A stretch of DNA of 64,000 bases, from positions 124,001-188,000 of the forward strand of contig CANLXN010000001.1 in assembly GCA_947495135.1 (NCBI GenBank). The letters run 5' to 3'. This DNA comes from an uncultured Flavobacteriaceae bacterium (GTDB lineage: Bacteria; Bacteroidota; Bacteroidia; Flavobacteriales; Flavobacteriaceae). The translations under genes and the position numbers were made by a program. Below, in pieces: positions 1-64,000 of this stretch (position 1 is its first letter; the number at the start of each line of letters is the position of its first letter). Under the pieces are notes generated by a model that was not told where the DNA came from, ran no database searches, and saw only the letters and a program-made list of their open reading frames with translations.

Positions 1-1
1 T

Positions 2-2455
2 ATTGCTATTGCTCCCAATAAACCGAATATTGTATATGCCTTGGTAGAGGCAAAGAAAAATGCGCTGTATAAGAGTGAAGATGGCGGCTTTAATTGGAAG
101 ATGATTAATGACAAAAATGACATTGGTAATAGGCCCTTTTATTATTCTGAAATATACGTAGACCCAGAGAACGAGAATAGAGTCTTCTCAGTGTTCACCT
201 ATGTGAATGTTTCTGAAGATGGAGGCAAGAGTTTTAAAGAATTGATGCCTGCTTATGGAGTAGATAATGGGGTTCACCCAGATCATCATGCCTGGTGGAT
301 TCATCCTTCGAATGGTGACTTTATGATCGATGGGAACGACGGCGGAATGAATATCACAAGAGACGGGGGTAAATCATGGCGTTTTATAGGAAATCTTCCA
401 GTAGCACAGTTTTACCATATAAATGTGGACAACGAATTTCCTTACAATGTCTATGGAGGAATGCAGGACAACGGAAGTTGGAGAGGACCAGCATACGTAT
501 GGAGAGCTCAAGGAATTAGAAATAGCTACTGGCAGGAAATTTCGTTTGGAGACGGATTTGACGTAGTTCCAGATAAAGACGATAGCAGGTATGGCTGGAG
601 TATGAGTCAGCAAGGTTACGTAAGCAGATACGATTGGAAGACTGGTAATAATTATTCGGTACAGCCAACGCATCCGGATCCGGATATGAAACTCCGATTT
701 AATTGGAATTCGGCTATCAATATAGATCCGTTTAGCAATAAGACTATATATTTTGGTAGTCAGTTTGTCCATAAGAGCATAGATAAAGGACTTACATGGG
801 AAGTGATTTCACCAGATTTAACTACCAACGATCCCGAAAAGCAAAAGCAGAGTGAGAGTGGTGGACTTACCATGGACGCCACTGGAGCTGAAAATCATAC
901 TACAATTTTGGTAATTGAGCCTTCTACCTTAGAGCAAAACATGCTTTGGGTTGGAACAGACGACGGAAGAGTTCATTATACTCAAAACGGAGGGCAAAGC
1001 TGGAACGATGTGAGCAAAAACATCAAAGGCCTGCCAGAGGGAAGTTGGATTGTCCAAATAAAAGCCAGTAATAAAGTAAAGGGGGAAGCCCTTTTAGTTG
1101 CCAACGATTACAGGAGGTTTAATTATACCCCGTATGTTTATAGAACTACTAACTATGGAAAGTCTTGGCAGCGTATTGTGGATAGTAATGATGTAATTAG
1201 TTTCGCCCTTTCCATTGTAGAGGATCCTATTGAAAAAAATCTATTGTTTTTAGGAACAGACGATGGTTTATATGTGTCTATCAATGCAGGAAACGATTGG
1301 CAGAAATGGAACCACGGTTTTCCTACTACCTCGGTAAAGGATTTAGTGATTCATCCAAGAGAACACGATTTGGTAATTGGCACCTTTGGAAGAGCGGCTT
1401 GGGTGTTGGACGACATTAGACCATTGAGAAAAATAGCCAAGAATAAAAATGTGCTAAATACCGATATTACTCTCTTTGATCCTCCAACTGCTTATCAAGC
1501 GGCATATCAGCAGGCCAGTGGAAGTAGATTTGGAGGAGACGCTTTGTACAATGGAGAAAATAGAGATTACGGAGCACAGTTTAAGTATTTTTATAAGGCT
1601 CCTTTAGCCTCAGTTACTGAAGATGATAAAGAAGATGACGAGGATGAAGCAGAAGATGACTTAGATGTGAAAATTTCCGAAGAGAAAAATATGCCAAGTA
1701 AGGATTCACTCTACTTAAAGATTTACGATGGAGATAGACTTATACGAAGCCTTAAAAGAAAAAAACCAGATAGCACTGGAATCTATAATTGGAGTTGGTA
1801 TTTGAGTGAAGCAGGAGGAGACAGACCTTCTCGGAAGATTAGAGAACGGAAGAGAGAACCAAGTGGAGTTGAGGTGAAGCCTGGAACGTATAAAGTTGAG
1901 TTGAGTTCGGCCAGCGGTACTTCTTCTAGTACTATTAAAGTGGAATCCGATCCTAGACTGAAGGTTTCCCAAAAGGCAATTGACGACAGTTACGCCGCCG
2001 GAAAGGAAGTGGAGAAAATGACTCAGACCGCAGCCGATGCTGTAAAGCAATTGGTAGAAAGTAAAAATACGGCCCAAGAGTATAGCAAGAAATTGAAGAA
2101 AGATGATAGTGAAAAGTACAAGACAGAGATTAAGGAGACGCGTGCTTTGGTTAAGAAGATAGATTCGATAATTGCTATTTACATTGGTAAAGAAGATAAG
2201 CGACAAGGGATTACGCGAAATCCAGAAATTAATGTGATGCAACGCTTATGGAAAGCCTCAGGATACACAGGAAGCAGGCCAAACGGTCTTACAGAAACAG
2301 AAACTACTTTATTACAGCACGCTAAAACGGACTTGAAGAAAGCATTGGAAACTACTAACGACTTCTTTAGTAAGGATTGGAAGGCATATAAAGCCAAATT
2401 AGAGAAGATAGAAATATCACCGTTTAGAGAGACAAAAGTGTTTGGATTGGACTAA
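2..2455 (+). CDS. BNR/VPS10-sortilin-like beta-propeller protein (glycosyl hydrolase-like), 5'-truncated by window edge
   Basis: Frame is open from base 2 (IAIAPNKPNIVYALVEAKKN...) into ORF 41..2455; repeated SxDGGxxW (BNR/Asp-box) motifs. Confidence 0.85.
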   Translation: MAIAPNKPNIVYALVEAKKNALYKSEDGGFNWKMINDKNDIGNRPFYYSEIYVDPENENRVFSVFTYVNVSEDGGKSFKELMPAYGVDNGVHPDHHAWWIHPSNGDFMIDGNDGGMNITRDGGKSWRFIGNLPVAQFYHINVDNEFPYNVYGGMQDNGSWRGPAYVWRAQGIRNSYWQEISFGDGFDVVPDKDDSRYGWSMSQQGYVSRYDWKTGNNYSVQPTHPDPDMKLRFNWNSAINIDPFSNKTIYFGSQFVHKSIDKGLTWEVISPDLTTNDPEKQKQSESGGLTMDATGAENHTTILVIEPSTLEQNMLWVGTDDGRVHYTQNGGQSWNDVSKNIKGLPEGSWIVQIKASNKVKGEALLVANDYRRFNYTPYVYRTTNYGKSWQRIVDSNDVISFALSIVEDPIEKNLLFLGTDDGLYVSINAGNDWQKWNHGFPTTSVKDLVIHPREHDLVIGTFGRAAWVLDDIRPLRKIAKNKNVLNTDITLFDPPTAYQAAYQQASGSRFGGDALYNGENRDYGAQFKYFYKAPLASVTEDDKEDDEDEAEDDLDVKISEEKNMPSKDSLYLKIYDGDRLIRSLKRKKPDSTGIYNWSWYLSEAGGDRPSRKIRERKREPSGVEVKPGTYKVELSSASGTSSSTIKVESDPRLKVSQKAIDDSYAAGKEVEKMTQTAADAVKQLVESKNTAQEYSKKLKKDDSEKYKTEIKETRALVKKIDSIIAIYIGKEDKRQGITRNPEINVMQRLWKASGYTGSRPNGLTETETTLLQHAKTDLKKALETTNDFFSKDWKAYKAKLEKIEISPFRETKVFGLD

Positions 2456-2489
2456 AAGAAATAGAAAAAGAGAAGAGAGATAATAGCAT

Positions 2490-3956
2490 ATGAAAATTGA
2501 AAATATAAAAACATTCGGGCAGCTAAAAGAAGCTGGCTACGAATACAAAACAGTAAAAGAAGAATTACGCAGGAACTTACTTCAAAAATTAATGAAGAAA
2601 GAGACCGCTTTTAAAGGTATCCACGGGTACGAATATTCGGTGATACCCGAATTGGAGCGAGCGATTCTTTCTAAACATAATATTAATCTTTTAGGATTAC
2701 GCGGACAGGCGAAAACCCGTTTGGCAAGGCAGATGATTTTCCTGTTGGACGAGTATGTTCCGGTGGTGGAAGGAAGTGAGATTAATGACGATCCGTTTCA
2801 GCCAATATCTAGGTATGCGCGAGAGCTAGTGGAGGAAAAGGAAGATGAAACTCCTATTTCTTGGTTGCACAGAGAAGATCGTTTTGCTGAAAAACTTGCA
2901 ACGCCCGATGTAACAGTTGCAGATTTAATTGGGGATGTAGATCCTATTAAAGCGGCAAACCTTAAACTTACTTACGCAGACGATAGAGTGATTCATTTTG
3001 GAATGATTCCACGAGCGAACCGATGTATTTTTGTAATCAATGAATTACCCGATTTGCAGGCACGTATTCAGGTGGCGCTTTTCAATATTTTACAGGAAGG
3101 GGACGTGCAAATTAGAGGGTTTAAATTAAGACTGCCATTGGACATTCAGTTTGTGTTTACAGCCAATCCAGAAGATTATACCAATAGGGGAAGTATTGTA
3201 ACGCCTTTAAAAGACAGAATAGGTTCTCAAATATTAACGCATTATCCAGAAACACTGGAGATTGCTCGAACAATTACTGAGCAAGAGACGGCAGAAGCTA
3301 TGTTAGAAAAACAACATATCTATGTCCCAGAATTGGCAAAGGATGTATTAGAACAAATTAGTTTTGAGGCTAGGGAAAGCGAATTTATTGATGCTAAAAG
3401 TGGAGTGAGTGCTCGCTTGAGTATTACAGCATTTCAAAATTTGCTTAGTACTGCGGAAAGACGTGCACTAAGCACCGGGGAAGAACATACCTCGGTTAGA
3501 TTAGGTGACTTTATGGGAATCATTCCGGCTATTACTGGTAAAGTTGAATTGGTATATGAGGGAGAACAAGAGGGTGCTTCTGAGGTGGCAATGCAGCTAA
3601 TAGCGGATGCCGTAAAAACTGAATTTTTTCATTATTTCCCGAAGATTGAGAAACTACAAAAAGAGGGAGATATGGATCCTTATGAAGAAGTGGTTTCCTG
3701 GTTTTTCGAGCAAAGCGGTGGATTTGAATTAAGAGATAACTTAACCGATAACGAATACAAGCTACAGCTGGACAGAATAGAACCATTGGATGATCTTCTT
3801 GAAAAGTATGTTGACGATATTCCCGATGAAGATATCTACTTCTTCAAAGAGTTCATTTTATGGGCGTTGGTAGAGAATAAGAAGCTCAGTAAATACAATA
3901 TGAGTGATGGCTTAAGGTTTAAAGACGTCTACGGCGGCTACATTAGCGGCCTTTAG
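2490..3956 (+). CDS. MoxR/magnesium-chelatase-I-like AAA+ ATPase
   Basis: GLRGQAKTRLARQ Walker A-like, FVINELPDLQARIQVALFNILQEGDVQIRGF, FTANPEDYTNRGSIVTPLKDRIG. Confidence 0.85.
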   Translation: MKIENIKTFGQLKEAGYEYKTVKEELRRNLLQKLMKKETAFKGIHGYEYSVIPELERAILSKHNINLLGLRGQAKTRLARQMIFLLDEYVPVVEGSEINDDPFQPISRYARELVEEKEDETPISWLHREDRFAEKLATPDVTVADLIGDVDPIKAANLKLTYADDRVIHFGMIPRANRCIFVINELPDLQARIQVALFNILQEGDVQIRGFKLRLPLDIQFVFTANPEDYTNRGSIVTPLKDRIGSQILTHYPETLEIARTITEQETAEAMLEKQHIYVPELAKDVLEQISFEARESEFIDAKSGVSARLSITAFQNLLSTAERRALSTGEEHTSVRLGDFMGIIPAITGKVELVYEGEQEGASEVAMQLIADAVKTEFFHYFPKIEKLQKEGDMDPYEEVVSWFFEQSGGFELRDNLTDNEYKLQLDRIEPLDDLLEKYVDDIPDEDIYFFKEFILWALVENKKLSKYNMSDGLRFKDVYGGYISGL

Positions 3957-3982
3957 TAGGTTTTAAGAGACAAGAGACAAGA

Positions 3983-4028
3983 GACAATGATCAATGTTCA
4001 AGAAGCAATGGTCATTGTTTTTTTATTT
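3983..4028 (+). terminator. putative rho-independent terminator
   Basis: acaatgatc ... ggtcattgt followed by T7. Confidence 0.45.
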
Positions 4029-4098
4029 AAAACTTGAGACTTCATCATAATGGATTCCTCAATTTTGAACTTCGATATGCCTTCGATGCGAACTACGT

Positions 4099-4905
4099 TT
4101 AAAAAATTTCTGGTATGGCCTTTATAATTAAGACAGTTCCACTTATAACCATGATTGCAATGAGCCATCGTCTAAAGGCTAGTTTGCTCATGCGTTTTAG
4201 CAGCCATTTTCCCATTAAATTACCTAGAATTGCGCCTAGGCCTAAGGCAATTCCGTAAATCCAAAGGAGAGGAGTGAGGAGCCCGAAAAAGACATAACCA
4301 CCCACTTGTGCAAGTCCGAGAAAAAACGATTGGGCCGCTTTGGTTCCAACCAATTGCTCTTTATCAATTCCTACGTTTAGTAAGAAGGGGTTTAGAACAG
4401 GTCCCATTCCTCCTGTAAAGGTTCCAACTATGGAAACAAATAACCCAAGTGGTATAAAAAACCAAAGTTCGACATTAAAGGAGCGGTCTTTTTTCCCGAA
4501 GCCATATTGGAAGATGGTACTGACTAAAAAAAATCCTACAAATAATTGAATCCAATAAATTTTTACTTCTGAAAACATCCAGGAGGCAAAGAGAGCACCA
4601 ACCATGGCCGCAGGTGTAAAGTACCAAAATACTTTCCAGTTAATGTGCTTCCAAAAAATTAAGATTCGGGTTGGGCGGCTAATAAACGATCCCAGATTAA
4701 TTACCTGAGCTGTTTGTGCAGTTCCTAGTAGGAAATTGAGAATAGGAATTTGCATCATGGCTCCGCCACCGCCACTTATTGTGGAAAGAGTAAAGGTAGA
4801 GGCGCCAAGGAAAAAGAGGCCTACTATCAACCAAGGGGATGTATTTATTAAAGTTTCAAACATAAAAAATCTGCCGTCCTTGTCCCTGATAGAGATCAGG
4901 ATCAT
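4099..4905 (-). CDS. TauE/SafE family sulfite exporter-like membrane protein
   Basis: Multi-TM protein with SGGGGAMMQIPILNFLLG and FTGGMGPVLNPFLL repeats typical of TauE/SafE. Confidence 0.85.
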   Translation of the reverse strand: MILISIRDKDGRFFMFETLINTSPWLIVGLFFLGASTFTLSTISGGGGAMMQIPILNFLLGTAQTAQVINLGSFISRPTRILIFWKHINWKVFWYFTPAAMVGALFASWMFSEVKIYWIQLFVGFFLVSTIFQYGFGKKDRSFNVELWFFIPLGLFVSIVGTFTGGMGPVLNPFLLNVGIDKEQLVGTKAAQSFFLGLAQVGGYVFFGLLTPLLWIYGIALGLGAILGNLMGKWLLKRMSKLAFRRWLIAIMVISGTVLIIKAIPEIF

Positions 4906-4945
4906 TTATGGATCGGCAGATTAAAGTTAGGTAATTTCTAACGTC

Positions 4946-5323
4946 TTATAGATTAGGAATAATTAATTCCTGTCCCACTTGAATTACATCTGGGTTCTTT
5001 AAGATGTCGCTATTTGCTTTAAAAATAGCATTGTATTTCATTGGATCTTTATAGTAGTGCTTAGCGATCTTACTTAAAGATTCTCCGCTCTGTACTGTAT
5101 GACGGGCATAGATAGAACTGTCCGCAACTTCAATATTTGCCATTATATCGTTTGGATTTTCACCACCAGCTGCCTTAATAGCATCCCATAATTGGTTTTT
5201 TTCATATTGATTCGCTGCAGTACCAGTTACGTGTAGTACACCATTTTCTTCCTTAACGTCTCCATTTTGGATATTTAATTTCTCTCCTAAATCCAGAACG
5301 TTTTGATATTTTGCTCTAACCAT
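4946..5323 (-). CDS. BON + LysM domain protein
   Basis: C-terminal HTVQSGESLSKIAKHYYKDPMKYNAIFKANSDILKNPDVIQVGQELIIP (LysM); BON-like N-terminus. Confidence 0.85.
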   Translation of the reverse strand: MVRAKYQNVLDLGEKLNIQNGDVKEENGVLHVTGTAANQYEKNQLWDAIKAAGGENPNDIMANIEVADSSIYARHTVQSGESLSKIAKHYYKDPMKYNAIFKANSDILKNPDVIQVGQELIIPNL

Positions 5324-5532
5324 GTCTTTGTTTTTTTATTTTAATGTTACTAAGATACGAATTTTAACAATTTCCGATGAGTTAGAGGGCTTATTTTCCA
5401 TACGGGTACTACTATTTTCGATATTTAACATATAATAACAGTTGAGGTGTTTATTTAACTCAACATTAATTTCTTTTAGTATAACCTTCACATCTAGGTA
5501 GATACCTTTGAGCCAACACAAAAATCAACGTT

Positions 5533-6150
5533 ATGAAAAAACAAATGTTATTGTCTTTAGCAATGGTGGCTTTACTGCTTGCCTCATGTGCGGACACAAA
5601 AAAGAAAGAAGCAGAAGACGCTGCCATGGCAGAACAAACTGAAATGGACGAACAAGCTTTACGCTTAGCTGAGGAAGTAAGTGCGCAAGCCGAATTCGAG
5701 AACAACACCGTTGTTGCGATAGCTGCCGACAACGAGAGTTTTTCAACTTTAGTAGCAGCAATAGAAGCCGCAGATTTAGTGGATGCATTAAACGTAAAAG
5801 GACCATTCACCGTTTTCGCCCCAGTTAACGAAGCTTTTGCCGCATTACCAGAGGGTACTGTAGACGATCTTTTAAAGGAAGAAAATCAGGCGAGCTTACA
5901 ATCAATATTGAAATATCATGTGATTTCGGGAGAATATATGGCCGCTGATGTCTTGAAGGCAATTGAGGCAAACGAAGGCGCTCTAGACATTACCAGTATC
6001 CAAGGCGAAAACCTAACGCTAACGGTTGAAGAAGGTAAGGTAATTATTACAGACGCCAATGGAAACGCTTCAACAGTAGTTGTCGCAGATGTAGATGCTT
6101 CTAATGGTGTAATACACGCAATAGATAAAGTGATTATGCCAAAAAGCTAA
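5533..6150 (+). CDS. fasciclin (FAS1) domain lipoprotein
   Basis: Lipobox LLASCAD; FSTLVAAIEAADLVDALNVKGPFTVFAPVNEAFAALPEGTV. Confidence 0.9.
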   Translation: MKKQMLLSLAMVALLLASCADTKKKEAEDAAMAEQTEMDEQALRLAEEVSAQAEFENNTVVAIAADNESFSTLVAAIEAADLVDALNVKGPFTVFAPVNEAFAALPEGTVDDLLKEENQASLQSILKYHVISGEYMAADVLKAIEANEGALDITSIQGENLTLTVEEGKVIITDANGNASTVVVADVDASNGVIHAIDKVIMPKS

Positions 6151-6177
6151 TCGTTTCAAAAAATTTAATTCAGAAAG

Positions 6178-6210
6178 GCCCTGTCTCTTGTTGTTGAGAC
6201 GGGGTTTTTC
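6178..6210 (+). terminator. rho-independent terminator after fasciclin gene
   Basis: ccctgtctc-ttgttgtt-gagacggggttttt. Confidence 0.7.
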
Positions 6211-6219
6211 ATTTTTCGG

Positions 6220-7260
6220 CTATTTTAATTCCCCTTTTGTCAAAAAAGAAATCAGTCCAGGAAAGAAATGTTCCTGATCGTCGTATTGAGATAAATGACT
6301 TCCATTTGGACAGTGAAGATAGGTTCCATTTTGCACCTCGTTGGCCAACCATTCCATTTGTTTTGGGTCCATGGTGTCGTATTGAGCACCAATTGCTAAG
6401 GTAGGAACCGTAATTTCTTTCATTCGATCTTTGACGTCCCATTCTTTTAAAGTAGCATCCCCTTTCACTCCAAACTCGCTTGGCCCTTGCATTGTTACAT
6501 AGACTTGAGGGTTGAGATGCGTAAAACCGCGTTGGATCGAGTTGGGCCATTGATCTGGAGACATTCTTATCACGTGCTTTGGATAATAATGTTCAACAAT
6601 GAGGCTGAGATATTCTTCATTCCCATAATCTTCCGCATCTTCATATTTCATGATTTTAGCCAATACTTCTGGGTCTAATTGGGGCGCTAATACCTCTTCG
6701 TTGTACTTCATATAGTCCGGAATGGAGGGAACCATGTTAGAAATAATCAATCCCTTAAGGTTTTTCTGATATTTGAGCGCATATTCCATTGCCAGAATTC
6801 CACCCCAAGATTGTCCGAATAAATAAAAATTGTTTTCATCCAATCCAAGTGCTAATCTTACTTGTTCTACCTCTTCAACGAAACGCGCCGTATCCCAAAG
6901 TTCTAAATCGTCTGGTTGATCGCTATAGTAACTTCCTAGCTGATCGTAATAGTAATATTCAATCCCTTCTTGTGGAAAAAAACCGTCAAAACTTTCATAG
7001 ATTTCGTGTGTCATTCCCGGCCCGCCATGTAATAATAAAACTTTAATTTTCGGATTATTCCCCGTTCGTTTCGTCCAAACATTAAAAGTTCCTTTCGCAG
7101 TGGTAATCGGAATCATTTTAATTCCTCCAGTGGCTTGATCATCTCTTCCTTCGTAGGAGAAATAATCGTTTGTTTGAGTTTCAACGGCTATGACGGTTTG
7201 GTCTTTAGTATTACAAGATGCCATGAATAGCGAGAAGATGAAAAGCATTAAATATTTCAT
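6220..7260 (-). CDS. proline iminopeptidase-like alpha/beta hydrolase (lipoprotein)
   Basis: LLLHGGPGMTHE, GQSWGGILAMEYA, lipobox MASCN. Confidence 0.85.
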   Translation of the reverse strand: MKYLMLFIFSLFMASCNTKDQTVIAVETQTNDYFSYEGRDDQATGGIKMIPITTAKGTFNVWTKRTGNNPKIKVLLLHGGPGMTHEIYESFDGFFPQEGIEYYYYDQLGSYYSDQPDDLELWDTARFVEEVEQVRLALGLDENNFYLFGQSWGGILAMEYALKYQKNLKGLIISNMVPSIPDYMKYNEEVLAPQLDPEVLAKIMKYEDAEDYGNEEYLSLIVEHYYPKHVIRMSPDQWPNSIQRGFTHLNPQVYVTMQGPSEFGVKGDATLKEWDVKDRMKEITVPTLAIGAQYDTMDPKQMEWLANEVQNGTYLHCPNGSHLSQYDDQEHFFPGLISFLTKGELK

Positions 7261-8033
7261 AGTGAGGTAATTTTTAGGTTTTCTGAAATGTAATTTACAA
7301 CTTCTTCTTGATTTAATGCTGAAAATTTAGCGTATCGCTTTTCACTGTGTACATCAACTATTTCGTCTACAGCATCGTTGATAAGGTCGGTATTTTTCCA
7401 ATTATTAAAAGCGGAAATCACTGTTGCAAGACACCCTTTTTTATAACTAATTTGTCCAATAACGTGAACTAGCGTGTCTCTCACTCTTTTAGTTGTATCA
7501 TTTTGAAGTAATTCAAGCAATGGTAGAATATCCTCTGGATATGTTCGCCCGCGGAGTTCAATACCATGACAAATTTCTCGCCTTATTTCTTTGTTAGGGT
7601 GAGTTAAGTACTGTCTTGCCCAATGAAGTACAGGCTTTGGATTTATTTTTCCCATCTTTTTAACGGAGCCTATCACTGCATTTCGCACTTTGTGATGATC
7701 GTCGAACAAGGCTTCGTCGAAATAAGTGGCTACTTGTTCGAAATGAAATTTTCCTATTTCTCCAGCACTGTTTACCACCGTTTGGCGTACCAGTTCATTA
7801 GGGTGGTTTTTGAGGTGAGATAAAATATGCAGTAATTTTTCTCGTAGCGATACCTCCGAGTTGTAAATTCTACCCACTCCTAAATAGGCTGCTTTTCTAA
7901 GATATGTGTCCTCATCGTAGAAATACTCAATGAAGATTGGGAGGTTATTTATCGGAATTGCACGTAGCAGTTGGTACTGTATATCCGCTACTTTCTGGGC
8001 GCGTTCCTCTTTATTTAGGTCGTAGAAACCCAT
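7257..8033 (-). CDS. HEAT-repeat protein
   Basis: Repeated helical HEAT-like segments (NPNKEIRREICHGIELRG, VRDTLVHVIGQIS); stop overlaps downstream start. Confidence 0.65.
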   Translation of the reverse strand: MGFYDLNKEERAQKVADIQYQLLRAIPINNLPIFIEYFYDEDTYLRKAAYLGVGRIYNSEVSLREKLLHILSHLKNHPNELVRQTVVNSAGEIGKFHFEQVATYFDEALFDDHHKVRNAVIGSVKKMGKINPKPVLHWARQYLTHPNKEIRREICHGIELRGRTYPEDILPLLELLQNDTTKRVRDTLVHVIGQISYKKGCLATVISAFNNWKNTDLINDAVDEIVDVHSEKRYAKFSALNQEEVVNYISENLKITSL

Positions 8034-8035
8034 CG

Positions 8036-8467
8036 CTAGTAGCTGCTTTTAAAACTAAATGCATATTCACTTTCTCCGTGGTTCTGCAGATATTTAAGTC
8101 GGTCGATTCCCTCCTCTAAAGTAGGAATATGACCTTCTTCCACATACCACAGAACCATGTGCATTTTAAGTGCTTTATGAAACCATTCCTTTTTTCTTTT
8201 GAAAATTTCTATATGGCCAGAGTGGTAGACATAATTAAACAAACTTTCTCGGTCTTTCCAAACACTCATATTCGTTATTATACGTTCGTTATCGAATGCT
8301 TTAATGGCATAAGAATCGTCACTGTCTTCTCCTTTGAGACGCCATACAAAACCTTTACTTTCTTCGGCAAGCGCATTGATCCGGTCTGTGTTGTTAACGA
8401 AATCTGCCATCACAGGACTTTCCATAGAGTCCAAGGCTTCGGCTATGTTGAGTTGAGCTAAATACAT
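8036..8467 (-). CDS. DUF3291-like protein
   Basis: MYLAQLNIAEAL...GFVWRLKGE...NMSVWKDRESLFNYVYHSGH...MHMVLWYVEEGHIPTLEEG. Confidence 0.75.
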   Translation of the reverse strand: MYLAQLNIAEALDSMESPVMADFVNNTDRINALAEESKGFVWRLKGEDSDDSYAIKAFDNERIITNMSVWKDRESLFNYVYHSGHIEIFKRKKEWFHKALKMHMVLWYVEEGHIPTLEEGIDRLKYLQNHGESEYAFSFKSSY

Positions 8468-8561
8468 ATGGTTTAAAAATAATGAATCTTGTGCAAGAAT
8501 TAGGTGTTTGGGATTGGTGATTAGTAGTGTGAGTATTGGTGAGTTCTTTTTTTACCTCCTT

Positions 8562-9230
8562 TCAACTTCCTTTTCTCAAATACTCGTATTCTTTGAGGTC
8601 ACTTTTGGCCTTTGCTAAATAACCTTGGCCGCCATTGAGCACCATATTTTGCGTGGTGATGTCCCAAACATCTTCATAATAATGATCGGTTAAGACAATT
8701 CCTTTTGTTTTGGATAGCTCTACAATAAACGCTTTTAAGTTTTCTATTTGAAAAGGTTCTAGCATCGAAAAGGGCTCATCTAAGAGTAAAAAAGGATGAT
8801 CTAGGTGTCCCAATAAAACTGTTTCAAAAAACTTTCGCTCTCCATGAGATAAATCGCTCGTTTTTTTATCTGTGATTTTAGCCACTCCTGTATTGTAAAA
8901 GACCTTGTCTTGTTTCTCTTCGGAAGAATGATACATTGGAATCACATCTCTCACCAATCTGTTTTTTGGCAGAAATACATGTTGAGGCAAATAACCAATT
9001 TGTTTTTTTTCGATAACTTCTGAAGGATCTATCTCTTTTCCGTTGAGCTCTAAACGAACATTTTTAGCCTCCACCGTTCCGAAGAGTATTTTTAGCAGCG
9101 TGGATTTTCCCGAACCATTATGACCATAAATCCCAAGAATATCCCCAGTTTCAATCTGAAAAGAAACTGTTTCAAGAATTCGTTTCTTTCCGAAGGACTT
9201 TTGTACACTATGTAATTGTAAAACCGCCAA
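8562..9230 (-). CDS. ABC transporter ATP-binding protein (likely TTG start at 9230)
   Basis: GHNGSGKSTLL, LSHGERKFFETVLLGHLDHPFLLLDEPFSMLEP; overlaps the upstream TM gene by about 20 nt. Confidence 0.85.
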   Translation of the reverse strand: MAVLQLHSVQKSFGKKRILETVSFQIETGDILGIYGHNGSGKSTLLKILFGTVEAKNVRLELNGKEIDPSEVIEKKQIGYLPQHVFLPKNRLVRDVIPMYHSSEEKQDKVFYNTGVAKITDKKTSDLSHGERKFFETVLLGHLDHPFLLLDEPFSMLEPFQIENLKAFIVELSKTKGIVLTDHYYEDVWDITTQNMVLNGGQGYLAKAKSDLKEYEYLRKGS

Positions 9231-9519
9231 AAATGAAGAGAAAAAAGATGAGTAATAGAATAAATGCAGGAATACCGGCAATGATATTGATTATAAAAGT
9301 AGTCTTAAAAAGCTTCCATTTTGTGATGCCAAGATTATAGTAGAAATAATACTCCTGTTTCCGAAAAGAATTAAAGCCAATAAAACCGAAACAATAGCCT
9401 ACGGTTGCAAACAATACAAACCCCCAAATCACTCCAAAAACGACCACAAAAATGAGGGCAATCGCGGCAATAAAAGGGAAAATAGCTTTATAGAAGCCCC
9501 AGTATGCTCTGAGATTCAT
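9208..9519 (-). CDS. small membrane protein, probably co-transcribed with the ABC ATPase
   Basis: 103 aa, hydrophobic segments, overlaps the ABC ATPase start. Confidence 0.65.
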   Translation of the reverse strand: MNLRAYWGFYKAIFPFIAAIALIFVVVFGVIWGFVLFATVGYCFGFIGFNSFRKQEYYFYYNLGITKWKLFKTTFIINIIAGIPAFILLLIFFLFIFGGFTIT

Positions 9520-9525
9520 AGTTAC

Positions 9526-12500
9526 TTAATTATGTGATGCGTGGCAACCACAGCCTCCTTTGGTAAAGCTCTCTGTATCCTCATGCCAAGGAAAGGCCTG
9601 ATTGTAGTTATTACTTTCCCACCAAAACGGTGCTCGTTTTTTAGGCTCATTTCCTATTTCGTCCATAGTGTCGGCATCAAATAGTCTTCCGTTTGCCATC
9701 ACCATTTCAATGCTTTGGGTATTTTCAATGTTCTCCAAAGGGTTTTCTGAAAGGATCATCAAATCTGCCATTTTTCCAACTTTTAGAGAGCCTATATCGT
9801 TTCCGGCTCCAATGTAATTGGCTCCATTGATAGTAGCGGCTTTCAATGCCTCTAAGTTGCTCATTCCACCCGCAGCTAACATCCAAGTTTCCCAGTGTGC
9901 GCCTAATCCTTGTAATTGTCCGTGTGCACCCATGTTCACTTTAACTCCCATATCTGTTAGATCTTTGGCCGTTTTCGAAACCAATACATGTCCGTTTTCA
10001 TATTCTTCCAAGGGTACCATCGTTCTATGACGCGCCCGACTATCTACAATTCTGCGAGGTGTAAATTTGATTAATTTTTCGTTTTCCCAAACATTATCTC
10101 GTTGGTAGTAATAGTATTCTCCATTGAGTCCCGCATAATTAACAATAAGAGTAGGAGTGTAGCCAGTTTTACTGGCTCCCCATAGTTCGAGTACGTCTTT
10201 ATATACCGGAGCCACAGGAATATTGTGTTCTACACCTGTATGTCCATCGATGATCATGGTAAGATTATGAAAAAAGGTGGAGCCTCCTTCTGGTACTACA
10301 TTAATACCTAATTCTCTAGCCGCTTGCATCACTTGTTGTCTTTGTTCCCTTCGTGGCTGATTGTAACTTTTCACACTCTTCGCTCCAAAGGCTTTGGTTC
10401 TTCGAATGCTGCTTCTAGCATCTTCTATATTATTGATAACCGCCTTAAAATCGCCATCTGCCCCGTATAAAATAAATCCAGTTGAGTAAAGTCGAGGCCC
10501 GGTAAGCATTCCTGCTTTTTGCATTTCGGATAAGGTAAAAACGGTCTCTGTATTTGCCGATGGATCATGTGCGGTAGTTACTCCAAAGGCCAGATTGGCC
10601 ATAAATTGCCAGTTTTGCTGCGTGGTTAGGCCATATCGAAATGCACCAATATGCGCATGTGCATCTACCATTCCCGGCATAATAGTTTTACCATTTAATC
10701 CATAAATTCTGGCGTCTGAGGGTACTGGAATGTTTTGGCCTATGTTTTCAATTCTATTTCCATTTACGACAATCGTTCCATTTTCAATGACCTCATCTCC
10801 TTCCATGGTAATAATTCTCGCGTTTGTAAATGCAATTCGTCCAGAAGGTTTGTCAACTGGTACAGATAAACCAATTTTTGTTCCTGTTAGAGTCATCTCT
10901 GGGACTGTTTCCGAAGCACCTGGAAGAAAAGTAAAACGGTCTTTTAAGTAATTACTGAAATATTCATCTCCAAGTGTCCACATTACTTGATCACTTTTAG
11001 CGGACCAATGAATATTAATTCCGGCGTCTTTAGCCAGTTGAGAAACAGGAACCGATGTACTTTTGTTATCTAGGCTTACCGTTTGTCCGTTGAGAACTAA
11101 GGGAGCCACAAACACTCTGTGTAAATTGGTAAACGCAATCCATTTGTTATCTGGGCTAGGCACCAAACGATTGGCGTATTTAGAGGTAATATGTTCCTGG
11201 CTGTCTTCTCCTTGAAGATCTACACTTATTAACTTTTTTGTAAGTTCTCCGAAATAGGTGCCACCAGTTTGCAGAAAGATGCGGTCTCCAGTTTTGGTAA
11301 AGGTTGGGTATGCTCCACTTTTAGTAATAAATTTTTCATTCGATCCATCGGTATTCATGGTGTAAACTCCGCTCTTTTTGGTATAAGTGAAACCTTGATC
11401 CGTATTTCCAGATTCCTTGCGATAGACAATAGAACGTCCGTTTGGAGAGAAAGAAGGTTGGCGGTAAATTCCTTTAGAAGAAGTAAGTTTTACTGGGACA
11501 CCTCCAGTTGCGGGAGCTTTAAAAATGGCACCTTTCTCAAGGTCGTTCCAGCTGACGTAAACAATCGTGTTCCCATCTGGGGAGATGGCTGGTTCTGACT
11601 CAAAATCGGTGCCTTGTGTCAATCTCTTCGGAACACCATTAGGAAGTTCCTTGGTGTAAATATAACCTAATGCATTGAATATTAAAAATTTTCCGTTAGG
11701 AGATGTGATGGCATTCCTTATAACCTTGGAAGTAAATGAGTTATCTTCAATTGGAGTGTCGAAATGAACGGTTTTTGCAATGTCTATTTTCACATCTGCG
11801 GAAAATGGAATAGGAGTGACATTACTGGTCTGAATATTGATTTTATGAAACCCTCCTTTACTCCAAATTACGACTTCTGTGTTGTTAGGCATCCAATTAA
11901 AATTAGGATAAACTCCAAATATTGCCCAAGCTTCTTGCTGGTCCTTATTGAGTTGATCGTAAACTGGCCATTCTTCACCAGTTTCTAGGTTTTGAACAAA
12001 AAGAACAGTCTTTTCTCTAATTCTTTTTACAAACGCAAGTAATTTTCCATCTCTCGAGACAGTTGGTCGCGCTGCACCTCCTGGACCTCCGGTAATGGTT
12101 TCGGTTTTTCCAGTTTCAAAGTTGTATTGTTTAACTGCGTAGATCTGTTTATTTGGATCCTTGTTATATTGAAAATATCCACCAGAATACATATCTTCAT
12201 CGTAATAAAGAAATTTACCATCTGGTGAAATGAAAGGTTCGTTTACATCCTGTTGGTCATTTTTTCTTTTGGTAAGCTGAAGTCCCGCTCCTCCGGTAAT
12301 ATGATATTGCCAAATTTCTCCAGCTCCCAAACTACGTCCAGAAGTGAAGTGTTTTCTAGCCACCAAGTAATTCCCATCGGGTGTCCAAACAGCGTTGTTT
12401 ACGAGCCTGAAATCTTCTTTAGTAACTTGTTTGGCGTTGCTGCCGTCTGCATCCATTATCCATATATTATCTCCGCCGCCAGCATCACTTGTGAAGGAGA

Positions 12501-12828
12501 TTTTGGTTCCGTCCGGACTAAATCGAGGCTGGATTTCAAAGGGAATACCACTTCTAATAGGTGTTGCTTTTCCACCGCTAATTGGCATGGTGTAAATATC
12601 TCCTAGCATATCGAAGACAATTGTTTGTCCGTTAGGACTTACATCTAAATTCATCCAGGTTCCTTCGGTAGTGGTAAAACGATGTGTTTTATAATTAAAT
12701 TCTTTTCCTGGATTGGATACATCCCATTCGGTTTTTTCTTCTTTCTTTTTCTTTTTGCCTTTCTTTTGGGCTAAGCTTGGAGTCGCGAAGAGGAGGCTTA
12801 AAAATAGGAGGGTAATGATTCTAGTCAT
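9526..12828 (-). CDS. amidohydrolase with N-terminal TolB/WD40-like beta-propeller, secreted
   Basis: Signal peptide; repeated SPDGKxxxF propeller motifs; PGMVDAHAHIG and GKMADLMIL amidohydrolase motifs. Confidence 0.9.
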   Translation of the reverse strand: MTRIITLLFLSLLFATPSLAQKKGKKKKKEEKTEWDVSNPGKEFNYKTHRFTTTEGTWMNLDVSPNGQTIVFDMLGDIYTMPISGGKATPIRSGIPFEIQPRFSPDGTKISFTSDAGGGDNIWIMDADGSNAKQVTKEDFRLVNNAVWTPDGNYLVARKHFTSGRSLGAGEIWQYHITGGAGLQLTKRKNDQQDVNEPFISPDGKFLYYDEDMYSGGYFQYNKDPNKQIYAVKQYNFETGKTETITGGPGGAARPTVSRDGKLLAFVKRIREKTVLFVQNLETGEEWPVYDQLNKDQQEAWAIFGVYPNFNWMPNNTEVVIWSKGGFHKINIQTSNVTPIPFSADVKIDIAKTVHFDTPIEDNSFTSKVIRNAITSPNGKFLIFNALGYIYTKELPNGVPKRLTQGTDFESEPAISPDGNTIVYVSWNDLEKGAIFKAPATGGVPVKLTSSKGIYRQPSFSPNGRSIVYRKESGNTDQGFTYTKKSGVYTMNTDGSNEKFITKSGAYPTFTKTGDRIFLQTGGTYFGELTKKLISVDLQGEDSQEHITSKYANRLVPSPDNKWIAFTNLHRVFVAPLVLNGQTVSLDNKSTSVPVSQLAKDAGINIHWSAKSDQVMWTLGDEYFSNYLKDRFTFLPGASETVPEMTLTGTKIGLSVPVDKPSGRIAFTNARIITMEGDEVIENGTIVVNGNRIENIGQNIPVPSDARIYGLNGKTIMPGMVDAHAHIGAFRYGLTTQQNWQFMANLAFGVTTAHDPSANTETVFTLSEMQKAGMLTGPRLYSTGFILYGADGDFKAVINNIEDARSSIRRTKAFGAKSVKSYNQPRREQRQQVMQAARELGINVVPEGGSTFFHNLTMIIDGHTGVEHNIPVAPVYKDVLELWGASKTGYTPTLIVNYAGLNGEYYYYQRDNVWENEKLIKFTPRRIVDSRARHRTMVPLEEYENGHVLVSKTAKDLTDMGVKVNMGAHGQLQGLGAHWETWMLAAGGMSNLEALKAATINGANYIGAGNDIGSLKVGKMADLMILSENPLENIENTQSIEMVMANGRLFDADTMDEIGNEPKKRAPFWWESNNYNQAFPWHEDTESFTKGGCGCHASHN

Positions 12829-13012
12829 GATAGATTGTTTTCGTGTCACTAATGTAAGGAATTACTAGGCACAAGTTACTGGGAATTAATAGAGATTTAA
12901 CGTGTGAAAATTTCAGAAAAAATAAAAGGTAATGTTCGCTTAAAAAGAGAACGATTTTAAGAAGTAAAACCTCTTAAGTGCTTTTGAGCAGGCATCAATA
13001 TACCATCTACAT

Positions 13013-13492
13013 TTACTGAGTTAACTCGTTAATCATTCTTTTAAAGTATGGAAAATAAATAGCTCCCCACATAGGTGTACTGGTAAACTGAAAAGTTTCG
13101 TGAGTGGTCGAATCGATTGCAACGGGAATTGCGAAACCCGCCCATTTTTTGCCAGATTTAAGTCCACGGCAATACGCTTTTACTTCTTCAGAAATATTGG
13201 AGGATTGGAGAATGCAGACCACTCCAATTGCAGATTGCAAGCCTCTTGGCCAGCCGTTGTATTTTTTTTCCGCATATGCGAAGGCTTCGGCTAGGTGTTT
13301 TTCAAGTATAGGAATGGTTACCTCTTTTGTACCGCAGTCTGTTGCAACATAGAACGTATTGAGTTGGGTTGCCATCCAAGACCAACGAAATTGTTTATGA
13401 TAGCCAACAACTGTTGGGTGATCCATCCAAGTAAATTCTGAGTGAAAAATATTCTGAGCAGACATTTTTGATTTGATACGATCTACAGACAT
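13013..13492 (-). CDS. conserved hypothetical protein
   Basis: 159 aa ORF, plausible composition, no antisense competitor. Confidence 0.6.
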   Translation of the reverse strand: MSVDRIKSKMSAQNIFHSEFTWMDHPTVVGYHKQFRWSWMATQLNTFYVATDCGTKEVTIPILEKHLAEAFAYAEKKYNGWPRGLQSAIGVVCILQSSNISEEVKAYCRGLKSGKKWAGFAIPVAIDSTTHETFQFTSTPMWGAIYFPYFKRMINELTQ

Positions 13493-13510
13493 ATATATAG
13501 CGTTTTATTA

Positions 13511-13996
13511 TTAGTTAAGGAGTCCATGGCTTGCGAAGATGGTTTTTGCTTTTTCAATTTCGATAGTTCCGTTGTGCTCGAAGCTTGGCATTTCCACTTT
13601 CTTCATTTGTTTTTTGCTAGATTGATTAGAAAAGATTATTTCAAAATACCCATAGGTCTCTCCGAGCTTCGTTAATTTGTAATCGATGTACTGTATATCT
13701 TGAAGAGCTATTTTGGCCACTTTTGACGTTTTTGTTTTCTTTAAAATTGGCCAACCATAATAAGCTAAAACCATTCCCATAAAGATAAACAACGAAAAAT
13801 AGTCTCCTTTTGAGGTATTGTAAATAATTAAACCAACAATGATGGATACAATGATTATATCGGCTATCTTATTTCTAAAGATTCCATTTTTGTTTTCATC
13901 GGGCTCGAAGGTGTCTTTAGAAAAGTTAAAAATAATATGGTCTCCTAGTACATGACAATAGCCACTGGCAATTTGAAAAGTTCCATACTCTTTCAT
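13511..13996 (-). CDS. hypothetical membrane protein
   Basis: 161 aa, two TM-like segments. Confidence 0.6.
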   Translation of the reverse strand: MKEYGTFQIASGYCHVLGDHIIFNFSKDTFEPDENKNGIFRNKIADIIIVSIIVGLIIYNTSKGDYFSLFIFMGMVLAYYGWPILKKTKTSKVAKIALQDIQYIDYKLTKLGETYGYFEIIFSNQSSKKQMKKVEMPSFEHNGTIEIEKAKTIFASHGLLN

Positions 13997-14114
13997 TCAT
14001 TAATTGTTAGAAATATTACTATTGATGGTTGAATACTATAAAGCTACATATTTAGGCGCACAGGAGCAAGGTTATTATCCCATTCCAAGGTTCAAGATAG
14101 AACAAGTATCTCTT

Positions 14115-14504
14115 TTAGAGTACCATGTAAATAAGCGTAGCCCCAAAAAGAAGGGATAGAGGAGAGATAAATTGAAAGTAAAGCGGTTTCAAAATGTCCG
14201 CGCTTTTCATGGAATATGCTTGGTGCATTTTTCTTGGAACTAGAAAAAGGGTTATTGAAGTAACTAGCATAAACCAACCTAAAACTTGAAAGAAGAGCGG
14301 AAATTTAGAGTATTCGGAGATGATAACCAAGGCAGCAGCGGGAATCATTCGCACGCTTATTTCAAGGTAATTAATTAAATTAGTACTTCCGGCCTTTCTT
14401 AGGGTTTGGCGGGCTCTTTTAGGGGCAAAAAGCATTAAAAAACCAGCAAAAATTAGAAATAAACCAAACAGAATTACAGTCCATTTCGCTATTATTACAA
14501 TCAT
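14115..14504 (-). CDS. hypothetical membrane protein
   Basis: 129 aa, several TM segments. Confidence 0.65.
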   Translation of the reverse strand: MIVIIAKWTVILFGLFLIFAGFLMLFAPKRARQTLRKAGSTNLINYLEISVRMIPAAALVIISEYSKFPLFFQVLGWFMLVTSITLFLVPRKMHQAYSMKSADILKPLYFQFISPLSLLFGATLIYMVL

Positions 14505-14562
14505 AAATTTATGTTTTTACGAATAAATTTACCACGATATGCCTAGGTGGTTATTTATACTA

Positions 14563-15453
14563 TTACTGCGAAAGTTGGATAACCTCTTCAAGTAGTGAAG
14601 GAAGTCCAGAGACTCTAATAGTATCGTTGTTCCAGAAACTTAAAACACAGCTTACGTAGTGACCTCTTACTTTTTCAGCAACATAATAGATTGTTAGATT
14701 TTTTCCACCAGACATACCTGCTAATACAGATTTGACGCCCGTAAAGTCGTATAAGATTCTCTTGGCTTTGGTAGCTACTCCTTCAAATTCGATATCAACT
14801 TCTTCTTCCGAAATCACCTTGCCACCGTTCTTTGTCCGAGTTAATTTTAATTGATTTTCAATAGCCAAAAGAGCACTCTCTCTACTTGGATGAAGCGACC
14901 AATTCATTTGACCATTGTAAGGACATTGGATATTATTAATGTTCATCCAATTACAATCTCCTCCCAAGGAAATTTCTCTGCCAGCAAAATTTATGGAGGC
15001 GGCGTTTAGATTACTATAACAGCTTTTAGGTAGTTCTTCGCTCGTGATAAGATCAATCATGCGGTGTTCAAATTCAGGCTTACTTTTTCCGAAATAGGAG
15101 AACGAAAAGGCGTCGATAAATTGATCGCTGTTTTTGATAAAATACGAGACATCTGTTCTCGTTAATCCAGGTGCTATTTCTTCTTGTTTTTCTACTCTGA
15201 AATTTTTTGATGTGATAGACGTATCTGGAGTTTTTTGATCCTTTTTCTTAATCGAATATTGGCGGTAAGCCTTCCGAAGATTCCGTTCCGAATATTCTTC
15301 GAAAATAGTTTGAGATGTAAAACTAATTCCGTCGACATTGTAAAAATTACCGGAACTGGTTTTAATTCCTCTTAACCGATTAACAATGGAGTCGGTTTGA
15401 GCAACGGAGGTAATGGTACAAACGATGGTTAGGAATAGAATTAAGTTTTTCAT
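14563..15453 (-). CDS. hypothetical secreted protein
   Basis: N-terminal signal peptide, 296 aa. Confidence 0.65.
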   Translation of the reverse strand: MKNLILFLTIVCTITSVAQTDSIVNRLRGIKTSSGNFYNVDGISFTSQTIFEEYSERNLRKAYRQYSIKKKDQKTPDTSITSKNFRVEKQEEIAPGLTRTDVSYFIKNSDQFIDAFSFSYFGKSKPEFEHRMIDLITSEELPKSCYSNLNAASINFAGREISLGGDCNWMNINNIQCPYNGQMNWSLHPSRESALLAIENQLKLTRTKNGGKVISEEEVDIEFEGVATKAKRILYDFTGVKSVLAGMSGGKNLTIYYVAEKVRGHYVSCVLSFWNNDTIRVSGLPSLLEEVIQLSQ

Positions 15454-15511
15454 CTAGTTGTCAAATCCGCTTATTTTTTTCTGGCCAGAGATGATGAAGT
15501 TGGTGATCTTA

Positions 15512-16042
15512 TTATTGTAATACAATTTCATCAATCAATAGCTTAAATGCTTCCTGCTTTTTGTTACCTATTAAGAATACAACCTCTTCTATATAATCGT
15601 GTGAAAAGTTAGGCTGATTTAGCTTTCTGCCTCTAAAGGATGGATACATATCTTTTAACTCAATCGTTATTTCTTCCCATTCTCCCGAAGTTTCAAAAGA
15701 AGTGATGTAGGAGTAATAGTCGCGATTTTTATGTTTTATTCTGAATTGGTAGTTCTTTCCGTCACCCCTTACTTTTAAGATAATTTTACTGTCGTCTTTC
15801 ACTTCCATTTTATCAAATGTGTATCTCACTGAAGAGAATCCGCCGTTGTTTGCCAATGAGATTTCCCCTCCAAATTCTCCAAACCCGTCTTCATTCAATT
15901 CAAAATACCCAGAAGACCTACCGCCCATTACCCCATCCAAAACGACATTCCAATTTTTTACATCGGCATTTTTGTTGAAATCGAAGATAATCTGAGTGCT
16001 CATAGCAATAAAAAGGATAAAGATGAATGGTATTTTCGTCAT
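15512..16042 (-). CDS. CIA30 family protein
   Basis: WNVVLDGVMGGRSSGYFELNEDGFGEFGGEISLANNGGFSSVR and RPSFRGRKL-like signature. Confidence 0.85.
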   Translation of the reverse strand: MTKIPFIFILFIAMSTQIIFDFNKNADVKNWNVVLDGVMGGRSSGYFELNEDGFGEFGGEISLANNGGFSSVRYTFDKMEVKDDSKIILKVRGDGKNYQFRIKHKNRDYYSYITSFETSGEWEEITIELKDMYPSFRGRKLNQPNFSHDYIEEVVFLIGNKKQEAFKLLIDEIVLQ

Positions 16043-16142
16043 GGTAAGTAATTCAAGTCATAGATGGTGCCACGGAGTTTGAAACCATTTGCAGTGTTGT
16101 TTAAAGATAAGAGTTACTTTCTGAAATAAAAAAGTGAGTTAT

Positions 16143-16724
16143 CTACCCGTGAATCGCTTCCGAATTACCGTAACTCTGGATGATTTCTCCCTCAAAAGCA
16201 ATCAATTCTTGCCAGCGCTTTTCCACGTCTATGCCTTCTCCATATTGTCTTGCGAAGCCCAAAAAGGTAGTGTAATGGCCAGCTTCACTAATCATTAATT
16301 CTCGGTAGAATTTCGATAATTCCTCATCGTTAATTCGTTCTGAAAGGAGTTTAAAACGCTCGCAACTTCTAGCTTCAATCATTGCTGAGAATAACAATCT
16401 GTCCACCATTGCCTGTTGTCTACTGCCGCCTTTTTGAGTAAATTGAAATAACTTATTTACGTAATGATCCTTACGTTCTGGACCTAATTTATAGCCACGC
16501 TTCTTAATAATTTCATGCACCATCTCGAAATGCTCTAATTCTTCCTGCGCCAACTTTAAAAGGTCGGTCACCAATTCCACATGTTCAGAATTTCTAGTGA
16601 TGATGGTAATCGCATTGGTCGCTGCTTTTTGCTCACACCAAGCGTGATCGGTTAAGATTTCCTCTATATTCGATTCTACTATTTCTACCCAGCGTGGGTC
16701 TGTAGCTAATTTTAATCCCAGCAT
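16143..16724 (-). CDS. miaE: tRNA-(ms[2]io[6]A)-hydroxylase (MiaE-like)
   Basis: DHAWCEQKAATNAITII, EELEHFEMVHEIIKKRG, FSAMIEARSCERFKLL, SEAGHYTTFL; start placed at internal Met because the ORF extension is repeat-derived. Confidence 0.85.
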   Translation of the reverse strand: MLGLKLATDPRWVEIVESNIEEILTDHAWCEQKAATNAITIITRNSEHVELVTDLLKLAQEELEHFEMVHEIIKKRGYKLGPERKDHYVNKLFQFTQKGGSRQQAMVDRLLFSAMIEARSCERFKLLSERINDEELSKFYRELMISEAGHYTTFLGFARQYGEGIDVEKRWQELIAFEGEIIQSYGNSEAIHG

Positions 16725-17117
16725 ATTTCTTTTTTGGTGATTGGTTACCAGTTGCCAGTGACCAGTGATCTGTAAATAGTGATCGGTCAATAATAACTGC
16801 TAGTTCGTTGATCATTTATCTTGAGTACAAAGATAGTTATTAATCCACTTTATATGGAGGCAGATTTTCTCCTTGCGCGCTGTCGTTAAAAAGTTCCTCT
16901 GTGTCCTCCGCGAAACCTCTACGCGCTCCGTGGTTAGAAGTTTCCAAGATTTGGTTCTAAAATCTATATTTTAAACCGCTACTTTTTAAATTAGAAATTA
17001 AGATATTTGCAGGAAGTAAAAATGTACGATTTGCGATGTACGATGTACGATTTATATTTTGGGATTTCTTGTCCTGTTTCCTACGTCCTGTCTCCCGAAT
17101 CTTAAAAGACAATTATA

Positions 17118-18485
17118 TTGGCTCAGAAACCATCCATACCAAAAGGAACACGCGATTTCTCACCAGCAGAGGTGGTAAAGCGTAACTATATTATGAACAC
17201 CATTAGAGGTTCGTTTACCTCTTATGGTTTTCAACCCATAGAAACACCTAGCTTCGAAAACAGCGATACCTTGATGGGAAAGTATGGGGAAGAAGGGGAC
17301 AGGCTGATCTTTAAGATTTTGAATAGTGGAGATTTTTTAAAGAAAGTAGACGATCAGCTTTTAAGTGAGAAGGATAGTGGAAAAATGACTCCCAAAATCT
17401 CAGAAAAAGCACTTCGCTACGATCTAACAGTACCTTTTGCACGCTATGTTGTACAACACCAAAACGAAATTACCTTTCCTTTTAAGCGGTATCAAATGCA
17501 ACCAGTTTGGAGAGCAGATCGACCGCAGAAAGGACGTTTTAGAGAATTTTACCAGTGTGATGCAGATGTAGTTGGAAGTAAATCGTTGTGGCAAGAAGTA
17601 GAATTAGTACAATTGTACGATGCTGTTTTTTCTCAGCTGAAATTGGACGGGGTGACCATTAAGATGAACAACCGAAAAATCCTTAGCGGTATAGCTGAAG
17701 TGATAGGCGAAGAAGACAAACTAATCGATTTCACCGTAGCACTCGACAAATTGGATAAAATAGGCGAGGAGGGTGTAAAAACCGAAATGCGCTCCAAAGG
17801 AATTAGCAATACAGCCATTGAAAAAGTGCAGCCACTATTTTCAGCCAGCGGAAGTGCTGCAGAAAAATTAGGAATGTTGAAAGAGCTCCTCTCTGGTTCG
17901 GAAACAGGAATGAAGGGAATTGAAGAGCTGGAATTTATAGTAAAGAATATTTCAGAATTGAAATTGAAAACAGCGCAATTAGAAATAGATGTGACGCTTG
18001 CACGCGGACTTAATTACTACACTGGAGCTATTTTCGAAGTTGGTGCTCCTGAAGGCGTTAGCATGGGAAGTATTGGCGGTGGTGGTCGTTACGACGATCT
18101 TACGGGAATCTTCGGACTAAAAGACGTAAGTGGCGTAGGAATTTCTTTTGGCCTTGATAGAATTTATTTGGTACTGGAAGAATTGGGTCTATTTCCTGAA
18201 ACCGTTTCAGCAAACACCAAAGTTCTGTTTATCAACTTTGGAGAGAAAGAAGCGCTTTACGCTATGAAAGCGATTAGCAAACTCAGAGAACATGGGGTTG
18301 CCGCAGAATTGTATCCAGATGCCGCCAAGATGAAAAAACAGATGGGGTATGCAGATAAACGCGCCATTCCCTTTGCCGTGCTAGCGGGAGATAAAGAAAT
18401 GGAAGCGGAAACTTTTACGCTTAAAAACATGGTGAACGGTGAGCAGAACTCAGTTAGTTTTGACGAAATGCTAAAAAGCCTTTAG
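17118..18485 (+). CDS. hisS: histidyl-tRNA synthetase (TTG start)
   Basis: [57 protein letters not shown]. Confidence 0.95.
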
Positions 18486-18523
18486 TAGGCGTATAGCTTA
18501 TCTTCTTTTCGTAATTTAGTGCA

Positions 18524-19729
18524 ATGAGGTTGTTTTTTACATGCGTTACTTATGTGCTTTTGCTATTCGCTACCTCTGCGGCGACGGCTCAGATTGTAAC
18601 TTTCGCCGATTCTAATTTCAAGGATGCCCTTGTGGCGCATACCACTCCTGTAATCGATACCAATGGAGATGGCGAGATTCAGGTGACCGAGGCAGAGGCT
18701 ACCAATCAACTGCTCGTTTCAGGAAAGGGGTTAGCCGATTTGGGCGGAATTGAAGCTTTTACAAACATTGTGACCCTGGCATGCGCAGATAATTACATTA
18801 GCCAACTCGATTTGACCTCTAACACCAATTTGGTGGATGTAGACGCCAGAATTAATTTTCTTTCGGAAATCGATTTATCGGCCAATGAATTGTTAAACGA
18901 TTTGAAAGTCAATGATAATTTTTTAACCAACTTGGATTTGAGCCAGAATCCGAATTTGGAATTTCTTCGATGCAACAGCAATTTCCTCACCAGTCTGGAT
19001 CTTTCTCAAAACGAAGCACTCGTCATTGTTTCAGCTTCTTATAATGAAATAACAAACCTAAACTTAGGAAACAAACCCAATTTAAATCAGTTAACTCTTC
19101 GAAACAATTCTTTGGTTTCGATGGACCTGTCGCAGTGCCCTGTATTGGGAGCGCTCAGTATTCAGTTTAATGATTTAACCAGTTTAGATACCACTAATAA
19201 TCCATCGCTTCGTATTTTTCGATGTCATGGAAATGAGCTCAACAGTTTGGACTTATCTTCCAATGCTAATTTACAAGCGTTGTATTGCTATTTGAACCCC
19301 TTACAGGAGCTCAACCTGAGGAATGGAGCCAATGCTTCCTTTTTTGTAATGGAAGCAAACCTGAATCCAGATTTGAACTGTATTCAGGTAGATGATGCCT
19401 TGATGGCTAATAATGGAGAAGGAGTTTATGAAGATTGGTTGGTGGATGAAGGCGTTTTTTATGCTGAAGATTGTTCGCTTGGAATTGATGATTTGGATTT
19501 AGCTGAAATTTTATTGGCTCCAAATCCCGTGCGAGGAAATTTCAGAATTACTTCAGAAACACAATTAATCCGTTTGGAAATTCATTCTGCCTTGGGACAA
19601 CATTTACGAACGGTATCTACGGATAGTCGTGATGCGTCTGTGGACATTAGCAATCTAGCTAATGGTGTCTATTTTGTCTCCATCTTTACGGAAGAAGGAG
19701 AGAAGGTCTATCGCATTCTGAAACAATAA
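18524..19729 (+). CDS. secreted LRR-like protein with T9SS type A sorting domain
   Basis: Repeated L..LDLS.N..L motifs; C-term APNPVRGNFRI...ANGVYFVSIFTEEGEKVYRILKQ. Confidence 0.85.
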   Translation: MRLFFTCVTYVLLLFATSAATAQIVTFADSNFKDALVAHTTPVIDTNGDGEIQVTEAEATNQLLVSGKGLADLGGIEAFTNIVTLACADNYISQLDLTSNTNLVDVDARINFLSEIDLSANELLNDLKVNDNFLTNLDLSQNPNLEFLRCNSNFLTSLDLSQNEALVIVSASYNEITNLNLGNKPNLNQLTLRNNSLVSMDLSQCPVLGALSIQFNDLTSLDTTNNPSLRIFRCHGNELNSLDLSSNANLQALYCYLNPLQELNLRNGANASFFVMEANLNPDLNCIQVDDALMANNGEGVYEDWLVDEGVFYAEDCSLGIDDLDLAEILLAPNPVRGNFRITSETQLIRLEIHSALGQHLRTVSTDSRDASVDISNLANGVYFVSIFTEEGEKVYRILKQ

Positions 19730-20022
19730 AAAATAGCCTGTACCACCTTTCGGTTTAAACTATAGTCTTTAGGATTACTCTTCTTATATCAAGCACGACC
19801 TACTTTGATTGACTAGCACTCTAATTACCCGTAAATTTCACTAACGAACATTTTTTTCGGGAAATTCTAAAAAGGAGTCTCGCGAAACTGGTCAATAGGG
19901 CGCTATAGACGTAGGTGTTTGTGGGGGAACAATTAGCCGTTTCATTTCAGTCGTCAGGTCTGATCATTAACCTTGCGAATTTTTAGTTAAATTTTTATGA
20001 GCGAATCTGTAGTGCCCGTCAC

Positions 20023-20049
20023 AACCCTCTTTAAGTGGAGGGTTTTTTT
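20023..20049 (+). terminator. rho-independent terminator
   Basis: aaccctc-tttaagtg-gagggttttttt. Confidence 0.6.
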
Positions 20050-20063
20050 GAGTTGTTTATTTC

Positions 20064-20855
20064 TTAATAAATAGCGGAAGGCTCATTGAGCTCAACTATA
20101 TCAGTGATATTCATTTTCAATAAATACCAGTCATCCATTTTCTCAACAATCCCTTTAATTTTAGAAGGTTTTCCAATGTAGGGGAGTACGTCTTCATTAA
20201 TGGGTTTTCCTGCCAAATCTGTTAGAAGAAAATACTGAGCCATGTTATTTTCATCTGTGGATGCCAAAACAGGGGGAATACCTCCCGAAATACAACGCAC
20301 TGCACAACTTCGATGAATCTTTCCTTTTCCGGGTTTCATGACACCAAAATAGCACTTGGGATCAATTATTTCTCCTTCCAACGTCATTTTGCTAATATGC
20401 TCTTTAGTAGGAATGGCGCTATTTTTATTGTTTACCAAAGTCACCTTTTCGTTGCTGGTAATTTGAATAAGTGTTTTGCCGTTGTAATAAATTAGATTGC
20501 CTTCAATGCTGATAGTTTTTCCGTTGAGGTCTTTTACTTTGCCCTGAATTTCTTCTAAAAAAGGGTTGGCACTTGATTTTCCGAAGCCCAAGAGTAAAAC
20601 ATTTTTAAAGGTATTATCCGCAACTTCTACGCGGAGCATTGGGTAGGGCTTTTGATGAAAAACGCCCGTAATTTTCGTGTCACTTGTAAGTTCGAACGTA
20701 CTATTTTTAAAAGGCTTCTGGGAAAAGCTAAAGAGCACTGCTCCAGCCACAATTGCGACTATTGCAATTATGGAAAATCGTTTAATAGTAGTTCTGGTTT
20801 TAGTCCCTAAACTACCGTCTATGTAAGACACGAAAAACTCGTCATTTTTTTTCAT
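20064..20855 (-). CDS. membrane-anchored protein with Cys/His-rich motif, next to ferric-reductase-like gene
   Basis: One TM, then IDPKCYFGVMKPGKGKIHRSCAVRCISGGIPPVLA. Confidence 0.7.
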   Translation of the reverse strand: MKKNDEFFVSYIDGSLGTKTRTTIKRFSIIAIVAIVAGAVLFSFSQKPFKNSTFELTSDTKITGVFHQKPYPMLRVEVADNTFKNVLLLGFGKSSANPFLEEIQGKVKDLNGKTISIEGNLIYYNGKTLIQITSNEKVTLVNNKNSAIPTKEHISKMTLEGEIIDPKCYFGVMKPGKGKIHRSCAVRCISGGIPPVLASTDENNMAQYFLLTDLAGKPINEDVLPYIGKPSKIKGIVEKMDDWYLLKMNITDIVELNEPSAIY

Positions 20856-20858
20856 TAC

Positions 20859-21887
20859 TTAAATTTTACAAGGATTAACTTCTGTTCCTTCTTCAAATGC
20901 CTTCGGATTAATGAACACCATTTCTCCATCTAGTTTTAATTCGTAGGTCGCTACTTTTTCTGTGAACGGCGGCGGAGATTGCCCGTTACTCGGTAAATAT
21001 TGATAACCGTGCCACGGACAGGTAATACAACCATCAATAATTTTTCCTTCTCCCAACGGTCCGCCTTGGTGTTTACAAACGTTGTGGATAGCAGATAGTT
21101 TTCCGTCGTATTTAAAAATGGCGACCCTCTCATTATCTACGGTAAATATTTTAGCTCTATCCTCTTCAATTTCTGAAATGTTACAAACTTCCAGCCATCC
21201 GTCTTTTTCAGAGACTTTCGTTCTATCGATTTTACGCTCCTTAAAAGCAGTTATTAAATGCAAACTCGTCACAATTATAAATCCGATTGCTAAAACACCT
21301 ATTGTAAAAAAGGATGTCTCCTGTTGGAAGGCGCCTAAGAACACATGGGCGATAATTAGGGCGTAGGCCACATAGACCATCATATGAAGACGTTTCCAAA
21401 CTTTGGCAGATAAATTTCCGAGGAAAAAGTCATGACTGGTTGAGGCCATCACAAATAAGATGAGTAAAGCTAAAAACCCCAATACTTGAAATGGAAAGTT
21501 AGTAAGCGATCCATAATCCATATTGGAGGTGAAAATCGAATAAATAGGATTTACATCACCCAACGCATGGAATTGAAACATTGAAAATCCGCCATGGATA
21601 AATGCCGCTATGAACATGCTTACGCCAAGGTGTCTTCGGTTATAGAGAATTGGTAGGAAGCGTCTATTGAGTCTTGATAGTGGTCCGATAATTAAAATAA
21701 GGTGCAGCATTATTATAGCTAAAGATCCGAAGGCTCTAATAACTAAGGTTTCAATACTGGTTTCAGAATTAAATGCAAATGTGACCCCAGCAAACACCAT
21801 CACGTAAAGTAGCATGCTGAGTGCGATAATCTTATCATATGTCTTCTTGTACTTATTCCAAAGTACTAGTTGATAGTCTAATCCCAT
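20859..21887 (-). CDS. ferric reductase-like transmembrane protein with C-terminal Rieske [2Fe-2S] domain
   Basis: HNVCKHQGGPLGEGKIIDGCITCPWHGYQY; multi-TM N-terminus. Confidence 0.85.
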   Translation of the reverse strand: MGLDYQLVLWNKYKKTYDKIIALSMLLYVMVFAGVTFAFNSETSIETLVIRAFGSLAIIMLHLILIIGPLSRLNRRFLPILYNRRHLGVSMFIAAFIHGGFSMFQFHALGDVNPIYSIFTSNMDYGSLTNFPFQVLGFLALLILFVMASTSHDFFLGNLSAKVWKRLHMMVYVAYALIIAHVFLGAFQQETSFFTIGVLAIGFIIVTSLHLITAFKERKIDRTKVSEKDGWLEVCNISEIEEDRAKIFTVDNERVAIFKYDGKLSAIHNVCKHQGGPLGEGKIIDGCITCPWHGYQYLPSNGQSPPPFTEKVATYELKLDGEMVFINPKAFEEGTEVNPCKI

Positions 21888-22321
21888 TTAAATGAAAATT
21901 TAGTGATGGTTATATTTTTTAAATCGTCAGAAATAATAATTCCTTTTGGTCTGTTGTTGATCTTGAAATTGTAGATCCCAGCCGTAGTTAATTGTCCAAT
22001 CACACTAGACTTATTGCCTTTTTTGTCCATTTCATAAATTACTGAAGACGAATTTTTCAGTGTCGACTTTAAAATGAGTTCTAAGCGGTTATCAAATACC
22101 GCTGTTTTCACTAGATCGTTCTCAAAAACGCTGAGTGGCTTTTCTTTGGAAATTATATGGTTAGGGCTGGCATTGCTTTTGGAAGATAAGAGGTCTAAAT
22201 CTTTGATAGCGAAAACCATCAGCACAGGAACAACTAGCGCTATCAATAACCAAATATATTTATGTGCTTTTCTTTGTTTGGAGTTCATGTTACACAGTTT
22301 TGGATTTAAATAATTTGCCAA
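21878..22321 (-). CDS. hypothetical single-TM protein of the ferric-reductase cluster
   Basis: 147 aa, overlaps the 20859..21887 gene start. Confidence 0.6.
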   Translation of the reverse strand: MANYLNPKLCNMNSKQRKAHKYIWLLIALVVPVLMVFAIKDLDLLSSKSNASPNHIISKEKPLSVFENDLVKTAVFDNRLELILKSTLKNSSSVIYEMDKKGNKSSVIGQLTTAGIYNFKINNRPKGIIISDDLKNITITKFSFKWD

Positions 22322-22499
22322 TTAGAAATGGCCAGGTCGCTATAACTCCCGGAAAAAGTAAGAACCGCACTTTCTTTTTTGTGTCTGCCATCAAGGGGTC
22401 AAATTTTTTAGCCTTCAACAGAAAAATAATTCCTACTAGTAAGCCTACTAAAAAATACACTCCTAAAATTCCTAAAAACACATTAATTGCAATTTCCAT
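22290..22499 (-). CDS. small membrane protein
   Basis: 69 aa, hydrophobic N-terminus, overlaps next gene. Confidence 0.55.
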   Translation of the reverse strand: MEIAINVFLGILGVYFLVGLLVGIIFLLKAKKFDPLMADTKKKVRFLLFPGVIATWPFLIGKLFKSKTV

Positions 22500-22638
22500 A
22501 TTAAATACGATTTACATCGGTTATTATTTTTAAAACTCTTGTTTTTGGTTGCGCAAATAATTCTGCCATTACCACTTCTAGATCTTTTTCTCGTTTTCAC
22601 TAGTGCCGCAGATTTCCGCGACCTTAGATTGGTTTTGA

Positions 22639-22896
22639 TTATACAAGTAGCTTTTCCTGAAGGGAGGATGAAATCCCAATGGTATGAAGCAGATCGTAGA
22701 AATTATTTTTGATAGCGCCTTCACCTAACCAACCTCCTTGGTTTGGATATTTCTTATCTAAGGCAGAGAATTTTCCTTTGAAATGTGTCAAACAAATTCC
22801 TTTATGATTTACAGTAACAGTTTTTACGCGTCCTTGGGGGAGTTCGTTTATATCCATTAGATTGTTTTTAGTTAGGCATTGATCCATATAACTCAT
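22639..22896 (-). pseudogene. decayed N-terminal Rieske-domain fragment
   Basis: HFKGKFSALDKKYPNQGGWLGEGAIKNN aligns with Rieske CxHxGGPLGEG; first Cys replaced; alternate frame gives SASYHWDFILPSGKATC resembling CPWHGWDFxxxTGKAxC. Confidence 0.6.
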
Positions 22897-22906
22897 ACCT
22901 GCAATA

Positions 22907-23653
22907 CTAGTTTACACTTTTTATGTATGTCTCCATAGCATCTTGGCAAAATTTAATTGCAGATTGTTTATTCAATTTACTTACCGCCATAGCAAAACCT
23001 TGCCAATCGTTATTGTAATAAGCCTCGCTATTTACGTCGCTTGACGTTTCAATTTCAATAGGGTCATGTCCCTTGTAACCGCTTACGTAAAAATAAAAGT
23101 CATCTATGATTGAGTCTGGAATCGTCATACCTATGCCAATGGAGAGCTCCTCATTTACATTAATAAGGGCGCCAGTATCAAAATGGTGTGGCCAAATTCT
23201 AATAGGCGACTCGTAGTTATTAGACTTTAGGATATTCGAAATAACATGCTCGGCCAAATCTCTGTTCTCAATTAACTTATTAAGATCATTCCTACTTGTT
23301 AATTGGATACGAGAGTAATTCGATAATTGTTTATACGGGAGCTCATAATGCAAATTGAAAGCGTATTGCTTTTCGATTTTGTTTTTCGTGCTTATCATCG
23401 ATATCCAATCTGTGATCTCTTTGTGGGTGAGATTATCTAAAAGCAAACGTTCTTTTGGATCTTCACTACTCATCCACTCTAAGGAGAAGTCTTCATAGTT
23501 TAAGCCTAATTTATCACCGTTAGGAAAAGGATGGGTTTCCAGTGTATGATTTTTCCAGCCCAAGTTAGTATGGCTATCATCGTCCTCTTTCTTAATAAAA
23601 CTTATGGCAGAAGTGGCTAAATATTGAGCAGCAATGTGCATTGTTTGTTCCAT
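22907..23653 (-). CDS. hypothetical protein, adjacent to Rieske-GltS gene
   Basis: 248 aa ORF, 3 nt from the 23657..25273 stop. Confidence 0.6.
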   Translation of the reverse strand: MEQTMHIAAQYLATSAISFIKKEDDDSHTNLGWKNHTLETHPFPNGDKLGLNYEDFSLEWMSSEDPKERLLLDNLTHKEITDWISMISTKNKIEKQYAFNLHYELPYKQLSNYSRIQLTSRNDLNKLIENRDLAEHVISNILKSNNYESPIRIWPHHFDTGALINVNEELSIGIGMTIPDSIIDDFYFYVSGYKGHDPIEIETSSDVNSEAYYNNDWQGFAMAVSKLNKQSAIKFCQDAMETYIKSVN

Positions 23654-23656
23654 AGT

Positions 23657-25273
23657 CTAAAGTGTTATTCCTGCATAATTAATCCCCGTTAGCTTATGCA
23701 TATCTCTATCAAAAGTTGATAAATCGTTTTTATTGAATTTTGAAATATCATCATAACCACAAGAGCGCGCCACCACTTTAATAAGGTCATTTGTTGCGTC
23801 GAAAAAGTTATGTAATTGCTTGGCAGACGAATCGATTATTAATCTACTGCGTAGTGATTCTTTCTGAGTGGCAATTCCAACAGGACAGTTGTTGGATCCA
23901 CAAGCTCGCATTCCTAGGCATCCTATTGCTTGCAAGGCTGAATTTGAAACAGCGATAGCATCTGCTCCCAGCATCATTGCTTTGGCAAAATCTTCAGCAA
24001 CTCGCAGACCGCCTGTAATAACTAAACTAACATTGGTTGCTCCAACGCTATCCATATATTTTCTAGCCCTTGCCAATGCGGGAATTGTTGGAACGTTGAT
24101 ATGATCTCTTAAAATAGTAGGAGCAGAACCCGTACCACCACCACGACCGTCCAGAATGATGTAGTCTACACCACAATCTAGCGCAAATTGAATGTCCTTT
24201 TCGATATGGCTGGCTGCAATTTTGAAACCGATTGGAATTCCACCAGTATGATTTCGTACTTTTTCTGAAAAATCTCTAAAATCCTGAACTGAATGAAAAT
24301 TTGGATTCGCTGCCGGCGAAATAGCGGTTTCACCTTCATTTAATCCTCTTACTTCTGCTATTTCTTTGCTTACTTTATTTCCGGGTAAATGCCCTCCTGT
24401 TCCTGTTTTTGCTCCCTGACCTCCTTTAAAATGAAAGGCTTGGACATGGTCTAATTTGTCCCAAGAAAATCCAAATTGAGCGGAGGCTAATTCATAAAAA
24501 TACTTGGAATTATTTTGTTGCTCCTCTGGAAGCATTCCACCTTCACCAGAACAGATACCTGTTCCCGCCATTTCAGCTCCTTTGCTCAAAGCTATTTTTG
24601 CTTCACGGGATAGCGCCCCAAAGCTCATATCACTTACAAAAAGCGGAATATCTAATTCTAATGGTTTTTTAGCGTAAGGACCAATTACTACTTTGGTTAC
24701 TACGTTTTCGTGATCTAAAAGCGGTCTTGTGGCTAATTGGGCTGGCAAAAATTGAATGTCATTCCATTTTGGCAAGGTATTTCTATCTACTCCCATGGAA
24801 GCAGAAAAACCGTGATGACCTATATTCTTAAGTCCGTTTTGAGCCAGCTCTTTAATGTAGCCTGTATATGGTTCGGTTTCTTCCGGATGTGTGTCTGCGT
24901 ACGCTCCTAAATACTCATTGCGATTAAATGGCTGGGGATGATCCACCTCAAATTTTACAATCTCATCTTCATCTACCAAAAGGGAATCACCTTCAATGTA
25001 CTCTTGAAATTTATGAAGTACCTCTTTGTTATTGTATTCTGAAACTCCTGTATCTACGCGATAATCCCAACCATGAACTCCACAAATGAGATTGTGACCA
25101 TCGACATAACCATCAGACATCAATGCACCACGATGCAGACACCTGCCATAGAGGACGGAAATTCCTGTTGGATGTTTTGTGATTACTAAGTCTGTGTTTT
25201 TAACTAACGCATGGACTGGTTGGTTTTCTATTAATTCGGAAATCTTTGCAATTTCAATTTTGTGGCCGTTCAT
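23657..25273 (-). CDS. Rieske [2Fe-2S] + FMN-binding glutamate-synthase-like protein
   Basis: CLHRGALMSDGYVDGHNLICGVHGWDY, then FVSDMSFGALSREAKIALSKGAEMAGTGICSGEGG ... ITGGLRVAEDFAKAMMLGADAIA. Confidence 0.9.
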   Translation of the reverse strand: MNGHKIEIAKISELIENQPVHALVKNTDLVITKHPTGISVLYGRCLHRGALMSDGYVDGHNLICGVHGWDYRVDTGVSEYNNKEVLHKFQEYIEGDSLLVDEDEIVKFEVDHPQPFNRNEYLGAYADTHPEETEPYTGYIKELAQNGLKNIGHHGFSASMGVDRNTLPKWNDIQFLPAQLATRPLLDHENVVTKVVIGPYAKKPLELDIPLFVSDMSFGALSREAKIALSKGAEMAGTGICSGEGGMLPEEQQNNSKYFYELASAQFGFSWDKLDHVQAFHFKGGQGAKTGTGGHLPGNKVSKEIAEVRGLNEGETAISPAANPNFHSVQDFRDFSEKVRNHTGGIPIGFKIAASHIEKDIQFALDCGVDYIILDGRGGGTGSAPTILRDHINVPTIPALARARKYMDSVGATNVSLVITGGLRVAEDFAKAMMLGADAIAVSNSALQAIGCLGMRACGSNNCPVGIATQKESLRSRLIIDSSAKQLHNFFDATNDLIKVVARSCGYDDISKFNKNDLSTFDRDMHKLTGINYAGITL

Positions 25274-25605
25274 TTAATTCACTTTTAGATGTTCCAAGTT
25301 ACCATTTTCGATATAAAAAATGAAGTCAGATAATAACTACAGCAATACTGGGCTGTAATAGACAATGTTTCTAATAAGGAGGTTAAGCTTTTGGTTATAT
25401 GTCGGGGTATCCTGAAAATTGGGAAATTTTAAATGCTGTTTTTGAGTAAATCTGAAATATTCATATAAAAATCCCTTCTTAGGTGATGCTTATTTGTTCT
25501 TTGAGAAATGCCTATTTACGGTCCGAATCCTTATTAAATAATTAATATGGGGCTGTATTGTTTTCAGTTTTAGCGATTATGATTAAATTTGATTAACCTA
25601 AATTA

Positions 25606-28600
25606 TTGATTTTGAAAAAAAACCTACTTACCCTACTCATGGCATTGCTCTGCGCAAGCCACACTTTTGCAACAGATATTTATGTTGATCTTAACGCTAC
25701 TCCTGGCGGTGATGGAACCTCTTGGTCTTCCGCATTTCAAGATCTACAAAGTGCAGTGAACGCGTCTGGGATGAACGATTTCATCCTTATCGCCGAAGGC
25801 ATTTATCGACCAGAAGCGGAAATAGAAATTGGCCACGCTTTAAGCCTTAAAGGTGGGTATCCAACGGGTGGAGGTGCTCAAGATATTTCTGTATATACTA
25901 CTCAGATTCAGGCCGATTTTGATCCGAACGACTTATTGTTAAACATTTTTGATATCTCTTCAGACGCTTCTGTATTCATGGAGGGGATCCGATTTTTTAA
26001 TACGATTAGAGTTATGGAAACACGCTCAGATCTGGTATTAAACGAAATAGGCTTTGAAGGAGGAACAGGTAGGTCGATCCGTTTTAACGCTCCCGTAGCG
26101 ATGTGCGTGATCACAAATAGCTTGTTTTCTGATAACGAAGATGCGTTGATATCGGAATCGAGTGTGAATGGCCCTGAAACACTTATCATAACAAACACAG
26201 TTTTTGAAAATGGTTCTGGGAGAATTCTTCTCTTTGGAGATGATCAATTAGACCTGAGATTGACCAACTGCATATTGAGAAATTACAATACTGCCGACCA
26301 AACTTTGCTGCAAATTTCAACGGCAAATGTAACTATGGACAACTTCCTCGTGGAAAATAACCAAGTAGGAACAGGTAGAATTATGTTACACAGTGACGGT
26401 AACTTACATATTAAAGATTCTAGCTTTATTAATAATACAGGGGACGGTACTTTATGCGTTCAAAGTTTCGACGGTGTAGTTCTTATTGAGAATAGTGATT
26501 TCAGTAATAATACAGCTATAGGATCTGCATTTCCTAAACCCGTATTTAATATTAATGATAGTGAATTGACAGCAATTAATTGTAGTTTCAATAATAATTA
26601 TGCCGAAGGATCTCAGCCCGATGCGGTCGCAGCAATTCGCTCAGATGACTTGAATGCTATGATGACCTTCGAAGGCTGCGAATTTAAAAATAACCAGGCG
26701 GTTGGAAGCATTGCTTATATAGTGGATGTATCCTATGGAGCTTCACTTGTGGTAAATAACTGTTTGTTCGATGGAAATATCGGTGATACGAATAATGCTA
26801 TAAATATGTTTTCGAACATCGGAGCTGTACTTACCAATAACACTTTTAAAAACCACAATACAGATGACTTTCTAATAGATTGGTCTAATAACATTCTAGG
26901 AGATATACAGCTGGAAAACAATCTTTTCATGAATAATGATTTTACAGAAATCGACATCGATAGAGCGGCCAATGGGATTTTTGCGAATAACGTCTTTAAA
27001 GGAGCAGCAGAACTCAGAATAGATAGAGTGACGAACGCAACCTTTACAAAAGATATATTCACAGGAAACACTGGAGGAGAAGTGTTTATAGTATTGGATG
27101 AATCTGAGGCGATACTGGATAATGTGGTAATGATTTCAGCAAAACCGAGTGGAACTCACAAAGTGATTGAATCGAGAATTGATGCTAGTGCGCAAATTTT
27201 AAATAGCTCTTTTAGTGCAGCTAGTTTTAACGATACGCATGTGTTTATTGACTTTAATGAAGGTCTACCATCTAGCATCCAAAACTCTATAGTTTGGTCG
27301 GGAAGTAGTTTGACGCAAGAAGCAATAGATGCTTCAACTAATGTGACAGTTGACTATTCGCTTTTAAAGGGGCTCAATCCTTCTGGGACAGGAAATCTTA
27401 ATGGCACGCAAGCTTCGAATGCTCCTGTATTTGCTGGCCCCTCTGTTTTCGATATTAGAGAGTTAGACTGTTCTCCTACGGTAAATAGTGGTTCTAATGC
27501 TCAAAGCACGCAGAGTACCGATCAAAGTGGTAATCCCAGAGTTTTTGAAACTACTGTAGACATGGGAGGTTACGAATTGCAGATACCAGAAAATTCGACG
27601 TGTACAGCTCCTGTTTTGCCTTCGTGCGTCTCGATTATTGAACCAATAAATGGGGATGTAGAAGTAGATACCTTGACTTCGATTAGTTGGGAAAATTCTA
27701 CAAATGCGATTGGTTACTTAGTTTCCATTGGCACAACAAGCGGTGGAGTAGAAATTGTTAATAATGATGATGTTGGCAGTATGACCACTTACAACCCAAC
27801 AATTGACCTACCAGATGGAGCAACTATTTATGTTACTATCACTCCTTATAATGCCGTTGGAAGTGCTGCAAATTGTGCGGAAGCCAGTTTTACAACTAGA
27901 AATGCGTTTAATGTAGTTGCCATGTGTAAAAATTATGTCGCAGAGCTCGATGCAACGGGGAACGTAATTGTAGAAGCGAGTGATGTAGACAATGGTTCTT
28001 TTGATCCAGACGGAGCGGTTACATTGGCCATTGATAACAGTGAATTTGATTGCTCAAATATTGGTTTTAATCTAGTGACATTAACTGTGACCGACAGCGA
28101 TAATAACGAAACTACATGTCAGGCTACTGTGCAAGTAGTAGACTCCACTTCTCCTGCCATTACATGTCCTTCATCGCCTATTCTGGTGGGTGGGGTCAGC
28201 GAATTTGTCCTTCCAGATTATGTGGTATTAGGAGAGGTGTCTGTTAACGATAATTGTTCAGGAGTTACTTATATCCAGACCCCAGAAGAAGGAACTTTGA
28301 TTGGAGAAGGAGATACAATAGTAACCATTGCTGCGACGGATACTTCGGGTAATGAAATTACTTGTGAATTTACAGTGAATGTTGATCCTAATTTAGGAAT
28401 GGAAAACTTAGAAAATCTAAGTTCACTAACGGTTTATCCAAATCCTGCGAATCAATTCATTTCAATAGCAAACCCAAATCATTTAGATGTTTCAAAAGCA
28501 AGCCTTTTTGATATAACGGGAAGACTCGTGCAGGTTGCATACTTCTCCCAAAATGCCGACCATACAAGTATTAATTTGGATGAACAGGCAAGTGGTTCTT

Positions 28601-28659
28601 ACTATTTACAATTAGAAGGAAAAGGTACGATCAAAACATTTCATGTGATTATAAGATAG
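25606..28659 (+). CDS. secreted parallel beta-helix (pectate-lyase-like) protein with HYR-like domain and T9SS sorting domain
   Basis: IYVDLNATPGGDGTSWSSAFQDLQSAVN; repeated N-rich helix rungs; VYPNPANQFISI...SGSYYLQLEGKGTIKTFHVIIR. Confidence 0.85.
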   Translation: MILKKNLLTLLMALLCASHTFATDIYVDLNATPGGDGTSWSSAFQDLQSAVNASGMNDFILIAEGIYRPEAEIEIGHALSLKGGYPTGGGAQDISVYTTQIQADFDPNDLLLNIFDISSDASVFMEGIRFFNTIRVMETRSDLVLNEIGFEGGTGRSIRFNAPVAMCVITNSLFSDNEDALISESSVNGPETLIITNTVFENGSGRILLFGDDQLDLRLTNCILRNYNTADQTLLQISTANVTMDNFLVENNQVGTGRIMLHSDGNLHIKDSSFINNTGDGTLCVQSFDGVVLIENSDFSNNTAIGSAFPKPVFNINDSELTAINCSFNNNYAEGSQPDAVAAIRSDDLNAMMTFEGCEFKNNQAVGSIAYIVDVSYGASLVVNNCLFDGNIGDTNNAINMFSNIGAVLTNNTFKNHNTDDFLIDWSNNILGDIQLENNLFMNNDFTEIDIDRAANGIFANNVFKGAAELRIDRVTNATFTKDIFTGNTGGEVFIVLDESEAILDNVVMISAKPSGTHKVIESRIDASAQILNSSFSAASFNDTHVFIDFNEGLPSSIQNSIVWSGSSLTQEAIDASTNVTVDYSLLKGLNPSGTGNLNGTQASNAPVFAGPSVFDIRELDCSPTVNSGSNAQSTQSTDQSGNPRVFETTVDMGGYELQIPENSTCTAPVLPSCVSIIEPINGDVEVDTLTSISWENSTNAIGYLVSIGTTSGGVEIVNNDDVGSMTTYNPTIDLPDGATIYVTITPYNAVGSAANCAEASFTTRNAFNVVAMCKNYVAELDATGNVIVEASDVDNGSFDPDGAVTLAIDNSEFDCSNIGFNLVTLTVTDSDNNETTCQATVQVVDSTSPAITCPSSPILVGGVSEFVLPDYVVLGEVSVNDNCSGVTYIQTPEEGTLIGEGDTIVTIAATDTSGNEITCEFTVNVDPNLGMENLENLSSLTVYPNPANQFISIANPNHLDVSKASLFDITGRLVQVAYFSQNADHTSINLDEQASGSYYLQLEGKGTIKTFHVIIR

Positions 28660-28887
28660 ACGTGCATGCCTACATGAATTAATTCTGTTGGAGGAATAGT
28701 CTTAAAGCTTCTAATTGTTCAGGACCTCGCGAATAGTTACGGCTTTTTTTAATCTGTACAGATCTTTGGGGGGTATGCTAATAAAATAAAAAACAACGGT
28801 ATCATATTATTGTTTAGTTTTGTTTGTAGATAAATCAACAGAATTTGTAAAATAGGGAGAGAACAAAATATCCTTAAAACTTAGACT

Positions 28888-29781
28888 ATGAAGAACGTAT
28901 TAATTTGTTTCGTATTTTTTATTGCTGCAGGTAGCATTCATGCCCAAGATTACATCGATTTAATAAAAGTGTCACACAATAGAGCCACCATGGGCAATGT
29001 GGATACTGATGCAGAGACCGATGTGAGTAACACCAACGCAGAAGTTTATTTCCCAGTGCCGCTTTCAGATAAAGCAGTTGTAATTGCAGGATTTACTTAT
29101 GAAAATACCCGACTCGGATTAGGGTTTACAGACGATAGAACAAATTTAATAATGACTAGGCTCAATCTTGGGCTCAAGTTAAAGCATGGAAATAATTGGA
29201 GTGGTACTTATGTCGCACTACCTAAGTTTGCATCCGATTTTGATGGGATAGGAGGAGACGATTTTCAAGTTGGAGGTCTTGCATTATTTGAAAAGAAATA
29301 CAATACCAAATATGGGCTTAAGTTTGGAGCTTATATGTCTTCTGAAAATTTCGGTACTACATTAACTCCGCTTATTGGTTTGTGGTATAAATCTAAAAAT
29401 AGTAAGTTCTACATTAATGCAACGCTGCCTATTCGTGCCGATGCAAATTATTCACTGACCGAAAAATTTAGCCTTGGTGCAAACCTTCTTACCTCGGTAA
29501 AATCTTACAATTTAGCCGAAACAGATTCTCAATTCTATGTACAAGAAGAGTCTATTCGTTTCGCTCTATTTGCAGCATATGGATTTCTTGATAACAACTT
29601 AATTCTTAGAGGAAAGGTTGGTCTGGATACTACAGATTACGGTGCTTATAACGAAGGCGATACTGTTGGATTGCAAGTGCTTACTTTTCAAGTGGGAGGT
29701 GATGATCGCAATAGGCTCAATTCAGAGTTTGAGAGTGCACTCTTTTTTGGATTTGATCTTATTTTCAGAGCAGACCTTTAA
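28888..29781 (+). CDS. outer-membrane beta-barrel-like protein (DUF6268-like)
   Basis: Signal peptide, alternating hydrophobic strands, C-terminal FGFDLIFRADL. Confidence 0.6.
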   Translation: MKNVLICFVFFIAAGSIHAQDYIDLIKVSHNRATMGNVDTDAETDVSNTNAEVYFPVPLSDKAVVIAGFTYENTRLGLGFTDDRTNLIMTRLNLGLKLKHGNNWSGTYVALPKFASDFDGIGGDDFQVGGLALFEKKYNTKYGLKFGAYMSSENFGTTLTPLIGLWYKSKNSKFYINATLPIRADANYSLTEKFSLGANLLTSVKSYNLAETDSQFYVQEESIRFALFAAYGFLDNNLILRGKVGLDTTDYGAYNEGDTVGLQVLTFQVGGDDRNRLNSEFESALFFGFDLIFRADL

Positions 29782-30009
29782 TTCTTAAAGTACTAGAGCA
29801 TTCATATTAGACGAAAACGGTTTAAGACCGTTGGTTGCATTTAGGTGCCTGGGTGTTCATTTTATATAGTTTTCAGATTAATTGGTCTCAAAGTTTTCGC
29901 GAAAAGGGAATAATTACGTAGGTTGAGTCGAGATGTATCTTTTAGTTTAATTCTTAATAGTTCCTTTGTAATTGGGTCTCAACACTTTTAATACCAATCC
30001 GAACCCCAT

Positions 30010-30693
30010 GTGTTTATGAAGCATCTGAAAAACAAAACTTCAAAAACAAAGAAACCATGGCCAACAAAAGAGGCGATGGAGCAGGTTTATAAAATGAACC
30101 TGTGGGGAGAAAATGACTCGGGATTTTATTCTGGTATAGGGTCGCATAACCCAGAGATTGTAAATCCATATGTGAACGCCGTAAAGCTGTTTTTTACTTC
30201 TTTTGAAAGCCCTCCTGTGGTATGCGATTTAGGTTGTGGGGATTTTAATGTGGGAAGGCAGTTGGTTGCAGCTACAAAGAAGTACGTCGCGGTAGATATT
30301 GTAAAAGACCTCATCCATCGGAATAAGGAAAAGTTCAAAGTCGAAAATTTAGAATTTCAGTGTTTGGATATCGCGGTAGACAGTTTGCCTGCTGGAGATT
30401 GTGCCATACTAAGACAAGTCTTACAGCACCTTTCGAATGAAGAAATCCAAAATATACTTAGAAAGTTAGTCCACTATAAATATGTGCTCTTAACGGAGCA
30501 TATTCCAGTGGGAACTTTTGAACCCAATAAAGATATTATTTCTGGGCAAGGAATAAGACTGAAAAAGCAAAGTGGATTAAATTTATTAGCTCCTCCATTC
30601 AATTTTAAGGTAAAAGAAAAGAGAGAATTATTGTCTTTTGCTTTAAATGATGGCAATGGAAAGATTGTCACTACCATGTACAAAATATTATAA
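30010..30693 (+). CDS. class I SAM-dependent methyltransferase
   Basis: VCDLGCGDFNVGRQL, YVAVDIV, AILRQVLQHLSNEEI. Confidence 0.8.
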   Translation: MFMKHLKNKTSKTKKPWPTKEAMEQVYKMNLWGENDSGFYSGIGSHNPEIVNPYVNAVKLFFTSFESPPVVCDLGCGDFNVGRQLVAATKKYVAVDIVKDLIHRNKEKFKVENLEFQCLDIAVDSLPAGDCAILRQVLQHLSNEEIQNILRKLVHYKYVLLTEHIPVGTFEPNKDIISGQGIRLKKQSGLNLLAPPFNFKVKEKRELLSFALNDGNGKIVTTMYKIL

Positions 30694-30728
30694 GCTAGGC
30701 GGATGTTGTACAGATACTGAAAGCAGTA

Positions 30729-30977
30729 TCAATTAGACGTATTGGGCGCTTCGTCGAACTCTTTTCGTTTACCATCCATCCAATTCTGCATTGCGTTAGA
30801 ATTTGGTGAAACCATTAGTTCTTTCATTTTTTGCATCGCTTCCAGATGGGCTTCATCGTTTTTCTTGAACATCTCCATTCCATGCTGTTTGCTCATTTCA
30901 GCAATTTCCTCGAAAGTATTAGCGTGAAATTCTTCTTCACATGCACCTCCCAATTGTCTGCAAGTCATCGTTTTCAT
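30729..30977 (-). CDS. DUF1059-like small protein
   Basis: MKTMTCRQLGGACEEEFHANTFEEIAEMSKQHGMEM. Confidence 0.65.
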   Translation of the reverse strand: MKTMTCRQLGGACEEEFHANTFEEIAEMSKQHGMEMFKKNDEAHLEAMQKMKELMVSPNSNAMQNWMDGKRKEFDEAPNTSN

Positions 30978-31267
30978 AAAAAATTAGATTGAATTTGTTA
31001 CTGACTAAGATAATAGAAATTTCTCAAGTCTGAATAGTACGTTCTAGAGGTCGTTGCTTGCCAACATCAAATACCAAGCGTTCTTCTTTAAGGGCTTTAA
31101 TTTCCTTTCGTATCTGTTTAAATAGGTAGGCAGCTTATTCTCCATGGTAACCATTCCTTTACCATACACATCCACAAGATACACCTGCTGCTCTTGCATT
31201 CCTTCTTTAATCCACGCTTTTCCTGCTTTTAGATCACCTTTTCTAGCTATGACGAGTTGACTGGCCG

Positions 31268-31684
31268 CTACGGCTCGATAATTAAATCGTCCGTAATTAC
31301 CAACGTATAGACAAAATCTGCGTTTAATGGATCACTTTCAATCCACAACTCGTTAAGGATTTGTTCCTGTTGATAGGCAAGAACTAAATTATTTTCATCA
31401 TCTAATTTGAATAGTTTTAGAGTTTCAAAAGCATCGTTTTCGGATGGAGTTAAAGCACCGTCCGAATTAAAAGAACTGCCTATTATTAGGTTCGATTGGG
31501 TTTCAATCAATTCTTGGTTATTCGATTCGGTTACAAATATTAAATCGATGCTAGAATTGTTCTGAATGGCGTAATCTGTTCGCAATATAATATTGTCATT
31601 TTCGCATTGAGTAGCCATTAAGATAGGGGCGAGGAGAATTAAAAATAATTTTTTCATAGAATTGTTTTCTTTATTATAAAACAA
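31268..31684 (-). CDS. hypothetical lipoprotein
   Basis: LILLAPILMATQCENDN lipobox-like N-terminus. Confidence 0.6.
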   Translation of the reverse strand: MFYNKENNSMKKLFLILLAPILMATQCENDNIILRTDYAIQNNSSIDLIFVTESNNQELIETQSNLIIGSSFNSDGALTPSENDAFETLKLFKLDDENNLVLAYQQEQILNELWIESDPLNADFVYTLVITDDLIIEP

Positions 31685-31843
31685 CTACGATCCTAAAAGT
31701 ACTACTAAGAAATTTGTTTATAACTGTTTGAATAAGAAGTAAGTCTTTGGAGGAACATAATTATACAGATTCTTAAACTATTAATAAACAAGGTGTTGTG
31801 AGGTGAAAGTTTTATGTTTATTAAAATACTATTTCATTATATA

Positions 31844-32359
31844 TTATTCAAAATTTTTAGACATCGCGATAAAGCTAAATACTTCTTTACCAATTTGAAA
31901 TGTGTGATTCCCAATTGCTTGAAACTCATTTTTCTTGTAAAATTTGATGGCCCTTTTGTTGCCTTCCCAGACGGAAAGCCAGATTGCTTGCGATTGTTTT
32001 TCCTTTGCTTTTTCCAAGAGTACCGTCTGTAATTGGAGACCTATTTTTAAAGATAAAAAATCTTTTAGCACATAGATTTTTTGCAATTGGGATGTGTTTT
32101 TACTTTGAACGAATTCCGACGGAGAGTTCAATTTCAGCTTTGCATAACCAACCGGTAGTTGTTCTACGAAAGCGATCCAAAACACATTGTTGTCTTTCTC
32201 TAAACTCCTTTTTATTTTGCCTACCGAAAAGGTGCTGTTGCAATAGTTTAACAAGTCGTTGCGATCTGTAAAAAGATGCTCAAAGGTTTCTGTAAAAGTA
32301 ATACGTCCTAACAAAGCAATAAATGGTGCGTCTGCAGGTGTTGCGATTCTTATTTCCAT
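31844..32359 (-). CDS. GNAT N-acetyltransferase
   Basis: IRIATPADAPFIALLGRITFTETFEHLF ... WLSVWEGNKRAIKFYKKNEFQAIG. Confidence 0.85.
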   Translation of the reverse strand: MEIRIATPADAPFIALLGRITFTETFEHLFTDRNDLLNYCNSTFSVGKIKRSLEKDNNVFWIAFVEQLPVGYAKLKLNSPSEFVQSKNTSQLQKIYVLKDFLSLKIGLQLQTVLLEKAKEKQSQAIWLSVWEGNKRAIKFYKKNEFQAIGNHTFQIGKEVFSFIAMSKNFE

Positions 32360-32567
32360 ACGGCTAACTTTTCTATGAGCACTTTAAATACAATTTTATG
32401 ATCCATTTAACCCTATTCCATTGATCTTCCCTCCAACTGTTTATATTGTTGGGACGAGTTTGGTAGCTGACAGTCCACAATTAAACTGAAGTCCTGTTTT
32501 TTATTTAAAGATAGAAATTTAATGGAGCCGAGACACGATGGTTTTAATTATCCAGTCTAAAAAAGTA

Positions 32568-32612
32568 AAACCTGCTTGATAGAAACGAAATAGTTTCCCG
32601 CAAGCAGGTTTC
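32568..32612 (-). terminator. rho-independent terminator for 32676..33047
   Basis: aaacctgcttg...caagcaggttt with U-tract on minus strand. Confidence 0.55.
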
Positions 32613-32675
32613 TGAGCAGACTTCGTGAAGTGTTTTTACAAGCACTCATTTAATGCTGCTGCTTTTAGAATTCCA

Positions 32676-33047
32676 CTAGCAATTTTCTGTTTGAATTCCG
32701 GTCCATTTTAAAGTCCAGTTCTTATTAATTGCTGTTTGTACTCTTAAGGGGTTCGATTCGTTTGTGCTTCCTCCTGGTATATTCGAATTTGGATCGTCCG
32801 TCCATCTTAAATAAACTGTAAACCCATTCTGAGTAACGTTGTATAAACAGTTCAGACCATTTAAATGCCATTGCCAACCTCCCGGTCCTTCAATGGTTAC
32901 TAAATAATGTGGAGGTGTAGAAAAACCGCAGTTCGATGTATCCACGTTAATTCTCATTCCGGCGATGGGATCGTTGGCGCCTAAATAATCGATCCAGTCG
33001 TTTTGATTTGTTTGCGGTGAAGTGGTTCCTTGCGAAATGTGTAACAT
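32676..33047 (-). CDS. hypothetical protein
   Basis: 123 aa ORF with its own terminator. Confidence 0.6.
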   Translation of the reverse strand: MLHISQGTTSPQTNQNDWIDYLGANDPIAGMRINVDTSNCGFSTPPHYLVTIEGPGGWQWHLNGLNCLYNVTQNGFTVYLRWTDDPNSNIPGGSTNESNPLRVQTAINKNWTLKWTGIQTENC

Positions 33048-33318
33048 ATTATTTTTGTTTTATTAAATTTTACCTACTCTAGTCAATTTTCGGCTACCTT
33101 GAAGGTCAAAAGTAACCCCTGCATGACGCCGTCCCATCTCCAATTCTAGGAGCAGTAGACTCGAGTGGAAGAACTGCTAGTTTGAAGATGTTACTGGAAA
33201 TTACTCTGTGCTAAAAAGAAGTCGTTGCGAGTATGACTAGCGATGAGCCCTTTCAGTTAAATAGGTAAAGGATTTTTATATTAAAATAACCTTAAAGAAT
33301 GTTTTAAGCTTTTAAAAA

Positions 33319-34530
33319 CTAGTTTGAGTCTCTTTTAACTTTAGGAAGCTTAAAGTATTGATTGGTACTATGGGTCAACTTATTTTTTATTTTTCTGAAA
33401 TTTTCTTCACTCGGTTTGAGGTCGATGTATTTGTCTATGATGCTGCTTCTTTTATAAATGAGGAAGGTGTTTTCTGCTTCAGGATTAATTTGATTGAAAT
33501 GAACTTCCGAGCTTTCGTCCTTAAAAGATGGCACAAAGGTGAGAGCCACTTGTTCTAAATCCATTGAAGCACCGAGTTGCTGCAACTCTTGTTGTCTGCT
33601 TTCTCGATCGTAGTTTGCTTCATTTCCATAGACAAAAAATACTTTGAGATATCCCGATTGCTTCTTGCTCAGTTTTTCTAGTAAGAGCAGCCATTCGGTT
33701 ATTTCGGACCAGTTTGGATGGTTTCCTACAAAATATAAGATCCCGTAATACCAACCATATTTACAAACTGGGCATGTCTTAGTGCCTTTATCTGCACCAA
33801 AAGCATGAAAAGGGGTAAAGGAAATAACGTCTTCACCTATACTTCGTCCTGAAGTGTTATAACTACTATCTTTTTTTGGATAATCAGGAATCTTTAGGCC
33901 AAGTACGATGTTGCGCTCACCAATTTTAAGACCTCCCTTCTCCACAAACCGAATCACTCCACTACCACCTCGATTTTCCATTTTTTGTCGACGCGAAGAA
34001 TTTAGAAGTGGGTCGTCGTCAAAAACAAAATTATCTAAATAGTAGGGTTCCTCCATCAGATCTTCTTTAACACTAAGATGAATATGCGCAGGGTCTTGCC
34101 TATTTGGATATGCTCCTGGCCTAGTAGTGTAAATAGAATAAGCACCTTGCTCGTCGGTTCTTACCCAACCTCGAATGTAGCCATGGGTCTGTCCGAGCTT
34201 ATTTTTCGGCATATTTCGTTCCTCATTTTCCTTAGTTGAGTAAACTCCATTTATATCTGTTTGGTAATAATATAGAATGATATTGGACGCGGGTGTTTTT
34301 CCGTCAATTTGATAAACGGTTCCAGTAAGTAAAATTTTTTCTCCTTTTTGTTTATAGGACGGACTCGTATCCTCGGCAGACAATTGTTTGGGCATTTTAA
34401 AATAAAATGGTGGCGATTTATCAAAATCATTACTTAGAGTCTGAGAGTTGGTTGAATAAGATTTTTGATTACAACTAACCAATGCTAGGCCACATAATAG
34501 AAGAAAGACGGATTGAAAAATTCTTGACAT
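33319..34530 (-). CDS. intradiol-dioxygenase-like lipoprotein with C-terminal thioredoxin-fold-like extension
   Basis: LALVSCNQ lipobox; LLTGTVYQIDGKTPASNIILYYYQTDINGVY...GYIRGWVRTDEQGAYSIYTTRPGAYPNRQDPAHIHLSVKE; then KTCPVCKYGWYYGILYFVGNHPNWSEITEWLLLLEKL. Confidence 0.75.
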   Translation of the reverse strand: MSRIFQSVFLLLCGLALVSCNQKSYSTNSQTLSNDFDKSPPFYFKMPKQLSAEDTSPSYKQKGEKILLTGTVYQIDGKTPASNIILYYYQTDINGVYSTKENEERNMPKNKLGQTHGYIRGWVRTDEQGAYSIYTTRPGAYPNRQDPAHIHLSVKEDLMEEPYYLDNFVFDDDPLLNSSRRQKMENRGGSGVIRFVEKGGLKIGERNIVLGLKIPDYPKKDSSYNTSGRSIGEDVISFTPFHAFGADKGTKTCPVCKYGWYYGILYFVGNHPNWSEITEWLLLLEKLSKKQSGYLKVFFVYGNEANYDRESRQQELQQLGASMDLEQVALTFVPSFKDESSEVHFNQINPEAENTFLIYKRSSIIDKYIDLKPSEENFRKIKNKLTHSTNQYFKLPKVKRDSN

Positions 34531-34620
34531 TTTTTGAAGTTTATCAATAAATGTAAGTCTTTAATAGGCTGTTAACCGCTTACTTTAAAGGGAATTGGCT
34601 GTATGGAGTTGAAAATTGGT

Positions 34621-35427
34621 TCACTGGAGTAGGTGAGACCAGTTCTTTCTGTAATGCCGACTCAACCTAACCATTTGACCATTTTGTAACACAGCATCAT
34701 AATCGCCATTACTTCGAGATGTAAGCGTTTCGATTAAATGAGCATTTAAAATAGAAGAACGATGAACTCTTATAAAAATGGTTGGATCCAGTTTGGTTTC
34801 AAATTCTTTTAGAGTCTTGTTGTCTAAAAACTTTTGGTCGCTTGTATAAACTACAGAATACGGTTTGTCTGTTGAAATAAGTTGAACGGAACTGGCTGGA
34901 ATAGGGATAATCTTTGAACCAATTTTCAGTTTTATTTTTTCTGAAAAAGTCTCCACTTTATGAGCCGTTGACCGTTTTGAAACATAAATAGCTGGAAAAA
35001 CGGAATACCATAACAATGCAATATAGAATTGATTTGAAAAAGCAGTTTTAAACATACTAATAAACCGATGTGAAGGCGAGTATATCAATTTACTCACTAA
35101 TACAAATAAGGATGCGAACAATAACAGATGGAGCAAACTAATAGCAATGGCAATTCCTAAATTGAACGGAAACCTTAACAGTTTGTTTTTGGGATTTACA
35201 ATTTTGATGAGTCGGTTTACAAAAACCGTAAGCGGAATGAAAAACAACCATAGGGTATTGTAAAGTAAAGACTCGGATAGATAAAAGCCAGTGTGTTTCA
35301 GTAAACTATAGATATAATCTTGAAGCACCGACAACACAAAAACGAACATTACAATTATGAAGTACAACCGTACACTACCAATTTTTGGTATCCTAAATCG
35401 ATCGTTTATTTGTATGGACTGTTCCAA
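34621..35427 (-). CDS. LytTR-family membrane-associated transcriptional regulator
   Basis: TM segments then YSVVYTSDQKFLDNKTLKEFETKLDPTIFIRVHRSSILNAHLIE. Confidence 0.85.
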   Translation of the reverse strand: MEQSIQINDRFRIPKIGSVRLYFIIVMFVFVLSVLQDYIYSLLKHTGFYLSESLLYNTLWLFFIPLTVFVNRLIKIVNPKNKLLRFPFNLGIAIAISLLHLLLFASLFVLVSKLIYSPSHRFISMFKTAFSNQFYIALLWYSVFPAIYVSKRSTAHKVETFSEKIKLKIGSKIIPIPASSVQLISTDKPYSVVYTSDQKFLDNKTLKEFETKLDPTIFIRVHRSSILNAHLIETLTSRSNGDYDAVLQNGQMVRLSRHYRKNWSHLLQ

Positions 35428-35537
35428 TTTTAACTGCTAGATTTCAAAGTATATATTATCTGGACCGTCTACATAGTTGAATTTAAACAACTATAGCATT
35501 ACTTAATTAAATCATATTCACCTTTTAAAACGTCGTT

Positions 35538-37016
35538 TTAATTAGTTTCTTTCTCCAACTCTGCTATTTTGTCTGTTAATCGGACGTTATTACCAAATTC
35601 ATTCTCTTGGTTGAGTTCAATGGCCTTTTGGTATTGAATAATCGCGTCATTTATGTTTCCTGATGTTTCGTAGGCTTCTCCGAGGCTATCAAAAACATTC
35701 CAAGATAATGGATAGTCGTAGCTATTCAATTCAAATATACGGATGGCCATGTCATAATTTTCTTTTCTTAAATGAAAATAACCAATATCGTTTAAAATGT
35801 CTTCAAAATCAACTGCATTACCCTCTTCGCTTTTCAGCTGCTCATAGGTCCTTTCGAATAAATTAGCATCCACTTTAAAGGAAACTTGCATTAATTTTTC
35901 ATGAGTAAAAGTTTCTGGATTCTTCAGTTTTTCGTCCGCAAGAAATGCTAGATGGTTGGCAATTTCGTCTACATCAAAAATAGTTGTAAGTCCGTTGGAT
36001 AAAAACACAACACTCAAATTTTGTTCTGGGAAGATGCGGTATGCATTGGTTAGATTACCAGAGAATCCATAAGATGTAGCACCTTCTAAGCTAAATTTTT
36101 TCCAGCCAATGGTAAATAAATCGGTGTTATTGTCGAAAGGAAACTCTTCCCACATTAAGTCCAGGGTTTCCTCTTTTAACAACCTATTATTGTCAAGTTT
36201 ATTACTCCAATCTATAAGTTCACTTAGGGTTAGATTCATTCCGTTGGTAGCGAAGTTATAATCTCCTCCATACGGATGTTCAATAGATAGTTTTCCTATG
36301 GCAAAGGGAAAATAATGAGTGGTACGATGTTTAACAATCTCTCTAGAGTCGCTAGAAAAGAAAACGGTATTAGTGGTGTTACTAAACTGGTTTGGAATAA
36401 TGAAATCTGTTAACGACAATCCGCTTGCTTTTTCAATAATTTCATGTAAAAACCAATAATTGGTCTGATTATATTCATAGCGCTCTCCGGTCTTATACAA
36501 AAGATCTTTTGTGAAGAGTTGTTCTTTTACTTCCTCTTTGGATAAGTCCTTAAAATTTTCGAGTGATTTATAATCGGGCAGTCCAGACGAATGTGTTATT
36601 AAATATTTAATCTGAATGTCCTGCCATTCTTTTGGAAGATTGGGTAGATATTTTGAGATATTATCGTCTAAATTGAGTTTCTTTTGTTCTATTAACTGAA
36701 ATATTCCTACCGTAATAAATAGCTTAGTAATCGAGTATACTCTAAAAATGGTAGAGTCTGTTACTGGAACATTATGCTCGATACTGGCCAACCCATAATT
36801 GTTCCGATGTATTATTTTGTTATTTTTTATAATAGCAACTGTGGCGCCCGGAATACCGTATCTGTCCATAACATTGGTAACGTATTTGTCTATGGCATTT
36901 GCTTCAATGGTTTCGTTTGGTGTTTTTTCTTTACCGAGATTTGGGTCATTCTTGCATGAAAGAAATGAAACAGAAAAAAGTAATGGAATTAGAAAAAGGA
37001 GATAAGATTGTTTCAT
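35538..37016 (-). CDS. beta-lactamase-like serine hydrolase with C-terminal TPR-like region
   Basis: SITKLF (SxxK), YEYNQTNY; C-term AFDSLGEAYETSGNINDAIIQYQKAIEL-like TPR. Confidence 0.85.
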   Translation of the reverse strand: MKQSYLLFLIPLLFSVSFLSCKNDPNLGKEKTPNETIEANAIDKYVTNVMDRYGIPGATVAIIKNNKIIHRNNYGLASIEHNVPVTDSTIFRVYSITKLFITVGIFQLIEQKKLNLDDNISKYLPNLPKEWQDIQIKYLITHSSGLPDYKSLENFKDLSKEEVKEQLFTKDLLYKTGERYEYNQTNYWFLHEIIEKASGLSLTDFIIPNQFSNTTNTVFFSSDSREIVKHRTTHYFPFAIGKLSIEHPYGGDYNFATNGMNLTLSELIDWSNKLDNNRLLKEETLDLMWEEFPFDNNTDLFTIGWKKFSLEGATSYGFSGNLTNAYRIFPEQNLSVVFLSNGLTTIFDVDEIANHLAFLADEKLKNPETFTHEKLMQVSFKVDANLFERTYEQLKSEEGNAVDFEDILNDIGYFHLRKENYDMAIRIFELNSYDYPLSWNVFDSLGEAYETSGNINDAIIQYQKAIELNQENEFGNNVRLTDKIAELEKETN

Positions 37017-37146
37017 AGAATAATTAGCTAGAATTAGAGCGGTGGATGTACGTAGGTTAGATGAGATAAAAAAGCTACTTTTTTTATATTTAAAGGTAAA
37101 GATTTAATTGAAAGTAAAGGGGAGTCTTATTGCTATATTAACATTA

Positions 37147-37998
37147 TTAGTTTTCAGCATCCAAGGTTAGCTTCATTTCCAGTTGCTCAATGGTTTTTTG
37201 AAGTCCTATTTTAAGAAGAAACTCATGCATAGAATTGGAGCTTTTATCGACGTTAATTATTGAGCAGTTACAGTCGTATTCGTTTATTAAATGTTGCAAC
37301 AAGGTGGAAGCGACTTTTTGTTGTCTATCGTTTTTGTCTACTGCTATTTGGTGCAGGCGTTTACTTTTCGGATTATAGATGATGTAGCCTATTAGCTTCT
37401 TTTTAATGTAGGCACCTATTGAAATGGTTTCTTCTTTCAGTTTATCTAAAACATTATTAGAATTTTGCCAAGTAGGGGAGACGTCCCAAAAAGATTGCAT
37501 AACGCCCCAATTGTAATCCTGTAATTCACGAATTTCTATTTCGTTGTTGGTACTTAAGCTATTTATTTTACCATTGTAGCAGCACAGATGTCGTTCGATT
37601 TTGTATCCAGATTTTTCATAAGATTTAATAGCTGGAGTATTGTTGCTAATAACTTCTAAAAGTAATTGGTCGATTTCCGCTTCTTTCAAAATAGGTAAAA
37701 TGAAACGGTGCATCTGTTTGGTCAAGCGCGAACCTCTTTTGCTTGGTATGACCCCGGTTCCTCCGTTATAAATAATCTTTTTACCGTTAATGCTATCGAA
37801 GCCATGTAAAATAAAAGCAATTAGTTTTTCATCCTCAAATACTCCAACTGAAAAGTCGAGACGCACTTTATCGGCTAGCATTTTGGATGCTAGTTGTTCC
37901 TGCGTTAACTGAAACGGAATAAAATAATCTGAAAAGGCTTCATTAAATACATTTAAAATGTCGTTGGTCTTGATTCCTTTAAGTGTTTTAATTTCCAT
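37147..37998 (-). CDS. GNAT N-acetyltransferase (tandem GNAT-like)
   Basis: GVIPSKRGSRLTKQMHRFILPILKEAEIDQLLLEVISNNTPAIKSYEKSGYK and second GNAT-like half. Confidence 0.8.
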   Translation of the reverse strand: MEIKTLKGIKTNDILNVFNEAFSDYFIPFQLTQEQLASKMLADKVRLDFSVGVFEDEKLIAFILHGFDSINGKKIIYNGGTGVIPSKRGSRLTKQMHRFILPILKEAEIDQLLLEVISNNTPAIKSYEKSGYKIERHLCCYNGKINSLSTNNEIEIRELQDYNWGVMQSFWDVSPTWQNSNNVLDKLKEETISIGAYIKKKLIGYIIYNPKSKRLHQIAVDKNDRQQKVASTLLQHLINEYDCNCSIINVDKSSNSMHEFLLKIGLQKTIEQLEMKLTLDAEN

Positions 37999-38029
37999 TT
38001 TAACTATTCTGTTTAAGAATGACTTGCCA

Positions 38030-38361
38030 TTATTTGGGTGCTTTTAGGTGTTTAATGTAATTATTCAACAAGCCTTTTATTTGCTCTGCTGCCACAGGGT
38101 TTGCTGAATGTACTTTAAATTGCGTAAATCCAGTTCAGATTCATAAACAAGCCATTTGGCGGCCGCCAAACCATCGGGAGCAATTTTTCCATCTTCACCG
38201 AGTCCAAGATCGTTATCGAAACTAATAAAATCTGGAAGACCATTTTCTTTAATGTAATGCAAAAACTCTTTGTAAGTTCTCACGATATCAAACTCAGATT
38301 CCATTGATTTATCATAGACCATTTCAATGGTTCTGACATCGTCTAAAAACAGTTTCTTCAT
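38030..38361 (-). pseudogene. cyclic-phosphate-processing receiver (cpRec)-like protein, frameshifted near 38107
   Basis: ORF 38077..38361 gives MKKLFLDDVR...FISFDNDLGLG...DLRNLKYIQQTLWQQSK*; +1 frame gives VHSANPVAAEQIKGLLNNYIKHLKAPK*, matching the expected tail. Confidence 0.6.
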
Positions 38362-38400
38362 TTGTTGTAGGGATCTTATTTAAAAATAAAAATGTTTAGT

Positions 38401-39129
38401 TTACAAGAGTGTAGAAGCCGCTTTGATCTTCTTCAAGCCTATCCATTCATGTTCAATATCTTTCATTAATAAGGCGTTGTCAAACTTTACAGAGCCTTTT
38501 GGGAAGATACGTTCATCTTCAAAAAAGCTCGATTGCACATGTTCAACTTCTAAAAGCGATACTATCCAGTTATACGCTTTCAATTCGAGACCATCAAAAT
38601 CGGTTTTATCGGGAGAATATCCCACAGCGCCATCTTCAAAAAAATCTGAAACACACTGCAGATCGTCAAAGACACTTTCTGTATTCCAATGGGTCGTTTC
38701 TTTTGCGGTAATGGACAAGGAAGTATGGTCATCACTTATAAAACCCACCTTATAAGCACCGTCTTTTTCATCTACGGTAAATTCTGCTAAATGATGAACT
38801 CCGGGAAAAATGGTTCCGCCTGCAAGTGCATTTAATTTAGAGGAGGTGTCGCGTCTAGGAATATAAACACCTTCTTTTAGTTCCCCATTTTCGGTCCATT
38901 GCACCGCAATTCGGTGTGCGCCGTTTTCAGATGAAATTCCAATATGCTTTGGTAAACCTTTAGGTCTAATTTCTTTTAGTCGAATGAGACAAATACCTGC
39001 AATACCTTTTCCATTTACGAGTTTCGGACTAAACGGCTTGGGGAGATAATTTTCTAAGACTCCTTTATCAATTTGGTAATTGATTAGAATCCGTCGTTCA
39101 ATTATTCCCTTTATTCTCGGTATTTTCAT
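38401..39129 (-). CDS. DUF2071-like protein (start at internal Met)
   Basis: KIPRIKGIIERRILINYQIDKGVLENYLPKPFSPKLVNGKGIAGICLIRLKEIRPKGLP. Confidence 0.75.
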   Translation of the reverse strand: MKIPRIKGIIERRILINYQIDKGVLENYLPKPFSPKLVNGKGIAGICLIRLKEIRPKGLPKHIGISSENGAHRIAVQWTENGELKEGVYIPRRDTSSKLNALAGGTIFPGVHHLAEFTVDEKDGAYKVGFISDDHTSLSITAKETTHWNTESVFDDLQCVSDFFEDGAVGYSPDKTDFDGLELKAYNWIVSLLEVEHVQSSFFEDERIFPKGSVKFDNALLMKDIEHEWIGLKKIKAASTLL

Positions 39130-39268
39130 AGTTGTTTCAATTGCAACGGACTGCGAAGATGTGATGTTTTGAGTATCGAATGTACCACATAAAAGCAAGT
39201 AGTGAAAATCCCTTAGGGTTTTTAAAGAGGGTTTGCAGTAAGAACCATAGGTTTGGTTGCGATGTTTT

Positions 39269-39739
39269 TTAGTTATTTATTAGATCAATCTTTTCATTCA
39301 CCTTATCCATGAAGCTGTGTAAATATTCAGGTACATTTTCTTTACCTTGATCTATTCTCCAACTTTGTACAATTCCGCTTTTCGAATACTGAATAAAGAG
39401 TCCGCCTCCATCTGCGCAGTCTGGACAGCCAAAGACGTCCATATCTTCTAAAAGAAGGTCATTTGGGAAAAAGGTGATCAAGTCTGCCACTTGTTGAAAA
39501 ATGGCATTGTCTAATTCGGTAAAATCTAAATTTTGGCCAGCATAATTGTCGTTGGTATCCTCAAAAAGTTGGGTGTCGGTCAGTTTAAACGTTTCCACAC
39601 ATTCTTCTCCTTCGCATTCACCATAAAAATGGCCAAAAATTAAAAAATCCTGTTCATTCAATGTAATATCACCATCATCATCGTTAGAGCAGGAGGTGGC
39701 AATTACGGCTAACATTAATATTAAAACTACTTTTTTCAT
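39269..39739 (-). CDS. hypothetical lipoprotein
   Basis: AVIATSCSNDDDGD lipobox. Confidence 0.7.
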   Translation of the reverse strand: MKKVVLILMLAVIATSCSNDDDGDITLNEQDFLIFGHFYGECEGEECVETFKLTDTQLFEDTNDNYAGQNLDFTELDNAIFQQVADLITFFPNDLLLEDMDVFGCPDCADGGGLFIQYSKSGIVQSWRIDQGKENVPEYLHSFMDKVNEKIDLINN

Positions 39740-39847
39740 AATTCGTTCTTTTATGCTGTAGATGTTGAATTTACAAAATGTTGCGTCTATTTGTTGACAA
39801 AAAGCAAGTTGAACTAAGAGTGCTTTGCTATTTATTAAAGATAGAAA

Positions 39848-40348
39848 TTAATTGGGAGAAGGGGTTTGGTTTGGTGGTGCTACATTAATGGTTTTAGCCC
39901 TAATTAATAAAACAATTCCGAAAACAGGATATTTTAAAAGTTTAAATGCCGCTTTTATTGCATACAGAAGGTATTCATCGGTTCCAAAGCGAAGGTATTC
40001 TATATAAGATTCTTGATATTCGGTGAGTATATAAACCGACTTGATTAATTCGATTAAAGATTGGACAATTAGAAGCCCCGCAAAGATGAGCATGGAAGCT
40101 ATAAATAATCTCCGAATATTCAGCGTTTCTTTATTTTCAATATATTTTAATACCCAAAATAGTAGCACAAGAAAAGCTGTAAATGAAAGCACTACAGGTA
40201 ACCAAAAAGAGAGGTGAGAAACGACTCCGTTAATGATAAATATATTTTCTGATATCGCTGCGAGTACATCAGAAAACGTAATAATGGACAAACAGGTAAA
40301 TGCACCTAATCCAAGTTGATTAAAAATAGTAGCGTTGTTGGTTTTCAA
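39848..40348 (-). CDS. DUF2975-like membrane protein
   Basis: Four TM segments, 166 aa. Confidence 0.6.
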   Translation of the reverse strand: MKTNNATIFNQLGLGAFTCLSIITFSDVLAAISENIFIINGVVSHLSFWLPVVLSFTAFLVLLFWVLKYIENKETLNIRRLFIASMLIFAGLLIVQSLIELIKSVYILTEYQESYIEYLRFGTDEYLLYAIKAAFKLLKYPVFGIVLLIRAKTINVAPPNQTPSPN

Positions 40349-40455
40349 TGATTTTTATTTGGAATGAATTACTAAATTACTAAGTATGACGACCACAAAT
40401 ACGCCAAATAAAATAGCTCAATTAATAGTTTGAACCACAAATATAGCGAATCAAA

Positions 40456-40497
40456 AAACTACTATGCTAGTGCCGCAGCAGTTGCATAGTAGTTCTA
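40456..40497 (-). terminator. rho-independent terminator for 40527..40988
   Basis: actactatgc...gcatagtagt with U-tract on minus strand. Confidence 0.6.
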
Positions 40498-40526
40498 TGA
40501 TTATTGTATGGTAATTCTTCTACCGC

Positions 40527-40988
40527 TTAGTCGCAGTCGTTGTACCAGTTATTTCCCCAGGTTCCGGCTGCGGTTCCCATCGAGGTTCCGAAAATAGTTG
40601 TTACCTCTCCGGTGCAGGTGTCCAGAAGATAGAGACCAGCTGGAAGCCCCGGTGAGGATTCCAGAACAATCCATCCAATTATTTTTCCTTGAGGAGGCAA
40701 CGGTTCGCCCACAGGATCGACAACAGATAGTGCTTGTTTGTGGATATCTACCTGCAAAGTAAACTCTGCTGGATCCAAATCGATGATCCCCAACTCATCA
40801 ATTTGATCTCTTAATAACTGACTTTCAAGGTACTCTATGCCCCATTCATTTCTTTGGGTAGCGTTGTCTGGATTGTCATCGCTTGATCTTGCCGTTGTTG
40901 ACGCTACAGATTCCACAGATGTTGTTTCGCGTTCGCAAGAAGTAAACACTAAACTTGCGACCAATAATAATACTAAATAGTTTTTCAT
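40527..40988 (-). CDS. hypothetical lipoprotein
   Basis: SLVFTSCERE lipobox. Confidence 0.65.
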   Translation of the reverse strand: MKNYLVLLLVASLVFTSCERETTSVESVASTTARSSDDNPDNATQRNEWGIEYLESQLLRDQIDELGIIDLDPAEFTLQVDIHKQALSVVDPVGEPLPPQGKIIGWIVLESSPGLPAGLYLLDTCTGEVTTIFGTSMGTAAGTWGNNWYNDCD

Positions 40989-41283
40989 AATTAAATTTTA
41001 ATGATTAATAATGAAGCAAAATTAGCTCTGGAGTTAGTGCAAGAAAACGATGGATGCAGGATCGGGTATTGTGAATGGATAAAGGGTAAAAGCAAGGAGA
41101 TTTATGGTGGGGGATGTGAAACGTGGAAATTGGAACAGGAAGAGCAACCGAGAGAAGTTGTGACTACAGTGAAGTGTTTTTCTTGTTTTTCGGTTGAGAA
41201 GGAATTAGCTAAATAGTAATTACTCAATTTTAAGAATCGCTGTAGTCGTTAATTATATAGTCAGTTATGCGAAACTTTATTTC

Positions 41284-41694
41284 TCACATGCTGCTTTCAA
41301 TATATTTATAGTCTTCGCTCAAAAATTTGTCTAATAAGATATGAGCATCTTTTATAGAAAACCATTTATCTGTTAAATGAAATTTTAGTTTTTCACCTAA
41401 AAGTCCGAAGAGCATTTTTCGCATTACTTTCCTTTTATACCAAAGATAAAATTCGAAGTTCTCAGGATTTTCTCCCCCCGCTGAAAAAGTTAAGCTAAAA
41501 TTATTCTTTTGGTTTATAAATTCTAGTGAAGGGCTATAAAACGTCTCTTCTTTAGGGAGGGCCTTTAATCGTTTTAGATTTTCTTTCCACGGATAATTTA
41601 AAACCATTTCTTTTACCTGAGATGCTGATAATAGATCTTCAGGGTATTCTATATTCGGCTGGTCAATATGGCAAATAGTGTGTTTATAGAGCAT
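41284..41694 (-). CDS. hypothetical protein
   Basis: 136 aa ORF only. Confidence 0.5.
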   Translation of the reverse strand: MLYKHTICHIDQPNIEYPEDLLSASQVKEMVLNYPWKENLKRLKALPKEETFYSPSLEFINQKNNFSLTFSAGGENPENFEFYLWYKRKVMRKMLFGLLGEKLKFHLTDKWFSIKDAHILLDKFLSEDYKYIESSM

Positions 41695-41859
41695 AGATAT
41701 ATTTATAGATGGAGAAGTTACAACTAGCGGTTAAATATAACCGTCGTTAACCGGTATACTTTAATTATCTGGTTTAGCATAGACTTTATTAATTCTAAGC
41801 GAATTTAAATATCGTGGTATCTGCCGTAATTGTGGTTTACAAAGTTGATTACAATTTTA

Positions 41860-42066
41860 TTAACTATTTATCATACTAATTATGTGCATTAAAAGTGCAG
41901 CCCAGAAGAAACTTTGGTATCCTTTTATAATTGTTCCCTCATTTTTTGACAACCATTTATTTCTACTATTCATTTTAACTATCAATTTTATAAGATTCGC
42001 AATAGCATATTTATTCCATAAATAAATAACTGCTCCGTAAATCACTGTAGACAATACCTTTTTCAA
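41860..42066 (-). CDS. small membrane protein
   Basis: 68 aa with two hydrophobic segments. Confidence 0.4.
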   Translation of the reverse strand: MKKVLSTVIYGAVIYLWNKYAIANLIKLIVKMNSRNKWLSKNEGTIIKGYQSFFWAALLMHIISMINS

Positions 42067-42156
42067 AAGGGGTCATTTTTCATTTTTTACAGCGGTCCTA
42101 TTTACTTTTAGTCGCATGTTTCAACAACTAATTTAGGAAATAGAAACCGAATGGAA

Positions 42157-42174
42157 TCCCGATAGCTATTGGGA
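42157..42174. repeat. TCCCGATAGCTATTGGGA palindrome
   Basis: Near-perfect palindrome, second copy at 44178. Confidence 0.7.
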
Positions 42175-42384
42175 CACGAAGATTTTTGTAAGTATTTGAT
42201 TACTAGCAATTAATTATACGTTGTTGTAGCCAGTTTATTTATCCTTTTTCTTTAGTTGCAAAGCTTTGTCCTTGTATATGGCTTTATTTTACTTCTAAAA
42301 GAGTACACATCTTATAAAAAGTGCTATTAGTTGTAACCTTTTTGTTATTTGATGCTTCTAACAAGTAATTAGAGATTAATAAAA

Positions 42385-43251
42385 ATGAAAAAAAGAACAA
42401 TTTATACTATCCTGATGGCGAGTATAGCATCATTAATATCGGCATTTGCAACATTCATTATTCTAGATACGTCGGAAACGCCATCAACGTACGACACGTA
42501 TGAAATAGAATCAATAGTACTTCAAGAAACTAGAGAATTAATTGTAAAAAAACCTAGAAATTATACAAAGGATAAGCAATATGCTGTAGTGTATGTCCTT
42601 GGCGGTAATTCTCTAACTTATACTGTTGCAAATGACACTGATTTGCTTTCTCGTGTTGGCAATATTCCTGAGGTAATAGTTGTTGGAATACCAAGTATTG
42701 ATCAAAAAACAAGGCAGCGAGATTTAACACCACCTTTCTTAAAGCAAGATTTAGACGAAACCAACTCTCCACTAGGTAAAGGAGATAACTTTCTAAAGTA
42801 TATTGAAAATGAAGTTATACCATTGATTGATAAGAACTATAAAACAATTAACAATAGAGCAATTGTAGGTCATTCTCGCGAAGGTTTATTAGTATTTTAT
42901 TCGCTTATAGCAACACCTAATCTTTTTGACACTAGAATTGCACTGAGCCCTGCTCTTTGGAGAGAAGACAATGCTTTTGTAAAACGATTTGATGATTACC
43001 TAACGGGGAATCCAAAAATAAAATCTAATATATTTATGAGTATGGGAGGAAATGAAGTTGATAAAATGAAAAATGCATTTGATTTAACAACAGATGTATT
43101 AACAAAAAAGGCTCCTTCAAACCTAATTTGGAAGTCATTCTATATGCCTAATGCAACACACCAAACTAATCATTATTTAACGGCTTGTATAGGTGTTAAT
43201 TATTTTTTAAACAAAAAAGAGATGCAATCAAATTTTAATATAAATGATTAA
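42385..43251 (+). CDS. esterase-like alpha/beta hydrolase
   Basis: AVVYVLGGNSLTYTVANDTDLLSRVGNIPEVIVVGIPSID...RAIVGHSREGLLVFYSLIATPNLFD. Confidence 0.75.
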   Translation: MKKRTIYTILMASIASLISAFATFIILDTSETPSTYDTYEIESIVLQETRELIVKKPRNYTKDKQYAVVYVLGGNSLTYTVANDTDLLSRVGNIPEVIVVGIPSIDQKTRQRDLTPPFLKQDLDETNSPLGKGDNFLKYIENEVIPLIDKNYKTINNRAIVGHSREGLLVFYSLIATPNLFDTRIALSPALWREDNAFVKRFDDYLTGNPKIKSNIFMSMGGNEVDKMKNAFDLTTDVLTKKAPSNLIWKSFYMPNATHQTNHYLTACIGVNYFLNKKEMQSNFNIND

Positions 43252-43386
43252 TTTAATTGAAGTTAATTTGTCCCATTCCTCTTTTGGTAATTAGTCTCAG
43301 TCTTTTTTTTGACTTCTTAAAGATTATTGAACGAAGGAGGGTCTAATACTTTAATTTATTCATTGGTCTTATCCATTTCTTAAATT

Positions 43387-43525
43387 GGCTACAACGTTTC
43401 GGCTATGCTTTCGTTGCGGAATCGTCCGCGAGGACTATTCCGAGAAAACCTAGCCTTCATTGCAAGATAAGAATTCCCGTTTAGGAAATTCCGCCGCAAT
43501 GAATTAAGGCCATTGTTAGCTGCTG
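43387..43525. repeat. cassette-boundary palindromic repeat A
   Basis: ggctacaacg...cattgttagctgctg; contains hairpin gaattcccgtttaggaaattc. Confidence 0.6.
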
Positions 43526-43529
43526 TTTT

Positions 43530-43901
43530 TTATGGTTTTTCGTATTCAATTATTGATGATATTCTTTCTGGTATTTTTTCAGGTGCTCTTAATTCCATTT
43601 CACCGTCTTGAGTAATAAGTGGCTTTTCAAAGTCAATAAAGTGAAAGAAAAAAGCAAGTCTTGTGAAGTCTGAAGTATCCTTAGGTGAGTCCAACCAATC
43701 CCCCGTAACTTCTGTCCCTTCCTCATTTAAAAATTTCTCATCCCAAGGTGTTTGCCAATCTATTCGATCAATTCCATCTTCGACTTGAGTGAATTGCCCG
43801 ATATCAACTTGCTCGTGATTCAGTTTAATTCCCAATTCAATAAGGTGAACATTCTGCTGTCCGCTTACTTCATAAATTCCGATTAATTCTATTTTTTTCA
43901 C
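43530..43901 (-). CDS. hypothetical protein (cassette gene)
   Basis: 123 aa; stop lies about 10 nt from repeat A. Confidence 0.6.
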   Translation of the reverse strand: MKKIELIGIYEVSGQQNVHLIELGIKLNHEQVDIGQFTQVEDGIDRIDWQTPWDEKFLNEEGTEVTGDWLDSPKDTSDFTRLAFFFHFIDFEKPLITQDGEMELRAPEKIPERISSIIEYEKP

Positions 43902-43915
43902 AGTATCAAATGTTT

Positions 43916-44046
43916 GCTAACGGTTTTGTGTAAGCGTCAGTAACGGGAAAGTGCGCGAGTACTTTCCGCTGACGCACCTAATTTATCAAAACGAGTTGAA
44001 TTTCCGATTAGGAAATTCAGCCGTTATTGCGCTTACACGTCTTAAG
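43916..44046. repeat. cassette-boundary palindromic repeat B
   Basis: gctaacggttttGTGTAAGCGtcagTAACGG...CCGTTAttgCGCTTACACgtcttaag; hairpin gaatttccgattaggaaattc. Confidence 0.7.
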
Positions 44047-44177
44047 TTTGATTCTCTATAAATTTAGATATAAACTAGAAAGAATAAAGGAGAGAATTAA
44101 GGTTAATATATGCGGTGAAGCTTAAGACTTCGACAACATTGATAATCCTCTCTCTTTTACTACTTAAATCACGTTCA

Positions 44178-44195
44178 TCCCGATAGCTATCGGGA
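44178..44195. repeat. TCCCGATAGCTATCGGGA palindrome
   Basis: Perfect 18-bp palindrome. Confidence 0.75.
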
Positions 44196-44334
44196 CTGTG
44201 AGACTTTGGATCTCGTTTTCGAGTTTTTGTGATGCCAGTAGCTAGTTCTTGCATAAATTATTTTGTATGATTAAATATAAAGAAACTTATGGAGTTGACA
44301 TTAGCAAAGAAGTCTTTGATGTACGTTCATTTTT

Positions 44335-44583
44335 TCAATCAGACATATCAATATCTTTTGGAAAATTTCTCCAGTTACGGAAATCAATTTCGGAACATTT
44401 GTCAGATTCTAATTTGCTAGAATTTTTTGCATTCCAAGCAGTGTTAATATGATGATACAAATGGGTCATATCGACAATATAATCTCCAAACTCATATTCA
44501 GAACCCGATTCTAATTCTTTGATAGTATTAGTGAGTTGATTAAGGCCTTCCTTTAAATTATATAAGATGTATTCTTTATTCAT
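44335..44583 (-). CDS. hypothetical protein (cassette gene)
   Basis: 82 aa ORF. Confidence 0.5.
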   Translation of the reverse strand: MNKEYILYNLKEGLNQLTNTIKELESGSEYEFGDYIVDMTHLYHHINTAWNAKNSSKLESDKCSEIDFRNWRNFPKDIDMSD

Positions 44584-44633
44584 CTTTTTTGTGGTTTTCT
44601 AATGAAGTAAACACATTGTTGTGCGCTTGTTTT

Positions 44634-45047
44634 TTATTTTTCTACAATTAATTCAATTTGCTCGCAATTCAGTCGAAACATTTTTCCGTTTTCAAAAAGA
44701 TATATTATATCATCATTTTCATTTGGTTTATTATGTTCCATAAATCCGTCATTTATTTCACGCATTGATTTAGGGAAAAATGAAATTCCGCTCAATGTAT
44801 TTTCATCTTCAGGGAATTCAGAATTGTCTCCATTCGTTGAATTTTTAAACATTACGTTTTTATGCAAAAAAGTCAGTTTTTCAAATTCGTTTTCGTGAAC
44901 CCAGTCTCCAGTGGACTTTATAAATTCAATTCGGACATTATTGTCAAATTCCGATATTGCTTTGAATTCAAAATTATTATGCAAATCAATATGAATTCCA
45001 TTTAATTGAACCGCATAATTTTCTTCAATTTCAAAGTTTGTTTTCAT
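44634..45047 (-). CDS. hypothetical protein (cassette gene); start at internal Met because the ORF extension is repeat-encoded
   Basis: MKTNFEIEENYAVQLNGIHIDLHNN... Confidence 0.6.
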   Translation of the reverse strand: MKTNFEIEENYAVQLNGIHIDLHNNFEFKAISEFDNNVRIEFIKSTGDWVHENEFEKLTFLHKNVMFKNSTNGDNSEFPEDENTLSGISFFPKSMREINDGFMEHNKPNENDDIIYLFENGKMFRLNCEQIELIVEK

Positions 45048-45061
45048 ACTTTTCCGCAAAT

Positions 45062-45256
45062 GACGTACAATGTTGTAGCTATGGTTAGGACGGTGAAGAA
45101 ATTCAGCGAATTTCAAGCTAGCACAAATAAAAGCTTTGAGCTGTTTTTTAGTTTGTTAGTATAAAAATAGGGAAAAAGCTTTTGCGATAATACTAATCAG
45201 CCAACATTTCGACTAGCAACCGCTCCCGTATTAATTATTGCCACTGTTAGCTATAG
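45062..45256. repeat. cassette-boundary palindromic region E
   Basis: gtacaatgttgtagctatgg...ccactgttagctatag; the end overlaps the stop codon of 45247..45807. Confidence 0.5.
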
Positions 45257-45807
45257 TCTTTTATTTGTTCAGTAATTAATTCAGCAAATTCTTTAACGTC
45301 GTCATTTTGGTTTTGAGTATATTTTTCAAAAATTCCCTTGTCATTAACTATTTTAATTGTCATTTTGGAAAGCAACTCTTGGTACTTTATATCATCAGTT
45401 TTATGGTTTGAACAAGAAGCAAATCCGAATATAATATCTAATAATTCAATTTTTAGCTTCTCGTTACATTCTATTAAGCGGTTTCTTATTATTTCATAAG
45501 CAGGTAATGATGCGGAAGAAATGTATGCGTGTTGATGACATAAAGAACACCATAATTGATGTGCAGCTTTTAAAGCTATTTTTGCGTCCTCACAATAAAT
45601 ATTTTTTAAATAGGTCGGAATAGTTTTCTCTGCGTTTCCATATGCAGTTTCAAAATTCCCCCAATCAATATCATCTATCTGCTTTAAAATCTGTTCGTCA
45701 ATCTTTTCTCCACAAACGTTTGGTTCAAGAATTTCAGGTTTTATTTCCTCTTGATTTCTATCTTCAGTTTTTTTATTATTTCTATTGAATATTTTGAAAA
45801 TAGACAT
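45247..45807 (-). CDS. hypothetical protein (cassette gene)
   Basis: 186 aa; stop TAA lies within repeat end GCTAACAG. Confidence 0.65.
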   Translation of the reverse strand: MSIFKIFNRNNKKTEDRNQEEIKPEILEPNVCGEKIDEQILKQIDDIDWGNFETAYGNAEKTIPTYLKNIYCEDAKIALKAAHQLWCSLCHQHAYISSASLPAYEIIRNRLIECNEKLKIELLDIIFGFASCSNHKTDDIKYQELLSKMTIKIVNDKGIFEKYTQNQNDDVKEFAELITEQIKDYS

Positions 45808-45833
45808 CTGATTTTTATTTTTTTGTAATTATA

Positions 45834-45963
45834 GCTAACGGTAACGTATAAGCGTAGTGCGGGATTAGAAGCACTACACTTTCGGTTTTGCCTTTCGTTT
45901 GTTAATATTCAATTTGTTCAATTTTAGCACTTTAGTCCGCATTACGTTTATACAATGTTATGC
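45834..45963. repeat. cassette-boundary palindromic repeat F
   Basis: gctaacggtaacGTATAAGCGTAGTGCGGG...TCCGCATTACGTTTATACaatgttatgc. Confidence 0.75.
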
Positions 45964-45972
45964 TTTGTTATT

Positions 45973-48591
45973 TTATCTTCGTCTTCTGATTGTTTTAATG
46001 TAATCCTCTAATACAGTCAAATCAGCCAGAAATTCAGCAGAGTCTGGCATTTCCTCTATTAATGTTCCTGCTGTATCGTGTCCTGTAAAATAGGTAGAAC
46101 ACTTGCTCATATTTGCGTCAACAAGATTATAATCATCATCAGTTAAATCTACAATCTTAGATAAACGTTGAGTTTGTATTGCTCTACCAAATCTTTGAAT
46201 TGCTCCGTTGAGAAATACTTCTTCAACAAAACGCTCCCAGGTTTCTCTGAGTTTGCCATACATCAATTTTGCCCTTTCTTTATAAACTTCTTCGGTTTCT
46301 GTTCTTTCGATTTTCTCTAATTTTTGATATGCATTTTTCAACAAGCCAATTCTTTTCCCTACAGGTAAAGCATCCCAAGGTGGATTGCTTGCAATTAGTC
46401 CTGTTTCTTTTTTCTTTCTTGTCAGGCTCTTTATATCTAAATCACAATTTAAACTTTTAGAATGTTCTTGAATCATTAGTAGAAAAGTGATATCGTGCGT
46501 AAATACGATAACCTGTCGCTCTAAAGCTTCTTCTGCAATTCTTTTCGATATTTTATTTCTCCATTTATGGTCAAGGGATGAAACTGGGTCATCAAAAATT
46601 ATAGCACTTTTATGCTCTGAAATGGATAATTCAGATAAGAATGTTGCTAAGGAAATACACCTATGTTCTCCTTCGCTTAAAACGTCTTTTAGTGCAATTC
46701 CATTTGCGTTCTGTTCATCAAGTCTTAAGTAGTGATATTGTTTCCCTCTTTGTCCTTTTGTTTCGGTTTCTATCTTGATGTTTTTAAATCCTAGTTTGGC
46801 AAGTTCCGTTTTGAAATTCTGTTTAAGGTTTTGACTTATGTAATTTGTTGCTAAATCATTACTAAGAGTAGTAATGGTTCGAGTATTACATTTACTAATG
46901 CACTGATTTAGCAGTTTTATCTTTTTTTGTCGATAAATTTCACGAGCTAACTTGGGTTTATATTCAAAAATCTTTTTTTCGCCCTTTAATTGATTTAGTT
47001 CCTTGTTTAGCGGTTTTAAATCTTCTTCAATTGATTGGACTGCTAACTTCTCATTTGCTTCTTTTAAGTCTTTAATGAGATTCTGAATTTGAGTTTTAGG
47101 TGTATTCTCAATTTCAATTGAATTAATAGATTCAACAGATTTTTTAAAATTAAACAGCCCAACTAAATAGTCCTTCTGTTTAGAAAGTGACTCTAAATAT
47201 GCTGATTGATTTTTCGAGTATTCATCAATCAGTTCATCTAACTCAATTGTTGTAGGCTTTTGTTCTTCAAAAGAAAAATCCTGACTATTTAAATTTTCAT
47301 ATTCTAAATCAAATTTATCAGAAGCTTCATCAAAAGATTTTTGAATATCATTTTTCACAAATTCCTCGAAAGCAGTAAATCTGCTTTTTGCATCTTCCCC
47401 TAAATCTTGAAAACAAAGAGGGCAATTACTCTCTCCATTTACTTTTGGAAAATCTTCTGTCTCGGTACTTTCGTTATAGAACTTTCGAGCACTTTCCCAA
47501 AGTAATTTCCAAGAACTATTACCAACGCCCTCAATTGGTAATTCTGAGAATGCCTTTTCAGAAGATTCTTTAAGTGCTTTACTTGTTGTTGCAAGATTAT
47601 TTAATACTTGTTTTAAGTCCTCTAATTTTGCTCCTGTCAAGTTATTTTCTAGTGTTTGAAATTTGTTTTGCAAAACCTCAAATCGCTTTATCTTATCGAT
47701 GTTTTCTTTTAAGATTTTCTTAGGGTCGGTTGCTTTTAATTTATCTATTTGTTTGGTTAGCTCTTCAATTCTAGAATTTTTGGTTTCATTCCAAATTGCT
47801 TCTGCTCTTAATTCGTTAAGTGTAGTTTCCGAATTTAAATTGTTGAGAAATGTTTTAGCAGTCGAACAATCTGAAACTTCTAAAAGAGTATGGTCAAATT
47901 TCTCTAATGCAGGGTCTGAAAATTCCGCATTTAGTTCATTGTCAACTTTTTTTATACAGACTGCTAATTTTTCTACAATAGATAGCCCTTGAGGAATAAA
48001 GGCTATTTCATCTTCCCCTTCAATGTAATGATTGGCACTAAACGTGTCGAAAACATCAACACTTTTTAAAACAGAGTCATTTACTACTTCATTTATAAGA
48101 TTTACTGTGTTGAAATTTATTCCATCAATTGTATATTCAATATCCGCTTTTTTATCATTTCCAAAACAAGTTGGGTCATATAGATTGTCATTTATTTTCG
48201 GCTTACTTCCTCTAGTATTACAAGCGTGTTTTAAAATGCTAACATAGCTTGATTTTCCTGAACCATTATCTCCATAGACAAGCGTAAGTCCGTTTGAGGC
48301 AAATTCTAATTCACTGGCTTGTGAGAGTGCGTTTATGTTGTTTACATTGGAAATTTTAGAGAGTATTATGTCATCACTATTTGTTGCATTGTTTGCGAAG
48401 TCTCTTAAATCATCAAAGTCCACTTCATCAAAATCAAAGTCTGATAATCCATAATCTACTTTACAGATTTCCTTTAGTTCCGAAATATCATTATCAGTTA
48501 GTTCGTTATTTCTGATTAAACGGTCAATGGCAATTTGCCAAAAAACAGGCTTGTTTTCTACCCAATCAATTATATCATTTAGTATTGGCAT
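45973..48591 (-). CDS. SMC/RloC-like AAA_13 ATPase with CPxC zinc-hook-like motif
   Basis: Walker A YGDNGSGKSSY, CPLCFQDL in coiled coil, signature LSEGEHRCISLATFLSEL, Walker B AIIFDDPVSSLD, VIVFTHDI. Confidence 0.85.
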   Translation of the reverse strand: MPILNDIIDWVENKPVFWQIAIDRLIRNNELTDNDISELKEICKVDYGLSDFDFDEVDFDDLRDFANNATNSDDIILSKISNVNNINALSQASELEFASNGLTLVYGDNGSGKSSYVSILKHACNTRGSKPKINDNLYDPTCFGNDKKADIEYTIDGINFNTVNLINEVVNDSVLKSVDVFDTFSANHYIEGEDEIAFIPQGLSIVEKLAVCIKKVDNELNAEFSDPALEKFDHTLLEVSDCSTAKTFLNNLNSETTLNELRAEAIWNETKNSRIEELTKQIDKLKATDPKKILKENIDKIKRFEVLQNKFQTLENNLTGAKLEDLKQVLNNLATTSKALKESSEKAFSELPIEGVGNSSWKLLWESARKFYNESTETEDFPKVNGESNCPLCFQDLGEDAKSRFTAFEEFVKNDIQKSFDEASDKFDLEYENLNSQDFSFEEQKPTTIELDELIDEYSKNQSAYLESLSKQKDYLVGLFNFKKSVESINSIEIENTPKTQIQNLIKDLKEANEKLAVQSIEEDLKPLNKELNQLKGEKKIFEYKPKLAREIYRQKKIKLLNQCISKCNTRTITTLSNDLATNYISQNLKQNFKTELAKLGFKNIKIETETKGQRGKQYHYLRLDEQNANGIALKDVLSEGEHRCISLATFLSELSISEHKSAIIFDDPVSSLDHKWRNKISKRIAEEALERQVIVFTHDITFLLMIQEHSKSLNCDLDIKSLTRKKKETGLIASNPPWDALPVGKRIGLLKNAYQKLEKIERTETEEVYKERAKLMYGKLRETWERFVEEVFLNGAIQRFGRAIQTQRLSKIVDLTDDDYNLVDANMSKCSTYFTGHDTAGTLIEEMPDSAEFLADLTVLEDYIKTIRRRR

Positions 48592-48623
48592 TATTTGTAT
48601 TTATTGGGTTGGTTTTTAATAAA

Positions 48624-48759
48624 GCATAACGTTCTCGTGTATGAGTAGTAGCGGATTTCTACTCACAAACCTTTCGGTTTTTCACTAACCCTTTTTTTAT
48701 GTTTTTACTTTCATTTTATCACTTAAACCGCTATTACTTATATACATTGTTCTCAGCTG
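48624..48759. repeat. cassette-boundary palindromic repeat G
   Basis: gcataacgttctcGTGTATGAGTAGTAGCGG...CCGCTATTACTTATATACattgttctcagc. Confidence 0.75.
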
Positions 48760-50324
48760 GCATTTTTTTCAGCTTTTGTCATACTATAATAAGCTAACTC
48801 CAATGCTAATGCTCTTTTATTATGTGGAATTGAACCAGTTCTATATGAAACTTGTAACAGCTCTTTCATTAATCCAATTTGAAACTCCCAAAGAGTAAAA
48901 TCATCACCATAAATTCCTTCTGCATTTTTGATTAACCAATTTATCGAATCAATTATTCTATCATTCTTTGAATCATAATCTATTTGTTCTAGATCAACAA
49001 TCTTTTGACCTATTGAGAAGTAATAATCAAAAGAGTTTAGATCAAAAAACTCTTTTGTGTATCCATTTTCCTTATCAAACCCAATTCCATTGATGTATAA
49101 ATCAATGATCAGACGGCATACGTCAAAGCACCAGTATCCATAACCTAACCCACCTGTATCTATAAGGATTGGTGTCTCATCATCTTCAACCAAAATATTT
49201 TTTGAGTGTAAATCAAGGTGATTTAATGTTACAGCACCTTTCTTTAAAAGATCTTTAGAGTTTAGTTTTCCAAACTTCTCGTTAATAATTAGGTTTTCTA
49301 CTTGATTGACATCAAAACTCTTGAGCATTGATTTTAATTCCTTGCTGACTTCTCTTATCGTCAAAAACTTTCCAGTTTTGAATTTTTCGAATATCGTTGT
49401 CCACATTTTAGACTCTATTCGTTGAGTTTCATAATGTTTTGTCATTCCACTAATATGAAAAAAGGAATTGAGAACTTTCTCTATGTTTGTATTACCATTC
49501 TCATTAATTATAAAATCAAACAATGTCTTAGAATTTGGCACCAATTTTATTACTATTGCTAAGGTGTTTTTATTAGGTGTATAAAACTTCTTACGCACTA
49601 TCCCATTAAATAACTTTGTTGGGAATAATTCATACAGAGATTCTGCTTTCTCAAATTCACTTTCTAGTAGTTGAACTTCATTCGATATTTTTAAAACATA
49701 GCTTGTATTTTCAACTGTAAATTTGAATAGTATAGCACCACTGAAACCTGATTTTAGTTTAGATAATATAATTTGTTTGTCTAGAGGTAAATTGAAATGT
49801 TGTTTAACCTGAAATAATATCTGGTTGATTTTATCTCTTCCAAAAAACCTTAATTGCTGATTAAATTCACTCACATATCCTGATGTCACTTCAAATTGAT
49901 CAGGTAGGCTTTCTTTTATTACCTTTTCTATTTCTCTTTTTATACGACTGGTATCAGCATCTTCAGATTTCTTGATAAATGGGATAGTGGAATACTTTTC
50001 TTCATAGAGATTTAGATCTATATCACTTCCCTCATCCCTTTTTGCAGTGGTATAGACAATTATTGGAAAATCAATTTGATGGTTTTTAAAACTTTCTAAA
50101 ATATCAAATCCCACTAATTTTCCACTGTTTGTTTCATCTAGTAAATCAAGAATTAATAAGTCGAAATCTCTTACAAAATCGTAAATGTCGTCAAGTATTA
50201 TTTTATAATCAATTTCTGAATATTCTACATATCCATATTTGGTATTTAAATCGTTATGAACTCCTTTAAGTCTTGAAACGATAATATTATTATCATCCCA
50301 GTGTGCTATTTTGAATTTATTCAT
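48753..50324 (-). CDS. receiver domain + APH/protein-kinase-like domain fusion
   Basis: Receiver: HWDDNN, LLILDLLDE, IIVYTTAK, PFIKKS. Kinase: YVLKIS, NHLDLHSKNILVED, ILIDTGGLGYG. Confidence 0.8.
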   Translation of the reverse strand: MNKFKIAHWDDNNIIVSRLKGVHNDLNTKYGYVEYSEIDYKIILDDIYDFVRDFDLLILDLLDETNSGKLVGFDILESFKNHQIDFPIIVYTTAKRDEGSDIDLNLYEEKYSTIPFIKKSEDADTSRIKREIEKVIKESLPDQFEVTSGYVSEFNQQLRFFGRDKINQILFQVKQHFNLPLDKQIILSKLKSGFSGAILFKFTVENTSYVLKISNEVQLLESEFEKAESLYELFPTKLFNGIVRKKFYTPNKNTLAIVIKLVPNSKTLFDFIINENGNTNIEKVLNSFFHISGMTKHYETQRIESKMWTTIFEKFKTGKFLTIREVSKELKSMLKSFDVNQVENLIINEKFGKLNSKDLLKKGAVTLNHLDLHSKNILVEDDETPILIDTGGLGYGYWCFDVCRLIIDLYINGIGFDKENGYTKEFFDLNSFDYYFSIGQKIVDLEQIDYDSKNDRIIDSINWLIKNAEGIYGDDFTLWEFQIGLMKELLQVSYRTGSIPHNKRALALELAYYSMTKAEKNAS

Positions 50325-53300
50325 ATTTCATAAGTTTATAAGTTATATTAAAGAAGCCATTTTCATCATTTTTAGGTGAAAAAATAATATCTCCTCCATA
50401 CTTTCTTACTTCTTGTTTTATAGAACTAAGCCCACCGATTTCATTGTTTGGATGATCGTGTGGGTCACTGTTAGTATTGTCGTAAGAAATCCTGAAATAT
50501 TTATATTTATTATCTCCCGGAATGGAATAATCTAGGCGACAAATAATATTTTCGAATTTACCGTACTCATTAAAATGGTCTATTTCCTTATTAGTTGTTC
50601 TACTTCTTATACTAGCAAGTATTGTATTTAAATCAGATTTAAATCTATTCCGCGGATAAAACACCAATCCGTGATCAATACCTTCTTCTTCGAATTTTTC
50701 AAATCTATTCTTGAATAGACTGTTTTCAACGGACTCTGAAATGTTTAAAGGAAATTGATTTATAAATACATTAAATTCAGAATCTTTTTTTATAAGGGAA
50801 TCATAAAACAGCTTGTGTAATTTGTCATATTCAGGCTTAACTTGTAAATAAGTTATAGGTTCCGAGTTGAGTTGTGCAGCAAAGCCACTAAACCTTGCTA
50901 TTGGATTATCAGTACTATTAGAGCAGATTTTTTCTAAAATATTAAAAAGAACAAAGTCATTTCTGAATGACCTAGAATTTTTAATATTTTCAGAGAGCTG
51001 TTTATAATAAGTAATTATATTTTTATATATATGATTTTTTACCTTAGACCAATGTTGATTAATATCTAACAAGGGCAACCAAAGCGATTGATAATACAAA
51101 GATTCGTCAATTTTAATAGATATATCAGTTAATCCTTGCTTACTTAAATGTAAAAGACTCCTGTCACCAAGAGCTTTCTCTAAATCAGGATGACTGTATG
51201 GCTTATATTCGTTGTCATATATTAATTTTAATTGTTTAATGATTTCGATGTCATCTAAACTCTCAATATCAATCTCAGTAAGCTTAGACGTAATAATGTT
51301 ATGTAGTCTGTCAATAGCATTTCTTGGCCCATAACTTCCATCATCGTTAATGTCTGGAATTTCCGCTATTTCATTAATTGAGGAATATGATTGTTTTAGT
51401 TTTGCAAAGTATTTGTTGCTTTTGTTATACTTGTTTTTCAATATGGAAAACGTGTGATAAAAACTATTCTGCATTAAATTATTGCTGTAACCATTTTGAA
51501 AACTTGACGATTTTACGATTTCATAAATTTTCTCGCAGAATTCAAGTTTATTGGAAGATCGCAAAAGCGAAATTGCAGCATACTTGTATCTTGTTGCACT
51601 GTCTAAAGCACTGACATTATTATTTATTTTGCCTTTAAATAGTTCAATTAGTTTTTGTCTATCGATTGTGGATAGAGAAGAAGACATTTTTGATAACATT
51701 ATTCTAAAATCTCGGAAAACAAGAGGTTCTTTTTGTAACCAATGAACTTCGTTAGAAAGATAATACACTGTGGCATACAGATCTGAATCGGGTTCTGAAA
51801 TTTGCTTCTCACAATTTGAATAAATATTATATAAATACTCAAATAGAGAAATTCTAGAATTAGTATTTATCAAAGCATCTTCAAGAAGCAATTTTAAATT
51901 AAACATCTTTTTTATCACCGTAGAAGATAATTCCTGATTTTTTTTATCAGGATATTCATAGTAGAAGTCAAATGGATAACTCTCTCTGGATATAGCTAGT
52001 TTCTTTCTTATTTGTAATCGTCTCTGTCTGTCCTCAGAGAAATTAAACATATAATCTTTTTTGTCATCACTCATTTTGTAATATTCGAGTGCATCTATAT
52101 GATTACAAATCGGGCAGTTTTCTCTATCATAATATTTTAGTGGTAGTTTAAAAAGAAATTCAATGTTTAAATTCGTTGGTTTAGATTTTATTTGTGGCAG
52201 ATTTTTTAACTTATTTAATCGCTTGTAATGCTCGAATTTATCAGTGTATGATTGGTCAAATAGAATACAAATGAATAAGTTTTCTAGTCCTTCAAAATCA
52301 TTCAGCATTTGGTTTACTGTTTGGCCACTAATAAGACCGAAATCTATTATGAATACATTAAGTAGATTTTTATCAACCAAGTCTCCTAAGCTTTCAGAGT
52401 AAGATATGGTTGGTAGTTCATCATATGTTAAACAATTTGGATACTTGTCAGAAAAATATTGTTTTAAATATCCATTATCCTTAAAAAATAAGTCATTTTT
52501 AAGGTAAATGGTAAAGTGTTCAATTGAATTTGATTCAATCCAATTTTCAATTCTAGATTCTATAGTTTTACTAATAATGCTTTCTGAGTTGAGTAGTTTA
52601 GGTTTGTCAATATAGAAAGTAAAATGGCGATCATTTTTTATACCAATATGATTATAATTGAGTGATTTTGATTTTTCAAAATGGTTTAAAATATCCGCGT
52701 CAATTAGCTCTTTTGATTCTTTTTCTAAAATTTTAAAATCAGGATTTACTACCTTACCATTAAATTTTTGAAGTCTTTTTAACTTTCTTTCAAAATAAGT
52801 GTTGTCTCTAATTACTTTTGGTTCATTCTTATTATCTGGTTTATAAACACTCTCTATACTTGTTTTACTTCCCCACGTTTCTAATTCATTTATATTATAT
52901 TTTCGAAAATTACACAGGCTCAGAACTATAAGAGGAACTGCATTGTCTCTTTTCACATATTTCACTAATCGTCTAACCGTTTCAGAACTTGAAACAATCG
53001 ATGTTAAAATAATAACATTAGATTTTTCGGGAATTAACTTAAATCGTTTAAGAGAATTGACTTGAATTTCATTTTCAATATTTATTAGGTGTTTGTCTTT
53101 TAAGTTTAGTAGATTTAACAAAGAATAAGCTAGATCTATATGTTGCTTATGATCAATTAATACAAACAATTTATTTGTACTTTGTTCACTTATATACTTT
53201 AAAGATTTCAGATAAAGAACTAATGCAAAGCCAAGCTCGTTGTCTCTAATTAAATCTTGAACTTTTAACCAATAATCAGAAATATAAACTTTAGGGGTGC

Positions 53301-55125
53301 AGAATTGTGTAGTTGATTTTTCTTTGGTGTCATTTATTTTGTTCTTCAGGATATTACTGAATAGCGATTCGATGTCATAAAATATTAGCTCAATTTTCCC
53401 ATCTCGATCAACGTGAACTAAACGATTGTCATTTTCTAACCCTTGACGTATCTTAATTTTTTCAGGATATGATAAACTTTGAAAAGAACTGAGTTTATCA
53501 ATTGTTATGTCAAAGTTATTTTCATAAACTTCATTAAGTAAATTGACAACAATTTGATTGCCACCATACCAATATGTGCTGTTTCCGTATAAAACAATAA
53601 CAGGGTCGTATATCACCTCGTTGTCTTTATCTTCAGATAATTCTAAGTGTGTTTTCGACTTAATATACTCGTTAATAGAATCAATTACTAGGTCAATTGA
53701 AGATTTGTCAAGAGTAGAATTTACGTAAACGACAACTCCACTAGGATGAGAATGGTAACTGATTTCTAAAAGAAGAAATTTCAATAAAGACAGCTTATCT
53801 TCATCATTCAAATCTTTGTCTTTATCTAAATCAATAACGCACAAAATTTTCTTTTCAGTTTTTAATTCTTGTTCAATTCTCTTTTCTAACTCATCTTTAG
53901 TAAAATCAGATCTAAGAGAAAAGGTTTTCCATACTTGACTTTGATTATTGTTTATTAAGCGAAGTTTGAATTTCTTAACTACAGAGTATGGACAAAGCTT
54001 AATTTGAATGAAAGATCCATTGAATGGTGTATTTACTTTTCGATTCTCCCATCTAGGCTCTCTCAGTCCACCCTTCCTAAAGCCACCATTTTGATTATTC
54101 GTTATTATATGAAAGATACCATTGTAGTTATTCACTATTCGGTTTATTCTATACAACCCTTTAGTTCCTCTTCTTTCCTCTCCAAATTTTTTAGATGTCC
54201 ATTTGTTGAATGACCATCTCAGTTGTTCTGCCTCACTTATAATATTATCTCTTTTGCAGGCATCTTTAAAACTCGAAGTATAAAAGCCTCCACCTGAATC
54301 GCCAAAATAAATTTCAATCAGAGACGGTACTTTTTCCTTTAAGCTCCATTCTATAAATTCTTTTTCAAAATTCCCATCAAGATTGATTTTATTGAATGAG
54401 CTAGTTGATATTAGCCCAATTGATAGTAAAAACTTTTTTTTTCGAAATTTAAGGCTGGTATGTTCTTTTACGTTTTTACTTAGCTCCGAAAAGATTACAT
54501 TTTTTATGGCTTGAACATCAAAAGATTCGAGTCCTCTTGTGGGATTTTCAAGTATTTGCTTAAACTTTTTCTCAATATTCTTATAATTATTAATTGTTTC
54601 ATCTACTGAAATCCATTCAAGTGGATATAAATATTGATATCCTGATTGTTTGATGACCTCTGGACTGTTAACTTCTTCAAAAGCCAATTCAAAATTTTCT
54701 ATATTAAACTCTGATTCAAAATCAAAATTCTCTGTAAAATAAATTTGAACATTATGCTCTTGTGCAGATTCTTTTAGAACCGAGGCCAGTTGAATGTTCT
54801 TAAGAAAGCCATTGACTTTTATTCGATTCTTTAACAAATTAGCTCTTAATTCGGAAGTGAAATTTTTATCCTTGCTACTTTCTTCTCTAGTAGAATAATT
54901 CTTTAAGGGATAAGAGACAAATAGATTCTCTATTAAATCCCTTCCAAATAGTTCATCAACTCTTAAAACCAAATAATTTAACGCTGATAACTGTGCGAAG
55001 GTCACTTGAGATAAGTCTACGAATAATTCTTCTTTTTCGAATAAGGCACTTTTTTTAATCTTCAGAAACTCACTTTCTATAGATTCGTTTGTTACGTGTT
55101 TTATTCCTTTAAATAAATGATTCAA
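50317..55125 (-). CDS. 1602-aa multidomain protein: STAS-like N-terminus, GHKL ATPase, two PRTase-like motifs
   Basis: N box FSELSKNVKEHT, G1 IYFGDSGGGF, G2 RRGTKGLYRINRIV; VIILTSIVSSSETVRRLVKYV and VFIIDFGLISGQT; 8-nt overlap with the next gene. Confidence 0.8.
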   Translation of the reverse strand: MNHLFKGIKHVTNESIESEFLKIKKSALFEKEELFVDLSQVTFAQLSALNYLVLRVDELFGRDLIENLFVSYPLKNYSTREESSKDKNFTSELRANLLKNRIKVNGFLKNIQLASVLKESAQEHNVQIYFTENFDFESEFNIENFELAFEEVNSPEVIKQSGYQYLYPLEWISVDETINNYKNIEKKFKQILENPTRGLESFDVQAIKNVIFSELSKNVKEHTSLKFRKKKFLLSIGLISTSSFNKINLDGNFEKEFIEWSLKEKVPSLIEIYFGDSGGGFYTSSFKDACKRDNIISEAEQLRWSFNKWTSKKFGEERRGTKGLYRINRIVNNYNGIFHIITNNQNGGFRKGGLREPRWENRKVNTPFNGSFIQIKLCPYSVVKKFKLRLINNNQSQVWKTFSLRSDFTKDELEKRIEQELKTEKKILCVIDLDKDKDLNDEDKLSLLKFLLLEISYHSHPSGVVVYVNSTLDKSSIDLVIDSINEYIKSKTHLELSEDKDNEVIYDPVIVLYGNSTYWYGGNQIVVNLLNEVYENNFDITIDKLSSFQSLSYPEKIKIRQGLENDNRLVHVDRDGKIELIFYDIESLFSNILKNKINDTKEKSTTQFCTPKVYISDYWLKVQDLIRDNELGFALVLYLKSLKYISEQSTNKLFVLIDHKQHIDLAYSLLNLLNLKDKHLINIENEIQVNSLKRFKLIPEKSNVIILTSIVSSSETVRRLVKYVKRDNAVPLIVLSLCNFRKYNINELETWGSKTSIESVYKPDNKNEPKVIRDNTYFERKLKRLQKFNGKVVNPDFKILEKESKELIDADILNHFEKSKSLNYNHIGIKNDRHFTFYIDKPKLLNSESIISKTIESRIENWIESNSIEHFTIYLKNDLFFKDNGYLKQYFSDKYPNCLTYDELPTISYSESLGDLVDKNLLNVFIIDFGLISGQTVNQMLNDFEGLENLFICILFDQSYTDKFEHYKRLNKLKNLPQIKSKPTNLNIEFLFKLPLKYYDRENCPICNHIDALEYYKMSDDKKDYMFNFSEDRQRRLQIRKKLAISRESYPFDFYYEYPDKKNQELSSTVIKKMFNLKLLLEDALINTNSRISLFEYLYNIYSNCEKQISEPDSDLYATVYYLSNEVHWLQKEPLVFRDFRIMLSKMSSSLSTIDRQKLIELFKGKINNNVSALDSATRYKYAAISLLRSSNKLEFCEKIYEIVKSSSFQNGYSNNLMQNSFYHTFSILKNKYNKSNKYFAKLKQSYSSINEIAEIPDINDDGSYGPRNAIDRLHNIITSKLTEIDIESLDDIEIIKQLKLIYDNEYKPYSHPDLEKALGDRSLLHLSKQGLTDISIKIDESLYYQSLWLPLLDINQHWSKVKNHIYKNIITYYKQLSENIKNSRSFRNDFVLFNILEKICSNSTDNPIARFSGFAAQLNSEPITYLQVKPEYDKLHKLFYDSLIKKDSEFNVFINQFPLNISESVENSLFKNRFEKFEEEGIDHGLVFYPRNRFKSDLNTILASIRSRTTNKEIDHFNEYGKFENIICRLDYSIPGDNKYKYFRISYDNTNSDPHDHPNNEIGGLSSIKQEVRKYGGDIIFSPKNDENGFFNITYKLMKYE

Positions 55126-55497
55126 TTTAGTTAGTTTTTGCTTGCTGAGAACTTATTTATATCAATGTATTATACACTGTTATCCCCCAAATTATAGGAG
55201 CTATCGATACATAATGTATCAATATCGAGTATACTTTATCTTTTAAAAGTACACAGTGAAAAATGTAAAGGGGAGATTTACTAGAATTGTGAAGTTAAGA
55301 AATTTTCGAAGAAGTGGGCATGAGCTGTTCGAAAAAGATGTAAACATTCTATTCGTCGAGTTTTTATAAAAAACGAATCGACTCGATGTTTATATATGCG
55401 CCAAACCTCAAATTCCAGGAGAAGGTGAAAAATCATTGTTTTTTAAGGTACTAAACGGGTAACGATTAGAACATGCTAATAGAGCTTGAAACAACAA

Positions 55498-55517
55498 AAC
55501 CCATGTAAACATGGGCT
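55498..55517 (-). terminator. hairpin terminator downstream of tRNA-derived copies
   Basis: minus strand gcccatgt-tt-acatgggtttt. Confidence 0.5.
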
Positions 55518-55523
55518 ATATGT

Positions 55524-55680
55524 AGTAACGAGAGGAGCCAGTGCGCCTAAGGCGTAGGGCACGATCCCCCGTCCGCCTCAGGCGGATATGAATCCGATCT
55601 CAATATATTTTGGAACAACAACTGTACGAATATATTTTCTTCCTTGACCGGACTTTAGTGCTTTCTCTCTGCCAACTGTA
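55524..55680 (-). pseudogene. copy 1 of tRNA-Met 3'-half plus GIY-YIG C-terminal fragment
   Basis: taacgagagg...gggcacgatcccccg...tatgaatccgatctc, then the REKALKSGQGRKYIRTVVVPKYIEIGFISA coding fragment. Confidence 0.75.
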
Positions 55681-55687
55681 TTCCACA

Positions 55688-55724
55688 AAAAAACTCCCCA
55701 ATTAGATGAACTGGGGAGTTTTTG
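55688..55724 (-). terminator. duplicated terminator hairpin (copy 1)
   Basis: aaactcccca-attagatgaac-tggggagttttt. Confidence 0.65.
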
Positions 55725-55730
55725 ATAATA

Positions 55731-55815
55731 AGTAGCGAGAGGAGCCAGTGCGCCTAAGGCGTAGGGCACGATCCCCCGTTCCCCTCAGGCGGATATGAAT
55801 CCGATCTCGATATAT
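55731..55815 (-). pseudogene. copy 2 of tRNA-Met 3'-half
   Basis: agtagcgagagg-agccagtgcgcctaaggcgta-gggcacgatcccccg...tatgaatccgatctc. Confidence 0.75.
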
Positions 55816-56066
55816 TTTGGAACAACCACTGTACGAATATATTTTCTTCCTTGACCAGACTTTAGTGCTTTCTCTCTGCGAATTGCCTTAGATTTATTTT
55901 TATAGAATTCGATTTCAAGAACCTTCCAAGGTCTATATCTTAAAGTATATCCTTTTTTGACTAATTGATTATGAGAATAAAACCTTTGAATAATACTTGA
56001 AGTGTAACCAATGTAAATAGCATTGTACTTTTCAGAATAAAGAATATAGACTACAAATTCTTCCAT
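55785..56066 (-). CDS. GIY-YIG nuclease (URI-like small family)
   Basis: MEEFVVYILYSEKYNAIYIGYTSSIIQRFYSHN. Confidence 0.85.
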   Translation of the reverse strand: MEEFVVYILYSEKYNAIYIGYTSSIIQRFYSHNQLVKKGYTLRYRPWKVLEIEFYKNKSKAIRREKALKSGQGRKYIRTVVVPKYIEIGFISA

Positions 56067-56067
56067 A

Positions 56068-56104
56068 AAAAAACTCCCCAATTAGATGAACTGGGGAGTT
56101 TTTG
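56068..56104 (-). terminator. terminator hairpin between tRNA-Met and GIY-YIG gene
   Basis: aaactcccca-attagatgaac-tggggagttttt. Confidence 0.65.
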
Positions 56105-56112
56105 ATAATAAG

Positions 56113-56186
56113 TAGCGAGAGGGGGGCACGATCCCCCGACCTCCGGGTTATGAATCCGACGCTCTAACCAACTGAGCTACCTCGCC
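56113..56186 (-). tRNA. tRNA-Met (CAT anticodon; could also be tRNA-Ile2)
   Basis: GGCGAGGTAGCTCAGTTGGTTAGAGCGTCGGATTCATAACCCGGAGGTCGGGGGATCGTGCCCCCCTCTCGCTA folds as a cloverleaf. Confidence 0.9.
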
Positions 56187-56317
56187 ATTTTCGGTCTGCA
56201 AAGATAGCAACAAAATGGAGCTAGGCAAACACTCTATGATTTTTTTTGACAAAATTAATGTGTAGCAAAATGCAAGAAATATAATTACTTGAAGAGGAGA
56301 GAGATCGCAGAACTTTT

Positions 56318-56422
56318 TTAATCCCGGTCCTTAAAATTCTTGTTGTACATCACCACAACAGATCCCAACCAAGCAATAAAAAGAATGCCGGTAATAATCG
56401 AATATCCTAGAATGATCTCCAT
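56318..56422 (-). CDS. 34-aa membrane miniprotein
   Basis: MEIILGYSIITGILFIAWLGSVVVMYNKNFKDRD*; ATG overlaps the upstream stop by 1 nt (TAATG). Confidence 0.5.
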   Translation of the reverse strand: MEIILGYSIITGILFIAWLGSVVVMYNKNFKDRD

Positions 56423-56688
56423 TAGGTGCGGTGTTTAAAATAATTCATAAATCCAAGTATTGTTGGAGCCCAAAGTCCGAGGAAGATGGCTTCTAATTTT
56501 TCTCCATTAATAAAAATATATTCGGCTACTACAATGATGGAGATAACTAGTAGAAGCATTAAAATATTCATTATACCTATTTTTCTGACAAAATTTTTAA
56601 GCATTACAAAAGGGTTGGTTTTTCTTATAACACCATAAAGATTGGAATAATAAGGAAGAAAAAAAAATTTCTCGGCTTTCTTTTCCAA
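56422..56688 (-). CDS. small membrane protein
   Basis: 88 aa with two TM segments. Confidence 0.55.
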   Translation of the reverse strand: MEKKAEKFFFLPYYSNLYGVIRKTNPFVMLKNFVRKIGIMNILMLLLVISIIVVAEYIFINGEKLEAIFLGLWAPTILGFMNYFKHRT

Positions 56689-56733
56689 GTATAGAATTAA
56701 TATCTATATTGCTCGTAAGCTAACAGATCATAA

Positions 56734-57120
56734 ATGGAAGAAAAAATAAAGTACGAAATGGAGTTTCCTATCAAGGCATCACCATCGCTTTTATATCAAT
56801 ACATATCTACTCCCTCTGGAATGAGTGAATGGTATGCCGACAACGTTAACTCTCGTGGTGAGAATTTTACGTTTATTTGGGAAGGTAGTGAAGAAAAAGC
56901 ACGACTTCTCGGTAAAAAAAATGGAGAACGCATCAAATTTCGCTGGGATGATGATGAGGAAACCGATTATTATTTTGAGCTACGCATTCAAGTAGACGAA
57001 ATTACCAAAGATGTTTCCCTAATGGTAACAGATTTTGCCGAAGACGATGAAATCGACGAAGGAAAGATGCTTTGGGAGAATATGGTTTCTAATCTAAAAC
57101 ACGTATTGGGATCGACTTGA
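56734..57120 (+). CDS. START/SRPBCC-like domain protein
   Basis: EFPIKASPSLLYQYISTPSGMSEWYADNVNSRGENFTFIWEG. Confidence 0.8.
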   Translation: MEEKIKYEMEFPIKASPSLLYQYISTPSGMSEWYADNVNSRGENFTFIWEGSEEKARLLGKKNGERIKFRWDDDEETDYYFELRIQVDEITKDVSLMVTDFAEDDEIDEGKMLWENMVSNLKHVLGST

Positions 57121-57137
57121 TTCCAGAATAAAATAAA

Positions 57138-57145
57138 TATCTTTG
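57138..57145 (+). promoter_or_regulatory. Bacteroidota-type -7 element (TAnnTTTG)
   Basis: TATCTTTG about 36 nt upstream of the 57181 start, TTG about 20 nt further upstream. Confidence 0.4.
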
Positions 57146-57180
57146 CGCCGTTCTATTCCATATTCAGAACGGCTTTTTTT

Positions 57181-58029
57181 ATGATCAATATCAACGGTAC
57201 ACTTGCAGCTCATTCAGAAGGAACTATTTCGGTTGAAAATCGCGGATTGCATTATGGAGATGCGGTTTTTGAAACGATGAAGGTTTCGGCCGGAAAAGTA
57301 TTTTTCTGGGAAGACCACTATTTTAGATTAATGGCGTCCATGCGTATTATGCGGATGGAAATCCCAATGAACTTTACACAGGAATTTTTAGAAGAAGAGA
57401 TCAGAAAAACGATCGCTTCTAATTCTGAAAAGGCAAGCGCCTATAGAGTGAAGCTACTGGTTTGGAGGAGTTGGGGCGGAAAGTACACTCCAACGGCTAA
57501 AGATGTTGAATATGTGATCTTTTCCGAAGCAATTGAGCAACCTTTTTACATCCTTAATGAGCAGCCTTACGAGGTGGAATTGTTTAAGGATCATTATGTT
57601 ACCTCTGGTCTGTTATCTACGCTTAAAACCAATAACAAGGCTATTAACGTACTAGGGAGTGTATATGCTGAAGAGAATGATTACCAAAACTGTCTTTTAC
57701 TAAATGAAAAGAAACAGGTGGTAGAAGCGCTTAATGGGAATCTATTTTTGGTGAAAGGCTATAAAATAAAAACACCCCCCATAACCGATGGTTGCCTAAA
57801 TGGAATTTTGCGAAAACAGCTCATTGCTATCCTAGGACAGTTGCCCGACTATATTTTGGAGGAAGCATCTATTTCTCCATTCGAGCTGCAAAAGGCAGAC
57901 GAGTTGTTCGTGACTAACACCATGGTTGGAATACAGCCTATTTCAAAATACAGAAAAAAGGAATACACCACCGAAGTAGCCAAGGATTTATTGGCAAAAT
58001 TGAATGTAAAGGCCCGTTTGGTTAATTGA
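57181..58029 (+). CDS. class IV aminotransferase (BCAT/ADCL-like)
   Basis: VENRGLHYGDAVFETMKV ... GLLSTLKTNNKAINVLGSVYAEE...DELFVTNTMVGIQPI. Confidence 0.85.
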   Translation: MININGTLAAHSEGTISVENRGLHYGDAVFETMKVSAGKVFFWEDHYFRLMASMRIMRMEIPMNFTQEFLEEEIRKTIASNSEKASAYRVKLLVWRSWGGKYTPTAKDVEYVIFSEAIEQPFYILNEQPYEVELFKDHYVTSGLLSTLKTNNKAINVLGSVYAEENDYQNCLLLNEKKQVVEALNGNLFLVKGYKIKTPPITDGCLNGILRKQLIAILGQLPDYILEEASISPFELQKADELFVTNTMVGIQPISKYRKKEYTTEVAKDLLAKLNVKARLVN

Positions 58030-58582
58030 AGTTGGGATTTTCTGGAGCGTTGGACCATATGAGGTAATCACCTCCCAGTTCTACCATTTTTTCCTTCCAG
58101 AAATTTTCACAACAGCTACCAATAATACTATTTTCCAAATCGTTTGGCGTAACTACCCAACTATTTAAATCAAGCTCATCTTCAAGTTGCTCCGTGGACC
58201 AGCCAGAATACCCTAGAAAGAACTGAATTTCATGATCTTTTAAGGTGTTGTTTTCTAGCATTTCAAGGATGGTGTTGAAATCGCCTCCCCAGTAAATACC
58301 ATGAGAAATTTCTACGCTGTCCGGAATGAGCTCCGGAACTTTATGAATAAAATACAAATTGTCCTGCTCTACAGGTCCTCCGTTGTAAACTTTTAAATTA
58401 GAATTTACCTCTGGCAAGAAATCTTTTAGACAATATTCGAGCGGCTTGTTCAGGATGAAACCAACAGAACCATTTTGATTATGCTCCGCCAACAAAACCA
58501 CAGACCTGTTAAAGGAAACGTCTCCTATAATTGAGGGTTCGGCAACAAGTAATACTCCTTTCGTTGGTTTGGTGGTAATCAT
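58022..58582 (-). CDS. YqgE/AlgH family protein
   Basis: KGVLLVAEPSIIGDVSFNRSVVLLAEHNQNGSVGFILNKPL. Confidence 0.9.
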   Translation of the reverse strand: MITTKPTKGVLLVAEPSIIGDVSFNRSVVLLAEHNQNGSVGFILNKPLEYCLKDFLPEVNSNLKVYNGGPVEQDNLYFIHKVPELIPDSVEISHGIYWGGDFNTILEMLENNTLKDHEIQFFLGYSGWSTEQLEDELDLNSWVVTPNDLENSIIGSCCENFWKEKMVELGGDYLIWSNAPENPNFN

Positions 58583-58668
58583 GGTTACATCGATTGGTCA
58601 TCTAAACTTAGGTATTAATTTTATTATATCCAATATTTTAACGTACTCTTTAAAATCATGAAAAATAA

Positions 58669-58697
58669 AAAACCCTACCAATTTTGGTAGGGTTTCA
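58669..58697 (-). terminator. terminator for HU gene
   Basis: aaaccctacca-atttt-ggtagggttt. Confidence 0.65.
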
Positions 58698-58721
58698 CTC
58701 TAATAAGAGTATGTATACTTA

Positions 58722-58994
58722 TTAGTTTACGCTACTTGATAATTCTGAACCTGCTTTAAATTTTACAACGTTCTTAGCAGCGATTTTGATTGTTTTACCA
58801 GTTTGAGGGTTTCTTCCATCTCTTGCAGCTCTCTTAGAAACTGACCAAGATCCGAAACCTACTAAAGAAACTCTGTTTCCTTTTTTCAAAGATTTTTCTA
58901 CATTACCTAGAAAAGACTCTAATGCTTTCTTTGCTGCTGCTTTTGTGATTCCAGCATCTTCTGCCATTCCGTCGATTAAATCTGATTTGTTCAT
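58722..58994 (-). CDS. HU-family DNA-binding protein
   Basis: MNKSDLIDGMAEDAGITKAAAKKALESFLGNVEKSLKKGNRVSLVGFGSWSVSKRAARDGRNPQTGKTIKIAAKNVVKFKAG. Confidence 0.95.
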   Translation of the reverse strand: MNKSDLIDGMAEDAGITKAAAKKALESFLGNVEKSLKKGNRVSLVGFGSWSVSKRAARDGRNPQTGKTIKIAAKNVVKFKAGSELSSSVN

Positions 58995-59048
58995 AGTATT
59001 TACTTTTAAAATTAAATTGTTGGTTAAACATTAAATAATTGCTCTACA

Positions 59049-59056
59049 AATTTAAT
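59049..59056 (-). promoter_or_regulatory. Bacteroidota-type -7 element for HU gene
   Basis: minus strand TTGCGTGAACGGATAATCCGATTAAATTTG. Confidence 0.4.
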
Positions 59057-59180
59057 CGGATTATCCGTTCACGCAAGTAATGGCGGGCTAAATCCCCGTA
59101 TTTGTTGATAACTTCAAACCATTGTTAATAAACTGGAGGGTATTTTATGATTTTTTAAGGAAATGAGCAATGATAGGGGC

Positions 59181-60128
59181 TTACACGAATTTAGCTCCTA
59201 AAGTGAAATTATATCCGTTTAGCAAATCGTTGATCTGCATTTTTCGCTTCCCAGGAAGCTGCATCTCTTTAATATATAGGTAACCTCCCCTAACAGCCAC
59301 CTTTAATTCCTTTTTGGTGGTGGATATGGTCCCGATCGCTTCGTTATGATTTTCTTCTTCTATACTGCAGTTTGTTATTTTTACCTTTAGTTCTTCCTCA
59401 TTATTGATAAGTACTGTCCAAGCAGTGGGGTAGGGAGCAAGTCCTCTAATAAAAGAGTCGATTACTTTTAAAGGAGCCGTCCAATCGATCTGGGTGTTTT
59501 CTGAAGTCAGTTTAGGTGCCTCCTTAAATTCTTCAGTCTTAGGCTGCTCATGGGTAGTTACCGTACCCGCTTCAATAATCTTTACCGTTTCGACTACTAA
59601 CTCACTTCCTAACACCATTAATTTGTCGTGCAGGCTACCAGCAGTTTCCCTAGGTTCTATGGCTATTTCTTTTGCCGCAATAATAGCACCCGTATCAATT
59701 TTTTCATCAATAAAGAACGTAGTGACTCCAGTTTTGGTTTCTCCGTTTATTACTGCCCAATTTATAGGAGCGGCACCGCGGTATTGAGGAAGTAGCGACG
59801 CATGTAAATTAAAAGTTCCGTATTGGGGCATGGCCCACACTAATTTTGGAAGCATCCTAAAGGCCACCACGATCTGTAGATTAGCCTTAAGCGAAGCAAG
59901 CTCTTCTAGAAATTCTTCGTTTTTTAAATTGGTAGGTTGCAACACCTTAAGACCCTGAGAGGTTGCGTATTCTTTAACAGCAGACCGATTTATTTTTCGT
60001 CCACGCCCGGCTGGTTTATCGGGCGCCGTAATTACTCCAACCACGTTTTTACCTTCCGCTATAAGTTTCTCCAAAATTCCTACAGCAAAATAGGGGGTTC
60101 CCATAAATACAATTCTAATATCTCTCAT
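59181..60128 (-). CDS. fmt: methionyl-tRNA formyltransferase
   Basis: IVFMGTPYFAVGILE, NLHASLLPQYRGAAPINWAVINGETKTGVTTF. Confidence 0.95.
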   Translation of the reverse strand: MRDIRIVFMGTPYFAVGILEKLIAEGKNVVGVITAPDKPAGRGRKINRSAVKEYATSQGLKVLQPTNLKNEEFLEELASLKANLQIVVAFRMLPKLVWAMPQYGTFNLHASLLPQYRGAAPINWAVINGETKTGVTTFFIDEKIDTGAIIAAKEIAIEPRETAGSLHDKLMVLGSELVVETVKIIEAGTVTTHEQPKTEEFKEAPKLTSENTQIDWTAPLKVIDSFIRGLAPYPTAWTVLINNEEELKVKITNCSIEEENHNEAIGTISTTKKELKVAVRGGYLYIKEMQLPGKRKMQINDLLNGYNFTLGAKFV

Positions 60129-60159
60129 TTTGTAGTTGTTGGTTGATTTTTTTTGATCC

Positions 60160-62064
60160 TTATTTTTCATTCAAATAAAACCGATTCATTTCATCCAGTT
60201 TTACTTTTTTCGCATCCAATAAAAGTTTTAAAACTTTCAGAATATCATCTTCGGCAAAAGTACTTTTTTCTGAAATGCTTCGCGAGTTTTGCGGCCCTTG
60301 AATAAGGATGTTTTTAATTTTTTCTGAAATAAGCTTTAGGTCTATTTTTTCTTCTGAAATTTTCGTTTTCAGACAAGCTTCGCAGGTTCCACATTTGGGC
60401 GGATTTTCCTCTCCAAAATAGCTCGATAGCTGAACAGATCTGCAGATCTCGGTGTTTTCAATATACGATAAAACCGCAGCTACCTGCTTCTTTTTCTTAG
60501 TTCGTATGGCCTCAATCTCCTTGCTCAACGGATTAATAGTTTTCTCGTCCTCACGCGGAACTAAAAACGTAATGGACGCATCTGTTTCGTGAAGACGAAG
60601 CTCACAAAGATTTAAACGTTCCATTTCTTTCAAAACCGCAATCACCTTTGGCACATTGGTTCCCATTTTATGCGCAACATTTTTTAAATCGATCGTATTG
60701 GGAGTGTCAAAGATTCCGCCGTACATTCTCAAAATGGTTTTCCCCACCATAGAAAAAGAGACGTTATTTTCAAACTCACGCAGCAATACTTCAGAAGAAA
60801 CCAAAAAGCGTAAAACAGATTTTCTACCAAACTCTTTTGATAGCTGTAATACGCCTAATCGATCCATGGTATTGAGCGCGTTATAGGTTACTAGGGTGTT
60901 TAGTTCATAGGTTTTACAGAAGTCGGTAAAGCTAAAGCTATGATTGCTAAATTCACCTTCCCCATAAGAGATCTGAAAATAATTATTCAGCGTTCGGTAG
61001 AGCTTTTTGACATCGTTGGTTTCGGGCATGGCATCTACAAATTGCTTTTGTACCATGCGTTGGTCGCTTGCGTTGTAAAGTATAATAGCGGTTGCAGCTA
61101 ATCCATCTCTTCCAGCTCTTCCAGCCTCTTGAAAATAACTCTCAAGGCTTTCGGGTAACTGACTGTGAATAACAAAACGGACGTTGCCATGGTCAATTCC
61201 CATCCCAAACGCATTGGTCGCCACCATGGTTGAGATTTGTTCTTGTTTCCAAGAGCTCAACCTATTTTTCTTCTCGGTGGGGTTGAGTCCGCCATGATAG
61301 TACGTACTACTAATTCCTAAGTGATTGAGTTGGCTGCTTATTTCTTCTGCGGCCTTTCTGCTGCGGACATAGACAATCGCAGATCCGGTATTTCTTTTGA
61401 GCAGTTGTTCGATATGGTAAAGCTTGTCATCCCGTTGCTGTACTAAATAAGACAGGTTAAAGCGCACAAAGGAGTTTTTAAACAGTCGGGGCGATTCTAA
61501 TTGAAGCTCCTTGATGGTATCCTTTAAGACTTCGGGTGTTGCGGTTGCTGTAAGCGCAATAACAGGAGCAAAGGGGTGTAGCTCTTTAAGAATTTTAATG
61601 TTTTTGTAGGCGGGCCTAAAATCGTTTCCCCATTGAGAGATGCAATGCGCTTCATCGACCGCAATGAGGTTGACATTCATTCTTTTTATACCATTTTGCA
61701 CTAACTCTTGCTGGAGTCTTTCAGGGGAAAGGTAAAGGAATTTAAAATTTCCGAAGATGGCATTATCCAATAAGGTGGAGAGTTCGGTAAATTTGATTCC
61801 GCCAGCTATTGCCATTGCCTTGATCCCTTTACTCTTGAGAGCTTCCACTTGATCTGTCATAAGTGCAACCAGAGGAGAAACTACAATGCAAATTCCATCT
61901 TTTGCGAGTGCTGGTACTTGGAAACAAAGCGATTTTCCACCTCCTGTAGGTAAGAGTGCAACCGTGTCGTTTCCATCTAGAACAGATTCAATAATTTCCT
62001 CCTGCGAGGCTTTAAATGCTTCGTAGCCCCAATATTGTTCGAGGATTTTGAAGGGTGATGTCAA
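60160..62064 (-). CDS. recQ: RecQ-family ATP-dependent DNA helicase
   Basis: LPTGGGKSLCFQVPAL, DEAHCISQWGNDFRPAYKNI, QEAGRAGRDGLAA, CGTCEAC. Confidence 0.95.
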   Translation of the reverse strand: MTSPFKILEQYWGYEAFKASQEEIIESVLDGNDTVALLPTGGGKSLCFQVPALAKDGICIVVSPLVALMTDQVEALKSKGIKAMAIAGGIKFTELSTLLDNAIFGNFKFLYLSPERLQQELVQNGIKRMNVNLIAVDEAHCISQWGNDFRPAYKNIKILKELHPFAPVIALTATATPEVLKDTIKELQLESPRLFKNSFVRFNLSYLVQQRDDKLYHIEQLLKRNTGSAIVYVRSRKAAEEISSQLNHLGISSTYYHGGLNPTEKKNRLSSWKQEQISTMVATNAFGMGIDHGNVRFVIHSQLPESLESYFQEAGRAGRDGLAATAIILYNASDQRMVQKQFVDAMPETNDVKKLYRTLNNYFQISYGEGEFSNHSFSFTDFCKTYELNTLVTYNALNTMDRLGVLQLSKEFGRKSVLRFLVSSEVLLREFENNVSFSMVGKTILRMYGGIFDTPNTIDLKNVAHKMGTNVPKVIAVLKEMERLNLCELRLHETDASITFLVPREDEKTINPLSKEIEAIRTKKKKQVAAVLSYIENTEICRSVQLSSYFGEENPPKCGTCEACLKTKISEEKIDLKLISEKIKNILIQGPQNSRSISEKSTFAEDDILKVLKLLLDAKKVKLDEMNRFYLNEK

Positions 62065-62606
62065 GATAAATTCTTTAGATGATCCAAGATAAATTGTACT
62101 CTTTTGTCTACACTGCCAATGGGTACCTCCACCACCTTGTATCCATAAGACTGATATCCTTCTTTTAAATGCTTAAAAATAAGTTGAGCCTGATCAAACG
62201 ATTCATACCGTTCGTTGTCTTGTTTGTAAATTTCCCGCCAAGGAGGTAAAAGAAAAACGATGTCGTATTTATGAGTTTGGCAGGGCTTCGAAAATTCTTC
62301 TCCGTAGGAGGTTCCTAAATAATCCATGTAGGCCGTAACATCGGGCATACCACGGTCATAAAACAATTGGATTCCTTCATACTTTTGGGCTTCTTCAAAT
62401 TGCGCTAGTCTGCCGTCTAGTAGCAATCGGCTAAATAGGATAGGGTCCGCCAGAAATAATTGATCAATTCCTTCTTCTTTGGCCTTTAGTATAACGGCTC
62501 TGGATATTTCATGCAGACACGTATGACCTTGTTCTTCAAGATATTCAATTAATGAGGTTTTTCCTGTTCCAGGGCCTCCCGTTATAACAATTCTTCGTGT
62601 TTTCAA
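62061..62606 (-). CDS. AAA_28-like ATP/GTP-binding protein
   Basis: RIVITGGPGTGKTSLIEYLEEQGHTCLHEISRAVI; start overlaps recQ. Confidence 0.8.
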   Translation of the reverse strand: MKTRRIVITGGPGTGKTSLIEYLEEQGHTCLHEISRAVILKAKEEGIDQLFLADPILFSRLLLDGRLAQFEEAQKYEGIQLFYDRGMPDVTAYMDYLGTSYGEEFSKPCQTHKYDIVFLLPPWREIYKQDNERYESFDQAQLIFKHLKEGYQSYGYKVVEVPIGSVDKRVQFILDHLKNLS

Positions 62607-62714
62607 TAATTCTGTATTAGTGCAATTTTAAAGGTCGCTGCGTGATTTTGGATCATTAGAACTTTACCGAGGCAAAGTACAAATATCGGAACTATTTATT
62701 GATCTTGAAAAGCG

Positions 62715-62722
62715 TATATTTG
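62715..62722 (+). promoter_or_regulatory. Bacteroidota-type -7 element upstream of DUF493 gene
   Basis: TTGATCTTGAAAAGCGTATATTTGTAG. Confidence 0.45.
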
Positions 62723-62748
62723 TAGTCACTTTTCAGAAGAAAAAAAAC

Positions 62749-63039
62749 ATGAACAAAGACACAAAAAGCGACGACTTTTACATCCGGTTAAAAGAACAAT
62801 TAAAGACAGATACTTCTTGGCCAGCGCCGTATTTATACAAATTCATTGTTCCGGCTACCTTAGAAAAAATAGCAGAAGTGGAAGCGGTTTTTAACGATAC
62901 CAATGCAGAGATTCAAACTCGGGATTCTTCCAAAGGCACTTATACAAGTATCAGTATTAAGGTGACGATGGAGTCCCCCGATAAAGTGATCGAAAAATAT
63001 TTAGAAGTTTCCAAAGTGGAAGGTGTGATTTCCTTATAA
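62749..63039 (+). CDS. DUF493 (YbeD-like) protein
   Basis: FIVPATLEKIAEVEAVF...SSKGTYTSISIKVTMESPDKVIEKYLEVSKVEGVISL. Confidence 0.85.
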   Translation: MNKDTKSDDFYIRLKEQLKTDTSWPAPYLYKFIVPATLEKIAEVEAVFNDTNAEIQTRDSSKGTYTSISIKVTMESPDKVIEKYLEVSKVEGVISL

Positions 63040-63093
63040 ATTTACTATTTTGCAGTCAGATTACTTCTATCCCCTCACAACACCCTTGTAGAC

Positions 63094-63759
63094 ATGATTT
63101 TAATAGACGATATAGAATATAATACCGAACGCCCTCAATTAATAATTCCAGAATACGGTCGACACATTCAAAAAATGGTAGACCATGCTATTTCTTTGGA
63201 AGATAGAGAAGCGCGCAACAATTGTGTGAAGAGTATTATTTCTGTAATGGGTAACCTTAACCCTCATTTACGGGATGTGCCAGACTTTCAACATAAACTG
63301 TGGGATCAACTTTTTATTATTTCTGATTTTAAACTAGATGTAGATTCACCTTACGACAAGCCGTCTAGAGAAGAGTTAGCAGAAAGACCAGAGCCTTTAG
63401 ATTACCCTCAGAATTTTCCTAAATATCGTTTTTATGGAAATAACATCAAACGTATGATTGATGTTGCCAATAGTTGGGAGCCTGGAGATAAGAAAGATGG
63501 ATTGATCTTGACGATAGCCAACCACATGAAAAAATGTTTTCTTAATTGGAACAAAGATACAGTGGAAGACGATGTGATTTTTAATCATTTATACGAACTC
63601 TCTGGAGGGAGTATAAATCTTAAAGATAGTAATGAAGGTCTTTCCGATTCTGAACAATTACTGAAAATCTCAAAGCGTTTTGTGAGTAAGCAAACCAATA
63701 GCAATCACAAGAAAGGCAATCACAAGAATAACAGTAACAGAAACCGCAAACGTCACTAA
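63094..63759 (+). CDS. DUF4290 protein
   Basis: EYNTERPQLIIPEYGRHIQKMVDHAISLEDREARNNCVKSIISVMGNLNPHLRDV. Confidence 0.85.
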   Translation: MILIDDIEYNTERPQLIIPEYGRHIQKMVDHAISLEDREARNNCVKSIISVMGNLNPHLRDVPDFQHKLWDQLFIISDFKLDVDSPYDKPSREELAERPEPLDYPQNFPKYRFYGNNIKRMIDVANSWEPGDKKDGLILTIANHMKKCFLNWNKDTVEDDVIFNHLYELSGGSINLKDSNEGLSDSEQLLKISKRFVSKQTNSNHKKGNHKNNSNRNRKRH

Positions 63760-63782
63760 TACCTCTATTCGATTTTAATTTA

Positions 63783-64000
63783 TGGGAACATTCCAAATTG
63801 AAGGTGGACACGCGCTAAAAGGCGAAATACGTCCACAAGGTGCAAAGAACGAAGCTTTACAGATTCTTTGTGCAGTACTCCTCACTCCAGAAGAAGTTAT
63901 CATTGAAAATATCCCCGATATTCGAGATGTCAACAAACTCATTCAAATTTTAGGAAATCTAGGTGTCAAAACCCAGAAACTAGGAAAAGGCAAATATGCT
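63783..64000 (+). CDS. murA: UDP-N-acetylglucosamine 1-carboxyvinyltransferase, 3'-truncated by window edge
   Basis: MGTFQIEGGHALKGEIRPQGAKNEALQILCAVLLTPEEVIIENIPDIRDVNKLIQIL. Confidence 0.9.

Follow-up and report, generated by a model that had tools for sequence, protein, structure and literature searches.

A conserved, horizontally moved gene pair encoding a giant putative GHKL protein and a predicted receiver-kinase fusion

The 64,000-nucleotide stretch of DNA analyzed here (the window), from an uncultured Flavobacteriaceae bacterium, carries a conserved two-gene unit that has moved horizontally and that encodes a giant protein and, as predicted, a receiver fused to an APH-type kinase. Its recurrence in three distant lineages on foreign-looking DNA suggests that the pair is an undescribed stress or anti-virus signaling system. 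In our preferred reading, the giant is a sensor/ATPase that governs the output of a receiver-gated kinase within a mobile stress or anti-phage response; we tentatively assign this reading a little less than an even prospect. A more specific proposal, which we find rather doubtful, is a new system against phages or other elements whose nucleotide-state sensor is a giant GHKL ATPase carrying PRTase domains that have lost catalysis. This sensor would turn on an APH-type kinase effector gated by the receiver, and the immune pathway would resemble a two-component system but have no histidine phosphoacceptor domain. If the model is true, the few conflict systems known to borrow parts from two-component signaling would gain a two-gene design, with a PRTase fold used as sensor instead of enzyme and an APH-type kinase as output. 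At 6.4 kb the pair is small; it is self-contained in Chlorobium and offers obvious residues for mutation, and is thus directly testable.

The gene pair, its homologues and its mobility

Both open reading frames lie on the minus strand with the coordinates, lengths and 8-nt overlap that a preliminary description of this DNA had given them (Table 1), and the strings it had singled out, namely a GHKL N box, G1 and G2, two PRPP-loop-like segments, CPIC..H, HLDLHSKN and IDTGG, are all present in the encoded proteins. These strings are not chance occurrences, since two homologues, at 29-40% identity, preserve their core residues fully or almost fully. One homologous pair is found in Chlorobium ferrooxidans (identity 40%/38% for the two proteins) and the other in the Bacteroidia genome G764 (29%/29%); the giant homologues, of 1596 and 1663 aa, align over the full length. 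Gene order is the same in all three pairs, the giant preceding the receiver-kinase, and the overlap measures 8 nt at three of three loci with the pattern ATGARTAA. Co-occurrence of the two genes had been named beforehand as a check, and the kinase gene does adjoin the giant, through this same overlap, at every one of the three known giant copies.

Copies of the pair are rare and patchy, with a known total of three and neighbors that differ between loci, and are AT-rich relative to the surrounding DNA. The Chlorobium pair has a GC content of 28% versus 48-52% around it and stands alone as an AT-rich block, hence the minimal unit appears to consist of two genes. The window copy is DNA that relatives, here the genus members compared, are missing between hisS and tRNA-Met, and it is this insertion, together with the foreign composition, that marks the unit as horizontally moved. 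Searches of viral contigs, plasmids and phages returned no relatives of the pair. When genome contigs were scanned with two degenerate peptide patterns only Chlorobium matched, a result that says little on absence outside Bacteroidota/Chlorobiota. We rejected a kinase match in genome G372, which was a chance match to UvrC, and a match in G863 that had no coherent open reading frame. An integron cassette origin, considered for an attC-like GTTATGC near 48624, was likewise rejected as there was no array.

Table 1. Coordinates of the gene pair, its predicted domains and one neighboring gene in the window.
Feature	Coordinates	Strand	Remarks
Gene 1, giant protein	50317..55125	-	1602 aa; TTG start; no internal stop
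STAS-like alpha/beta segment, giant residues ~15-135 (FVDLSQVTFAQL)	54721..55083	-	Tentative; manual resemblance
GHKL (HATPase) domain 1, giant residues ~184-380	53986..54576	-	Predicted from motifs and low-confidence model
PRTase-like domain 1, giant residues ~629-770	52816..53241	-	Loop VIILTSIVSSSETVRR (704-719); acidic pair lost
PRTase-like domain 2, giant residues ~815-975	52201..52683	-	Loop VFIIDFGLISGQT (924-936); one Asp kept; motif and strand order
CPxCxH, giant residues 1004-1009	52099..52116	-	Invariant; three ligands only
Helical segment, giant residues ~1070-1240 (WLQKEPLVFRDFR; AISLLRSSNK; invariant H1224)	51406..51918	-	Strongly conserved
Degenerate second HATPase-like domain, giant residues ~1470-1602	50320..50718	-	Predicted from profile match and hhalign
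Gene overlap, 8 nt, ATGAATAA	50317..50324	-	Gene 2 start / gene 1 TAA stop
Gene 2, receiver-APH kinase fusion	48753..50324	-	523 aa; homologues adjoin giant in both other loci
Receiver domain, residues 1-135	49920..50324	-	Phospho-Asp D60 invariant
APH-type kinase domain	48756..49862	-	K212, H369xD371xxxxN376, D389 invariant
AAA ATPase, PADLOC candidate PDC-S06	45973..48591	-	872 aa; 1037 bits; neighbor, unit membership not implied

Predicted domains of the giant protein

AlphaFold models of the giant were poor (mean pLDDT 51-52), and we weighed them together with motif conservation and profiles. For the proposed N-terminal GHKL fold, the motifs are intact and invariant in the three copies (N box E214/N218/H222, G1 D276xGxG280 and G2 R319GTKGLYRI), and the low-confidence model is CA-like, with the CckA CA domain as its best structural match (probability 0.97) and further matches to topo VI, CheA, Hsp90, GyrB and ParE. 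On the other side, Pfam HATPase_c_5 was matched below cut-off (E 0.0026), and hhalign scores against HATPases of the same genome fell within the range of shuffles. We consider the fold supported, at low confidence, by the invariant motifs and the model. The extreme C terminus is probably a degenerate second HATPase, an assignment supported at similarly low confidence by its profile, which matches a histidine-kinase HATPase in genome G824 (E 5.9e-4), and by hhalign against 30 HATPases of its own genome, which beat 40 of 40 shuffles. Ahead of the GHKL domain, the N terminus is possibly STAS-like: its DLSQ is invariant in three copies and the segment is beta-beta-alpha-beta in the low-confidence model, with no match in Pfam. 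The domains named in the earlier list are supported to varying extents; that list had included neither this N terminus nor the second HATPase-like C terminus.

The PRTase fold in the middle of the giant is likewise supported at low confidence, through the AlphaFold model of this region (pLDDT 52); sequence profiles by themselves are not significant. The best PDB matches of the model were mostly PRTases, with E down to 1.3e-4 and probability about 1. Bacillus subtilis PurR is a non-catalytic, ligand-binding PRTase, and both it, whose structure has been solved with cPRPP and ppGpp, and orotate PRTases were among the best fold matches, whereas the architecture of the giant is wholly different from theirs and the sequence similarity is not significant. 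PRTase-like domain 1 matched NCBIfam PRK02277 at E 0.012. In hhalign comparisons with PRTases of the same genome and with orotate PRTases, the segments scored within shuffle range although the PRPP loops align in register, and PDB profile searches with the first GHKL domain, the C terminus and the PRTase segments found nothing relevant. The acidic pair of catalytic PRTases is absent in three of three copies, with no acid in loop 1 and one Asp in loop 2. The preliminary description was thus right that neither loop has two acids, but loop 2 does keep an invariant D928 (DFG/DWG). Further along, CPxCxH is a possible metal site, and the helical segment at ~1070-1240 received no domain assignment.

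The receiver-kinase and the proposed signaling

Sequence profiles support the predicted fusion of a receiver to an APH-type kinase in the gene 2 product, as had been proposed, with the kinase residues (N-lobe Lys, HxDxxxxN and downstream Asp) intact. Against the PDB, the receiver profile found the LuxO receiver 3cfy (E 3e-4) as well as Spo0F and others, and the kinase profile found spectinomycin phosphotransferase 3i0o (E 3.5e-5). Pfam APH scored above cut-off in both homologues and at 22.2 versus a cut-off of 23.2 bits in the window copy. The canonical receiver residues DD, D, T and K noted earlier are all present in the window copy but not throughout the family, as neither the Thr/Ser nor the Lys is found in the Chlorobium copy. 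This implies that switching by phosphorylation may not be general.

Based on these assignments, we propose that the giant would bind ATP via its intact GHKL domain and sense something, plausibly a nucleotide or PRPP-like ligand, via PRTase-fold domains that appear to have lost most catalytic acids. Its change of state would pass to the translationally coupled receiver-kinase, whose receiver, phosphorylated at D60 or engaged by contact, would release an active APH-type kinase to phosphorylate a protein or small molecule, leading to cell arrest or protection. Here we infer the ligand sensing, the direction of signaling, the substrate, the trigger, the kinase as effector and the role in defense or stress. 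We likewise infer, in line with the preliminary description, a GHKL part that signals to the receiver, a receiver that gates the kinase and an anti-phage response.

As had also been reported, the giant has no evident phosphoacceptor-His (DHp) domain: neither it nor its homologues matched HisKA, HisKA_3 or Hpt at E<=1, hence a classical phosphorelay is not demonstrated. This lack of a HisKA/Hpt match, the loss of receiver switch residues in Chlorobium, the STAS-like N terminus and a translational coupling that suggests complex formation would also fit a giant that works as a GHL/SpoIIAB-like ATPase machine (GHKL, STAS-like segment and degenerate second HATPase), holding the receiver-kinase inactive in a complex until ligand binding frees it, with no phosphoryl transfer to the receiver. 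Because the receiver keeps D60 and D11 in every one of the three copies, which suggests that phosphorylation still matters, we judge this alternative somewhat unlikely.

Relation to known systems and genomic neighbors

Detocs, the defensive two-component system, combines an HATPase-type sensor, a receiver fused to an effector domain and nucleotide-related biology. The pair resembles it in having an HATPase-type part and a receiver fused to an output domain, but consists of two genes, lacks HisKA/DHp and showed no separate receiver relay; the glossary of PMC11249213 describes Detocs as having three genes, degrading ATP and using a PNP effector, whereas the output of the pair is an APH-type kinase with no PNP domain and PRTase-like domains are present. 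In vWA-MoxR-VMAP ternary conflict systems, the APH kinase and receiver are effector modules (PMC7159879). The pair shares both parts and has weak similarity to TCAD9 (named in PMC10910872), but no vWA, MoxR or VMAP was found among those neighboring genes of the three pairs that were run against Pfam/PADLOC. Type III retrons have PRTase effectors (PMC12548924), and these too are PRTase-fold proteins of a conflict system; in contrast, no reverse transcriptase was seen in the open reading frames around the pairs, and the PRTase of the pair is part of a giant GHKL protein and has no acidic pair. Among unvalidated systems predicted by DefensePredictor, some include HATPase and REC domains (PMC13092281, Fig. 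6F legend), a likeness drawn from the wording of that legend and not from sequences.

Literature searches turned up no account of the pair, and in PADLOC-DB 2.0.0, a search suggested in the preliminary description, neither the two proteins nor their homologues had a meaningful match. The receivers of two homologues weakly match PDC-M60B/C of the PADLOC candidate PDC-M60 (E 0.027 and 0.0058), but only the receiver does so and the giant matches no PADLOC model. At the loci of the pair, conflict-type neighbors include the PDC-S06 gene adjoining the window copy, caspase-like, HipA-like, Zeta and Fic genes close to other copies, an integrase and PDDEXK_3. Such neighbors may point to a defense-island setting, and a role in defense is suggested by them only. 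Most PRTase and APH families act in metabolism. Together with the lack of a meaningful PADLOC match and the differing neighbors, this would suit a regulatory or metabolic system, acting in nucleotide stress or in small-molecule modification, whose APH domain modifies a metabolite and for which the islands are transport routes only. Such a role seems quite unlikely to us given that copies are few and scattered and sit on foreign, AT-rich DNA with conflict-type neighbors.

Apart from our preferred reading, the pair could also be a signaling front end whose true effectors are the adjoining genes. The PDC-S06 gene lies on the same strand 161 nt downstream of the pair in the window, and hydrolase-like and caspase-like genes are directly downstream in G764. 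Since PDC-S06 was not seen beside the Chlorobium or G764 pairs, such neighbors are not common to the loci and the Chlorobium pair has none inside its AT-rich block, this arrangement strikes us as distinctly improbable. In the surroundings of the pairs, HipA-like and ImmA/IrrE-like open reading frames were also recognized by eye.

The gene pair and its mobility

Two minus-strand genes had been described as overlapping by 8 nt; both open reading frames and the overlap are present in the window, as are all sequence strings cited in the preliminary description. Among the genomes sampled from the phylum (Bacteroidota sampling group, which includes the window genome; about 1,090 different genomes at most, with a query that differed between some samplings), full-length homologues of the giant protein were found in only two others, Chlorobium ferrooxidans DSM 13031 (G594; 40% identity) and G764, a genome of the same class as the window genome and the sole one of its order in the set (29% identity). 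Beyond the phylum, searches covered phages, plasmids and viral contigs, and one collection-wide scan was effective, with poor patterns. In both genomes, the receiver-kinase gene lies directly downstream of the giant gene (product identity 38% in Chlorobium and 29% in G764), hence the proposed co-occurrence holds at three of three loci. The overlap is 8 nt in each (ATGAATAA, ATGAATAA and ATGAGTAA), counting the Chlorobium kinase start at MNKNF and not at the mechanical upstream TTG. Since order and overlap are kept in all three loci, there is good support for a unit of two genes whose translational coupling is conserved (n = 3).

The pair has moved horizontally. Its GC content is 0.29 versus 0.38 in both window flanks, 0.28 versus 0.48-0.52 around the Chlorobium copy and 0.32 versus 0.37-0.38 around that of G764. 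In the window, it sits at the tRNA end of a variable locus between hisS and tRNA-Met, the lowest GC of which falls at 49-55 kb. This interval spans 37.6 kb (18485-56112), compared with about 0.7 kb in G1077 of the same genus (locus L073) and about 2-4 kb in the genus relatives G1079 and G1084; about 37 kb is absent there in these three, and need not have arrived all together. There is a partial duplication at this end, of the tRNA-Met 3' portion and the stretch after it (which takes in part of a GIY-YIG-like ORF): CGGGGGATCGTGCCC is present three times, and a direct repeat of 155 nt has 95% identity.

Features of the window and of the G764 locus
Feature	Location	Strand	Details
hisS	window 17118-18485
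Small-ORF run	window 39269-45807	minus	123-186 aa, AT-rich
AAA ATPase gene	window 45973-48591		872 aa; PADLOC candidate defence family PDC-S06, 1037 bits; adjoins pair
Intergenic stretch	window 48600-48720		before PDC-S06
Receiver-kinase gene	window 48753-50324	minus	523 aa
Giant gene	window 50317-55125	minus	1602 aa, no internal stop
Duplicated segment	window 55524-56186
tRNA-Met	window 56112-56186
G764 three-gene run	L009 17303-19794 and L054 781-2175		downstream of pair; hydrolase-like, 476 aa; caspase-like, 354 aa (PADLOC caspase, E 3e-18); third protein, 464 aa, of no recognised kind

Predicted domains of the giant protein

The giant protein likely contains a GHKL ATPase domain. The N box, G1 and G2 residues of its N-terminal domain (about residues 184-380), described earlier as intact, are invariant in all three copies. 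Pfam gave only HATPase_c_5 (E 0.0026, below cut-off), and hhalign scores against HATPases of the same genome were not above shuffles; the fold call therefore rests on the motifs and a low-confidence AlphaFold model (pLDDT 51). The best PDB match of this model was the CckA CA domain (probability 0.97), and the next included topoisomerase VI, CheA, Hsp90, GyrB and ParE, with unrelated proteins, e.g. ribosomal chains, mixed in at similarly weak E-values. A profile built from the whole family hit a histidine kinase of G824 in its HATPase domain (E 5.9e-4), and the C-terminal segment aligned with 30 own-genome HATPases better than 40 of 40 shuffles. This second HATPase-like domain does not keep the G1 residues, so it is degenerate and probably structural.

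For residues 385-1250 (pLDDT 52), the strongest Foldseek matches of this low-confidence model were PRTases (UMP synthase, orotate PRTase, PurR, HPRT, APRT and PRPP synthetase), several at a probability of about 1, the matches being to the region as a whole and not to either PRTase-like segment in particular; large proteins (dynein, Cdc48) were scattered among them at low probability. Both PRPP-loop-like segments fall on PRPP-loop columns in profile alignments, with scores that are not significant. The acidic pair, previously thought missing from both, is wholly lost in loop 1, and loop 2 retains D928. The model suggests that PRTase-fold domains are likely present; ligand binding is their probable role, and ordinary PRTase function is unlikely. 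The most conserved part outside any assigned domain is helical (about 1070-1240, H1224 invariant), as seen in shallow alignments of three copies and low-confidence models.

The receiver-kinase and signalling

Searched against the PDB, a profile from the three kinase proteins matched spectinomycin phosphotransferase (E 3.5e-5), methylthioribose kinase and a LuxO receiver (E 3e-4), and Pfam APH scored above cut-off in both homologues. K212, H369/D371/N376 and D389 are invariant, and the APH-type kinase is therefore probably active. Of the receiver residues first listed as canonical, D11 and D60 are invariant, while the Chlorobium copy lacks Thr/Ser and Lys at the remaining switch positions. The conserved coupled pair thus carries a receiver plus a probably active APH-type kinase. 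In our proposal, the giant would sense a nucleotide-like ligand or other signal and would control the kinase via the receiver. As noted at the outset, a His-phosphoacceptor (DHp) domain was not found in the pair. Because of this absence a direct phosphorelay from giant to receiver is uncertain, and the same absence favors the main rival, a complex-release switch.

The pair resembles Detocs in its proposed logic, with a sensor HATPase and a receiver fused to an effector. However, the relay gene, the PNP effector domain and DHp were not found for the pair, which is thus not a Detocs member. VMAP ternary systems and PRTase-effector retrons have module types in common with the pair, but their defining genes were not found among the neighboring genes searched. 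HATPase and REC domains are also named in DefensePredictor Fig. 6F (PMC13092281, figure legend), which may show a relative.

Neighboring genes

The Chlorobium pair lies near Y1 transposase, Zeta-toxin and Fic family genes. In G764, an integrase and PDDEXK_3 lie upstream, the three-gene run downstream is possibly a separate conflict operon, and ORFs resembling (by eye) transposase, HTH-ImmA/IrrE, PIN and HipA follow further on. No partner gene shared between loci was found among the neighbors, which accordingly support a conflict context for the pair and do not identify a third component. Pfam gave no significant family for the small ORFs of the window. No cassette array was found near the single attC-like GTTATGC of the intergenic stretch, which also holds short inverted repeats.
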